Source: an uncultured Gammaproteobacteria bacterium
GTDB lineage: Bacteria > Pseudomonadota > Gammaproteobacteria > Pseudomonadales > Azotimanducaceae
Assembly (NCBI GenBank): GCA_913051785.1
Contig: CAJXCK010000007.1
Location: forward strand, 1-46,018
Reading direction: 5' to 3'
Length of the DNA stretch: 46,018 bases
In this document: piece after piece, positions 1 through 46,018 of the stretch
How positions within the stretch are numbered: the stretch's first letter is position 1
Layout: each line of letters starts with the position of its first letter
The notes under the pieces: model-generated
Told to the model about the DNA's origin: nothing
Seen by the model: the letters and a program-made list of their open reading frames with translations, nothing else
The model's database searches: none
Made by a program: the position numbers and the translations under genes

Positions 1-55
1 AACTGCCGACACGAGGATTTTCAGTCCACTGCTCTACCGACTGAGCTATCTGGCC
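1..55 (-). tRNA. tRNA-Phe (GAA), 3' part cut off by the window edge
   Basis: On the minus strand from base 55 the sequence reads as the 5' acceptor strand GGCCAGA, then the D arm AGCTCAGTCGGTAGAGC, then an anticodon arm whose loop CTGAAAA gives anticodon GAA, followed by the variable region and the first bases of the T arm. The T loop, 3' acceptor strand and CCA lie outside the window. The D-arm and anticodon-arm sequences match what is usual for bacterial tRNA-Phe. It lies downstream of yggX-mutY on the same strand. Confidence 0.93.
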
Positions 56-70
56 AAGTTTCAGTATCTA

Positions 71-100
71 AAACAACAGCAGTATTAGATCCCCGCTGTT
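71..100 (-). terminator. Possible intrinsic terminator after yggX
   Basis: Read on the minus strand, AACAGC and GCTGTT pair as a 6-base stem around a 14-base loop and are followed by TGTTTTAG. The stem is short and the T run is interrupted, so this is a weak call. It lies in the 59 bases between the yggX stop and the tRNA-Phe gene, where a terminator or processing site would be expected. Confidence 0.35.
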
Positions 101-114
101 TACGACAGTCAAAT

Positions 115-393
115 TTAATTGTCGTGGTCAGGAGGAGTATAACCCTCCGCTCTGTCGATGGGTAAGTTGTTGAAGAACCTTTCTCGCTGCTCATGCAGAT
201 ATTCGCGAGCTTCCTTCTGAATCAAACTGAGATGTTTTTCGTTAATTAGCATAGTTTGTATCGCCTGCCATTCGTTCCATGCTTTTTTTGAAACTTCTTG
301 CTGTAACTTCTCGCCGACTGGACCAGGCATCGGCGGTTGCTCCAGAGCTTCAAGTTCTTCCCCATATTTCCTGCAAATAATGGTCTTTTGCAT
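115..393 (-). CDS. yggX: Probable Fe(2+)-trafficking protein YggX
   Basis: A 92-residue cytosolic protein of the same length as the E. coli family member (91). It shows the family signatures: a single N-terminal Cys at residue 7, the central block KKAWNEWQAIQTMLINEKHL, and the C-terminal EGYTPPD. The family is linked to protection of iron-sulfur clusters and to iron handling under oxidative stress. It follows mutY by 5 bases, as in many gammaproteobacteria, which pairs an Fe-S-dependent repair enzyme with an Fe-S protection factor. Start ATG at 393. Confidence 0.95.
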   Translation of the reverse strand: MQKTIICRKYGEELEALEQPPMPGPVGEKLQQEVSKKAWNEWQAIQTMLINEKHLSLIQKEAREYLHEQRERFFNNLPIDRAEGYTPPDHDN

Positions 394-398
394 AGGAG

Positions 399-1478
399 CT
401 ACCCAAGTGGCCCGTTATTGATAAGTTTTAAAGCTAGTGCTGACATTCCAACATCAACTCTTTTTTTTCTGATCATATCTGAATTTACCCAGCGAAACCC
501 TGCCCCAAACTCGGAACAAGCTGAACTCCTGACTCGAACATAAATTGGTGTAGCCTTAATTTGGAAATGAGTGAAAGAGTGTTTGATTGGACTTTCAGTA
601 GCTATGTTCAGTACAGAGTCCTCATGGAGATCCAGCTCCTCTAAAATCTGATCTAGAGAATATTCTTTGCATCTCTCCAGTGGGCTCCATAGTCCCGCCC
701 ACACGCCCGATTCTGCTCTCTTTTCTACGATCACCTCTTTGTCTTCATTACAGATTATAAAAAAGAGGCTGTCCTTAACGGGTTTTTTTCTCTTTGGTTT
801 TCTTCGGGGTATCTGCGCAGCCAAATTATGCTGGTGCGCACCGCATCGATTGACTAAAGGACATTCTGAGCACGCCGGAGCAGATCTCTTGCAGATTGTC
901 GCACCGAGATCCATGATTCCCTGGGTATACACGTTCGTCTCGATGGCTGGCGTATGACGGTCAGCGTGCCGCCAAAGCTCATCCGTTGTTGTCCTCTCTT
1001 CTAGGTATCCCTCTATGAGATGGAACCTTGACAGCACTCTTTTTACATTCCCGTCTAGTATCACGCCTCTCTTTCCCATCGAGAGAGCGAGAATAGCTCC
1101 AGCTGTTGATCTTCCAATACCCGGTAGCTCAGTGAGTCTATCGAGGCAGCTAGGAAAAGCTCCTTGATAGTCCTTATGAATAATTATCGATGTTTTATGG
1201 AGGTTTCTAGCTCGATTGTAGTATCCAAGACCGGTCCAAAGGGCTAGCACGTCGTCTGTAGAAGCGCGGGCCAGCTCACTGATTTCGGGATACTTTTCGA
1301 GGAATCTTATGAAGTAGGGCTTAACTGTCTCGACTTGTGTTTGTTGAAGCATGATTTCGCTCAACCAGACTCGATAGGCGGAGATGTTTTGTTGCCAGGG
1401 CAGATCGTGCCGCCCATGTGCTTTCTGCCATGTATTGATTTTGCTCGCGAACCAGTCCAAATAAATTCCTGTTTTCAA
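399..1478 (-). CDS. mutY: A/G-specific adenine glycosylase MutY
   Basis: Base-excision repair enzyme removing adenine mispaired with 8-oxoguanine. The frame is open from a TTG at 1574. In that numbering the catalytic Glu is in SEIMLQQTQ (E73), the helix-hairpin-helix is LPGIGRSTAGAI (150-161), the catalytic Asp is in VILDGNVKRVLSR (D174), and the [4Fe-4S] ligands are C228, C235, C238 and C244 with C-x6-C-x2-C-x5-C spacing. A NUDIX-like C-terminal domain follows. Compared with E. coli these residues are displaced by about 36, so the real start is probably the in-frame TTG at 1478; ATG 1547 and TTG 1574 are alternatives. The shorter start also leaves about 100 bases for promoters towards the divergent ORF at 1577. 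It precedes yggX by 5 bases. Confidence 0.93.
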   Translation of the reverse strand: MKTGIYLDWFASKINTWQKAHGRHDLPWQQNISAYRVWLSEIMLQQTQVETVKPYFIRFLEKYPEISELARASTDDVLALWTGLGYYNRARNLHKTSIIIHKDYQGAFPSCLDRLTELPGIGRSTAGAILALSMGKRGVILDGNVKRVLSRFHLIEGYLEERTTTDELWRHADRHTPAIETNVYTQGIMDLGATICKRSAPACSECPLVNRCGAHQHNLAAQIPRRKPKRKKPVKDSLFFIICNEDKEVIVEKRAESGVWAGLWSPLERCKEYSLDQILEELDLHEDSVLNIATESPIKHSFTHFQIKATPIYVRVRSSACSEFGAGFRWVNSDMIRKKRVDVGMSALALKLINNGPLG

Positions 1479-1576
1479 ATCGATCCAGTGTAGATCCTCC
1501 GGTACCCGGAGTGAAGTGAGTGGAAAGGGATATGTTAGTCTTGGCATAATCGATTTGCTGAAAGGGGTAACCAAGC

Positions 1577-1981
1577 TTGAGCGTTGATATTTTTGACCCT
1601 TCTATGACCGACGTTGCGTTGGTTTCCGACGAGTTTGAACTTTGGTCCCGGTTAGCCAGTGAGTTCGAGCGAGCGGAGAACCCCAACGAGCTAGATTTTT
1701 CCTCTGAAGATATACTTGGTTGTTCTTCATCGATAGCCAAGCCTGGTTGGGAGAAGTTCACGGAATCGTTGAGCGTCGATGAAGTGATAAGTTTGATTCG
1801 TTTAGCGACACTAGCGGAGATGCGATATGCCTCGATGCAGTGCGGGGCAAAGTCTCCAGTTATTAAATTAGTAAAGATATTGAAGTCGAAATCCGCATTT
1901 TCAGACGAGCTTCAGAAATGGATTAAGTCGGTCACCACGAATCGCTATTTGCCTCATGGGGATTTGATGGACATGTTATAG
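1577..1981 (+). CDS. Conserved-looking hypothetical protein upstream of hisB
   Basis: A 134-residue acidic soluble protein with no signal peptide or membrane segment. I do not recognise a named family. It starts at TTG 1577, supported by a Shine-Dalgarno AAGGGG ending ten bases upstream; ATG 1604 is an in-frame alternative. The C-terminal half (SLSVDEVISLIRLATLAEMR, then GAKSPVI, WIKSVTTNRYLPHGDL) looks like a folded, constrained domain rather than a chance frame. It is divergent from mutY and 80 bases ahead of hisB on the same strand, so it may be transcribed with the his genes. No function is assigned. Confidence 0.7.
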   Translation: MSVDIFDPSMTDVALVSDEFELWSRLASEFERAENPNELDFSSEDILGCSSSIAKPGWEKFTESLSVDEVISLIRLATLAEMRYASMQCGAKSPVIKLVKILKSKSAFSDELQKWIKSVTTNRYLPHGDLMDML

Positions 1982-2061
1982 AAGTGGAACTCGATCCAGA
2001 CTTTTTTGAGTTAGACTAATACTGATTTAAACCAGCTCCAGGGGGGTTAAAAATATCCGAG

Positions 2062-2649
2062 ATGCGAACGGCAACTATTGAACGAGATACGGCCGAGACT
2101 CAAATCAAACTGACTTTGTCTCTCGATGGGTCTGGAGATTGCGATCTATCAACAGGCTTGCCTTTTTTCGAACACATGCTGAGTCAAGTTGCGCGTCATG
2201 GGATGTTTGACCTTAAGATAGATGCAATTGGGGATCTGGAGGTTGATGCTCATCACATGGTAGAAGATGTTGGGATTGTTTTTGGACGTGCACTAAACGA
2301 CTCGGTAGGAGACAAATCTGGTCTCGTTCGATATGGCTCTGCCTACGTTCCGCTAGATGAATCTCTATCCAGGGTAGTTGTCGATCTGTCGGGTAGACCA
2401 GGTCTTTTTTACGATGTCTCCTACACGAGAGCTAGAGTGGGGGATTTCGATTTGGATTTGCTTAGGGAGTTCTTTCAAGGTTTTGTTAATCATGGAATGC
2501 TCACTCTCCATTTGGATAATTTAAAAGGGGAAAACGCACATCATCAGGCAGAGACCCTTTTTAAGGCTTTTGGGAGAGCTTTACGTGTTGCCGTCAGTGA
2601 AGACTCTAGAATGATAGGACGGATTCCCTCCACGAAAGGCAGCCTTTAG
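2062..2649 (+). CDS. hisB: Imidazoleglycerol-phosphate dehydratase HisB
   Basis: The histidine-biosynthesis dehydratase, in the monofunctional 195-residue form without the N-terminal phosphatase domain found in enterobacteria. The manganese-binding His-rich motifs are visible: [22 protein letters not shown] and [19 protein letters not shown]. Start ATG 2062. It is followed after 2 bases by hisA. The glutamine amidotransferase gene hisH, commonly between hisB and hisA in related bacteria, is missing here. Confidence 0.97.
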
Positions 2650-2651
2650 AT

Positions 2652-3401
2652 TTGTTGTTGATTCCAGCTATTGATCTGAAGGACGGTTGTTGCGTTCGTC
2701 TCCTTCAGGGAGATATGAATGCTTCAACAATTTTCTCGGAAGACCCTGTTTCGATGGCGAAACACTGGATTAAAGAAGGGGGAAGAAGACTCCATGTCGT
2801 GGACCTAGACGGAGCATTCGCCGGGCGCCCTAAAAATGAACTCTTAATATCTCAGATTGTTGAGGCGGCTGGAGAGGTTCCGGTTCAAGTGGGTGGTGGA
2901 ATCAGAACCAGGGCTATTGCCGAAGCGTATTTAGATGCGGGGGTTTCCTCTTTGATAATAGGTACAAAGGCGGTAGCTGACATGACGTTCTTCGAGGCCC
3001 TCGTAAAAGATTACCCGGGACGGATTATTTTGGGCTTGGACGCTCGAGGTGAGCAGATAGCGACTGAAGGCTGGGTCACGGATGCCGGGATTTCCATAGC
3101 CCAATACCTTTCTAGGATAAAAAACTGGCCAATACAGGCCATTGTTTATACTGATATTACAAGAGACGGAATGATGAAAGGCATCAACTCTGATTTAACC
3201 AAAAGGGTTGTATCTCTGTCAGGTGTTCCTGTTATCGCATCGGGAGGTGTAAAGTCGATCGACGATTTACGAGTCTTGAAAGAGTCCTTCCGAGACGAGC
3301 CAGAGAATTTGTTTGGTGTCATCTCTGGGAGAGCACTTTATGAGCGTGAACTTTCTGTTACCGAGGGCCAGGCGCTGTTAGACTCGAATAAGACGGCATG
3401 A
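2652..3401 (+). CDS. hisA: ProFAR isomerase HisA
   Basis: 1-(5-phosphoribosyl)-5-[(5-phosphoribosylamino)methylideneamino]imidazole-4-carboxamide isomerase, a TIM barrel of histidine biosynthesis, 249 residues. Motifs in order are LIPAIDLKDG with the first catalytic Asp, HVVDLDGAFAG, QVGGGIRT, LGLDARG with the second catalytic Asp, YTDITRDGMMKG and ASGGVKSIDDL. The first codons are three TTGs in a row (2652, 2655, 2658); no ATG is available, so initiation is at one of these, 2 bases after hisB. hisF, normally next, does not follow: the gene runs head-on into envC after 6 bases. Confidence 0.97.
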   Translation: MLLIPAIDLKDGCCVRLLQGDMNASTIFSEDPVSMAKHWIKEGGRRLHVVDLDGAFAGRPKNELLISQIVEAAGEVPVQVGGGIRTRAIAEAYLDAGVSSLIIGTKAVADMTFFEALVKDYPGRIILGLDARGEQIATEGWVTDAGISIAQYLSRIKNWPIQAIVYTDITRDGMMKGINSDLTKRVVSLSGVPVIASGGVKSIDDLRVLKESFRDEPENLFGVISGRALYERELSVTEGQALLDSNKTA

Positions 3402-3407
3402 TTATTT

Positions 3408-4580
3408 TTAGTCTGCGAACCAGCCGGATAGATCAATCGGTAAGCCACCTTTTCTGATTTCGAAGTAGATTCCGTAAGTAGATCGTCCAGCGGTACTGCC
3501 AGCAATAGCTATAACCTCTCCCGATTCTACTCGTTCGAAGGGCTGCCTCAAGAGTTGATCCGTGTTGGCATATAACGAAAGATATCCTCCCCCATGATCT
3601 ACTAGGATCATTAATCCATAGCCCCGAAGCCAATCGGAAAAAACTACCGTGCCATCGTAAATGCTTCTGACCTCGGCATCTTTGGCGCCATGAACGAACA
3701 GTCCTTTGGAGAACAAATCGTTTTGAAAAGATATCGGAAGTCTTTTGGGAGGACCAGGGATTTGGAATATGGGTTGATCAAGAGCCCCTTTTGCTTTGTC
3801 GAAGCCTTGTTCCTTAGAGCCGCTGGCTAGGCTGTCTAGCCTTTTTATGAGATCCACTAATCTCTCTTGGTCAGCGAGTAGATTTTCTCTCTTGGTAATC
3901 TCTGATGATCGCTGTTCTTTTAAAGCATTAATCGATTGTTCGCGTTTGTCATAAAGTGTCTCTAATTTGCGTCTTTCCTCGCTCAAGATTTTAGCGTTGT
4001 CTTGCAGAACTTTTTTTTGTTCAGTTAAGAGAGCTTCTTTTTCTTTTAGGTCATTTAGGGCCAGCTTATATTTCTCTCTGAGGCTTATTAGATGTTTCAT
4101 AAAATATTTTTGATATTCGATTAGAGAAGAAAAATCCTCTAGGGACTCTGATTTCAGCAATATTTGGAGAAGGCTTGGTGACTGCACTTTTTGCATGGTC
4201 CTCAGAAGTTGGACCAATTTCAGTTTGTTCTCTTCTGCCGAGTTCTTTTGCATTTCGATAGATCTAGAGGTTTCTACAATGGAGTCTTTTAGACTATCTT
4301 TTCTCTTATCTAGATCATCGATAGCAGAATTAGTCTCATTGACCGAATAGCTCAATTGCCTTAAATCCTCTTCTAATTTAGATTCGTTAGCTCTCGCAGA
4401 AGTGAGCCACGATTCGAGGATTATCAGTTTCTGATTCACCTCATCGAGCTCGATTTTCAGTTTTTCGTTATCTGACGCCACACAAGGATGAAAAAAAAGG
4501 ATCCCGGCAATGAGAATGGGAAAAGATAGTATTTTTCTTCTTTTTTTGAAGTAAAGTTCTTCGCCTCTTATAGTTTGCAC
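3408..4580 (-). CDS. envC: Murein hydrolase activator EnvC (degenerate M23 domain)
   Basis: A periplasmic coiled-coil protein that activates cell-separation amidases. After a basic N-terminus and hydrophobic segment (about residues 18-34, likely cleavage after CVAS) comes a long Lys/Glu-rich coiled coil (about 40-250). A C-terminal LytM/M23 domain follows with GYGLMILVDHGGGYLSLYAN and YGIYFEIRKGG. The metal-binding HxH is replaced (LYA, IYF), as in E. coli EnvC, so it should be a non-catalytic activator. The frame starts with GTG 4580; no ATG lies before the signal segment. It is convergent with hisA and divergent from the rhodanese gene. Confidence 0.9.
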   Translation of the reverse strand: MQTIRGEELYFKKRRKILSFPILIAGILFFHPCVASDNEKLKIELDEVNQKLIILESWLTSARANESKLEEDLRQLSYSVNETNSAIDDLDKRKDSLKDSIVETSRSIEMQKNSAEENKLKLVQLLRTMQKVQSPSLLQILLKSESLEDFSSLIEYQKYFMKHLISLREKYKLALNDLKEKEALLTEQKKVLQDNAKILSEERRKLETLYDKREQSINALKEQRSSEITKRENLLADQERLVDLIKRLDSLASGSKEQGFDKAKGALDQPIFQIPGPPKRLPISFQNDLFSKGLFVHGAKDAEVRSIYDGTVVFSDWLRGYGLMILVDHGGGYLSLYANTDQLLRQPFERVESGEVIAIAGSTAGRSTYGIYFEIRKGGLPIDLSGWFAD

Positions 4581-4742
4581 ATGCGCTCGCGAAGTAGGAT
4601 TGCTTTAATCTGCTTTCCGAAGAGGTAGAAAATTAGCATTAATGATGCCACTTTCTGAGTATAAAGATTAAAGTCCATGAAAACCTGGCAAAAAAATACA
4701 ACAACTGAGTGTAGAATTTGTAAGTAATTTAAGGCGCAGCAG

Positions 4743-5156
4743 ATGGATCAATTTTTCGACTTTGTGTATTCAAACCTGATTTTAGTCTCAGTTTTCGTTG
4801 TGTTCTTAGTTCTTTTCATACGCAACGAAGTATCTCGAGGAGGTCAAGGAATAACCTCTCAGAAGTTGACCGAATTAATGAACAAAGAAGCAGCCGTGGT
4901 AGTGGACGTTAGGGACAAGAACGAATTTTCTCAGGGGCACATAGCCGGCGCGATCAATATCCCGTTCTCAGATTTCCAAACAAGATGCAGCGAATTAACG
5001 GATAAGACAAAATCTGTGATTGTCGCTTGTAAAATGGGCCAACATTCAGGTCCGGCCGGGGTCATTCTTCGTAAAAATGGTTTTAGCTCCGTCTACAGGC
5101 TGACGGGCGGAATGTCAGAATGGAGAGGCCAAAATCTTCCGGTAGTAAAGAAATAA
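4743..5156 (+). CDS. Membrane-anchored rhodanese-domain protein (YibN-like)
   Basis: A 137-residue protein with one N-terminal membrane helix (about residues 8-26) and a single cytoplasmic rhodanese domain: VVVDVRDKNEFSQGHIAGAI, then the active-site loop VACKMGQHS whose Cys would carry the persulfide, then RLTGGMSEWRG. YibN-type proteins sit next to secB in many gammaproteobacteria, as here (16 bases to the secB start). The glutaredoxin gene grxC often found between them is absent. The sulfur substrate is unknown. Start ATG 4743. Confidence 0.92.
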   Translation: MDQFFDFVYSNLILVSVFVVFLVLFIRNEVSRGGQGITSQKLTELMNKEAAVVVDVRDKNEFSQGHIAGAINIPFSDFQTRCSELTDKTKSVIVACKMGQHSGPAGVILRKNGFSSVYRLTGGMSEWRGQNLPVVKK

Positions 5157-5172
5157 TAAAGGTAATTTAAAT

Positions 5173-5655
5173 TTGTCGAATGCATCAGTATCGTTAAAAA
5201 TTGAGCGAATATATTTGAAGGACGCATCCTTCGAATCACCTGCAAGCCCAGAGATATTTCGTGGAGAATGGAGCCCTGAACTCGGTGTCGATATCAATAC
5301 CAGGGGTTCGCGGCTAGAGGGAGATGTACATGAGGTCGTGCTGAGCGCTACGGTTACGTCGAAATTAGAAGATGGAAAGAATGGTTTTCTAGTAGAGATT
5401 AAGCAAGCAGGGATTTTCAGCATTGAAGGCGCGAACGAAGACCAACTGTCGAACATCATGGGAGTTGTTTGTCCTAATGTTTTGTTCCCGTATCTTAGAG
5501 AGACATTAGATTCATTATTGGTGAAGGGAGGTTTTCCCGCTGTGCAGTTGGCACCGATAAACTTTGACGCTCTATATAGTGAGGCTATGAAGAGTAAGGC
5601 AAATTCCGGTTCCGGTCCCAATGAATCAGGTGGGCCAGAGGCCACGACCCATTGA
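5173..5655 (+). CDS. secB: Protein-export chaperone SecB
   Basis: The cytosolic tetrameric chaperone that delivers unfolded precursors to SecA, 160 residues, the usual family length. Recognisable stretches are LKIERIYLKDASFESP, VVLSATVTSKLEDGKNGFLVEI, QAGIFSIEGA, and NVLFPYLRETLDSLLVKGGFPAVQLAPINFDALY (quoted in parts along residues 95-130). It starts with TTG 5173; no in-frame ATG is nearby. It probably shares a transcript with the rhodanese gene and ends 3 bases from the convergent trmL. Confidence 0.97.
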   Translation: MSNASVSLKIERIYLKDASFESPASPEIFRGEWSPELGVDINTRGSRLEGDVHEVVLSATVTSKLEDGKNGFLVEIKQAGIFSIEGANEDQLSNIMGVVCPNVLFPYLRETLDSLLVKGGFPAVQLAPINFDALYSEAMKSKANSGSGPNESGGPEATTH

Positions 5656-5658
5656 AGC

Positions 5659-6123
5659 TTACTTTAGACCGTTAAAACCAAGCTGTCGTAAGCACTCGTA
5701 GACTACAATGGAAACCGCATTGGCCAAGTTTAAACTTCGCTGAGATATCCTCATCGGAATCCGCAACTTCCTTTCCTCGGGGTGGTTATCAAGAATATCC
5801 ATCGGAAGGCCTCTAGTTTCAGGTCCGAATAAAAAGCAATCATCTGGCTCGAAACAGATGGAGTCGTATCTTTTGGCGGCTTTTGTGGAAACTGCGAAAA
5901 GCCTGCATTGCCGAATCGTAGGCAAGCAGGAGGCGAGGTCCTTGTGAACTTTGATTTTCGCGTGTTCGTGGTAATCAAGCCCTGCTCTACGAAGTTTTTT
6001 TTCTTCCATCGAGAACCCTAGCGGCTTAATTAAGTCCAAAGTCACGCCGGTATTGGCGCAAAGACGAATTATATTACCAGTGTTTTGTGGTATCTCAGGT
6101 TCATACAGGATCACCTTTGGCAT
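5659..6123 (-). CDS. trmL: tRNA (cytidine(34)-2'-O)-methyltransferase TrmL
   Basis: A minimal SPOUT methyltransferase modifying the wobble position of tRNA-Leu isoacceptors. The N-terminus MPKVILYEPEIPQNTGNIIR, the central FLFGPETRGLP and the C-terminal IPMRISQRSLNLANAVSIVV are typical and include the knotted SAM-binding site. The frame extends 15 codons upstream, but this overlaps ntrC and the family normally begins at MPKV, so ATG 6123 (154 residues) is preferred. It lies 10 bases after ntrC on the same strand. Confidence 0.96.
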   Translation of the reverse strand: MPKVILYEPEIPQNTGNIIRLCANTGVTLDLIKPLGFSMEEKKLRRAGLDYHEHAKIKVHKDLASCLPTIRQCRLFAVSTKAAKRYDSICFEPDDCFLFGPETRGLPMDILDNHPEERKLRIPMRISQRSLNLANAVSIVVYECLRQLGFNGLK

Positions 6124-6133
6124 AGTGTTCTTT

Positions 6134-7546
6134 TTAAGGCTCTTCTCCATTATCTTTGGAGAGACCAATCTCTTGAAGCTTTCTCGTTAAGGTGTTTCTA
6201 CCCCATCCCAGAAGTTGAGCGGCGTCCTTTTTTCTCCCTTTGGTCTTACGAAGGGCTGCTTCTATAATTACCTTCTCAAATTTGGGCATTGCGATCTCAA
6301 GCAAAGGTTTCGAGTTAGTTTTCTCTAGCATTTCGTTTGCCCAAAGGCTGAGATTAGATTCCCAGCTATCTCCTTGGGAGTTGCTGATAGTTTTAATAAG
6401 GTCTTTAGGTAGATCTTCCACGAGAATAATTGTGGAGCTCGACATTACGTGAAGCCATTGGCACAGATTTTCTAGTTGTCGGACATTGCCCGGCCAGGGG
6501 AGGTTGCATAAATAGACTTCAGTCGATTTGTCCAGTATTTTTCTTTCTTCCTCCGACTCTTCTGCGAGTTTTTTTAGGAAGTGTGCGGCTAGTAGAGGAA
6601 TATCCTCTCTTCTCTCCGATAAAGAAGGCACATTTATCCGAATAACGTTGAGTCTGTGAAAGAGGTCTTCTCGAAATTTTCCTTGTCTGACCAAAAGCTC
6701 AAGATCTTGATGAGTTGCAGCAAGTATTCTGACATTGGTGTTTACACTTTCCCGGCCGCCAACTCTGTAGAAACTGTTATCCGCTATAACCCTTAACAAA
6801 CGAGTTTGTGCCGAAATTGGCATGTCACCTATTTCATCTAGGAACAAAGTCCCTCGATTGGCTTGTTCGAAGCGACCCACTCTAGCGCTGGTGGCCCCAG
6901 TAAATGATCCCTTTTCATGGCCAAAGAGCTCGCTTTCGATGAGCTCCTTTGGTATCGCGGCTACGTTCAAAGCAACGAAAACTTCATTTTTCCTAGGACC
7001 GTGTGTGTGCAGAGCTCTAGCTACCAATTCTTTGCCTGAACCAGACTCTCCATTAATCAAAACCGTAAAACTAGAGGAGGATAGCCTGCCTATGGCCTTG
7101 AATACTTCCTGCATAGCTGGAGCTGAGCCCAAAATTTCGCTGGAAGGAGTAATTTGATTAGAGATCTCTGGATCTGACTCCGATCTGCTGCTAATCGCCC
7201 TTTGAACAACATTGACCACTTCATCAATATCGAACGGTTTCGCCAGGTACTCGTAAGCTCCTAGTTCAAAACTATTTACAGCGCTGTCGAGATCAGAATG
7301 TGCGGTCATGATTATCACTGGTATCTGAGGAAACTCAGCTTGTATTTTCTGGAGAAAATCTAGCCCGCTCGAACCAGGCATTCTGATGTCGCTCAATACG
7401 GTGAGTGGTAGTTCATTTGGGAAAAGGTGCATCGCCTCATCGGCGCTATTAAATGCTTTGATGGGTATACCCGCTTGACCAAGAGCCTTGTCTAAAACCC
7501 ATCGTATTGAGTCGTCATCGTCAATTACCCAAACGGTTTTTTTCAT
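6134..7546 (-). CDS. glnG: Nitrogen regulation response regulator NtrC (sigma-54 activator)
   Basis: A 470-residue activator with three domains. The receiver has phosphoacceptor D53 in LSDIRMPG and the conserved Lys in YLAKPFD. The AAA+ domain has Walker A GESGSGKE (about 166-173) and Walker B TLFLDEIGD. The C-terminal Fis-type helix-turn-helix is KKDAAQLLGWGRNTLTRKL. The sigma-54-contact loop reads GSFTGA (213-218) instead of the commoner GAFTGA. Its start overlaps the end of ntrB by 4 bases (ATGA), showing translational coupling. The partner is NtrB, and the expected target locus is the glutamine synthetase gene upstream. Confidence 0.97.
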   Translation of the reverse strand: MKKTVWVIDDDDSIRWVLDKALGQAGIPIKAFNSADEAMHLFPNELPLTVLSDIRMPGSSGLDFLQKIQAEFPQIPVIIMTAHSDLDSAVNSFELGAYEYLAKPFDIDEVVNVVQRAISSRSESDPEISNQITPSSEILGSAPAMQEVFKAIGRLSSSSFTVLINGESGSGKELVARALHTHGPRKNEVFVALNVAAIPKELIESELFGHEKGSFTGATSARVGRFEQANRGTLFLDEIGDMPISAQTRLLRVIADNSFYRVGGRESVNTNVRILAATHQDLELLVRQGKFREDLFHRLNVIRINVPSLSERREDIPLLAAHFLKKLAEESEEERKILDKSTEVYLCNLPWPGNVRQLENLCQWLHVMSSSTIILVEDLPKDLIKTISNSQGDSWESNLSLWANEMLEKTNSKPLLEIAMPKFEKVIIEAALRKTKGRKKDAAQLLGWGRNTLTRKLQEIGLSKDNGEEP

Positions 7547-8661
7547 CGCGATTTTTCTCTAGGTAATTTGTCCCCAGCCATCAGCAACGGAAGGTTGATG
7601 GAAAAAGTGGTAGCTCCGAACTCGCTTTTTACGTTAAGAGAGCCTTTATGCTGACTGATTATAGATTGCGCCACTGCGAGGCCGATGCCGGAACCGCTCG
7701 ATTTGGTTGTTACCATAGGATAGAAGATTCTTTGAAGATCTCTCTTCATAATTCCTGGGCCGTTATCAGATATTTCGACTCGCAACACCCCTCGGTGTCT
7801 GACGTCCCCAATCGTGAACTGACCTACAAATCTTGATTTGAATTTGATCCTGGGAGCGTCAACGTTGATTAACGCCTCACATGCATTTTTGGCGATATTT
7901 AAGATAGCTTGTATCAGTTGATCTTGATCGCCATTTATCTCTGGCAGGCTAGGATCGTAGTCTCGCTCCCAGCATAATCTGCTGTCGAATTCTGAATTAA
8001 GCAAGCTAATAGTTTTCTCACATACTTCAGTTATGTTGACATCTTCAATTCGCAAGGCTTTGCTCGGACCGAGCATTCTGTCCACGAGGTTTCTGAGCCG
8101 ATCAACCTCCGAAATAATTATTTCTGTATGATCGGCAAGATCCGATTCATGCGGCAGCGCTTTTTGCATGAGTTGAGCAGCCCCTCTTATGCCTCCCAAT
8201 GGATTTTTTATTTCGTGCGCCATCCCTCTGATTAAGATCTGATTAGTTTGATTTCTGTCGAAATCAGTTTTCTCTTGGGCAATATTGCTGAACCTGCCGA
8301 CGGGTTTTATCTCGAGGACTAAAGTTTTTGGCAAATTTCCTAGGTTCGCTGTCATATCTACCAGTTCGCTTTGGGAGTCAGGGATCTTGAGTTCTATCTC
8401 ACGAGCGGTGAAAGGTTGCTCGTTCTGGATAGCAAGCTTTAGATTTTGTTTTACCTCTTCTGGATAGATCGCTAACTGCTCCAGCCTTTTTCCTGCTGCT
8501 TGCGAGAACGAGCAATTGAAAAGGTTTTGCGCAGCGGTATTCATCAAAGCTACACTGAGCTCATTGTCCAGAATGACTACAGCGGTACTCAACTGATCTA
8601 GAATATGACTGGCTGAGCGAGGTTGCCGGCTCCGGGCAGCTAAGTTTGCGACTTTGTTCAT
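7543..8661 (-). CDS. glnL: Nitrogen regulation sensor histidine kinase NtrB
   Basis: A cytosolic 372-residue kinase without membrane helices. An N-terminal PAS domain (about 17-120) precedes the HisKA motif RGMAHEIKNPLGGIRGAAQL with phosphorylatable H149. The HATPase region has N box IAKNACEAL, DNGPG and a late GSGIGLAVAQ. It phosphorylates NtrC when nitrogen is scarce and is normally controlled by PII proteins, none of which are encoded here. It is the first gene of the ntrB-ntrC-trmL run, 157 bases after the glutamine synthetase stop. Start ATG 8661. Confidence 0.96.
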   Translation of the reverse strand: MNKVANLAARSRQPRSASHILDQLSTAVVILDNELSVALMNTAAQNLFNCSFSQAAGKRLEQLAIYPEEVKQNLKLAIQNEQPFTAREIELKIPDSQSELVDMTANLGNLPKTLVLEIKPVGRFSNIAQEKTDFDRNQTNQILIRGMAHEIKNPLGGIRGAAQLMQKALPHESDLADHTEIIISEVDRLRNLVDRMLGPSKALRIEDVNITEVCEKTISLLNSEFDSRLCWERDYDPSLPEINGDQDQLIQAILNIAKNACEALINVDAPRIKFKSRFVGQFTIGDVRHRGVLRVEISDNGPGIMKRDLQRIFYPMVTTKSSGSGIGLAVAQSIISQHKGSLNVKSEFGATTFSINLPLLMAGDKLPREKSR

Positions 8662-8744
8662 TTAAATCAGACTTCTTTCATCGTTAGCGACAGTCTTCTC
8701 TCTACCCGCAGCCTGTAGGGCTATCAGCGACGGTTTTTTAAGGA

Positions 8745-8810
8745 GGCACGGGCACACTTACCAGAAGAACACCACTTCTATATTTCAAGAAGTAGCGCTC
8801 TCGCCGTGCC
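8745..8810. repeat. Inverted repeat with nested hairpin between glnA and ntrB
   Basis: GGCACGG (8745-8751) and CCGTGCC (8804-8810) are perfect inverted arms. Between them lies a second inverted pair, ACTTCT and AGAAGT, around an 8-base loop. On the minus strand the outer arm is followed by A-rich, not T-rich, sequence, so it does not look like an intrinsic terminator for glnA. It could be an RNA structure in the ntrBC leader or a paired protein-binding site. Confidence 0.5.
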
Positions 8811-8811
8811 A
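8797..8811 (-). promoter_or_regulatory. Weak sigma-54-like promoter match ahead of ntrBC
   Basis: On the minus strand the sequence TGGCACGGCGAGAGC has the -24 element TGGCAC, a 5-base spacer and the invariant GC of the -12 element; the TT preceding that GC is replaced by GA. The GG and GC pairs are at the correct distance. It lies 136 bases upstream of the ntrB start and overlaps the outer arm of the inverted repeat. It would allow NtrC autoactivation, but one imperfect match may be chance. Confidence 0.3.
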
Positions 8812-8818
8812 GCTAGTG

Positions 8819-9829
8819 CTAAGCTAGGCTCTCTTTTGTTGTTTTGATAATCGCGGCGGCAACCTTATAAGGGTCCGCATTCGATGCTGGCCTCCTGTCC
8901 TCTAATCGACCCTTCCATCCGTCTTCTACAGTTCCCACCGGTATCCGGATGGACGCGCCTCTATCAGACACGCCAAAACTAAACTCAGTAATTGATTGTG
9001 TCTCGTGCTCACCTGTTAAGCGTTTATCATTATCTGCGCCATATACAGAGATATGACGCTCAATGTTTTTCCCGAAATGTTCGCAGATTTTTGTAAAGTT
9101 GGCCTCTTCGCCAGACTCCCTCATCAGGCCGTTAGAGAAATTTGCATGCATCCCGGATCCATTCCAGTCCAGCGCGCCGAATGGTTTTGGATGCCAGTTG
9201 ATCGCGTAGCCATATTTCTCGCCCGTTCTCTCCAGGAGATAACGAGCCAACCATGTTTGGTCACCGGCGTCGGCGGCGCCTTTCGCAAATACCTGATATT
9301 CCCATTGTCCGGCAGCCACCTCTCCATTGATGCCTTCGACGTTGATCCCAGCTTCTAGGCAAAGATCGAGGTGCTCGTCAACACAATCTCTGCCAAAAGC
9401 ATTTGATGCGCCGACCGAGCAATAATACGGTCCCTGTGGCCCTGGATAACCGTTTTGGGGGAATCCTGGTGGTAATTGCGTATCGGTGTCCCACAAGAAA
9501 TACTCCTGTTCGAAGCCGAACCAGAAGTCCGAGTCGTCGTCATCAATCGTAGCCCTTCCATTGGTGAGGTGCGGTGTGCCATCGGCGTTGAGGACTTCGG
9601 TCATTACCAGATAGGCATTTTGTCGATCTGGGTCGGGAATGATAGCAACAGGCTTGAGCAAGCAGTCTGAGGAGCTGCCATCTGCTTGTTGCGTAGAGCT
9701 GCCATCGAACGACCACATCGGGCATTCGTCGAGTGTACCGCCGAAATTGTCTCTGATTTGAGTTTTGCTCCTGAGGCTTTGAGTGGGCGAGTATCCATCA
9801 AGCCATATATATTCTAATTTTGATTTCAT
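8819..9829 (-). CDS. Glutamine synthetase, type II (eukaryotic-like GSII)
   Basis: ATP-dependent synthesis of glutamine from glutamate and ammonium. At 336 residues it is far shorter than the roughly 470-residue GSI (glnA) normally found next to ntrBC. The motifs are GSII-type: YIWLDGYSPTQSLRSKT, WSFDGSSTQQADGSSSD, FGFEQEYFLWD, PYYCSVGA, INGEVAAGQWEYQV, DWNGSGMHANFS, RLTGEHETQSITEFSFGVSD and GASIRIP. The C-terminal adenylylation Tyr region of GSI is absent, so GlnE-type control is not expected. A strong AAGGAG precedes ATG 9829. It occupies the ancestral glnA position ahead of ntrB-ntrC. Rhizobial GlnII is the best-known bacterial relative by length. Confidence 0.93.
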   Translation of the reverse strand: MKSKLEYIWLDGYSPTQSLRSKTQIRDNFGGTLDECPMWSFDGSSTQQADGSSSDCLLKPVAIIPDPDRQNAYLVMTEVLNADGTPHLTNGRATIDDDDSDFWFGFEQEYFLWDTDTQLPPGFPQNGYPGPQGPYYCSVGASNAFGRDCVDEHLDLCLEAGINVEGINGEVAAGQWEYQVFAKGAADAGDQTWLARYLLERTGEKYGYAINWHPKPFGALDWNGSGMHANFSNGLMRESGEEANFTKICEHFGKNIERHISVYGADNDKRLTGEHETQSITEFSFGVSDRGASIRIPVGTVEDGWKGRLEDRRPASNADPYKVAAAIIKTTKESLA

Positions 9830-10222
9830 ATGTCCTTCTCCTTTTTCATAAAATTCTTTATCGCCTCTTATCGGCTAAACGCCAATTCAAATGACTCCGT
9901 CTTCCCCTGGCCCCTCGTTGAATATTCAATATTGGGGTCTCACTCGGTGTTTGATTAAAGCGCCTACCTCAGTATCTACCATTTTACGCACTAATAAAAT
10001 GCAAAATCCTAAAAAATAGAAAATGATTTTGAAAGCTAAGATAAAACGCCCCAAATATGTGCGCCTTTTATCCTGCTGATATCTTCTATGGCTAGACTCT
10101 ATATTTTTTTATCTAATAGGCAGTGAAAGAAATCTTTGGACCAGTGATTGGTTTCAAGCGAATGGACCTTGACCGCTGCACTGTTATCTAGAGAATGCGT
10201 CTCGTAGCAGCAAGATGAATTT
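9830..10222. other. Intergenic region between divergent glutamine synthetase and typA
   Basis: A 393-base region holding the promoters of two divergent genes and no convincing ORF. Near the glutamine synthetase side there is a perfect 12-base palindrome TTGAATATTCAA (9918-9929) flanked by CCCC and GGGG. A good Shine-Dalgarno AAGGAG precedes the glutamine synthetase start. I looked for a sigma-54 promoter (GG-N10-GC with a TGGCAC-like element) on the minus strand and found none that fits. The middle part is A/T-rich. A TTGACC near 10169 could be a -35 for typA but has no good -10. Confidence 0.6.
9918..9929. promoter_or_regulatory. Palindrome upstream of glutamine synthetase, candidate operator
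   Basis: TTGAATATTCAA is a perfect 12-base palindrome. It is embedded in a larger near-symmetrical block with CCCC on the left and GGGG on the right, 89 bases upstream of the glutamine synthetase start. The symmetry suits a dimeric repressor or a hairpin in the mRNA leader. It does not resemble the NtrC consensus GCACCA-N5-TGGTGC. Confidence 0.35.
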
Positions 10223-12034
10223 ATGGGAAATACTTTGACAATTATCGATATCAGAAATATAGCCATTGTGGCGCACGTCGACCACGGGAAGACCACACTC
10301 GTAGATTGTCTCTTATCCCAAACTGGGGCGTTGGAGGGAGATCTGCAACGGGCTATGGACAGCAATGACCTCGAGAGAGAGCGAGGCATTACGATACTTT
10401 CAAAAAATACGGGTATTGAGCATAACGGAGTCAGAATTAATATCGTAGATACACCTGGCCACGCGGATTTCGGCGGGGAGGTCGAGCGAATACTATCAAT
10501 GGTAGACGCTGTTTTGCTGGTTGTGGACGCGGTGGAGGGGCCAATGCCTCAAACGCGTTTCGTGACGAGCAAAGCTTTCGAATACGGACTTAAACCGCTG
10601 GTGGTACTGAATAAAATTGATAGGGACGGAATTCGGATAGACAGTGTGATTGAAGAGGTCTTTGATCTATTTGACGACCTGGGTGCGACTGATGACCAGT
10701 TAGATTTTGACGTGGTTTTTTGTTCCGCTATAGAGGGTACCGCTGGTTTGGATATCGAGCATATAACTTCAAATATGGATCCTCTCTTAGATAAAATTAT
10801 AGAAAACGTAAGCTCCCCAAACGTGGATTTGGAAGCGCCGTTTCAAATGCAAATTAGTTCTTTAGATTATTCTGAATATGAGGGTGTTATCGGGCTTGGT
10901 CTAATCAAACGAGGTACTCTAGAAAAGGGAAAGCCTATCACTCTTATCACAAGAGGAGGCGACAAACGGGGCGGGCGAATCGCAAATCTTTATCTCAATA
11001 GGGGGTTGGAGCGATTCAGAGTGGAAAGCGCGCATGCTGGAGATATAGTTTGTATTACTGGCATTGAGGGGATAAATATCTCCGACACGCTTTGTGATGT
11101 TACTGCCGTTGAGGCTTTGCCAGCCCTAAACGTCGATGAACCAACGTTAACAATGATGTTCTGTGTGAATGACTCGCCCTATGCCGGAAAAGACGGAAAA
11201 TACCTTACGAGCAGACAGATTAGAGAGCGTCTTTTTACGGAGTCGCTTCATAATGTGGCGCTAAGTGTCGCCGAAACAGAAGATCCAGATCGCTATGAGG
11301 TCTCCGGGCGCGGTGAGCTGCATTTGTCTGTTCTAATTGAAACAATGCGACGAGAAGGATACGAGCTCCTCGTTTCTCGACCGAAGGCAATAGAAAGAGA
11401 AGTAGAAGGTGTCAGGCAGGAGCCATTTGAGAATGTTGTCCTAGATATAGGCATCGATCACCAGGGCAAGGTGATAGAGTCATTAACAGAACGCCGCGGT
11501 GAGTTGCTGGAGATAGAAGTAGGGCAAGGTGATCGGGTGAGATTGACCTTCAAAGTTTCTAGTAGAGGGCTCATGGGTTTCAGAAGTTCTTTTCTTTCTC
11601 TTACATCGGGCGAAGGCCTAATGTCTTTTGCTGGTGCTGGCTTTGGCCCGAGGATCAAAGAAGATCTGGGCTCAAGACAAAATGGAGTGTTGATATCTAA
11701 CACAAATGCTAAGGCAGTTGGTTATGCCTTATTCAATCTTCAGGCTCGAGGCAGATTGTTTGTAGAGCCGGGAGATCTTATTTATGAGGGGATGGTCGTT
11801 GGGCTTCACAGTCGGTCAAACGATTTGACCGTAAATCCAGCGAAAGAGAAAAAATTAACGAACATAAGGGCTTCAGGGTCCGATGAGGCAATAGATCTCA
11901 ACGCGCCTGTAAAAATGTCATTGGAGCAGTCCCTTGAATTTATTGACGAGGATGAATTTGTCGAGGTAACTCCTTCAGCGGTTAGAGTTCGTAAAAAGCT
12001 GTTAAAGGAACATCAAAGAAAAAGGGATACTTGA
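10223..12034 (+). CDS. typA: Ribosome-associated GTPase TypA/BipA
   Basis: A translational GTPase of the EF-G/LepA superfamily needed for ribosome assembly and stress or cold adaptation, 603 residues as usual. The G domain has [12 protein letters not shown] (G1), RGITILSKN (G2), [14 protein letters not shown] (G3) and LNKIDR (G4). EF-Tu-like, EF-G III/V-like and the TypA-specific C-terminal domains follow ([25 protein letters not shown]). Start ATG 10223. It is divergent from the glutamine synthetase gene and convergent with tatC after 4 bases. Confidence 0.97.
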
Positions 12035-12038
12035 CTCT

Positions 12039-12779
12039 CTAGCTTTGTCTCTTTTCGATCAGTTTGGCAACTGCCACGCCGACTTCAAACAATATCCAAG
12101 CTGGGATGGCTAAGAGAAGCTGCGAGATAATATCGGGAGGTGTCAACATCATTCCAAGTACAAAGCAACCAATTATAAAGTATGGACGCTTTTGCGCTAA
12201 CGCTTTAGAGGTAGTTATTCCGGAGGATACTAGCAGCGACGTAGCGATTGGAATTTCGAAAGCAAATCCAAACGCCAGAAACATTTTCATCATGAAATCC
12301 AAGTACTGATTTATATCAGTCATCATCGTTACCCCCTCGGGACTTACTTGGATGAAAAAAGCGAAAATCAATGGGAATACCAGGAAATAGCAAAAAGCGA
12401 TACCGCAATAAAATAAGACGGAGCTGGTCGCCAAAAGTGGCACTGCGAATTTGCGTTCGTGTCGATATAAACCTGGAGAAACAAAGGCCCAGATTTGATG
12501 AAGAAGATACGGCACTCCTGCAAAAATTGCCGCATAAATAGCTAGTTTGAAAGGCGCAAGAAAGGGTGAGGCCACTTGGGTCGCGATCATTTGAGAACCG
12601 TCCGGCATGAGATTCATAAGCGGTGCAGAGGCAGCAACAAACAGATCATTAGAGAAATAGTAAATCGGCACAAAAATCACGAAGATGAAACTGATAGACT
12701 TTATAAGCCGACTTCGCAGTTCGACAACGTGATCAAGAAAAGGTTGTTCTGCGAGGTTCTCCGGGTCTTCAGATTTCAT
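12039..12779 (-). CDS. tatC: Sec-independent protein translocase TatC
   Basis: The polytopic receptor of the twin-arginine export system, 246 residues with about six membrane helices. Signature segments are PFLDHVVELRSRL in the cytoplasmic N-terminus and the first loop leading to FALPFKLAIYAAIFAG-like sequence. Further along are LLHQIWAFVSPGLY and RPYFIIGCFVLGMMLTPPD. It is the last gene of tatA-tatB-tatC, 16 bases after tatB. Substrates are not identifiable here. Confidence 0.96.
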   Translation of the reverse strand: MKSEDPENLAEQPFLDHVVELRSRLIKSISFIFVIFVPIYYFSNDLFVAASAPLMNLMPDGSQMIATQVASPFLAPFKLAIYAAIFAGVPYLLHQIWAFVSPGLYRHERKFAVPLLATSSVLFYCGIAFCYFLVFPLIFAFFIQVSPEGVTMMTDINQYLDFMMKMFLAFGFAFEIPIATSLLVSSGITTSKALAQKRPYFIIGCFVLGMMLTPPDIISQLLLAIPAWILFEVGVAVAKLIEKRQS

Positions 12780-12795
12780 AGAGATTTTCTAGAAC

Positions 12796-13143
12796 CTACT
12801 TTTTTATTTGTCTTTCGTTTGTCGCTTCTTTTTCTGGGACGCCGCCCTCTTCTGGGTGCTCATCCGTAGACACTTTATTATTTCCAAATTTGTCGATCTC
12901 CGAGACCTCCGCTTCGATCCTGCCGATCTCTCTCATTACCTCCTCATTGTGAAGTTCTCTTCGAATGTCTTCCATTCCAATCTCGGTTTCGATGTCCGTT
13001 TTTATTCTGTTAAAAGCGAGACGCCACTTTGCGAGAAATTTCGCTAGTGATCGTGCCGCTTCTGGAAGTCTCTCTGGGCCAAGAACCAACAGGGAAACAA
13101 CCAAGATAAGAAGCAACTCCAATCCACCAAAGTCAGGAAACAT
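12796..13143 (-). CDS. tatB: Sec-independent protein translocase TatB
   Basis: Single-span Tat receptor component, 115 residues. The N-terminus MFPDFGGLELLLILVVSLLV gives the short membrane helix with the conserved Glu, followed by LGPERLPEAARSLAKFL, the amphipathic helix, and a charged tail. The longer charged tail and the LGPERLPEAAR form distinguish it from TatA. It lies between tatA and tatC. Start ATG 13143. Confidence 0.95.
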   Translation of the reverse strand: MFPDFGGLELLLILVVSLLVLGPERLPEAARSLAKFLAKWRLAFNRIKTDIETEIGMEDIRRELHNEEVMREIGRIEAEVSEIDKFGNNKVSTDEHPEEGGVPEKEATNERQIKK

Positions 13144-13172
13144 TGCTCTTGATCAAATCGCAGCCGCTGGAG

Positions 13173-13415
13173 CTAGGTATTCTCTGTCTTCTGGGTTTCG
13201 CTTTGTGACTCCAGGTCCGAGGTATCTATTACTTTTTCATCCAGAACGTTATTAAAGCTCGAAGCGTCGGACTCTTTCTTTTCATCGGTCACCGCCTTCC
13301 TAAATCCCTTTATCGCGTCACCTAGCCCCGATGCGATATTTTTTAATCTCTTGGGGCCAAAGATGAAAAGCACTATGACGAGAATAATTAGCAATTCTGG
13401 TAAGCCCGGCATCAT
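13173..13415 (-). CDS. tatA: Sec-independent protein translocase TatA
   Basis: Pore-forming Tat subunit of about 80 residues. MPGLPELLIILVIVLFIFGP is the membrane helix with the FGP hinge, then KRLKNIASGLGDAIKGFRKA is the amphipathic helix, then an acidic tail. The open frame runs 54 codons further upstream into hisE, but the protein must start at one of the twin ATGs 13415/13412; AGGAG lies seven bases ahead of the first. It lies 70 bases after the hisE stop. Confidence 0.95.
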   Translation of the reverse strand: MMPGLPELLIILVIVLFIFGPKRLKNIASGLGDAIKGFRKAVTDEKKESDASSFNNVLDEKVIDTSDLESQSETQKTENT

Positions 13416-13485
13416 TTGTTCTCTCCTCTTTGGATAGCTTTCCTTCCGTAGATCGTAACTCGTATTTATCAGGGTTGGTAGCGAA

Positions 13486-13815
13486 TCACTTTGGTCCTCG
13501 TTCTTTCTTTTCCTGATGACCGCTTTTCCCCGAACGGGCCTCAAGCTCATTAAGAACGTCCGAAGCCGACAACTCAAATTGGTCTAGTAGCACTAGACAA
13601 TGAAACCAAAGGTCAGCCGTCTCCTTGATCAGTTCTTTTTTATTTTTAGTTTGATCGCCTTCTTTAGCAGCGATAACAAGCTCGATCGCCTCTTCGCCAA
13701 CTTTTTCGAGGATTTTATTTAGGCCAGCTTTTCTTAGAGATGCGACGTATGAGTCGGAAGGATCCTTCTCTTTGTGTGATTTAATCTTGCGGCTTAGTTT
13801 TTCTAGAAAGGTCAT
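13486..13815 (-). CDS. hisE: Phosphoribosyl-ATP pyrophosphatase HisE
   Basis: Second step of histidine biosynthesis, 109 residues. The all-alpha MazG-like fold signature is clear: NKILEKVGEEAIELVIAAK and KELIKETADLWFHCLVLL with the Glu/Asp metal ligands. In Pseudomonas-type genomes hisI and hisE sit together between ubiB and tatA. Here only 18 bases separate ubiB and hisE, so hisI is gone. Start ATG 13815. Confidence 0.95.
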   Translation of the reverse strand: MTFLEKLSRKIKSHKEKDPSDSYVASLRKAGLNKILEKVGEEAIELVIAAKEGDQTKNKKELIKETADLWFHCLVLLDQFELSASDVLNELEARSGKSGHQEKKERGPK

Positions 13816-13833
13816 CTGTTGACTTGTGTCCCG

Positions 13834-15387
13834 CTAAATTTTGAGGATGGTGATCGCAATAATGATAATTAGCAAAGCGCAAAACATCATACGTCTCTGT
13901 TTGATGATGATTCTTTTAGTTGCTCGTTTCAAATCTGATAGCTCTCTTGCTTGCACTGAAGCCTTGATTCGCTCCTGTTGATTTTGACGAATAAAGTCCC
14001 CAAATTTGAAGGGATCTGAAAAAAATTCTTCAGCCAATTTGAAAAAGTCGCCCACTACTGCTGCCGGACCAAGATTACGTTCCGCCCAAGTTGTCATAAA
14101 TGGCAGAGCAGTTTCCCAGAGGTTGAGCTGTGGATAAAGCTGCCTACCAAGACCTTCGACGTATAGCAAAGTTTTTTGAAGCAAAACTAGCTGAGGTTGA
14201 ATTTCGATGGAAAAGGCATTAGCGGCACGAAACAAGTCCGTTAGAAAGTTAGCAAAAGAAATTTCTCCGAGTGGTCTCTGATAGATTGGATCGCAAAGTT
14301 CTTCTATCACTTTGCTGAAGGCGGCAACGTCTGTTTGAGAGGGGATCCAGCCGGAATCAAGGTGTAGCTCGGCTATTCGCCTGTAATCCCTCTTAAAGAA
14401 AGCCAGAATATTCTGTGCTAGATACCTGCGATCATAATCGGTCAAACTGCCCATAATGGCGCAATCCAGTGCGATGTACTTAGGATCCTTTGGATCAGCT
14501 ATATCGACGAGAATGTTGCCGGCGTGCATGTCTGCGTGAAAGAAATTATCTTCAAAAACCTGTTTGAAAAAGGTTTTAACTCCTTTCTCAGCAAGGATCT
14601 TAAAGTCTACCCCTCTTTCCCGCAGTGCTTCTATATCGCCAATTGGTATTCCGTTTGCGTGGTCCATAACAATCAGATTGGATCGGGTAAATTTTGTATA
14701 GACCCGAGGCACTTTTAATAGGTTTGAGTTGGGAAAATTCGCCCTTAGGTTAATTTGGTTTTGTGACTCACGAAACATGTCCGTCTCTCGGAGCATGATA
14801 GACTCCTGATCATGGACGATCTGAGAGAGCTTTAGGCGAGCGGCAAGCGGGTGCCGCTCGCAGAGATATTCAGTTATTTCTCGAAGGTCGTTCATTTCCC
14901 TTCTGATTTTCTCAACGACGTTGGGCCGCACGAGCTTTAAGATTACCTCAGTCCCATCTAGTAACTGTGCTTTGTAAATTTGCGCTATGGAGGCGGTTGC
15001 TAGAGGCTGGCGGTCGATGGAACGAAAATTCTCATCAAGTGGTTGCCCTAGGCTCCGCTCTATCTCCAATGTTGCATCTAAACCTGGTATTGGAGTGACT
15101 CTATCCTGTAAGAAAGATAGTTCAATAAGGATATCAGCTGGTAACAAATCCCCTCTGGTCGATAAAAATTGCCCTAGCTTGGTATAAGTTGTGCCCAGAT
15201 TTTCCAGCTGTTGTCGCAGGCGTTTTCCGCGACCAGGATTTCCCCCACCCCATATCCTCTTAAGCATTTTCAAACAGAATTCTGCGCGTGCTGTCTCTAA
15301 TTTTTGGCTGTCAATCTGATGATGCAGGCCAGCCTTGAGGGCGGCCGAACCGAGCCTCGCGAGCAGCAACCGCTGGCGAAAGTTCAT
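13834..15387 (-). CDS. ubiB: Ubiquinone biosynthesis atypical kinase/ATPase UbiB
   Basis: ABC1/ADCK-family protein supporting aerobic ubiquinone synthesis, 517 residues. It has the family KxGQ motif in YTKLGQFLSTRGDLLPADI, the Ala-rich nucleotide loop region ATASIAQIYKAQL, and the kinase-like FHADMHAGNILV and ALDCAIMGSL (Asp ligands). The C-terminus has one clear membrane segment (about 497-517) and looks shorter than the two-helix tail of E. coli UbiB. The start ATG overlaps the ubiJ stop (TAATG), indicating coupling in ubiE-ubiJ-ubiB. Confidence 0.95.
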   Translation of the reverse strand: MNFRQRLLLARLGSAALKAGLHHQIDSQKLETARAEFCLKMLKRIWGGGNPGRGKRLRQQLENLGTTYTKLGQFLSTRGDLLPADILIELSFLQDRVTPIPGLDATLEIERSLGQPLDENFRSIDRQPLATASIAQIYKAQLLDGTEVILKLVRPNVVEKIRREMNDLREITEYLCERHPLAARLKLSQIVHDQESIMLRETDMFRESQNQINLRANFPNSNLLKVPRVYTKFTRSNLIVMDHANGIPIGDIEALRERGVDFKILAEKGVKTFFKQVFEDNFFHADMHAGNILVDIADPKDPKYIALDCAIMGSLTDYDRRYLAQNILAFFKRDYRRIAELHLDSGWIPSQTDVAAFSKVIEELCDPIYQRPLGEISFANFLTDLFRAANAFSIEIQPQLVLLQKTLLYVEGLGRQLYPQLNLWETALPFMTTWAERNLGPAAVVGDFFKLAEEFFSDPFKFGDFIRQNQQERIKASVQARELSDLKRATKRIIIKQRRMMFCALLIIIIAITILKI

Positions 15388-15971
15388 TACTCACTCCCAT
15401 GGTTGGCAAGCAAATGCTCCAACCTACTTGCGATATCATCGATTCGATCTCTAAGAAGAGTCAGCTCGCTGTAGAAGTAATCTGAATTCTGGTTGTTTAA
15501 AAATACCCTATGGGCTTGAGGCATCAGCCCTTGGATAGAAAGATCTTTAAATTTACGACTGAAACGCGACAACTCCTCTCCCGCAGATATAGGGCCACCA
15601 AAACGCTTCCCTGTTAAAAGGAAAGGCAGGCTCTCGATTAATTCCGCCGGCAAAAGTCTTACGAGAGTGATAACTGACAGTAAAAGAGACTCATTTCCAT
15701 CAACCGTTACAGACCCAGTTGTTTTACCAGTTATAAGTGTTTCGAGGATGTCTAAAATTTTGCCGCTCAAAATAACGTTTGGCTTTGTAGGTGAACTTTC
15801 TATTAAACGCAGGTTTAAGTCCTGGAAATGAAGTTGAAAAGTAGTTTTCGTCTCGTGAATGGAAATGCCAATGCGCTGTCCTTCTAGTTTCTCTAGATGG
15901 TCTTGAGCCTCTGGGATTGTGGCTAGAAGATAATTGATAGGATCTTCGATAAAGAGTTTGAAACCAGTCAT
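15387..15971 (-). CDS. ubiJ: Ubiquinone biosynthesis accessory factor UbiJ (SCP2 domain)
   Basis: A lipid-binding accessory protein of the Ubi complex, 194 residues. An N-terminal SCP2-like sterol-carrier domain (INYLLATIPEAQDHLEKLEGQ region, then TTFQLHFQDLNLRLIE, VILSGKILDILETLI) is followed by a C-terminal coiled-coil-like helix. The frame opens 23 codons earlier, inside ubiE; ATG 15971 avoids that overlap and fits the family start. The stop overlaps the ubiB start. Confidence 0.9.
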   Translation of the reverse strand: MTGFKLFIEDPINYLLATIPEAQDHLEKLEGQRIGISIHETKTTFQLHFQDLNLRLIESSPTKPNVILSGKILDILETLITGKTTGSVTVDGNESLLLSVITLVRLLPAELIESLPFLLTGKRFGGPISAGEELSRFSRKFKDLSIQGLMPQAHRVFLNNQNSDYFYSELTLLRDRIDDIASRLEHLLANHGSE

Positions 15972-15990
15972 CTTAAAATGAACCAAGATA

Positions 15991-16803
15991 TTAATCGCTG
16001 ATCGGTTTGGTGCCTTTATGAATGGCGGCGACTCCGCCAAGCAAATCTGTATAAAAACAATTCACGAAACCAGCATCTCGAAACATTTCTAATAAGGCTT
16101 CTTGACTCAGATGCACCTCGATCGAGTCGTTTAGATAAGTATATGACGGCTTGTCCCCCGTTATAAACGCCCCTAGTTTCGGCCATAAACTGCGGTATTG
16201 AGCATACAAGTTCTTGAGAAGCTGAGCTTTGGGCTTCGTAAATTCTAGAATTGTTACTGAGCCCCCAGGTTGGAGAATTCGTCTCATTTCACTGAAGGCT
16301 TGATATTGATCGGTAAAATTTCTGAACCCGAAGGATAAAGTAATTTTATCGAATGTGTTTGCGCGAAAGGGCAGCGCCTCTGCGGCGCAGACGCATGTAG
16401 AAACGTTACAAGCTCCTGCGTCTAATAGCCGATCTCTGCCGATCTCAATCATTTGTAGATTGGGGTCTGCGATGGTTATTTGGCCAGTATTTCCAACTGT
16501 TCGATAAATTAAATCGGCCACGTCACCAGTGCCTCCAGCAAGGTCAAGAATTTGGTCGCCGGGATTGATGCCCGATACCTCTATTAACATGCGTTTAAAT
16601 AATCGGTGGGTTCCCAGGGACATCAGGTCGTTCATTAGGTCGTACTCGTTAGCGACATTAGTGAATACTGTGTTGACTCGTTTTTGCTTCGTGCTGGCAC
16701 TTACCTTTTCAAAACCGAAGCTAAACTCTTCTGAACAGTTTTCTTCCTTGTTTTCTTTGCTGTTAGGTTCCGCGTTCGAACTAGAACTTAAGTCGTCCTT
16801 CAT
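15991..16803 (-). CDS. ubiE: Ubiquinone/menaquinone C-methyltransferase UbiE
   Basis: SAM-dependent C-methyltransferase of quinone biosynthesis, 270 residues. The N-terminus carries a polar, low-complexity extension of about 30 residues compared with the usual 251-residue enzyme, before FGFEKVSASTKQKRVNTVFT. SAM site ILDLAGGTGDVADLI; UbiE signatures YDLMNDLMSLGTHRLFKR and RRILQPGGSVTILEFTKP. The start ATG overlaps the stop of the DUF971 gene (ATGA), so translation is coupled. Confidence 0.96.
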   Translation of the reverse strand: MKDDLSSSSNAEPNSKENKEENCSEEFSFGFEKVSASTKQKRVNTVFTNVANEYDLMNDLMSLGTHRLFKRMLIEVSGINPGDQILDLAGGTGDVADLIYRTVGNTGQITIADPNLQMIEIGRDRLLDAGACNVSTCVCAAEALPFRANTFDKITLSFGFRNFTDQYQAFSEMRRILQPGGSVTILEFTKPKAQLLKNLYAQYRSLWPKLGAFITGDKPSYTYLNDSIEVHLSQEALLEMFRDAGFVNCFYTDLLGGVAAIHKGTKPISD

Positions 16804-17189
16804 GGTTTTTGGGGGTTCCAGTGTTTCACTTCAAGCTTTGGCAGCCTTGACTCGTTTTTATCCTCGAGTTCTTTTAAGTATTGTCGCCAGTATTTATCTT
16901 GGTTTTTAGCGAGGTCGTAAAGGTATTCCCACACAAATATTCCGGTATCGTGTCCATCATCAAAATTAAGACGAATGCCATAATTGCCGGTCTGGTTTAT
17001 ATCTTTGATTCGCACGTCCTTTTTTCCTGATTGCGGTTTTCTTTTGCTGCCATGACGACCACCTACATCCGCAGAAGGAGAGTGGACCCGAAGAAGCTCG
17101 ATTGGCAAGGAATAAACTTTATCTTCCCACTTAACTTCGAGTGCGTTATCAAGTTTCCTATATGAAATTTTGGTCGGTGCTTTAGCCAT
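16800..17189 (-). CDS. DUF971 protein (gamma-butyrobetaine hydroxylase N-terminal-like)
   Basis: A 129-residue soluble protein of the DUF971 family: LEVKWEDKVYSLPIELLRVHSPSA (quoted as its two halves around residue 25), then DVRIKDINQTGNYGIRLNFD, then DGHDTGIFVWEYLYDLA. The same small domain forms the N-terminal part of gamma-butyrobetaine hydroxylase; alone it is often linked to iron-sulfur proteins. Its function here is not established. It abuts hslU with no gap and overlaps ubiE by 4 bases, so it bridges the hslVU and ubi groups in one transcript. Confidence 0.9.
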   Translation of the reverse strand: MAKAPTKISYRKLDNALEVKWEDKVYSLPIELLRVHSPSADVGGRHGSKRKPQSGKKDVRIKDINQTGNYGIRLNFDDGHDTGIFVWEYLYDLAKNQDKYWRQYLKELEDKNESRLPKLEVKHWNPQKP

Positions 17190-18542
17190 TCAAAGAATAA
17201 AGCGTGAAAGATCGTCTTTTTTCGATATATCTTCAAGTTGCTCGTCAACATAGTGCGAGTCAATTTCCAACACGTTCCCGTTTTCCTCAACGCAGTCGAA
17301 TGAGATCGATTCGAGAAGCTTCTCCATTATTGTGTGTAGGCGTCGAGCGCCTATATTCTCTATCTGATTGTTAAAATCTTGCGCTAGGGCCGCGATTCGT
17401 TTGACTCCGCAAGGTTTGAATTCGACTTTCACACCCTCAACGGCGAGCAACTGTTCATATTGCCGACACAAGCTGTTTTTTGGTTCAGTAAGGATTCGCT
17501 CGAATTCTTGTTCTCCAAGAGAGCTAAGCTCAACACGGACTGGAAGCCGGCCCTGCAATTCTGGTGCTAGGTCGGATGGCTTCGCCAAATGAAAAGCTCC
17601 CGATGCAATAAATAAAATATGGTCTGTTCGAACCACCCCATATTTAGTTGACACAGAGCAACCTTCGATGAGCGGAAGGAGATCTCTTTGTACCCCTTCC
17701 CGAGAAATTCCAGCATTGTGCGATTCATTAGACTGTGCGACTTTATCTAATTCATCGATAAAAACGATACCCGTTTGTTCCGTTATTTTTAAAGCTTGTT
17801 GTTTCGTCTGCTCTTCGTCTAAAAGTTTTGTTGCCTCTTCGTCCTTTATTTTCTCAAAAGCTCTGGCAACGCTCATTTTTGCCTTCCTTGGTTTACCGAA
17901 GTTGGTGGAGCTAAACATTTGTTGTAGTTGGCTGGTCATTTCCTCCAGCCCCGGTGGAGCCATAATTTCAACTCCTAAGGCAGTGTTGCTCAATTCGACC
18001 TCAATTTCTTTTTCGTCTAGAGCGCCCTCTCGCAGCTTCTTCCTGAAAACTTGCCTGCTTGACGATTCTTGTCCTTCGCCCTGCTCCATAGCTTGTGAAC
18101 CGGGTATAAGAGCATCGAGAATTCTTTCCTCAGCGAGTTCTATAATTAAGGCATCCGCCTCACGAACTTTTTCTGCACGAACTAGCCTGAAAGCTGCCTC
18201 CACTAGATCACGCACAATTGACTCGACGTCTCTTCCGACATAGCCCACTTCAGTGAATTTGGTTGCGTCTACCTTGATAAATGGAGCTTTCGCTAATTTT
18301 GCCAGTTTTCGGGCAAGTTCGGTTTTACCTACACCTGTCGGGCCAATCATCAGTATGTTTTTAGGTTGAATTTCTGCCTGCATCTCCTCCGAAAGTTGCA
18401 TTCTGCGCCAGCGGTTTCTTAGAGCAATAGCTAGCGCTACTTTTGCCGATCTTTGTCCAATAATGTGCTTGTCTAATTCCTCAACGATTTGTTGGGGCTT
18501 TAGAATTTCTATAAAACCATTGGTTTCTGGTATCGGAATCAT
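17190..18542 (-). CDS. hslU: HslU, ATPase subunit of the HslVU protease
   Basis: AAA+ unfoldase feeding HslV, 450 residues. Walker [10 protein letters not shown] (about 67-75), the pore-loop motif [12 protein letters not shown], an inserted I domain (about 110-240), Walker [11 protein letters not shown], and sensor regions [14 protein letters not shown] and [16 protein letters not shown]. The C-terminal residues SRFIL resemble the tail that docks into HslV. It lies 12 bases after hslV. Start ATG 18542. Confidence 0.97.
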
Positions 18543-18554
18543 TTGCTGCTCTGC

Positions 18555-19091
18555 TTATGAGAGAGTTTTAATAGTGAAATTTTCATTAGTATAGATGCAG
18601 ATGCTAGCAGCGATTTTCATTGATTTTTCCACAATTTCGGCTGCACCAAGTTGAGTTTCATTAATAAGAGCGTTTGCAGCCGATCGCGCGTAGCCAGCGC
18701 CGGATCCTATAGCGATTGCATTTTCGCCAGGCTCGATAACGTCTCCGCTGCCGCTCAGGAGCAAAGTCTCATCTTTATCTGCTACGATCATCATCGCTTC
18801 TAGTCGCCGTAAAGCTCTGTCTTTTCTCCACTCTTTTGCTAATTCGACCGCTGCTCGAGCTAATTTGCCGTCGTTCTTTTCGAGGAAATTTTCAAATTTC
18901 TCAAAAAGTGTGAAGGCGTCCGCCGTGCTCCCTGCAAAGCCGGCCAGCACTTTTTCATTAAATAGTGTGCGAACTTTGACCGTATTTGCTTTCATGATCG
19001 CATCGCCCAGAGTAACCTGTCCGTCTCCGCCCATTGCAAGTCCTGTTTCCGTTCTAACACTTAGGATTGTTGTTCCATGAAAAGAATTCAT
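18555..19091 (-). CDS. hslV: HslV, proteolytic subunit of the HslVU protease
   Basis: N-terminal threonine protease of the proteasome fold. The frame is open from TTG 19106, but ATG 19091 gives [13 protein letters not shown]. The catalytic Thr is then preceded by a short five-residue propeptide after Met (NSFHG), as in several beta- and gammaproteobacterial HslV proteins, instead of the E. coli-type MTTIVSVR. Also visible are [29 protein letters not shown] and [16 protein letters not shown]. It should form a double hexamer with HslU, encoded next. Confidence 0.96.
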
Positions 19092-19124
19092 TTTGCTTAT
19101 TCTCAAATAACTTTGTTTGTTGGC

Positions 19125-19697
19125 TCAGTTCGTTTTTTTCTCTTTCAAAAGGATGGCTGCGAGGTTTTTCTCTCTTAGTTTTGTCATAGCCCTATCAGCT
19201 TCAACTTTCCGGTCGAAAGGCCCAATCAAGACTCGATACCAGTTTTCTCCGTTTATTTTAGAATGCTTAGTGGTCGCCTCCATACCAGCGAGTAAAAGCT
19301 CAGCTCTGAGTTGATCAGCTTTTCCCTTCTCTGATAAAGAGGCAGCTTGGATCCTGTATGTCTGAAAAAGCTGCATCTCTGCCTCAGGCGATTTGTAAAC
19401 ACCAGCATCCCCTTTTATCTCGCTTGATTTTAGTTTTTTGTCGAATTCGAAACTATCATTCTCGTACATGATCTCTGGCGCGGATGTGCCTTTTTGGGCT
19501 ACTAGATCGATTAGATTCTTAGGGGCAGTTGTTCCGACAAAATAGAAGCCAAAGACGGATAAGAAAACTCCGAAACAACTTCCCCAGAAAAAGTCTCTTA
19601 GCCTTTTGGTTTCTGTACGGGAGTTTTTCTTCCTTTTTACGGCGGGTTTTTGCTTTATTTTTTTCGTCCCAGCCTGCTTGGCGAAGTCTCTAGGCAT
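19125..19697 (-). CDS. SPOR-domain membrane protein, FtsN-like
   Basis: A 190-residue bitopic protein: a Lys/Arg-rich cytosolic N-terminus (1-34), a membrane helix (about 36-54), a linker, and a C-terminal SPOR domain (about 112-185; YRIQAASLSEKGKADQLRAE, WYRVLIGPFDRKVEADRAMT). SPOR domains bind denuded septal peptidoglycan. The location between priA and hslV is where ftsN-like genes sit in Pseudomonas and E. coli, so a division role is likely. The cysteine pair and long linker of E. coli FtsN are absent. argS, often next to it, is missing. Confidence 0.85.
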   Translation of the reverse strand: MPRDFAKQAGTKKIKQKPAVKRKKNSRTETKRLRDFFWGSCFGVFLSVFGFYFVGTTAPKNLIDLVAQKGTSAPEIMYENDSFEFDKKLKSSEIKGDAGVYKSPEAEMQLFQTYRIQAASLSEKGKADQLRAELLLAGMEATTKHSKINGENWYRVLIGPFDRKVEADRAMTKLREKNLAAILLKEKKTN

Positions 19698-19746
19698 CTC
19701 TAGATTCCTGGTTTTTTAACATAATAACACTGCATCCAGTTATTGA

Positions 19747-21912
19747 TCACACAGCATCGTTAGGATCTATGTCGATTGTCCACTTAATATTCCTTTGAGA
19801 TGTTGATGGCACCCATTGCCAAAGGGAATCACGCAACTCTTGAGCGCTGTCCGCCAGCACAATTAACTGAAACCGGTATCGGTTTTCTATCTTACCAAGA
19901 GGTGCTTTTAGCGGTCCGAAAATCTCTAGGCTCTTCTTTTCTTCAGGGCTGGTCGAGAGGATTTTGTCTCGGTAGCGCTCAAGAAATCTATGTGCAGCTT
20001 TATGGTCTGAAGATTCTGATCGTATGATGGCTAACCGCCTAAAGGGTGGAAGCTTTGATTGCGATCGAGTGGCCAATTCCTGTTCAGCAAAATTTGAATA
20101 ACCTTTCTCGACTAGAAGGCGCAGATTTGGGTTGTTCGGTTGATAAGTTTGTATGAGAACCTTGCCTGGGGTCTTTCCCCTTCCTGCTCGGCCAGAGACC
20201 TGCACTAGTGTTTGTGCAGTCCGCTCAGGAGCTTTAAAGTCTGGGCTTAACATCCCTGCATCAGCATTAATTATGCCAACTAGTGTAACTGAGGGAAAAT
20301 GGTGGCCCTTTGCTAGCATCTGCGTACCAATCAATACGAGTGGCTTGTCTTCTTCGATCGCCCCTAACAAAGTTGACAAAGACTTCAGTGACTTAGAAGA
20401 ATCTCGATCGATTCTGAGGACACCTGTGTCGGAGAACATTCTCTCGATCGCAAGCTCTATTCTTTGTGTCCCCGCACCCAAGGGAATCAGCTTGTTAGAA
20501 TTGCACCGGATGCATTCTGTCGGAGCTGAGTAAGTCCTCTCGCAAGAGTGACATGCAAGTTGTTTTGGCGAATGATGGAGTATTAGCTTGGCATCACAAT
20601 CCGCGCACTGAAATTGATATCCACAGTTTTTGCAAATCACGGAAGGTGAAAAGCCTCTGCGATTTATGTACAGCAAAGCTTGTTGTCTTTTTTCGATACA
20701 ACCTCTTATCGCCTTGATCAGAGAATGTGATAGGCCGTCTATTTGATTCTCTTCGCGCATATCCAATACCTCGATTTTGGGCAAGTTAGCTGGCCCAAAT
20801 CGACTCTTGATGGATAGCAATATGTATCGACCCAGTTTCTGATTCTGAATAGATTCTAGGGATGGCGTTGCTGAACCCAATACGAGAGGTATACCAAGGT
20901 CTTTGGAGCGTTTTACGGCCAAGTCCCTAGCTGAATACTTGAGCCCCTCACTTTGTTTATAAGAGGTATCATGCTCCTCATCGACAATGATGAGACTTAA
21001 ATTTGCGAATGGAGCAAGAATTGATGATCGCGTTCCTAATACAACTCGCGAAACACCGTGTTTGCACTTGATCCACTCATCTAGCTTTTGCTTTGGGGGT
21101 AATGAAGAATGCAAGATTCCGCAGTCGCCGAACCTATCTCTAAATCTTTGCAGGTTTTGAGGGGTAAGATTGATTTCTGGGACCAAGACGAGAGCTTGAC
21201 CATTATTTTTGGAGATGGCGCGCTCTATTGTCTGTAAATATACCTCTGTCTTTCCGCTACCAGTAATTCCTTCCAGTAAAAAAGTTTGATGAGTACCTAA
21301 ATAAGAGCAGATGTTGTCAATCGCTAATTTTTGCTCTTGCGTAGGTTTAGGCTGAACTATTTGGCTCAAATAATCCGTCTTCGTCGCTGCCTGACAAATT
21401 ATGCCTTTCCGCTCAAGAGTTTTTATAGTCGCTCTACTAAACCCCTCTTGCACCAACGTTTCAGTTGATGCGCCAGGGTTTTCTTTAAGATAAAAGAATA
21501 AATTAGTCTGCGACTGGGCTCTTTTATTTTCGAAGCTAAGATCCTTCAGTTCCCAGCGATTTGAATCGGACAGTCGAAGCGGTTTCCCTTTTCTTAAAAA
21601 TGAGGGAAGCATCGAAAACAGCACCTCTCCAAGAGGATAAATATAATACTGACTGATCCAATGGGCGAAGTTCATCATATTGGGAGATATGACTGGCTCA
21701 GTATCTAGAATTTTACTAATGCTTTTCAGGTCGGTTCGTTTGGACATTATTCGCGTCTGAATACAAATTCCGATTTCTTCTCTAGACTTTCCAAACGGAA
21801 CAGCGACTCTGCCTCCAATGCATGGAGTTTCTTGTGCGGGATGGATTGAATATTCGTATGTCGAGTAAATCGGTCTCGGCACGGCTACTTTTATTACCGG
21901 AGTTACAGTCAT
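19747..21912 (-). CDS. priA: Primosomal replication restart helicase PriA
   Basis: A 3'-5' superfamily 2 helicase that reloads the replisome at stalled forks, 721 residues. An N-terminal 3'-DNA-binding domain (PRPIYSTYEYSI, GGRVAVPFGKS) precedes Walker A EGITGSGKTEVYL, the DEEH box in IIVDEEHDTSYKQ, and the zinc-binding cysteines in CKNCGYQFQCADC and CHSCERTY...CIRC. Helicase motifs LLYINRRG, IGTQMLAKG and QVSGRAGR follow. Start ATG 21912. It is divergent from the M48 protease gene. Confidence 0.97.
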   Translation of the reverse strand: MTVTPVIKVAVPRPIYSTYEYSIHPAQETPCIGGRVAVPFGKSREEIGICIQTRIMSKRTDLKSISKILDTEPVISPNMMNFAHWISQYYIYPLGEVLFSMLPSFLRKGKPLRLSDSNRWELKDLSFENKRAQSQTNLFFYLKENPGASTETLVQEGFSRATIKTLERKGIICQAATKTDYLSQIVQPKPTQEQKLAIDNICSYLGTHQTFLLEGITGSGKTEVYLQTIERAISKNNGQALVLVPEINLTPQNLQRFRDRFGDCGILHSSLPPKQKLDEWIKCKHGVSRVVLGTRSSILAPFANLSLIIVDEEHDTSYKQSEGLKYSARDLAVKRSKDLGIPLVLGSATPSLESIQNQKLGRYILLSIKSRFGPANLPKIEVLDMREENQIDGLSHSLIKAIRGCIEKRQQALLYINRRGFSPSVICKNCGYQFQCADCDAKLILHHSPKQLACHSCERTYSAPTECIRCNSNKLIPLGAGTQRIELAIERMFSDTGVLRIDRDSSKSLKSLSTLLGAIEEDKPLVLIGTQMLAKGHHFPSVTLVGIINADAGMLSPDFKAPERTAQTLVQVSGRAGRGKTPGKVLIQTYQPNNPNLRLLVEKGYSNFAEQELATRSQSKLPPFRRLAIIRSESSDHKAAHRFLERYRDKILSTSPEEKKSLEIFGPLKAPLGKIENRYRFQLIVLADSAQELRDSLWQWVPSTSQRNIKWTIDIDPNDAV

Positions 21913-22039
21913 AGTTTTATTCTAGGCCTTGCGGACTAGCGTTAATAGTTACCTCTATAATTTTTCAAAAATCTTCCCTTACAACCCCTTTTTGCTATGA
22001 TTCTGCTCCCCGAGATACATCACAAGGCGCCTTGGTATT

Positions 22040-23425
22040 TTGAAGGTAAGAAGGCTTTTAACGGTCCTGCTATTGATAAGCTTTTTGCCGTCATCTCTGC
22101 GGGCGGGACCCGGAGCTGAAATTTACAATGAACTCCTCGAGAAAGACTTAATCTATCCGGACCTCGAATGGCAGGCCTATGTTTCAGAACTCGGGGAGAG
22201 GTTGCTAGATTCAATCGAAGGGGTGGAACAAACTTATACATTCACCGTTGTAGATCAGTCACTGGTTAATGCCTGGGCAACTCCTGACGCCTATATTTTT
22301 GTAACGAGAGGCATTCTGTCTTTCTTATCAACCGAAGATGAGTTGGCTGCGGTTCTTGGCCACGAGATCGGCCATGTTGTAGGAAAACACTCAAAGCGAT
22401 CTGTAAGCAACAAAAGATTAGGGACTGCATTGGGGCTTCTTGGTGCTCTAGCAACCGGTTCAGGTTCGACAATTACCCTTGCCAATTCGCTTGCCGGCGC
22501 ATCGATCGCGAGCTACGGTCGTCAATACGAACTCGAAGCGGATCAGTTTGGCGCGAGTTTATTAAATAAGGCCGGATACGATCCGTTGGCCGCTTTAAAT
22601 GCAATCATGGTTCTCCAAGACCATGATTCTTTCCAAAAAAAAGTGATGAACAGGCCAACGATTTACCATGGTCTACTTGGAAGCCACCCTGCCCACAGAA
22701 AGCGGTTGCATTCATTAGGTAACAAAGAGCGCGAAGCCCAAGAAAACGGCGCGGAATACTTGCGAGACTACCTATCTATGCTAGATGGGCTTGTCTTTGG
22801 CGATGGCAGCTCGACAGGGATCTTGACCGAAGGAACCTACTACCACACTAATTTGAGGTTAAAGTTTTCATTGCCAGACGACTGGACAGTTCGGTCGGGT
22901 GCGAGACAGATAATGCTCGAGGATACTCAGGGGGCTAGGACTGTGACAATAGGCAGAAGCGCCTTGCCGACAGAGAATCAAACCCCAGAAGAGTATATAA
23001 AAGAAACCTTAGGGCGAGATGACGTCGTTTCTGGCGAAATGCTTGAAATTGGCACTTATCAGGGTTACTTGGGGGAAATTGAAAACAGTGACCCTAACCT
23101 GTCTGCTCGCCTTATGGCCGTTGTTTTCAAAGATCGGGATGTTTTTGTTTTTGATGCAAAGCAGCGGGGTAACCAAGACCTGGAAGATTTTAAGCAGCTC
23201 TTCCTTTCCATTTTACTGTCTATTAAAAGCATGAGTGGCGAAGATAGCCGTTTGATCAACCAGCAGCGATTAGAGCTTGCTTTCGCACAACCTGGCGACA
23301 CATTCGAACAGTTGGCAAAATTCTCTCCTTTGACGAGTAATGCCGCTGAAACTTTGCGGGTAATTAATGGGTTTTTCCCTAATGGCCAGCCTCGAGCCGG
23401 TGACATCTTAAAAATAGTGAAGTAA
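22040..23425 (+). CDS. Exported M48-family metalloprotease (BepA-like) with C-terminal LysM-like region
   Basis: A zinc peptidase of the periplasm, 461 residues. The signal peptide RRLLTVLLLISFLPSSLRA ends near residue 22. Catalytic HEIGH (108-112) with the downstream Glu in YELEADQFG. A mixed domain (about 250-400) follows, then a C-terminal stretch beginning PGDTFEQLAKFS and ending GQPRAGDILKIV, which resembles the LysM-like tail of outer-membrane-quality-control M48 enzymes. It has no TPR like E. coli BepA. Start TTG 22040; no ATG precedes the signal peptide. It is convergent with mrcA after 5 bases. Confidence 0.92.
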   Translation: MKVRRLLTVLLLISFLPSSLRAGPGAEIYNELLEKDLIYPDLEWQAYVSELGERLLDSIEGVEQTYTFTVVDQSLVNAWATPDAYIFVTRGILSFLSTEDELAAVLGHEIGHVVGKHSKRSVSNKRLGTALGLLGALATGSGSTITLANSLAGASIASYGRQYELEADQFGASLLNKAGYDPLAALNAIMVLQDHDSFQKKVMNRPTIYHGLLGSHPAHRKRLHSLGNKEREAQENGAEYLRDYLSMLDGLVFGDGSSTGILTEGTYYHTNLRLKFSLPDDWTVRSGARQIMLEDTQGARTVTIGRSALPTENQTPEEYIKETLGRDDVVSGEMLEIGTYQGYLGEIENSDPNLSARLMAVVFKDRDVFVFDAKQRGNQDLEDFKQLFLSILLSIKSMSGEDSRLINQQRLELAFAQPGDTFEQLAKFSPLTSNAAETLRVINGFFPNGQPRAGDILKIVK

Positions 23426-23430
23426 TTTGG

Positions 23431-25917
23431 TTAGAAGACGTCTACCGCCTTGATAACTGAATCGGAGTTTGAGCCCATGGCTTTATTTGTAAGGCTCGGT
23501 GCATTTTCCGACAGGAAATACTCGAAGGCTCCTGTAGTGTCATTTGGTATAGTTGGCTGTCCGGTCCTAGAATCTATGTAAATTCTTTTGATGCCTGCTG
23601 GTATAGATCGGTCTTTCTCGGGGACGTCCTTTAACGCTTCTTCCATGAAGTCGATCCAAATTGGCAGTGGTATGTTCGAGCCGTAGGCATTTTTGCCGAG
23701 TGGAGCTTGATCGCTGAACCCAACCCAGACGCTTGCGACTATTTCTGAGTTATATCCGTTAAACCAAGTATCTTGGGCATCATCAGTAGTTCCAGTTTTA
23801 CCAGCCAGATCGCTCCTCTTTAATGATCGAGCTCTACGCCCCGTGCCTTTTTGTATTACGTCCTTGAGCATCGAGTCGATGATAAAACTGTTTCTTTCGT
23901 CAATTACCTGCGGAGCAGGTTGGCTTATGGGGTAAAAGGGATTGGGCTCACCGTTTTCCATCGGATCGTTGCTATTTTGTGAGGGCGGGTTTAAAAAGAT
24001 TTCTGACCTTTCTGATAAAAACACGACGTTTCCATCCTGATCTGTCACTTCATCAATGATTCGTGGTTGAACCAGGAAACCACCGTTTGCAATTACCGCA
24101 TAAGCCCTAGCCATATCAATTGGAGCCACTCCCATAGTACCGCCTCCTATGGCAAGCTGAGTGTTCCGTGGGAAGTTCTCACTGCTAAACCCGAATTTAT
24201 CTACGTGGTTTAGAACTTTTCCAGCTCCTACTTCTAGAAGTACGCGAATGGAAACAAGGTTAATTGACTTGAATAAGGCTTCTCTCAGCCTAGTTGGTCC
24301 GTTGTAACGATTATTGTCATTTTCTGGTCGATAATCTGATTCGAGAAGGCGATCCTCGAAAACTAAGGGTGCGTCCATAAAGATTTGAGAGGCACTGATA
24401 TCGTTATCAATGGCGGCAGAGTAAATAAATGGTTTAAACCCTGACCCAGGCTGCCTTGCCGATTGCACCGCATGGTTGTACTGGTTTTGATTAAAATCGA
24501 ATCCGCCTACCAAAGCCTTTATCGCACCATTAGAGGGGTCTAGTGCAACGATTGCGCCCTGTATCTCAGGTCTCTGACTAAACAACCACTGGTTTTTATT
24601 GCCTTTTTTCAGCCTGACAATATCACCGGTCGATACTAGATCTGAAAATCTTTTCGGAACAGGGCCTCTGTTATCAACATCAAGGTATTTTCGAGCCCAT
24701 TTGGAGTCTTTTAGCTCAACGAAATATAGCTGATTGTCCTGCATTAGGACTAATGCGGACTCTCCACCACTATGCATGACTACACCAGGATGCAGCCCTC
24801 CTGCAATGAGTTTTCCCGAGAGCGCCCTTTCACCAAGTCCTTCCGGTACCACTAATGACAAAGGGATTATTGATTCGTTCTGTCTAAACAAGCTACTAAA
24901 AGAGTTTATTTCTTCAAACAGTGACCCAGTAAGTTGCTCCTCAGCTCCTCGGTAGCCATGGTTTTTGTCGTATTTTATAAGTCCTTTGCGAAGCGCACGG
25001 ATGGCCTCACCTTGCAAGTTACTGTCAATCGTAGTCTCTATTCGATAACCGCCCGTATAAAGGTCTTCTGCTATTCCATATGCCTGTTGGCGAACCCATT
25101 CGGCCACGTATGGACTTGGTAGGTCTAATGGTCGAGCATATACTCCTGCCGAAATAGGTTGGGATTTTGCTGCTTCAAACTCTTGCCGTGTTATCGAGTT
25201 CTGGGACAACATTCTGGATAGAACAATATTTCTTCTATTTAATGCCCAAGTCGGCCCATTTATAGGGTTTCCAGCCTCCGGTCTTTGGGGTATTCCGGCG
25301 AGCATAGCTAGTTGCGCCAGGTTTAATTCGCTCAGATTCTTCCCATAGTAAGTGACGGCTGCAGCTTGAGCACCATATGCACGCTTGCCAAAAGGGACCA
25401 AGTTGATATAAAGCTCCAGGATTTCCTGCTTCGTAAGTTCTTCTTCTATCTTTAGCGCTAACAGCATTTCTTTGAATTTCCGCAGAAAGCGTCTCTCGAG
25501 TGTGAAGGACACATTTCGAGCAAGCTGCATCGTAATGGTGCTTGCTCCACTGATGGTATCGTTAAGCCCCAGCATACTTAGAATCAAACCGAAGCTGTCG
25601 TTAGCGAGTGAGATGAAATCTATGCCGCTATGCTCATAGAACCGTTTGTCTTCCGTATTCAATACGGCGGCTATAAAGTCCTCGGGAACCTCATCAAGTT
25701 CAAGAGGTATTAGCCGCCTCTCACCAAATTCAGCCAAAAGCTTCTTGTCAGACGAGTATATTTGTAGTGGCTTCTGCAGCTTGACGTTTCTATAGGTCTC
25801 CGCTGCTGGGGTTTGGGGGTCTAAATAAAGCCCAACTCCGATAATTGAAATCGATATAGCACAAGTGCTCGCCACCAAGCACAATAGACAAATAAGTAAT
25901 ATCGGTTTTCTTCTCAT
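23431..25917 (-). CDS. mrcA: Penicillin-binding protein 1A (bifunctional)
   Basis: Inner-membrane peptidoglycan synthase, 828 residues, with an N-terminal membrane anchor (about 5-31). The glycosyltransferase domain shows NTEDKRFYEHSGIDF, SGASTITMQLARN and KFKEMLLALKIEEELTKQEI. An OB-like insert follows, then the transpeptidase domain: active Ser in RQPGSGFKPFIYSAAI (SxxK), the SxN motif in SINLVS, and AGKTGTTDD. It is divergent from aroK. In Pseudomonas and enterobacteria pilMNOPQ/hofMNOPQ separate these two genes; that block is absent here. Confidence 0.97.
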   Translation of the reverse strand: MRRKPILLICLLCLVASTCAISISIIGVGLYLDPQTPAAETYRNVKLQKPLQIYSSDKKLLAEFGERRLIPLELDEVPEDFIAAVLNTEDKRFYEHSGIDFISLANDSFGLILSMLGLNDTISGASTITMQLARNVSFTLERRFLRKFKEMLLALKIEEELTKQEILELYINLVPFGKRAYGAQAAAVTYYGKNLSELNLAQLAMLAGIPQRPEAGNPINGPTWALNRRNIVLSRMLSQNSITRQEFEAAKSQPISAGVYARPLDLPSPYVAEWVRQQAYGIAEDLYTGGYRIETTIDSNLQGEAIRALRKGLIKYDKNHGYRGAEEQLTGSLFEEINSFSSLFRQNESIIPLSLVVPEGLGERALSGKLIAGGLHPGVVMHSGGESALVLMQDNQLYFVELKDSKWARKYLDVDNRGPVPKRFSDLVSTGDIVRLKKGNKNQWLFSQRPEIQGAIVALDPSNGAIKALVGGFDFNQNQYNHAVQSARQPGSGFKPFIYSAAIDNDISASQIFMDAPLVFEDRLLESDYRPENDNNRYNGPTRLREALFKSINLVSIRVLLEVGAGKVLNHVDKFGFSSENFPRNTQLAIGGGTMGVAPIDMARAYAVIANGGFLVQPRIIDEVTDQDGNVVFLSERSEIFLNPPSQNSNDPMENGEPNPFYPISQPAPQVIDERNSFIIDSMLKDVIQKGTGRRARSLKRSDLAGKTGTTDDAQDTWFNGYNSEIVASVWVGFSDQAPLGKNAYGSNIPLPIWIDFMEEALKDVPEKDRSIPAGIKRIYIDSRTGQPTIPNDTTGAFEYFLSENAPSLTNKAMGSNSDSVIKAVDVF

Positions 25918-26039
25918 AGAGTAAGGGTGAGTTCGTTGTAACTAAACTGAAGTAAATTGCGAACAGTTTACCGATTGATAGTAGTAAGAAAAGTTTTAAA
26001 CCTTTGGTTTATTGCTCTTTGTTTTTTGAGGATATTTTT

Positions 26040-26555
26040 TTGAGCCCAGAGAAGAACGTCGTTCTTATTGGTATGATGGGGGTCGGGAAATCGACGGTGG
26101 GCAGAAATCTTTCTATCGCCTTGAAGAAAGATTTTTTTGACTCCGATAAAGAGATTGAACTCAACTGTGGGGCCTCGATATCGTGGATTTTCGATGTAGA
26201 GGGAGAGGCTGGATTTCGCAGGAGAGAATCGGAGGCGATAGCAAAGATATGTTTAGGGGAAAATATCGTCCTCGCGACCGGAGGTGGAGCTGTTGTCAGT
26301 GAAGGAAACAGGCGTATCTTATCTGATTTTGGCTGTGTGGTTTTTCTAAGCGGCTCAGTCGAGCTCATTTTGTCACGAACTGAGCATGACAAAAGCAGAC
26401 CGCTTTTGCAGGGGTCCGATCGTGCAGGAACTATCTCTCGACTTCTGTCTGAGCGGACTCCATATTATTCAGGATTGGCTGATCTGACCTTAGACGTAGC
26501 CGACCTTGGTACAGAAAAAACTGTGAATAACATTATCGACTTTATTGAGAGGTAA
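26040..26555 (+). CDS. aroK: Shikimate kinase AroK
   Basis: Phosphorylates shikimate in chorismate synthesis, 171 residues from TTG 26040. P-loop GMMGVGKST, shikimate-binding Asp in DSDKEIE and Arg in GEAGFRRRESEAI, the ATGGGAV motif, and the lid Arg in KSRPLL. The open frame extends 12 codons further to TTG 26004. GAGGA placed eight bases before 26040 and the family N-terminus (SPEKNVVLIGMMG) favour the inner start. aroB follows after 47 bases. Confidence 0.96.
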   Translation: MSPEKNVVLIGMMGVGKSTVGRNLSIALKKDFFDSDKEIELNCGASISWIFDVEGEAGFRRRESEAIAKICLGENIVLATGGGAVVSEGNRRILSDFGCVVFLSGSVELILSRTEHDKSRPLLQGSDRAGTISRLLSERTPYYSGLADLTLDVADLGTEKTVNNIIDFIER

Positions 26556-26602
26556 TAGGTGGAATGAGCAATTGACGACCAGCATTAATCTTGTGAGATA
26601 AG

Positions 26603-27703
26603 ATGGAAAAGGTTCAGGTAGATATACCGGGTAGTAGTTATCCAATTTTGATAAGGCATGGGGCTTTAGGTGACTCGGACTGGTTGAGAACGCATTTGTC
26701 TCCTTCTCTGGAAAGTAATCAATTAGCACTAATCTCAAACGAAATCGTCGCACCTCTATACTCCGACCTGTTACTTGACGCTTTGTCCGCTTATGAGGTC
26801 GATACTTTTATCTTGCCCGATGGCGAAATGCACAAAAATATATCGAGTTACGAAAAGATCATGAATTTCTTAATCAGAAAGCGGAAAAATAGGTCGTGCA
26901 CACTTATTGCTCTTGGGGGAGGTGTTGTCGGTGATTTGGTCGGTTTTGCAGCGGCAACCTATCAAAGGGGTGTTCCGTTTGTACAGGTGCCAACCACACT
27001 CCTTGCTCAAGTAGATTCGTCGGTTGGGGGCAAAACGGGGATCAATCATTCAGATGGAAAGAATATGGTTGGGTCCTTTTATCAACCAAAACTCGTCATT
27101 GCCGACAGTCATGTATTGAGTTCGCTCCCAGATAGACAGTTTGCTGCAGGTCTTGCTGAAGTCGTTAAATATGCCGTTATAGAAGGTGAATCATTTTTTA
27201 GTTTCTTAGAAACAAACGCTGCTTCAATAAGGTCAAGAAGTCCGCAAGTTCTGGAAACAATTATCAAGAGATGCTGTGAGATTAAGGCGAATATAGTAGC
27301 TAGGGATGAAAAGGAAGCAGGTCTGCGCGCGGTTTTGAACTTCGGCCATACGTTTGGCCACGCTTTAGAATTGTTAGGGAGATATAGTGAGTGGTTACAT
27401 GGGGAAGCCATATCGATAGGCATGTTGATGGCGGCACGTGTTTCTAACAAGGAACTTGGGTTCCCCAGGGAGCAAGAGCAGAGGTTATTTGATCTTTTGA
27501 AGGAGTTTAATCTGCCAGTGGCGGCGAGAGGAGAGACTAGTCCAAGTATCAGCGCTAATGAACTGATAGAGGCGATGGGTATGGATAAGAAAACTGTAGA
27601 AGGAGAGATGAATTTCGTTCTGACAAAGGGTTTCGGGGATGTGCTTACAAAGCAAAAGGTCGGGAACGACCGTATAGCTGAAGAGGTACAATCTTTTCTC
27701 TAG
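26603..27703 (+). CDS. aroB: 3-dehydroquinate synthase AroB
   Basis: NAD- and metal-dependent cyclase forming the first ring of the shikimate pathway, 366 residues. Motifs: [68 protein letters not shown], and the metal ligands in [11 protein letters not shown] and [11 protein letters not shown]. Start ATG 26603. It is paired with aroK and convergent with gltD after 3 bases. Confidence 0.97.
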
Positions 27704-27706
27704 GCC

Positions 27707-29170
27707 CTATGGAAGCTCTGAGTTGCCCATTATAAAAATGTCAATCTCCCGCGCAGCCTGGCGGCCTTCATTTATAGCCCTCACCACTAAGGACTGCCCC
27801 CTTCTACAATCGCCAGCTGCGAAGACTCCGTTGATATTAGTCTTGTAGCAGCCATATTCGGCCCGATAGTTTGATCTTTCATCGTAGTCAAGCTCAAGTC
27901 TGTCGCTGACAATGTGCTCAGGTCCGAGAAAACCCATAGCCAGAAAAACGAGATCTGCTGGCCATTCTTTTTCTGATCCAGGGACTTCCTTTATTTTGCC
28001 GGATTCCATTACGACATCGATCGTTCGAACCGCTCGCAAATTTCCATCGTTTGTCCCCTCAAAGTTCAGCGATGATATTGAGAAGCGGCGAGGATCGGTT
28101 CCGTCCCTGTAGCTTGCCTCTTCATGGCCATAGTCGGTGCGGAAAATTTTCGGCCAAGTCGGCCAAGGATTATTTTCGGCTCTCTCGCTGGGAGGTTGGG
28201 GGAATAATTCAAAATTTACCAACGAGCGGCAGCCGTGGCGCAAGGAGGTACCAATGCAATCGGTGCCGGTATCGCCCCCGCCAATAACGATTACATCTTT
28301 ATCTTTTGCTGATATGAAGTTTTTATCTTCGTGTCCAGAATCAAGGAGGCTTTTGGTGTTTTGTGTAAGAAAATCCATTGCAAAATGGATTCCTTTTAAA
28401 TCTCGACCCAATATCGGCAGGTCTCGGGGGACTGTTGCGCCAGTGGCAAGCAGCACCGCGTCGAAGCCAGTTTTCAGCAGTTTCACATCTTGGGAACCAT
28501 CTTCACCATCACCAATATGAGAATTTGTTTCAAAGGAGATACCAGCTTTTTTCATGAGGTCTAGTCGGCGACCTACTACCTCTTCTTTGGATAGCTTCAT
28601 GTTGGGGATGCCATACATTAGCAGTCCTCCGATGCGGTCAGAGCGTTCAAATACCGTGATCGTGTGCCCTGCCTTATTCAGTTGCTCCGCCGCTGCTAGC
28701 CCCGTTGGGCCTGACCCTACGATTGCGATTTTTTTTCCTGTTCTTGATAGTGGGGTTTTTGGCTGAACCCAACCTTCCTCGAATCCGCGATCAATAATAG
28801 CCATCTCGATGTTCTTGATCGTCACTGCTGGGTCGGTAATGCCAAGCACGCAGGCTCCTTCGCAAGGTGCTGGGCAGACCCTGCCTGTGAACTCTGGAAA
28901 ATTGTTGGTTTCTTCTAATCTTACTAACGCGTCGTGCCATTGATCGTTGTAAATCAAATCATTCCATTCTGGGATTAGATTGTGTATCGGGCAGCCTTCC
29001 TCTGATTGACAGAAAGGAACCCCGCAATTCATACACCTTGCGCCTTGCGTCGAAAGTCGCTGTGTATCATGACCAACGTAAATTTCGTTGAAGTCGAGTA
29101 ATCTCTCTTCCGGCGGGCGATAAGGGGCCGCTTCTCTTGGAAATTCTATGAAGCCTGTCGCCTTACCCAT
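27707..29170 (-). CDS. gltD: Glutamate synthase small subunit GltD
   Basis: NADPH-oxidising FAD/Fe-S subunit of GOGAT, 487 residues. N-terminal [4Fe-4S] cysteines are C46, C49, C54 and C60 and C99, C103, C107 ([14 protein letters not shown]). FAD site [22 protein letters not shown] site [14 protein letters not shown]-terminal [16 protein letters not shown]. The opening [12 protein letters not shown] and the CPAPCEGAC form are unlike the E. coli/Pseudomonas type (CPQDRLCEGSC) and recall GltD of cyanobacteria, planctomycetes and many other phyla. It lies 40 bases after gltB. Confidence 0.95.
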
Positions 29171-29210
29171 TGTGATGTGTCCTAAGGTTTACGTTCATTT
29201 CATCCAACCT

Positions 29211-32200
29211 TCAGGCGGCGCTTTTCCGATGAGCGGCTTTGGCCTGTAGCGCTCTCTTATAGTCGCGAGGCATGACTTTTATAAAGCTCTCTTTTTCTTC
29301 ATCCCAGTTTTCTAAGATCTCAGTTGCTCTAGTGGAGCCCGTCTTTGATGCGTGCATTTGGATAAGATCTTTTAACTCCATCTCGCTCTCTTCAGAGTCG
29401 ACTTTTTCTAGGTCTACCATTTCCAGGTTGCAATTCATCTCGAAGTTATTCTTTTGATCCCAAATATAAGCTATGCCGCCGCTCATTCCAGCGGCGAAGT
29501 TTCTTCCCGTTTCTCCCAAGACGACCACGCGTCCTCCGGTCATGTACTCACATCCATGATCTCCGACTCCCTCAACCACAGCGCTGGCACCACTATTTCT
29601 AACACAGAAGCGCTCAGCAGCGATTCCCCTGAAAAAGGCCTGTCCCGATGTGGCGCCATAAAGCGCCACATTACCTACCACAATATTTTCCTCTGCTAGG
29701 AACGTGCTCTCCGCAGGGGGAAAGACAATGACGCGGCCGCCTGATAGGCCCTTGCCGGTATAGTCATTGGCATCGCCCTCAACGGTCAACTCGATACCTT
29801 TGGCGAGCCAACAACCGAAGCTTTGTCCTGCACTCCCGCTGAACTTGAACTGAATCGTCTCATCCGGGAGCATCTCCGGACCAACTTGTTTAATGATTTC
29901 GTTAGAGAGCATGGCGCCGACAACTCGATTGGTATTGATGATTGGTAACTCGGCGCGGACTTTTTCTCCCTTTTTCAGCGCTGGTAATGCCAGCTTTATA
30001 AGCTCGTTATCCAAAGCCTTCTCTAATTCGTGGTCTTGTTCGTGTATTTGATACGAGCCTAAGAATTTCCTTGGTTCTTTCGCTTTCGTCAGCAATGGTG
30101 ATAGGTCGAGGCCCTTTGCTTTCCAATGATTCACGGCGGGTTTAACGTTTAATAGCTCGACTGCTCCGATCATCTCATTGATTGTCCGAATTCCTAATTT
30201 GGACATTATTTCTCGGAGTTCTGAAGCGACCATGAATAAATAGTTGACTACATGTTCGGGACTGCCAGTGAACTTCTTGCGAAGCTCGGGGTCTTGGGTT
30301 GCGATTCCGACAGGACAGGTATTGAGGTGACATTTGCGCATCATGATGCACCCCATCGCAATCAGGGGGGCTGTGGCAAATCCAAACTCCTCTGCCCCAA
30401 GTATCGCGGCTATCGCTACGTCCCTGCCCGTCTTTATTTGCCCGTCCGTCTGCAGTACCACACGGGATCGAAGATTGTTCATAACGAGAGTTTGATGGGT
30501 CTCCGCAATGCCTAGTTCCCACGGCAGCCCGGCATGCTTTATTGACGTCAGAGGCGAGGCCCCTGTTCCGCCAGAGTCCCCAGCGATGACGATGTGGTCC
30601 GCTCTAGCCTTCGTGACACCGGCTGCAACCGTACCAACTCCAACTTCAGCACCTAACTTCACGCTAATGCGTGCACTTCGATTCGCGTTTTTTAGGTCGT
30701 GAATCAGCTGAGCCATATCCTCAATGGAATAGATATCGTGATGCGGCGGCGGGCTGATTAAACCGACGCCCGGCGTCGAATGGCGTAAGCTTGCAATATA
30801 GTCGTCGACCTTTCCGCCGGGGAGCTCGCCGCCTTCCCCAGGCTTTGCTCCTTGGATGATTTTAATTTGTAGTTCGTCGGCGTTGGTCAAATAATTGATG
30901 GTAACGCCGAATCTACCACTCGCGACTTGCTTTATAGCTGATCTTTTCGAGTCGCCATTTGAGAGTGGAATGAATCGTTTGGCGTCCTCTCCCCCCTCTC
31001 CCGTATTTGATTTTCCGCCAAGTCTGTTCATGGCTATAGCAAGCGACTCATGAGCCTCTGCACTGATTGAACCAAAGCTCATTGCCCCCGTGGCGAAACG
31101 CTTGACAATATCCTTTTCAGCCTCGACTTCCTCCAGAGGGACCGGGTTTTCTGAGAAACTAAAGTCTAGAAGACCGCGTAGCGTTGACCTCTTAGTATTT
31201 TCTTCGTTAATTTGTTTTGCGAACGTTTCGTAACTTTCTTGACTGTTTGTGCGAGCAGCAACCTGAAGAGAAGCAACAGATTTTGGCTCCCACATGTGAG
31301 TATCGCCATTCCTTCTCCAATGGAAGTCTCCATGGTTGGGCAAAACGCCGATCATCTCGTTTCCTCTTTGCGGGAAGCCCTGCAAGTGGCGACGAGTCAT
31401 TTCCTCAGCCAACGCATGCAGAGTCAGTCCTTCTACTCTGCTGGCCGTTCCTTTGAACGCTAGTTCTATAACCTCTGAGCTCAAACCAACGGCCTCGAAT
31501 ATTTGTGCGCCCTTATAAGAGTGCAAGGTGGATATTCCCATCTTCGCCATGACCTTGAGCATCCCTTTTCCAACGGCTTTTTTATATCTCGTAACAACGT
31601 CTTCTCGCGAGGTAATCTCTGGTATGCTGCCGAATTCTCCAGCGATCCGGCTCTGTTCGAGGGTTTCTAACGCCAGATATGGATTAATTGCGTCGGCACC
31701 GAAACCAACGAGCAGGCAAAAATGATGAACTTCCCTTGCCTCGCCAGTCTCCAATACCAGTCCAATTTGGTTCCGGAGATGCTTGCTTACCAAATGGTGA
31801 TGAACACTTCCGATGGCAAAAAGAGAACTAATCGCTGCGCTATTTGCCCCTACGTTCCTATCAGACAGAACCGCCAGGCTATATCCTTCTTCAATTGCGC
31901 TCTCTACTTGTTGATTAATTCGATCCAGCGCGCTGATTAGGTTATTACTTGCATTTGATTTCTCGTCGACGTCAAAAGTGATGTCGATCACCTTGGACTT
32001 CCAGCCTCGGAAATCCAGACTGATTAGCCCCGCCGTTTCTTCGTTATCTAGGAGGGGATGCATGATTTTCAGTCGATTTGAGTGTTCGGGTTTGGGCTCA
32101 AGAAAATTTCCCTCAGGCCCGATGTAACACTCCAACGACATGATTACCTCCTCCCGAATTGAATCGATTGGAGGGTTGGTAACTTGAGCGAAGCGCTGTT

Positions 32201-33797
32201 TGAAGTAGTCATAAAGCATTCGCGGCTTATCGGACATGATAGCCAGCGCTGCATCGTTACCCATAGAACCGAGTGGATCTCTCAGTTCCTTGACCATCGG
32301 GTTTAACATAAACTCCATGGTCTCCTGCGTATACCCGAAAGACTGCTGTAAGGCGGTAAGATCGTGCTCAAGTGTCGAAGTTGAGGTGCTAGGAATTTCA
32401 GATAGCTCTAGTCGGTTTTTTGCGAGCCATGTTTCGTAGGGCTCCTTGCTCACAATCCTCTCTTTTAGCTCATGGTCGGAGATCATTCGCCCTTGATCAA
32501 AATCGATCAAGAAGATCCGCCCGGGTTGAAGGCGTCCCTTACGCAGTATGTTTTCAGCCGGTTCTCTAACTACGCCAACCTCAGAGGCCATGATGCACCT
32601 GTCGTCCTTCGTGATATAAAACCGGGATGGCCTGAGCCCATTTCTATCAAGAATAGCCCCGATGCAGCGCCCATCTGAGAAGGCCATTGAAGCGGGTCCA
32701 TCCCAAGGTTCAATGAGGCAGGAGTGATATTCGTAGAACGCTCTTTTTTGCTCCGACATGTTTTGGTGTTGTTGCCAAGCTTCCGGCACCATCATCATCA
32801 AAGCTTCAGGGATTGATCTGCCGTTCATGATCAGGAATTCAAGAACGTTGTCGAAGTTCCCTGAGTCGGAGCAGTTCGGTTCAATAATTGGGAATAGTTT
32901 CTTTAGGTTGTCGCCAAAAATATTTGATTTTGTGTTGCCTTCTCTGGCATTCATCGCATTGACGTTACCCAGGAGCGTGTTGATCTCACCATTGTGGCTC
33001 ATAAAACGGCTGGGCTGTGCTCGATCCCAGGAGGGAAAGGTATTGGTACTGAACCTCGAGTGTACCATTGCGAGATGAGTTTCGTAGTCCGGGTCATTTA
33101 GATCATCAAAAAATTGAAAAACCTGTTCAGGTGTAAGCATGCCCTTGTAAACGAGAAGTTGGGAAGAAAGAGAGCAGACATAAAACAGAGCTCCTTCTAA
33201 CAGTCCTTTTTCTGCGCGAATTTTGTGTGTCGCAGACTTCCGAACCAGATAAAGTTGTCTGTCCAGAGATTGGCTATCCATCGCCTCTGCTGCTTTGATG
33301 AAAAGTTGTTCAATTTTTGGCATCGCCGATAGTGCGGTTTCGCCAACATCTGCCTTATGAACGCTGACTGGCAGCTCTCTCCAACCTATCAATTCAAGAT
33401 TGCATGGCTCTAGTTCGGATTCGATTAGTCTTTTGCAGAGGGCACGCTCAGCCTCGTCATTGGGTAGAAACACGTTGCCCACGCCATACTGCCCTGCGTC
33501 AGGGAGTTCAAAGCCCATAAGGTTTCTGCATTCTTTTCGCAGAAGTTTATCAGGTAGACCGGTCATGATTCCCGCACCGTCGCCGGTATTCTTCTCAAAT
33601 CCGACACCACCACGATGATCCATACAGCAGTTCATGGCATATGCGTCATCCATAATTTTTCTGCTGGGAATGCCTTTGATGTGGCAAACGAATCCCACGC
33701 CGCAGCTATCCTTTTCGAATGAGGGGTCATATAGCCCTTGCTTAGGCGGTAGACCCAGTGATCGGCCCAGTTTTTTTTGCCTTGAGTCTTTCTTCAA
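29211..33797 (-). CDS. gltB: Glutamate synthase large subunit GltB
   Basis: Ferredoxin/NADPH-type GOGAT alpha subunit, 1528 residues, making two glutamates from glutamine and 2-oxoglutarate. A 31-residue leader precedes the class II amidotransferase nucleophile C32 in [15 protein letters not shown], which needs propeptide removal. The order is glutaminase (to about 430), central domain, FMN/2-oxoglutarate synthase domain with the [3Fe-4S] motif C-x5-C-x4-C near 1149 ([13 protein letters not shown]), and the GXGXG beta-helix. CGVGF and [17 protein letters not shown] differ from the gamma-type CGFGLIAH/TGDGCG form. Start is TTG 33797, with no strong ribosome site; the frame stays open upstream. 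Confidence 0.95.
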
Positions 33798-33910
33798 AAC
33801 GTGTTTTTCGTCCTCAATCTTTATTCCAGGGTCGACAATGTCGCCTTCTGATTTCTCGAAGACTAATGGGGCGATAATCGAGTTAACGTGATAAAAGAGA
33901 GACCCATTAC

Positions 33911-33946
33911 AGCTGGGAGCTCTTTTCGAGTCCCATCATCCCAGCT
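33911..33946. repeat. Nested, mutually competing inverted repeats in the gltB leader
   Basis: Outer arms AGCTGGGA (33911-33918) and TCCCAGCT (33939-33946) form an 8-base stem. Inside, GGGA-g-CTC (33915-33922) can pair with GAG-TCCC (33928-33934) around a five-base loop, using part of the outer left arm, so the two stems exclude each other. The structure lies 114 bases before the gltB start. Competing hairpins of this kind can act in leader-based control, but no regulator or U run is evident. Confidence 0.45.
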
Positions 33947-34149
33947 CAATACCCGAAGCTGCCGACTTTTTCCTTTGCAAAAAAAAGATCTCAAATTTCC
34001 GAAATGCTTTCAAGTTTTGGGTGTCAAGGTCGCCGTTTACTGAGGCAACGTGTTGTTCTATTTTTGCAACAAAGATGTCGCGGCCCGGAAAATTCTGGCC
34101 TCTTGGAATGAGCAGTTCCATAGAAATTAGGTGGCCATAGGAAGAATTG

Positions 34150-34179
34150 TTGTAAATCGAGAGCCTAAACTTCTAATAT
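34150..34179 (+). promoter_or_regulatory. Probable sigma-70 promoter of mdh
   Basis: TTGTAA (34150-34155) and TAATAT (34174-34179) are separated by 18 bases and lie 27 bases upstream of the mdh ATG. A Shine-Dalgarno AGAGGGG lies between the promoter and the start. The -10 is one base off consensus. Confidence 0.5.
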
Positions 34180-34206
34180 GTCCCGTCGTTAAAAGAGGGG
34201 AAACAC

Positions 34207-35181
34207 ATGAGAGATGCGGTCACGGTCACAGTTACGGGCGCGGCGGGTCAAATCGGTTACGCATTGTTATTCCGTATAGCCTCAGGAGAAATGCTGGGCA
34301 AGGATCAGCCAGTTAAATTGAGGCTTTTAGAAATAACTCCGGCGCTCGGTGCGGTCGCTGGCGTGGTGATGGAGCTAGATGACTGCGCCTTACCGCTTTT
34401 GGAATCGATTACCTACAGCGATGACCCTCAAGTAGCTTTTGAAGGTGCTCAGTATGCGTTGTTGGTTGGATCCAGGCCAAGGGGTCCTGGCATGGAGCGA
34501 AAAGATCTTCTTGAGGCGAATGCGGAGATATTCTCAGTGCAAGGGAAGGCATTAAACGACAATGCCGATAAAAATGTAAAAGTTTTAGTGGTGGGCAATC
34601 CCGCTAACACCAATGCGCTCATAGCTCAACGTAACGCTCCCGATCTAGATCCGCGTAGTTTTACTGCCATGACAAGGTTGGATCACAATAGGGCTATGGC
34701 TCAGTTAGCGCAAAAAACGAATAGCCCGGTAAGTTCTATTGAAGGAATGTGTATTTGGGGTAATCACTCCGCAACTCAGTACCCTGATTTGCACAGAGTG
34801 ACCGTCATCGGCAATAAAGCAATGGATCTAGTCGATATGAGCTGGTACGTAGGCGAGTTCATACCAACGGTTCAACAAAGGGGAGCGGCAATAATCGAAG
34901 CTCGTGGAGCTTCAAGCGCGGCGTCTGCGGCGAACGCCGCGATAGATCACATGCGAGACTGGGCGCATGGCAATAGTGCGACCTTGAGTATGGGAGTCTA
35001 TTCGGATGGGAGTTATGGGATTGAAGAAGGTTTGATTTACTCCTTCCCGGTTAAATGCTTTGGTGGGGATTGGTCTATTCAACAAGGCATAGATCTGAAC
35101 GGCTTCAGTGTCGAGAAGATGAAGGCCACGGAGAAGGAGCTAGTTGAAGAGCGTGACGCGGTAGCACACTTATTGCCCTAA
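34207..35181 (+). CDS. mdh: Malate dehydrogenase (cytosolic-type)
   Basis: NAD-dependent malate/oxaloacetate interconversion in the TCA cycle, 324 residues. It belongs to the longer, cytosolic/actinobacterial-like branch: [19 protein letters not shown] at the NAD site, [32 protein letters not shown] with substrate Args, [20 protein letters not shown] and [11 protein letters not shown] with the catalytic His. E. coli-type Mdh is shorter and differs at these sites. Start ATG 34207 with AGAGGGG upstream. It is divergent from gltB and convergent with the enoyl-CoA hydratase gene after 9 bases. Confidence 0.96.
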
Positions 35182-35190
35182 TGAACGCTT

Positions 35191-35943
35191 TTAGTAACCA
35201 GTAAATTTTGGCGTTCGTTTCTCGGCGAATGCCAGCCCCCCCTCTTTTCCATCGTCGCTTTGTCTAATGGTTAATAGACGCTCTCGGGATAATGCACCTA
35301 TCTCCGCAGGGCTTTTGTTTAACGTCTGCATGGAGAAGTCTTTCAATGATTGGACCACCAAAGGAGCGGAATTTGATAAAATGGTGGCCCACTCCAGTGC
35401 GGCTTCATACTCTTTGCCTGAAGGAGTTACCCGATTCACCATTCCAGCAGATAGCGCTTTTTGGGCATCGAAGTCCTCGCCGAGAAGCATGAATTCCATA
35501 GCTATTTTATGAGGTATTCTGGCGACCGCGCTCCCGATAAGTCCCCCAGTAAAACCAAGCTGGGCCTCGGGGTATTTGAAGACTGCATTCTCGGAGGCAA
35601 CGACGAGATCACACATCTGAACGATTACGTAGGCCCCTCCTATGCACCAGCCTTGTACAGCGGCAATTATTGGCTTGGATGCCTTCGCTCCTATGCTGGG
35701 GACACCCTCCCACATTTCTTTAGGCGGATTTTTAACGTCGGCTCCTACAGAAAAAGCCTTCTCGCCAGCTGAACACAGGATAGCTACAAGATCGTCACCA
35801 TTCTCAAACTCCCTCCATGCTCGACTCAAGCCTTGAATCACATCCTCGTTCAGAGCATTTAGTCTTTCAGCCCTGTTGATCCGTATTGTTGCTATTTTCT
35901 TATTAGATTCGTAGCTAACAATTTTGTTTCTATCGCCCGCCAT
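35191..35943 (-). CDS. Enoyl-CoA hydratase/isomerase family protein
   Basis: A crotonase-fold enzyme of 250 residues. N-terminal IATIRINRAERLNALNEDV, oxyanion-hole segment EKAFSVGADVKNPPKE, and the second signature AAVQGWCIGGAYVIVQMCDLVVAS followed by YPEAQLGFTGG (each part of residues 60-130). Where classical hydratases have two catalytic Glu, I read only partial matches, so hydratase, isomerase or a different CoA reaction is possible. It starts 6 bases after the metallo-beta-lactamase-fold gene, likely one operon. Start ATG 35943. Confidence 0.88.
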   Translation of the reverse strand: MAGDRNKIVSYESNKKIATIRINRAERLNALNEDVIQGLSRAWREFENGDDLVAILCSAGEKAFSVGADVKNPPKEMWEGVPSIGAKASKPIIAAVQGWCIGGAYVIVQMCDLVVASENAVFKYPEAQLGFTGGLIGSAVARIPHKIAMEFMLLGEDFDAQKALSAGMVNRVTPSGKEYEAALEWATILSNSAPLVVQSLKDFSMQTLNKSPAEIGALSRERLLTIRQSDDGKEGGLAFAEKRTPKFTGY

Positions 35944-35949
35944 GGACTC

Positions 35950-36651
35950 TTACTCCCCCATAATGGATTGCCAGGTTTCAAGGTCCTTAATATTGAGATA
36001 GGTATTCATCTTTTTCGTTTCCCCCAAGGTCGCATTGGGAGTGCTTCCATAGTTGTGTCCAGGCAAAATGAGGGTTTCATTGGGAAGACCCCTAAGCTTT
36101 TGAAGGCTGTGGTACATCTCTGTTGGATCAGACCCCGGAAGATCGACTCGTCCGCAACCGTTGATAAAGAGAGTGTCTCCGCTGATAAGGGTATTCTGAA
36201 CGCGGAAACATTGACTTCCTGGTGTATGGCCCGGCGTATGGAGAAACTCGACTTCTATATTGCCGATATTCATCTTGTCTCCAGAGTCGACTTTAATGAT
36301 ATCGGAATCGGAAACACTGGTCACTTTCTTGAGGCCGTCTGACTCCAGTTTGTTGGCGTACACTTTCAATGGCTTGATCTCCATCAAATCAGATATGCCA
36401 GACACAATATTTCCACTGAAAGATCCACCCACGTGATCGGGATGATAATGGGTAGCGAATGCCGCTTTGATTGTATAGTCCTTGCCTTCGACATGTTCGA
36501 CGAGACTTTTCACGTCCCATGCTGGATCAACAATCACTACTTCTCTAGTCGCCTTACAACCAATAATGTAAGTAAAATTTTGCATCGGGCCAATTTCTAT
36601 TTGCTCGATGATCAAGTCACCAGGCTCTTCCCAAGTTTTTTCCTCGCTCAA
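35950..36651 (-). CDS. Metallo-beta-lactamase-fold hydrolase (glyoxalase II-like)
   Basis: A 233-residue cytosolic hydrolase. Metal motif THYHPDHVGG (H68, H70, D72, H73), later GHTPGSQCF (His), SGDTLFINGCGRVDLPGSDP (Asp) and LPGHNYG (His) complete a dinuclear site. The GCGRVDLPGSDPTEMYHSL stretch is found in glyoxalase II-like and persulfide-dioxygenase-like subgroups, so a thioester or persulfide substrate is plausible but not shown. It is the first gene of a pair with the enoyl-CoA hydratase. Start ATG 36651. Confidence 0.88.
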   Translation of the reverse strand: MSEEKTWEEPGDLIIEQIEIGPMQNFTYIIGCKATREVVIVDPAWDVKSLVEHVEGKDYTIKAAFATHYHPDHVGGSFSGNIVSGISDLMEIKPLKVYANKLESDGLKKVTSVSDSDIIKVDSGDKMNIGNIEVEFLHTPGHTPGSQCFRVQNTLISGDTLFINGCGRVDLPGSDPTEMYHSLQKLRGLPNETLILPGHNYGSTPNATLGETKKMNTYLNIKDLETWQSIMGE

Positions 36652-36768
36652 TTTATTCCTCAGGTTTTCGCTGCGCTTGATTCAGGGTAGCAGGTCTTTG
36701 ACCTGAGTTGGCCCTTATTTTATTTTTTGGAAGCCTTTTGTCGCGATTAGTCCGTGTGGTTAGTGTTT

Positions 36769-37251
36769 ATGAGTAGTCTTTTCAGACTGACAATGAAATC
36801 GGAATTTGAAGATCTGGAATTGATCTCTTCAGAGGAATCTTTGGTTGGGGTTTCTTTTGAACCAGCATGCCTCTTCCAAGGGAAGCGTAACGAAAAAGCG
36901 AACCGGCTGTCGCTTGGCTTATTGTACGAAGCCTCCCTGCAACTTGAGGAATACTTTGGAGGAAAGCGTAAGCATTTTTCAATTCCACTTAGGACGAACC
37001 TCACAATTTTTCAGGCCTCTGTCTTGGCCGAAGTTTCAAAGATTCCATATGGAGAAGTAATATCTTATCAGGATTTAGCGATCCGAATCGGCAAACCCGG
37101 CGCGGCGAGGGCCGTGGGTTCGGCTTTAGGTAAGAATCCAATCCCAATTTTTATACCGTGCCACAGGGTAATTGGTAGTGATGGTCGGCTTACTGGTTTC
37201 GTAGGAGGACTGGATTGGAAACGGTATCTAATCAATCTCGAAAGTAACTAA
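36769..37251 (+). CDS. ogt: Methylated-DNA-[protein]-cysteine S-methyltransferase Ogt
   Basis: Suicide repair protein taking O6-alkyl groups from guanine. The acceptor Cys is in PIFIPCHRVIG, about residue 131; the Tyr/Arg finger region is IPYGEVISYQDLA with GAARAVGSALGKNPIP, and the C-terminus GRLTGFVGGLDWKR is typical. The frame opens at GTG 36754; ATG 36769 (160 residues) and ATG 36793 are the likely starts. The stop codon lies inside the first of three palindromic operators that precede tetR. Confidence 0.94.
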   Translation: MSSLFRLTMKSEFEDLELISSEESLVGVSFEPACLFQGKRNEKANRLSLGLLYEASLQLEEYFGGKRKHFSIPLRTNLTIFQASVLAEVSKIPYGEVISYQDLAIRIGKPGAARAVGSALGKNPIPIFIPCHRVIGSDGRLTGFVGGLDWKRYLINLESN

Positions 37252-37259
37252 ATAGTTAT
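37244..37259. promoter_or_regulatory. Operator-like palindrome 1 (GTAAC-N6-GTTAT)
   Basis: GTAACTAAATAGTTAT, one mismatch from a perfect dyad of the form GTAAC-N6-GTTAC. It contains the ogt stop codon. It is the first of three equal sites with starts exactly 43 bases apart. Confidence 0.7.
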
Positions 37260-37286
37260 TCTGTTGGAATCGGTCTGTCGGCATAA

Positions 37287-37302
37287 GTAACTAAATAGTT
37301 AC
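37287..37302. promoter_or_regulatory. Operator-like palindrome 2 (GTAAC-N6-GTTAC)
   Basis: GTAACTAAATAGTTAC, part of the perfect 18-base dyad AGTAACTAAATAGTTACT (37286-37303). It is identical to site 1 except for the last base and is the best candidate high-affinity site for the adjacent TetR-family protein. Confidence 0.78.
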
Positions 37303-37329
37303 TACCACTTTGGATTCTGTTTTGGTAAG

Positions 37330-37345
37330 GTAACTTTTTGGTTAC
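37330..37345. promoter_or_regulatory. Operator-like palindrome 3 (GTAAC-N6-GTTAC)
   Basis: GTAACTTTTTGGTTAC keeps both GTAAC/GTTAC half-sites and the 6-base spacer, but the spacer sequence differs. It ends 12 bases before the putative tetR start, where a bound repressor would block transcription or translation initiation. Confidence 0.7.
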
Positions 37346-37357
37346 TTAGAGATCACG

Positions 37358-37927
37358 ATTAATCACGCGAAACTAAAAATACTCCTTGAAGCCATAGCCT
37401 TGTTTGCTGCAAGGGGATCATATGGATTGAAAATAGATGATATTTCGCAAAACGCAGGGTTGAACAAAAGAATGATTTATCACTATTTTAAAAATAAATC
37501 CTTCTTATGTAAGTACATCGTTGCGGATCAAGTAGAGGTTGTGTGCAGATTTGCTGGCGTTCCAAGTACAGCAAAACAATATCTCCAGCAACGCTTCATG
37601 GGTTCCTTCGCTCTTGATCCGCGAGATTGTGAAGTAGAAGAATTAGGAAACGCCGCGAGAATTATTCTTCGAGAATCACTTGAGTTCCAGGAGGGTCAGT
37701 TAGATTTGTCCATGCTCGGCTGGAGAGAACTTTATCAAAGACTCGTGTCATTCGCGGTCCCCTTCCCTGCTTATAACGAAGGGGGCCCCCGACTGTTCGA
37801 TAAATATCAGCGTGATAAGGGGCCCCCGCTTTCGAAATCGGTAAGGCAAGAGGAGGAACCATCCAAAAATGTTGAGAACAAAAAGCCTCTGCTCCGCATA
37901 GAGCTCAGTCACTCAGTTCGGGAATGA
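37358..37927 (+). CDS. TetR/AcrR-family transcriptional regulator, start codon unclear
   Basis: The N-terminal helix-turn-helix is typical: LLEAIALFAARGSYGLKIDD, then ISQNAGLNKRMIYHYFKNKS. The only standard in-frame start is TTG 37400, inside helix 1, which would delete LLEAIAL. The frame is open back to a stop at 37331 but contains only ATT, ATC or ATA before that. ATT 37358 (189 residues) is taken as a provisional start; a damaged start or an ATT/ATA start are the alternatives. The C-terminal 40 residues are polar and Pro/Gly-rich, unlike a normal ligand domain end, and are encoded by two GGGGCCCCC blocks. Three operator-like palindromes lie directly upstream, suggesting autoregulation. Confidence 0.75.
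   Translation: MNHAKLKILLEAIALFAARGSYGLKIDDISQNAGLNKRMIYHYFKNKSFLCKYIVADQVEVVCRFAGVPSTAKQYLQQRFMGSFALDPRDCEVEELGNAARIILRESLEFQEGQLDLSMLGWRELYQRLVSFAVPFPAYNEGGPRLFDKYQRDKGPPLSKSVRQEEEPSKNVENKKPLLRIELSHSVRE
37781..37827. repeat. Paired G/C-rich palindromes inside tetR
   Basis: GGGGGCCCCC (37781-37790) and GGGGCCCCC (37819-37827) lie 38 bases apart, each self-complementary and also pairing with the other. They are flanked by CGAA on the left and TTCG on the right, which extends the inverted symmetry. Such G/C runs stand out against the surrounding sequence. Confidence 0.6.
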
Positions 37928-38074
37928 CTCTAAGAAATAATGCCTCCGTTTTGTTCACCTATCCGCGCGTTATCCGAACGTGTTCCCTCCAAGATAAAGA
38001 ACGGTAAAATACTATTTCAACCAAATCCGGCCTAAGCTTTGTAGCTTGGTCTGATCAGATAGGCGGGAATTAAT

Positions 38075-38899
38075 TTGAAGGTGATACCAGCTTCCGGCTC
38101 ATTAGGGGCATACCTCGAAGGAGTCCAACTTCACGATATAATTGTTTCGGAATCTGCCGCGTCGGAATTTCGCCAAGTCCTCGTTGAGAAAGAGGTCTTA
38201 TTTATGAGGGGACAAGACCAAGATCCCCTCATCCTGGCGAAATTTGCCCGCCGGTTTGGTGCCGTGCTTGATCATGAAGCTTATATAAAGACCTCAGAAA
38301 CTGAGGAGGTGCAAATCCTCGAGAGTACAGCGGAGAAGCCTTCCAAGATAGAAAAATGGCATTCTGATATGACTTTTATGAAGTCGCCTCCTAACTTCAC
38401 GGTTCTCCAGGCTCGAGTAGTACCAGCATATGGCGGAGACACGCTATGGGCCAGTGCCACCCTTGCTTTTAAGAATTTATCTTCCGCGATGAGGGAATTT
38501 TTAAGTGGACTAACTGCTGAACACGATTTCAGAAAGGGTTTCGAAGAAAGCTTAGCGGAACCTGGTGGAGAGGATAGATTAAAGGGGCTATTGGCTAATC
38601 ACCCACCGGTTACGCATCCATTAATTCGCACTCACCCAGAAAGCGGCAGCAAGGCGCTGTTCTTGAATTCCTTGTTCACGACTCGGATTGTGGAGCTGGA
38701 AAAAACAGAGAGCGAAGTGTTGTTGGAGCACTTAGCTGCTCAGATCGTAAAAGAAGAGAACACGGTTCGTCTTTGTTGGGAGCCTGGTACGGTTGCGATG
38801 TGGGATAATCGATCCACTCAGCATAAACCAGTAAACGACTTCTTTCCCATGCACAGATTGATGCAACGCATTACGTTGGCGGGGGAAGTGCCATACTAA
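38075..38899 (+). CDS. TauD/TfdA-family 2-oxoglutarate- and Fe(II)-dependent dioxygenase
   Basis: A 274-residue double-stranded beta-helix oxygenase. The Fe(II) facial triad is visible as WHSDMTF (His, Asp) and the distal His in RSTQHKPVND; the 2-oxoglutarate-binding Arg is in HRLMQRITLAGE. Other family segments are EKEVLFMRGQD, PAYGGDTLWASATLAF and THPLIRTHPESGSKALFLN. Substrate (taurine, alkyl sulfate, aryloxyalkanoate or other) cannot be told. Start TTG 38075 after GGCGGGA; no closer ATG. It lies 147 bases downstream of tetR on the same strand, so it is a candidate target. Confidence 0.92.
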   Translation: MKVIPASGSLGAYLEGVQLHDIIVSESAASEFRQVLVEKEVLFMRGQDQDPLILAKFARRFGAVLDHEAYIKTSETEEVQILESTAEKPSKIEKWHSDMTFMKSPPNFTVLQARVVPAYGGDTLWASATLAFKNLSSAMREFLSGLTAEHDFRKGFEESLAEPGGEDRLKGLLANHPPVTHPLIRTHPESGSKALFLNSLFTTRIVELEKTESEVLLEHLAAQIVKEENTVRLCWEPGTVAMWDNRSTQHKPVNDFFPMHRLMQRITLAGEVPY

Positions 38900-38905
38900 A
38901 AGTGC

Positions 38906-39505
38906 TCAGAGCTCTATTTTCTCTTGTGCCCACTCGAAGAATGCGACCTCTTCGGTCGACATGATTGCTGTTCTTTGTTCTTTAAAGGTAATTATTGCCT
39001 TGAGCAGCGACTCCGCCATATTTGGAGCGCTTCTTTCGAGAACGTTAAAGGATTGTTTTACCTCAGAACGCAGGCCCATCTCGAGCAACACTTTCGCGCG
39101 TTCTAACCACGAGTGATAGTGTTTTGGGTTCAACTGCAAAGCGTAATTAAATGCACCGACAGATTTGCGGCTCTCCCCCAGGCGCGCGTAAACCTTTCCT
39201 AGTAGTGAGAATGCGGCCAAGTTTTTTTGATCCGCTTTGGCTGATTTCCTGAGCTCCTTCTCTGCGTTTCTTAGTTCTCTCTCAGCAGCTCCCGTCTTAC
39301 CGTCCTTTATTAGCTCTATCGCTTTGGAATATGCCCTGTTTCCTTTATTGAAATATTTCTTTGACTGCAAAGATTGTTCATATCCGTCTCCAAAAGGTGC
39401 TTCTCCTTGCTCCATTTGTGATTTCGTTGCTGGGGCCGCGGCAACGGAATGGGTTATCAGCAAACAGGTGAAAAGGCTCCAGGCCTTTAGCGTACTTATG
39501 CGCAT
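38906..39505 (-). CDS. Exported TPR-containing protein
   Basis: A 199-residue protein with a signal peptide (WSLFTCLLITHSVAAA, cleavage near residue 24) and helical repeats: YFNKGNRAYSKAIELIKDGK, then AERELRNAEKELRKSAKADQ, then FSLLGKVYARLGESRKSVGA, NYALQLNPKHYHSWLERAKV and LLEMG. The repeats fit two to three tetratricopeptide units (about 45-150). It is probably periplasmic and mediates protein contacts; no specific role is known. It is convergent with the dioxygenase gene after 6 bases. Start ATG 39505. Confidence 0.85.
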   Translation of the reverse strand: MRISTLKAWSLFTCLLITHSVAAAPATKSQMEQGEAPFGDGYEQSLQSKKYFNKGNRAYSKAIELIKDGKTGAAERELRNAEKELRKSAKADQKNLAAFSLLGKVYARLGESRKSVGAFNYALQLNPKHYHSWLERAKVLLEMGLRSEVKQSFNVLERSAPNMAESLLKAIITFKEQRTAIMSTEEVAFFEWAQEKIEL

Positions 39506-39575
39506 AGAACTTCTCCCAACTTCTTGGATCTAGTGTAGAGTTTCGCTATTCAGGAGTCTAATCGGGGTGTTTCAA

Positions 39576-40061
39576 ATGTTTCGATCTATCTTGGTGATTT
39601 TTGCCGTCATCGGAGGTATCACCTGGAGCGCTATCACCTTCTCAGGCGTGCTAACGAACCAACCATCAGATTCTCGCATCTCTCAATATCCAGCGGTGGA
39701 GGCAGTGATGATGGAATATCTTCGCTCTTTCAATGCAAAAGATGTCGAGAGTTGGTCCAAGACAATGCTGTTCCCTCACATTCGAATAGCTAGTGGTGGA
39801 ATCGTTTTGTATCCGACAGCGTCTGATCTTGCGTCAAAAATCGATCTTTACCAATTTGCTCAGGAAAACAACTGGAGTCGAAGCGAGTGGAAAACGCTTG
39901 ATGTTATTCAGGCCAGTCCCGAGAAGGTCCACGTGAAAGTAGAATTTACGAGGTATGACAAAACGGGTGAACCGTATGTCTCTTACAATTCCCTTTATGT
40001 ACTGCAGCGCGAAAAGACGGGCGATTGGGGCATTAGGGCTCGCTCAAGTTTTGCTCCGTGA
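39576..40061 (+). CDS. NTF2/SnoaL-like domain protein with N-terminal membrane segment
   Basis: A 161-residue protein. The hydrophobic N-terminus (about residues 1-24, ILVIFAVIGGITWSAITFSG) is an uncleaved anchor or signal. The rest resembles a nuclear-transport-factor-2 (SnoaL-type) fold: VMMEYLRSFNAKDVESWSKT, FPHIRIASGG, and the C-terminal VKVEFTRYDKTGEPYVSYNS, LYVLQREKTGDWGIRARSSF. Such domains act as enzymes or small-ligand binders. ATG 39576 is preferred, with GGGG nine bases ahead; GTG 39567 is an alternative. It overlaps the next gene by 4 bases. Confidence 0.8.
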   Translation: MFRSILVIFAVIGGITWSAITFSGVLTNQPSDSRISQYPAVEAVMMEYLRSFNAKDVESWSKTMLFPHIRIASGGIVLYPTASDLASKIDLYQFAQENNWSRSEWKTLDVIQASPEKVHVKVEFTRYDKTGEPYVSYNSLYVLQREKTGDWGIRARSSFAP

Positions 40062-40495
40062 CCGTAATTGCCAGGGCAGAGGATTATGCGTCCGGCTCGA
40101 CGTCGTTTGAAGACTCCTGCATTCCTTTGGGTTATTTGATTTCATTTTGTGCTCAACATCATCTTTTCGCAGCTCAGATTGAGGAAGCGTTTTCAGGAAC
40201 TATCTCAAAAGCTCGTCTCCAAGATGGTCAGGTAAGCGAACTGTTTGTCTCCTTAGGTGCAGTAGTCGACGATTCCTGGTTTTCGTCGGCCGGCCAGATA
40301 TTTTTAGCGAAGGTTCTGGAGTCTTACCCAGCTATTTTGGAACAACTTTTTGGCGTCGGACAAATGAGAGACGATTGGGTGCACTATCATAAAGTTGCTA
40401 AAAGGTTAGGGGCCATCCTTTACGATAAATCCTCATCGAGCAGTGGGAATGTGTTATCCGGTCTGCGAAAAATGCTAGGAAAACTTTGGAAATAA
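40058..40495 (+). CDS. Uncharacterised small soluble protein in a three-gene operon
   Basis: A 145-residue protein with no signal peptide. I do not recognise a confirmed family. The organisation (IPLGYLISFCAQHHLFAAQI, then LFVSLGAVVDDSWFSSAGQI, then FLAKVLESYPAILEQLFG, quoted in parts) faintly recalls the small DUF7832-type proteins, but this is not verified. A Ser-rich linker near 124-130 precedes a basic C-terminal end. Start GTG 40058 overlaps the previous stop; the end overlaps the GNAT gene by 10 bases, so the three genes are probably co-translated. Confidence 0.75.
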   Translation: MTVIARAEDYASGSTSFEDSCIPLGYLISFCAQHHLFAAQIEEAFSGTISKARLQDGQVSELFVSLGAVVDDSWFSSAGQIFLAKVLESYPAILEQLFGVGQMRDDWVHYHKVAKRLGAILYDKSSSSSGNVLSGLRKMLGKLWK

Positions 40496-40860
40496 ATTAT
40501 TCGAAGCTCGAGGTCTACAAGCCATCGTCAAAACATTTTTTTTGTTCGTTTGCATGTGCGTCAATCGGGGCTGAGAAAGCCGATTTGATTCTCCGTATGG
40601 TGAGCTCAGACGGTTTGGCAGCGGGATATTATGGGATGGAACAAAAAGATCAGCGGTTCGAGCTGCGAATGTTATATGTTCTAAAAGCATTCCGATGCAG
40701 AGGAATCGGTTCCTGGCTTCTCAAACACGCGATGGGCGTGGCTGAAACAAAAAGCGGTTCCCATATTTATTGCCGCGGTAATGTCCCTCGAGATTTTTTC
40801 CAAAGGAACGGATTTCGAGAAGACGAAGATCGTTGGGTTTTTGATTTCTATCCCGAATAA
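40486..40860 (+). CDS. GNAT-family N-acetyltransferase
   Basis: A compact 124-residue acetyltransferase. The acetyl-CoA pyrophosphate loop is visible in LYVLKAFRCRGIGSWLLKHA (R/Q-x-x-G-x-G/A pattern RCRGIG), with the strand and helix after it and a C-terminal FFQRNGFREDEDRWVF. It is shorter than most family members at the N-terminus. Start TTG 40486, with AGGA seven bases upstream, inside the end of the preceding ORF. The acceptor substrate is unknown. It is convergent with the SIS-domain gene. Confidence 0.88.
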   Translation: MEINYSKLEVYKPSSKHFFCSFACASIGAEKADLILRMVSSDGLAAGYYGMEQKDQRFELRMLYVLKAFRCRGIGSWLLKHAMGVAETKSGSHIYCRGNVPRDFFQRNGFREDEDRWVFDFYPE

Positions 40861-40874
40861 GGTTCAGTCGCGAA

Positions 40875-41471
40875 CTAACTATTTTTCTTCTCTCTAGCAG
40901 CTGTTCCCAGGTAGCCGCCATGATGCCTAAGGCCATAGTCTGCTTTCGTAACCTTCTTTTGCTCCAAAAGCGCAAGCGCCAAACTATCACTAATCGCTAG
41001 CATCACCGCCATGGAGGAACTTGGCGTAAGACCTAGAGGGCATGGCTCTTCTATTTTCCCCATATCGAGCACCAAGTCAGCGTGGTCTCGCAGGGATGAA
41101 TCCGCGTGTGAGGTGACACCAATGATTTTCCTCACACCAAGACTGCGAGACATCGATAATATTTCTAGGACTTCCCTGCTCTTCCCACTAGTTGAAAAAG
41201 CGATTAAAAGATCGTTATCGGAAACCATACCCAGATCTCCGTGTGCCGCTTCGGCTGGATGTAGAAAGTCAGATGGCGTGGCGGTAGAGCAAAGCGTTGC
41301 TGAAAATTTCTTCGCAATATGGCCAGCCTTTCCAATACCCGTCGTGATGATCCTGCCCCTGCATCCAAGCATCAGCTCTACAGCGCTAGTGAAGTCAGCC
41401 GTAACGTTAATATTGCTAATCGCCTCAGCCTCAGATTGCAGTACGAACTTTATTCGTTCCTGAATATTCAC
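40875..41471 (-). CDS. SIS-domain sugar-phosphate isomerase, KdsD/GutQ-like without CBS domains
   Basis: A 198-residue phosphosugar isomerase. It matches the arabinose-5-phosphate isomerase type: GRIITTGIGKAGHIAKKFSA, then the diagnostic FLHPAEAAHGDLGMVSDNDL, then FSTSGKSREVLEIL, and PLGLTPSSSMAVMLAISDSLAL. The two C-terminal CBS domains of E. coli KdsD/GutQ are missing, as in some stand-alone versions. It could make Kdo precursor or isomerise another sugar phosphate. GTG 41471 is preceded by GGAGG. It is divergent from the hexosaminidase gene (146 bases). Confidence 0.88.
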   Translation of the reverse strand: MNIQERIKFVLQSEAEAISNINVTADFTSAVELMLGCRGRIITTGIGKAGHIAKKFSATLCSTATPSDFLHPAEAAHGDLGMVSDNDLLIAFSTSGKSREVLEILSMSRSLGVRKIIGVTSHADSSLRDHADLVLDMGKIEEPCPLGLTPSSSMAVMLAISDSLALALLEQKKVTKADYGLRHHGGYLGTAAREKKNS

Positions 41472-41617
41472 CGTCCCTCCAGAATGCGTGTGGGCATATT
41501 TCTCAGTCTAATCCACTGAGCAATCTAATGGTATCCGCCTTGATCGCTGGTTCGCTTTCTACCCCGACTCAATTAAACTTAGCTCTCGCGCTGGTTTGAA
41601 AACCGCAGGGTGCGTAG

Positions 41618-43570
41618 ATGACAAAAAGAACACTGCCCATTATTCCGCAACCTTTGCGGTCCGATTATTCCCCCGAAACTGTTGTATCGAAAAACAGTAG
41701 TCCAACTCAACTGAAGTTCGCAAAAGAGCATGATGTCCGAGTGGAAAAATATGCGCTGGACTACTTAGGCAACCAGTGCGTTGGGTTAATAAATCTATCG
41801 ATAGAGGATGCGAGTATCGACTTGGCGTCCGTTGAGATCTCTGGAGAATCGTATGAGCTTCGGGTGCTAGAGAGTGCGATAGAAATATCAGCGGAAACCT
41901 CTTGGGGGGCTATCAGGGGACTAGCTTCATTGTGGCAAATCGCAAAGCAGGGAGGGCTGCAGTTTGGGTTATTGATTCGCGACGAGCCCCGATTCTTATG
42001 GCGGGGCTTGATGTTGGATGTCGCTCGACATTTTATCCCTTTAAAAACTTTACGAGAAACCGTCGATCGTATGAGTTTGCTAAAACTTAACGTATTGCAT
42101 CTGCATCTATCGGATGATCAAGGCTTCCGTTTTGGCTCGAAGAAATACCCCGAGGTGGTAAGCGAGGACTTCTACAGTTTGCAGGAACTCAAGTCGTTAG
42201 CCACATATTGCATGGATCGGGGTGTCAGACTAATCCCTGAGATCGATTTGCCTGGCCACGTGACTCACATTGTTGCCTCTCGCCCTGACCTGGCTCCAAC
42301 AGGGAGAACGGCGAACGGAACTCAAAAATTCGGCGTCCATAAAGCTTGCCTGGATCCCTCTAATGAAAACGTCTTCATCTTCGTCAGGGTGCTTATTGAG
42401 GAGCTATCAGATGTATTTCCTGATCCCTTCATTCATCTTGGGGGAGATGAAGTGGACCCCTCCTGGTGGTCCGGCGATCCGATCATCAAAAGCTTTATGA
42501 AAGAAAATCGTCTCTCTAATCCGATTGATCTGCAAAATTATTTTTTTCGAAGGCTAGTTGAAATAGCAACAGCTCTTGGAAAAACTGTTATCGGATGGGA
42601 CGAGGTTCTTCACCCGGAGATGCCAAGTTGCGTCGTCCAGAACTGGCGAGGTTGCACAACCAGAGACCGAGCGAGAGCCCTCGGTCGGGATTGCATTGTG
42701 TCCTCACCTTATTATCTCGATTTGAACTATCCATCTGATTTGCACTACCAATTTGACCCCGAAGAGAATCAAAACGCGATGCTCGAACGCGAGGATAGCT
42801 TGCTGGATGATCCCAGGTTGGAGCATGTTGCCAAGGCCATGGAGTGGACTCATCAGTGGAGAGAAGGTGCTATATCACTAGAGGACGAGGAGGGTACGAG
42901 CATAATCGGGGCAGAGGCGTGTCTCTGGAGCGAACTGGTCGATGCCAATTGTCTATTCGCAAGATTGTGGCCTCGACTGCCATGCCTTGCCGAGCGCTTT
43001 TGGTCTGCTCCATCTGTAAAAGATATCAATGATTTTTACTGGCGACTCAGTCTCTTAATGAATCTGAGTGAATTCAACGTGAGGCGATCGGTGCTCGAAA
43101 AACTTCGAGAGAAAAAGCTTTCTCCTGAACAATGCGAGGCGGCTCTCTTTTCAGAACCGACAAAATGGTACAGCAGGTTACTGGGGGCAGAAGCATTAGC
43201 GAGCAGGATAAGTGGTACCGAAATGCCGATTTCTCGTCCCTATTCCGTCAGCACGAAATTGAATCGAATCGTAGATTTTTTGCCGTCGGAAAGCCTAGAT
43301 GCTTTGCGTTATAAAGAAACGACAGATTTTATCGAGTTAAAAAAATTACTGAGTGTCGCGCTCGAGCACGATTGGCCAGAGGAAGAGATTCGGATGAGTA
43401 CTGAGAAAAATCTAGAAGCCGTAAACCTGCTCTCAAAATATATCGATAGAAAAATAGAAAAAAATTCTGTGCTACGTCAGCTAAATCGACTCTGTTTACC
43501 GGACGGAGAGTATATTCCAGCTTTGCCTCTCTTACTGAAAAAAAGCATTTCAGAAAACAGATATGGCTGA
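41618..43570 (+). CDS. Cytosolic beta-N-acetylhexosaminidase, GH20
   Basis: A 650-residue glycoside hydrolase family 20 enzyme that trims terminal GlcNAc or GalNAc. Domain 2 (about 30-120) precedes the TIM barrel: FLWRGLMLDVARHFIP, LNVLHLHLSDDQGFR, LIPEIDLPGHVTH, and the catalytic Asp-Glu in IHLGGDEVDPSWW (about 273-278). Later come VIGWDEVL and IIGAEACLWSE (C-terminal active-site Trp loop). An extra C-terminal helical region of about 150 residues follows. There is no signal peptide, so it is intracellular. It overlaps the kinase-like gene by 8 bases. Confidence 0.94.
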   Translation: MTKRTLPIIPQPLRSDYSPETVVSKNSSPTQLKFAKEHDVRVEKYALDYLGNQCVGLINLSIEDASIDLASVEISGESYELRVLESAIEISAETSWGAIRGLASLWQIAKQGGLQFGLLIRDEPRFLWRGLMLDVARHFIPLKTLRETVDRMSLLKLNVLHLHLSDDQGFRFGSKKYPEVVSEDFYSLQELKSLATYCMDRGVRLIPEIDLPGHVTHIVASRPDLAPTGRTANGTQKFGVHKACLDPSNENVFIFVRVLIEELSDVFPDPFIHLGGDEVDPSWWSGDPIIKSFMKENRLSNPIDLQNYFFRRLVEIATALGKTVIGWDEVLHPEMPSCVVQNWRGCTTRDRARALGRDCIVSSPYYLDLNYPSDLHYQFDPEENQNAMLEREDSLLDDPRLEHVAKAMEWTHQWREGAISLEDEEGTSIIGAEACLWSELVDANCLFARLWPRLPCLAERFWSAPSVKDINDFYWRLSLLMNLSEFNVRRSVLEKLREKKLSPEQCEAALFSEPTKWYSRLLGAEALASRISGTEMPISRPYSVSTKLNRIVDFLPSESLDALRYKETTDFIELKKLLSVALEHDWPEEEIRMSTEKNLEAVNLLSKYIDRKIEKNSVLRQLNRLCLPDGEYIPALPLLLKKSISENRYG

Positions 43571-44612
43571 TAAAAATCTTGCTAGGGAGCTAAACGTCGT
43601 CCAGCGTTTTTGGGGAGGGGATTATGTTTTTTCTCCGCTCGGGGACGGCCATGTCAATAATACCTTCCTAGCCCGACAAAAAGGCGAACCGGAGTTGGTG
43701 TTTCAGAGATTAAACGGAAATGTTTTTGATAATGTTGTTTTATTGCAGCACCAAACTGCTCAGCTATTAACACATCTATGCAGCGATGCAGACTTCTCCG
43801 AGCGCTTTGTCGTGCCCGAAATAGTCCCAGGTCGTAACGGAGAGATGGTGGTGATGCACGAAGATTCGTATTGGCGTGCGTGGCGCTTCATAGAGGGTTC
43901 AGTTTGCGTTGAGAGGCTAGAAAGCACCGGGCAAATTGAGATTGCCGCTGAAGCCTTCGGTTGTTTTCAACGGGCGTTAATTGATTTCCATCCTGAAAGC
44001 TGGCAGCTACAAGTCCCCAATTTTCAATCCCTCGATTTTTATAGAGAGGAACTGCTCGCCCTCGGTAAAAGTAGCAAGAATCCATATGTTCAGGATTTGA
44101 TCCTGGTAGCGGATCAGTGGGCTCACGAGGATTGTTTTAATAATGGAAAGCAATCCTACGTGCATGGAGACTGCAAGGTAACGAACTTGTTGTTTGACAA
44201 TTCATGCAATGTCGCTAAATCAATTATTGATTTGGATACCGTGCACCTGAGGTCTTGGACCTTGGACTTTGCCGATTTTGTTAGATCAGTTTGTTCAAGC
44301 AACGGCGGGTTCGATCGTCACTTCTACGCCTCAGCATTACGAGGTTTTTTGCGGGGAAAAGAAATTTCGCGAGAGGATCTTATGTCTTCAATGGGCTCAC
44401 TGATTAGGGGCCCCAGTGCGATCACATTAATGTTAGCTATTAGATTTGCCGCAGATCACTTGAGGGGGGATGTATATTTCAATGTCAAGGAACATGGGGA
44501 GAATTTGCAGAGATCGTCGGAGACATACCGCCTGTTCAAAGAGATCCAAGATTCACAATTGTGGATGTCGGAGGTTTTTGATCAGATGCAGACAGATTTA
44601 ATAGAAGAATGA
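43563..44612 (+). CDS. Aminoglycoside-phosphotransferase-fold kinase, N-acetylhexosamine kinase-like
   Basis: A 349-residue APH-fold kinase. SPLGDGHVNNTFLARQK and ELVFQRLNGNVFDN are the N-lobe, whose LQRIN/VF-type segment is shared with NahK (N-acetylhexosamine 1-kinase). The catalytic loop YVHGDCKVTNLLFD holds the Asp and Asn, and SIIDLDTVHLRSWTLDFAD the metal-binding Asp. The 8-base overlap with the GH20 hexosaminidase supports a substrate of free GlcNAc or GalNAc, giving the 1-phosphate. This is inference; no substrate pocket was modelled. The stop overlaps the next start by 4 bases. Confidence 0.85.
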   Translation: MADKNLARELNVVQRFWGGDYVFSPLGDGHVNNTFLARQKGEPELVFQRLNGNVFDNVVLLQHQTAQLLTHLCSDADFSERFVVPEIVPGRNGEMVVMHEDSYWRAWRFIEGSVCVERLESTGQIEIAAEAFGCFQRALIDFHPESWQLQVPNFQSLDFYREELLALGKSSKNPYVQDLILVADQWAHEDCFNNGKQSYVHGDCKVTNLLFDNSCNVAKSIIDLDTVHLRSWTLDFADFVRSVCSSNGGFDRHFYASALRGFLRGKEISREDLMSSMGSLIRGPSAITLMLAIRFAADHLRGDVYFNVKEHGENLQRSSETYRLFKEIQDSQLWMSEVFDQMQTDLIEE

Positions 44613-44998
44613 TTAAGAATCGCTCTCAGGTTTTTCTGATGGGTCTATATCCATCAAGTTTAAGGCGACTACGGATCGTGGTTCTCGTTGTCGCGCATAT
44701 TTTCTTTTCAGGTTGCGCTGGTATGCAGAATCCCCCGGCATTTGTCTCTGGAGATATGCCGAACTATCCAGAGGCAGCTAAAGTCGGCGGAACAAGTGGC
44801 TGGGTAGACGTAGAGTATTTGATTTCACCTCAAGGAGAGACAATCAGCATTTCGGTCATTGCGTCCAGCCCCTCTGGTGTCTTTGACGAGGCTGCTCTGG
44901 AAGCGGTTGCCACTTGGCGTTTTAGAGTAATCGGAATCGAGCAGGATCAGCTTCAACAGAAACGAATTAGTAGGCTGGTTTTCAAGTTAGAGGGTTAG
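44609..44998 (+). CDS. Lipoprotein with a TonB C-terminal domain
   Basis: A 129-residue protein, or 119 from ATG 44639. After a hydrophobic signal (IVVLVVAHIFFSGC) the Cys of the lipobox at residue 36 would be lipidated. The remaining part is a single TonB C-terminal domain: MPNYPEAAKVGGTSGWVDVE, YLISPQGETISISVIASSPS and FDEAALEAVATWRFRV. There is no proline-rich spacer, so it cannot span the periplasm like true TonB; periplasmic TonB-fold lipoproteins of unknown role are known. It is coupled (ATGA) to the kinase gene. Confidence 0.85.
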   Translation: MIKNRSQVFLMGLYPSSLRRLRIVVLVVAHIFFSGCAGMQNPPAFVSGDMPNYPEAAKVGGTSGWVDVEYLISPQGETISISVIASSPSGVFDEAALEAVATWRFRVIGIEQDQLQQKRISRLVFKLEG

Positions 44999-45025
44999 GA
45001 CGAATTTGCCCTGATTTGATGAGAT

Positions 45026-45478
45026 CTATGTTTTCTTGATGGCATAGATGCCGGAAAAAGAACTTGCAACATCGTTATTCTTGAGGGTTACCGAGGTAGA
45101 GAGCTCAATTCTTGCCTTCTCGTTGCTGACTAGATCTTCAGCGAAAATCTTTTTATTGGGAAACTTGCACTCAACGAGAATCTCTTCCGCTACTGGCTTT
45201 GCGTAGTCGATAGAGCCTTTTGCAATTACGATAGACGCGGAGACTCCCAGCAGGCGAAGCTGAAGGTACACCATACTCCATCCTGCTAGCGCCTGTATCG
45301 CGTAAAGACTACCCGCAAAAGCTGTGCCGTGCACGTTGGTGTTGGGTTCCAAAGAAGCGGAGCACTTCAGGGTGCTTTCATCGAACTTTATGGCCCTCAT
45401 TGACATGGCTTTTGATAGGGGTATTTTTTTAAACCAGATCTCTTCCAGGTGCCTGCAGGGCTCGATGAGTGTAGTCAT
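45026..45478 (-). CDS. Hotdog-fold thioesterase (YiiD C-terminal-like)
   Basis: A 150-residue protein of the hotdog thioesterase type. TNVHGTAFAGSLYAIQALAG is the central helix with preceding NVHGT, followed by ASIVIAKGSIDYAKPVAEEI (the usual strand pair) and a C-terminal KARIELSTSVTL. It looks like the YiiD C-terminal family; the acyl substrate is unknown. It is convergent with the TonB-domain lipoprotein (27 bases) and divergent from the ORF at 45506. Start ATG 45478. Confidence 0.82.
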   Translation of the reverse strand: MTTLIEPCRHLEEIWFKKIPLSKAMSMRAIKFDESTLKCSASLEPNTNVHGTAFAGSLYAIQALAGWSMVYLQLRLLGVSASIVIAKGSIDYAKPVAEEILVECKFPNKKIFAEDLVSNEKARIELSTSVTLKNNDVASSFSGIYAIKKT

Positions 45479-45505
45479 TTTTTCTTACGATTTTTGGAAA
45501 GGTTA

Positions 45506-45820
45506 TTGATAAGTGTGAATCTGGTTGACAGTGATGTCTACGAAGTAATTCTGAGCGATCGAGTAGAGACAAACCTTGAAGATGGTCGAGTCAAAATGCG
45601 TGGAGAGGGCGTCTATCGAGTTCGCATGTCGCAGGCTCAGTATCGCAAGATTTGTGGTGCGACAACGACTCATGAATGGGTGTTGTTGAATACGTTTCAG
45701 TATTTGATCGAGGAAGAGCAATTTGCTGAATTACCAGCGAGTTTTGATTTGCGGGATTTAGAAAATAAACTGCCAGGCTTTTTGAGTGAGATTCGACGAA
45801 GGGTCGGCTTCTCAGATTAG
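45506..45820 (+). CDS. Uncharacterised protein upstream of the amidohydrolase gene
   Basis: About 104 residues from TTG 45506; GTG 45515 is an alternative, and the open frame itself reaches 45449 in the divergent thioesterase gene. AAAGG lies directly upstream. The sequence is soluble and mixed alpha/beta (YEVILSDRVETNLEDGRVKM, then WVLLNTFQYLIEEEQFAELP). I do not recognise the family. It is followed by a 67-base gap and the exported amidohydrolase gene on the same strand. Confidence 0.65.
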   Translation: MISVNLVDSDVYEVILSDRVETNLEDGRVKMRGEGVYRVRMSQAQYRKICGATTTHEWVLLNTFQYLIEEEQFAELPASFDLRDLENKLPGFLSEIRRRVGFSD

Positions 45821-45887
45821 TGCTCTCGACTTGTTAGAAATTTACAAAGCCACTGTTAAGCTTCAAGCGTTAGTCAAGGAAGGTCAG

Positions 45888-46018
45888 CATGAAAATAATT
45901 TTGAGAAATTTTTCGTTAGCTCTGGCCTTTTTCACCCCACAGATCCACGCAGCCACATTTATCCCGCAACTTGTTGAGAAAATTACGCCCAGTGTGATTG
46001 AGTGGCGCAGAGACATTC
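45888..46018 (+). CDS. Exported M20-family amidohydrolase, N-terminus only
   Basis: The reading frame runs off the right edge after 43 codons. ATG 45888 has a strong AAGGAAGG upstream. It begins with a signal peptide (LRNFSLALAFFTPQIHAA, cleavage near residue 22) followed by FIPQLVEKITPSVIEWRRDI, which matches the start of M20D amidohydrolases/N-acyl-amino-acid hydrolases, whose next residues are usually H-x-x-P-E. Only the first fragment is visible, so the family call rests on this motif. Confidence 0.72.

Follow-up and report, generated by a model that had tools for sequence, protein, structure and literature searches.

Glutamine synthetase is a central enzyme and is normally very tightly controlled, the textbook case being the type I enzyme (GSI) with its adenylylation by GlnE. 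In the enterobacterial glnA-ntrB-ntrC (glnALG) operon, the glutamine synthetase gene is followed by ntrB and then ntrC. The type II class (GSII) is known mainly from plants and animals. The stretch of DNA analysed here (the window; 46,018 nucleotides from an uncultured gammaproteobacterium of the family Azotimanducaceae) carries a GSII gene beside ntrB-ntrC, which raises the question of how an enzyme of another class came to occupy the glnA slot and of how it is controlled there.

The gene in question (8819..9829, minus strand) begins with an ATG and encodes 336 amino acids that include the motifs WSFDGSSTQ, DWNGSGMHANFS and RLTGEHET as well as both glutamine synthetase domains (PF03951 and PF00120). 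When the protein was compared with solved structures, the best 16 matches scored 279-316 bits and the next match 48.9 bits; we take these 16 to be GSII enzymes (for example 3fky, 4bax, 4is4 and 2d3a), and the motifs conserved in the alignment presumably have catalytic roles. The protein scored 377.6 bits on the NCBIfam GlnII model versus 57.1 bits on the GSI model TIGR00653 (cut-off 429), to which it aligned at model positions 154-371 of 462 only. Its similarity is to GSII over the full length, not to GSI or GSIII, and it has the size and architecture of GSII (about 330-380 amino acids, a beta-Grasp and a catalytic domain, and no C-terminal adenylylation region of the GSI type). The score nevertheless lies below the cut-off of 500 bits for the GlnII equivalog (NF041605), which no match in the 97 genomes that we searched exceeded, and a motif check of the sequence did not find a DLP motif. 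Model scores, domains and structure matches together rule out a short GSI paralogue. A preliminary description of the sequence had called the gene a 336-residue GSII beside ntrB-ntrC, and the reading frame, motifs, structure matches and model scores bear this out; a tree placement with GSI or GSIII, which that description had named as counter-evidence, did not occur.

Downstream on the same strand, after a gap (8662..8818) and with no DUF4124-type gene in the window by a rough sequence pattern, lie ntrB (7543..8661, minus strand), encoding the sensor kinase NRII with a HEIKNP box (305 bits, cut-off 240), and ntrC (6134..7546, minus strand), encoding the sigma-54 activator NRI with the receiver motif LSDIRMP (666 bits, cut-off 558.6). 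The sigma-54 contact loop of this NtrC reads GSFTGA, not GAFTGA; the same variant occurs in 9 of 67 NtrC proteins compared, the window's included (the loop could not be read in 8), and is therefore no peculiarity of the window. The upstream neighbour of GSII, across an intergenic region at 9830..10222, is typA (10223..12034, plus strand). The window also holds profile matches for the large and small subunits of glutamate synthase, the GS-GOGAT partner (gltB, 29211..33797, and gltD, 27707..29170, both on the minus strand), mutY (399-1574) and, at 1-55, a minus-strand tRNA gene that is cut by the window edge.

Does the same genome encode another glutamine synthetase? A PF00120 search of its assembly (93% complete, in 134 contigs) returned two genes, GSII and a gene of 454 amino acids on contig C60. 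No GSI was found by this search and no GlnE by a search of the contigs, which was the genome check that the preliminary description had proposed. The second gene is what might support a reading of GSII as an auxiliary nitrogen-stress enzyme, as in rhizobia, with the main activity coming from elsewhere. Its scores on glutamine synthetase models are 190-198 bits overall against cut-offs of 429-470 (198 on the type III model, cut-off 470, and 196 on the type I model, cut-off 429), it scores 164 bits on the gamma-glutamylputrescine synthetase model (cut-off 650), and it adjoins a class I amidotransferase gene, an arrangement that we take to be that of the puu gene order of gamma-glutamylpolyamine synthetases. 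The low scores and this neighbour rule out a hidden GSI, and the gene probably encodes a gamma-glutamylpolyamine synthetase-like (PuuA-like) enzyme. Moreover, a 94% complete genome of the same genus (G287) shows no match resembling the C60 gene; its single weak match to the GSI model (2e-12) is of a strength typical of GSII, and GSII is therefore the only gene of the family seen there. An auxiliary role for GSII is thus very improbable in our judgement, and the window gene is the only one found in its genome that resembles a biosynthetic glutamine synthetase. The sensing cascade is kept in the same genome, with one PII protein, GlnD (792 bits) and RpoN.

To see how far this gene content extends, we searched 97 genomes, 40 of them from the window's own genus and 21 from other genera of the family (one per genus). 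GSI over the cut-off was found in none of the 40 genus genomes, several of which are 95-99% complete, and GlnE was likewise found in none; GSII above 350 bits was present in 37, and the three genomes without it are 58-81% complete and also have no ntrB match. It could be argued that GSI is merely missing through faults of assembly or binning, given that the window's own genome is 93% complete in 134 contigs and that other members of the genus go down to 58%. Against this stand the consistent result across 40 genomes, including the most complete ones, and the fact that in 35 loci the sequence covers the slot itself and shows GSII there, so that an artefact of this kind is scarcely credible. The preliminary description had also named a GSI elsewhere, carrying most of the activity, as a finding that would speak against it; neither the window's genome nor its 40-genome genus provided one.

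In the rest of the family, GSI was present in 15 of 21 genomes, and the presence of GlnE follows that of GSI. GlnE occurred in 46 of 49 relatives with GSI versus 1 of 48 without; a further set of 40 genomes, selected around GSII loci, gave 10 of 14 with GSI versus 1 of 26 without. These counts of GSI take in fragments in G335, G354 and G369, those of GlnE leave out a 24-bit match in G319 as GlnD-like and include a partial GlnE in G321, and a Fisher p value for the association ignores kinship and is not relied on. The exceptions are GSI without GlnE in G325, G326, G365, G024, G152, G051 and G371, and GlnE without a detected GSI in G363 and G048 (88% complete). In two of the former, G325 and G326, the GSI (at loci L168 and L154) is altered around the adenylylation loop with the tyrosine still in place, and these loop changes suggest that loss of GSI can be preceded by decay of the adenylylation arm. 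A separate case is G337, an order relative that is 99% complete, which keeps ntrBC with no glutamine synthetase gene before ntrB (L232, 7325-10904); profile searches there found no GSI over the cut-off, no GSII match and no GlnE, and its glutamine synthetase is perhaps a GSIII.

We then compared the slot itself, between typA and ntrB-ntrC, reading 37 loci from the genus (the window, L174-L193 and L194-L209). In 35 of the 37, ntrB came after GSII on the same strand at a distance of 0.2 to 1.8 kb (L192 and L200 run off the contig), and typA lay on the other side of GSII in 36 (L196 runs off the contig). Of the 15 sister-genus genomes that have GSI, 13 carry ntrB downstream of it in the same orientation, with typA before GSI in 11 of these 13 loci. 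Where typA was not seen, one locus (L166) ends 2 kb upstream and the other (L234, from G315) has no typA within 6 kb; where GSI was not linked to ntrB, G325 carries GSI elsewhere and G316 has the two genes on separate contigs. The ancestral order is therefore not universal, as G315 and G325 illustrate. By the rough pattern, 11 of 35 GSII loci of the genus, 9 of 18 GSI loci and none of 8 other slot loci have a DUF4124-type gene between the glutamine synthetase gene and ntrB; Pfam, applied to one GSII and one GSI locus, returned DUF4124 for both. The pattern shows no such gene in the window and 23 other genus loci. In the loci of both kinds that have it, both flanks are thus common and the glutamine synthetase gene differs. 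That GSII has the neighbours and the orientation of the sister genera's GSI, with no GSI found and GlnE gone, sustains the proposal of the preliminary description that the enzyme was replaced in place.

This is not the only way in which GSII is found in the family. Six other genera have GSII without GSI (G317, G319, G323, G330, G332 and G333), of which G333 alone carries it in the slot; ntrB is preceded by no glutamine synthetase gene in G317, G319, G323 and G332, and the contig of G330 breaks off. With GSII elsewhere or unplaceable in five of these six, replacement in place is only one route. Four further genera (G321, G324, G326 and G328) have both classes, and in G326 GSI and GSII are divergent neighbours between typA and ntrB. 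Examination of 80 loci on named public contigs showed slot GSII also in records titled SAR92, Porticoccaceae and OM182, among others.

The distribution of slot GSII on trees points to recurrence. In a tree of 129 GSII sequences, 47 of the 49 slot genes fall into one group of 54 rows (SH-aLRT 87), together with 3 probable slot genes and 4 others. The two outside it are L021 and L093. The latter is a deep-branching GSII gene in a gammaproteobacterial genome of 1.2 Mb (G176) and encodes a protein 58% identical to the window's; it stands just before a gene for an NtrB-like kinase (region 1483-3662 of the locus); profile searches of G176 found no GSI over the cut-off and no GlnE. Its slot GSII apparently has a separate source and would be an independent slot case. 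On a host tree of TypA and NtrC, built from the 58 of 86 candidate loci with enough of both proteins (L185, the window's nearest relative, is not among them), slot GSII marks the window's genus (28 rows, support 100), an OM182-like group (8 rows, 100), SAR92/Porticoccaceae (97) and L021. It is also found in G333, which branches from within GSI-bearing genera (99). This distribution amounts to 5 changes of slot-GSII state, of which at least 3 are forced by strong branches, on a tree that rests on two proteins and a quick method, gives the window a long branch (1.11) and may include reversals among the changes. Because slot GSII is scattered in this way, the change from GSI to GSII probably recurred, although the same scatter could reflect a switch that reverted in places or a gene that moved between slots. 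GSII proteins 73-80% identical to the window's also occur in records titled Planctomycetes, Acidobacteria, Bacteroidetes and archaea. Those titled Marine Group II, Euryarchaeota and Poseidoniaceae archaea (L070, L078 and L080) are 73-77% identical; an account of 2010 noted that there was no report of GSII in Archaea (PMC2978018).

The most serious competing account holds that GSI and GSII were already neighbours at the locus in an ancestor and that lineages lost one or the other, with little recent transfer. Such neighbours exist: GSII stands beside GSI, beside ntrB, in L006 (Halieaceae), L031 (Oceanicoccus), L033 (the same gene as L154, from G326) and L035, and these cases are separated from each other on both trees. 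Ocean metagenome data also contain adjacent type I-type II pairs (PMC1821046), and a sigma-54 site is missing from GSI at 4 of 5 loci that have GSII next to it or close by, as would be expected of a fading gene. Yet the two arrangements differ in orientation: GSII in the pairs at ntrB is directed away from GSI, and slot GSII faces ntrB, so deletion of GSI from such a pair would not by itself yield the slot arrangement; for the same reason we rejected a stepwise path through divergent pairs. The nesting of G333 among GSI-bearing genera and the high identity of GSII across phyla also count against differential loss, as does the weak rejection of a single clade for the genus GSII (AU p 0.031, for a clade that was named after the tree had been seen and that included L013). 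Taken together, we consider differential loss unlikely, if a good deal less so than the auxiliary role, and replacement in place highly likely.

How is the resident enzyme controlled? We scored upstream regions for -24/-12 sigma-54 elements with weights set by hand and single-base shuffles, taking 13 or more as a site, in 36 genus loci (L196, with 44 bases upstream, was left out). A site was present upstream of GSII in 34 of the 36; these elements begin with TGGCA, hold TTGC and lie 58-207 bases before the start. Controls gave 0/36 for typA, 0/32 for ntrC, 0/27 each for TatC and TatB, 0/26 for TrmL, 0/24 for the rhodanese, 1/25 for HisE, 1/24 for SecB, 1/11 for UbiB and 30/740 for random stretches, and regions upstream of ntrB were often sigma-54-like too (9/35). 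NtrC-like boxes matching at least 11 of 14 positions occurred in 27 of the 36 GSII upstream regions. At GSI loci without GSII nearby, all 15 that were scored had a site; where GSII lies beside or near GSI, GSI had one in L006 only, and GSII had one in L006, L154 and L035 and a weaker one in L031 and L155.

The two genus loci without an element upstream of GSII are the window and L185, whose GSII is 96% identical to the window's. The intergenic region between typA and GSII has no recognisable sigma-54 element, and a plain pattern search allowing two mismatches found nothing between 6735 and 17553. A degenerate NtrC-like box, TGCATTTTATTAGTGCG (9987..10003, minus strand), matches 9 of 14 positions, which is not above chance (p 0.48), and is identical in L185. 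A sigma-70 promoter search of 8650-10240 gave 3 matches versus 2.5 expected, none on the GSII strand, and a search of 8600-10300 for RNA regulators gave only a chance-level human lncRNA match (17.4 bits versus 60). Elsewhere in the same genome, the region before the ammonium transporter and PII genes (amtB-glnK) carries TGGCACATAATCTGCA, with a sigma-54 score of 13.5, and an NtrC-like box matching 11 of 14. NtrC and sigma-54 thus seem still to be used, though not visibly for GSII. The lineage of the window and L185 is also accelerated, with a G+C content of 45-46% versus 47-56% in 11 sibling loci; its TypA is 65-68% identical to those of the siblings, as against 83-85% among the siblings themselves, and its GSII remains at 84-87%. 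Decay specific to ntrB and ntrC was rejected as a description of this lineage, since most neighbouring genes other than GSII are also less alike.

The preliminary description had further held that the regulatory locus was left intact and that control would run through transcription. That view fits the relatives, with their sigma-54 sites, and the window's genome does keep the sensing cascade and the amtB-glnK site, but the window's GSII lacks the element itself, and for this genome transcriptional control of GSII is unproven and perhaps wrong.

We therefore favour, with considerable confidence, a model in which a GSII gene took the place of glnA between typA and ntrB-ntrC in an ancestor of the genus, GSI and GlnE being lost and GlnD, PII, NtrB, NtrC and RpoN kept. 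That confidence attaches to the replacement; gene content, gene order, motif counts and tree positions are observations, from which we infer the direction and order of events, expression and activity. GSII would now supply the cell's glutamine, with GOGAT completing the cycle. In most members it would stand behind NtrC and sigma-54 sites, like GSI in the sister genera, and in most slot-type relatives PII-NtrBC would raise its transcription in nitrogen shortage. Glutamine synthetase, once controlled by transcription and adenylylation together, would thereby be left with transcription alone, there being no adenylylation switch without GlnE. A similar replacement seems to have occurred repeatedly among these Gammaproteobacteria. 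In the two-genome lineage of the window, GSII may be expressed independently of NtrC and sigma-54, with NtrC still serving amtB-glnK. Judging from the upstream regions, we hold tentatively, at somewhat less than even chances, that the sole glutamine synthetase of this lineage has escaped both adenylylation and the NtrC/sigma-54 promoter, and that GlnD-PII-NtrBC-RpoN is retained for ammonium uptake. If so, nitrogen control would act on uptake alone, and glutamine synthetase would be constitutive or under another regulator.

Compared with the glnALG operon, the locus has the same gene order and, in most relatives, a sigma-54 promoter, but the enzyme class differs and no GlnE was found. Several elements of this picture are in print. 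Sinorhizobium meliloti glnII is under NtrC/RpoN control and regulated mainly at the transcriptional level, with GSI and GlnE kept alongside (PMC5127829). The likeness is a GSII enzyme under NtrC/RpoN control in a proteobacterium, as the sites in the window's relatives suggest; here, unlike in S. meliloti, neither GSI nor GlnE was found, GSII occupies the glnA slot at ntrBC, and the GlnII cut-off is missed. The Global Ocean Sampling survey, in its treatment of glutamine synthetase, described abundant type II enzymes on bacterial scaffolds and 19 adjacent type I-type II pairs whose meaning it left unexplained, and gave a histidine kinase and an A/G-specific adenine glycosylase as neighbours of the type II genes (PMC1821046); the window, too, carries a histidine kinase gene (ntrB) and mutY. 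That treatment contains no whole-genome test, ntrBC locus comparison, GlnE loss or replacement model, which are offered here. A bacterial clade of the class, GSIIB, has gammaproteobacterial members; the work on it, in the sections that concern this clade, deals with transfer to green plants and not with locus context or loss of GSI (Ghoshroy 2010, PMC2978018). Gammaproteobacterial GSII, ocean type II enzymes with adjacent pairs, and rhizobial glnII control are thus known; we found no description in the open-access literature of GSII in the glnA slot or of replacement in place with loss of GlnE, which is what is new here.

The proposed history offers a testable reading of two puzzles of 2007, namely the abundance of type II glutamine synthetase genes in ocean bacteria and the fact that type I and type II genes sometimes lie next to each other (PMC1821046). 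More broadly, repeated in-place switching of the enzyme class, with the adenylylation arm lost and the sensing cascade kept, would mean that a regulatory network can survive the exchange of its main output.
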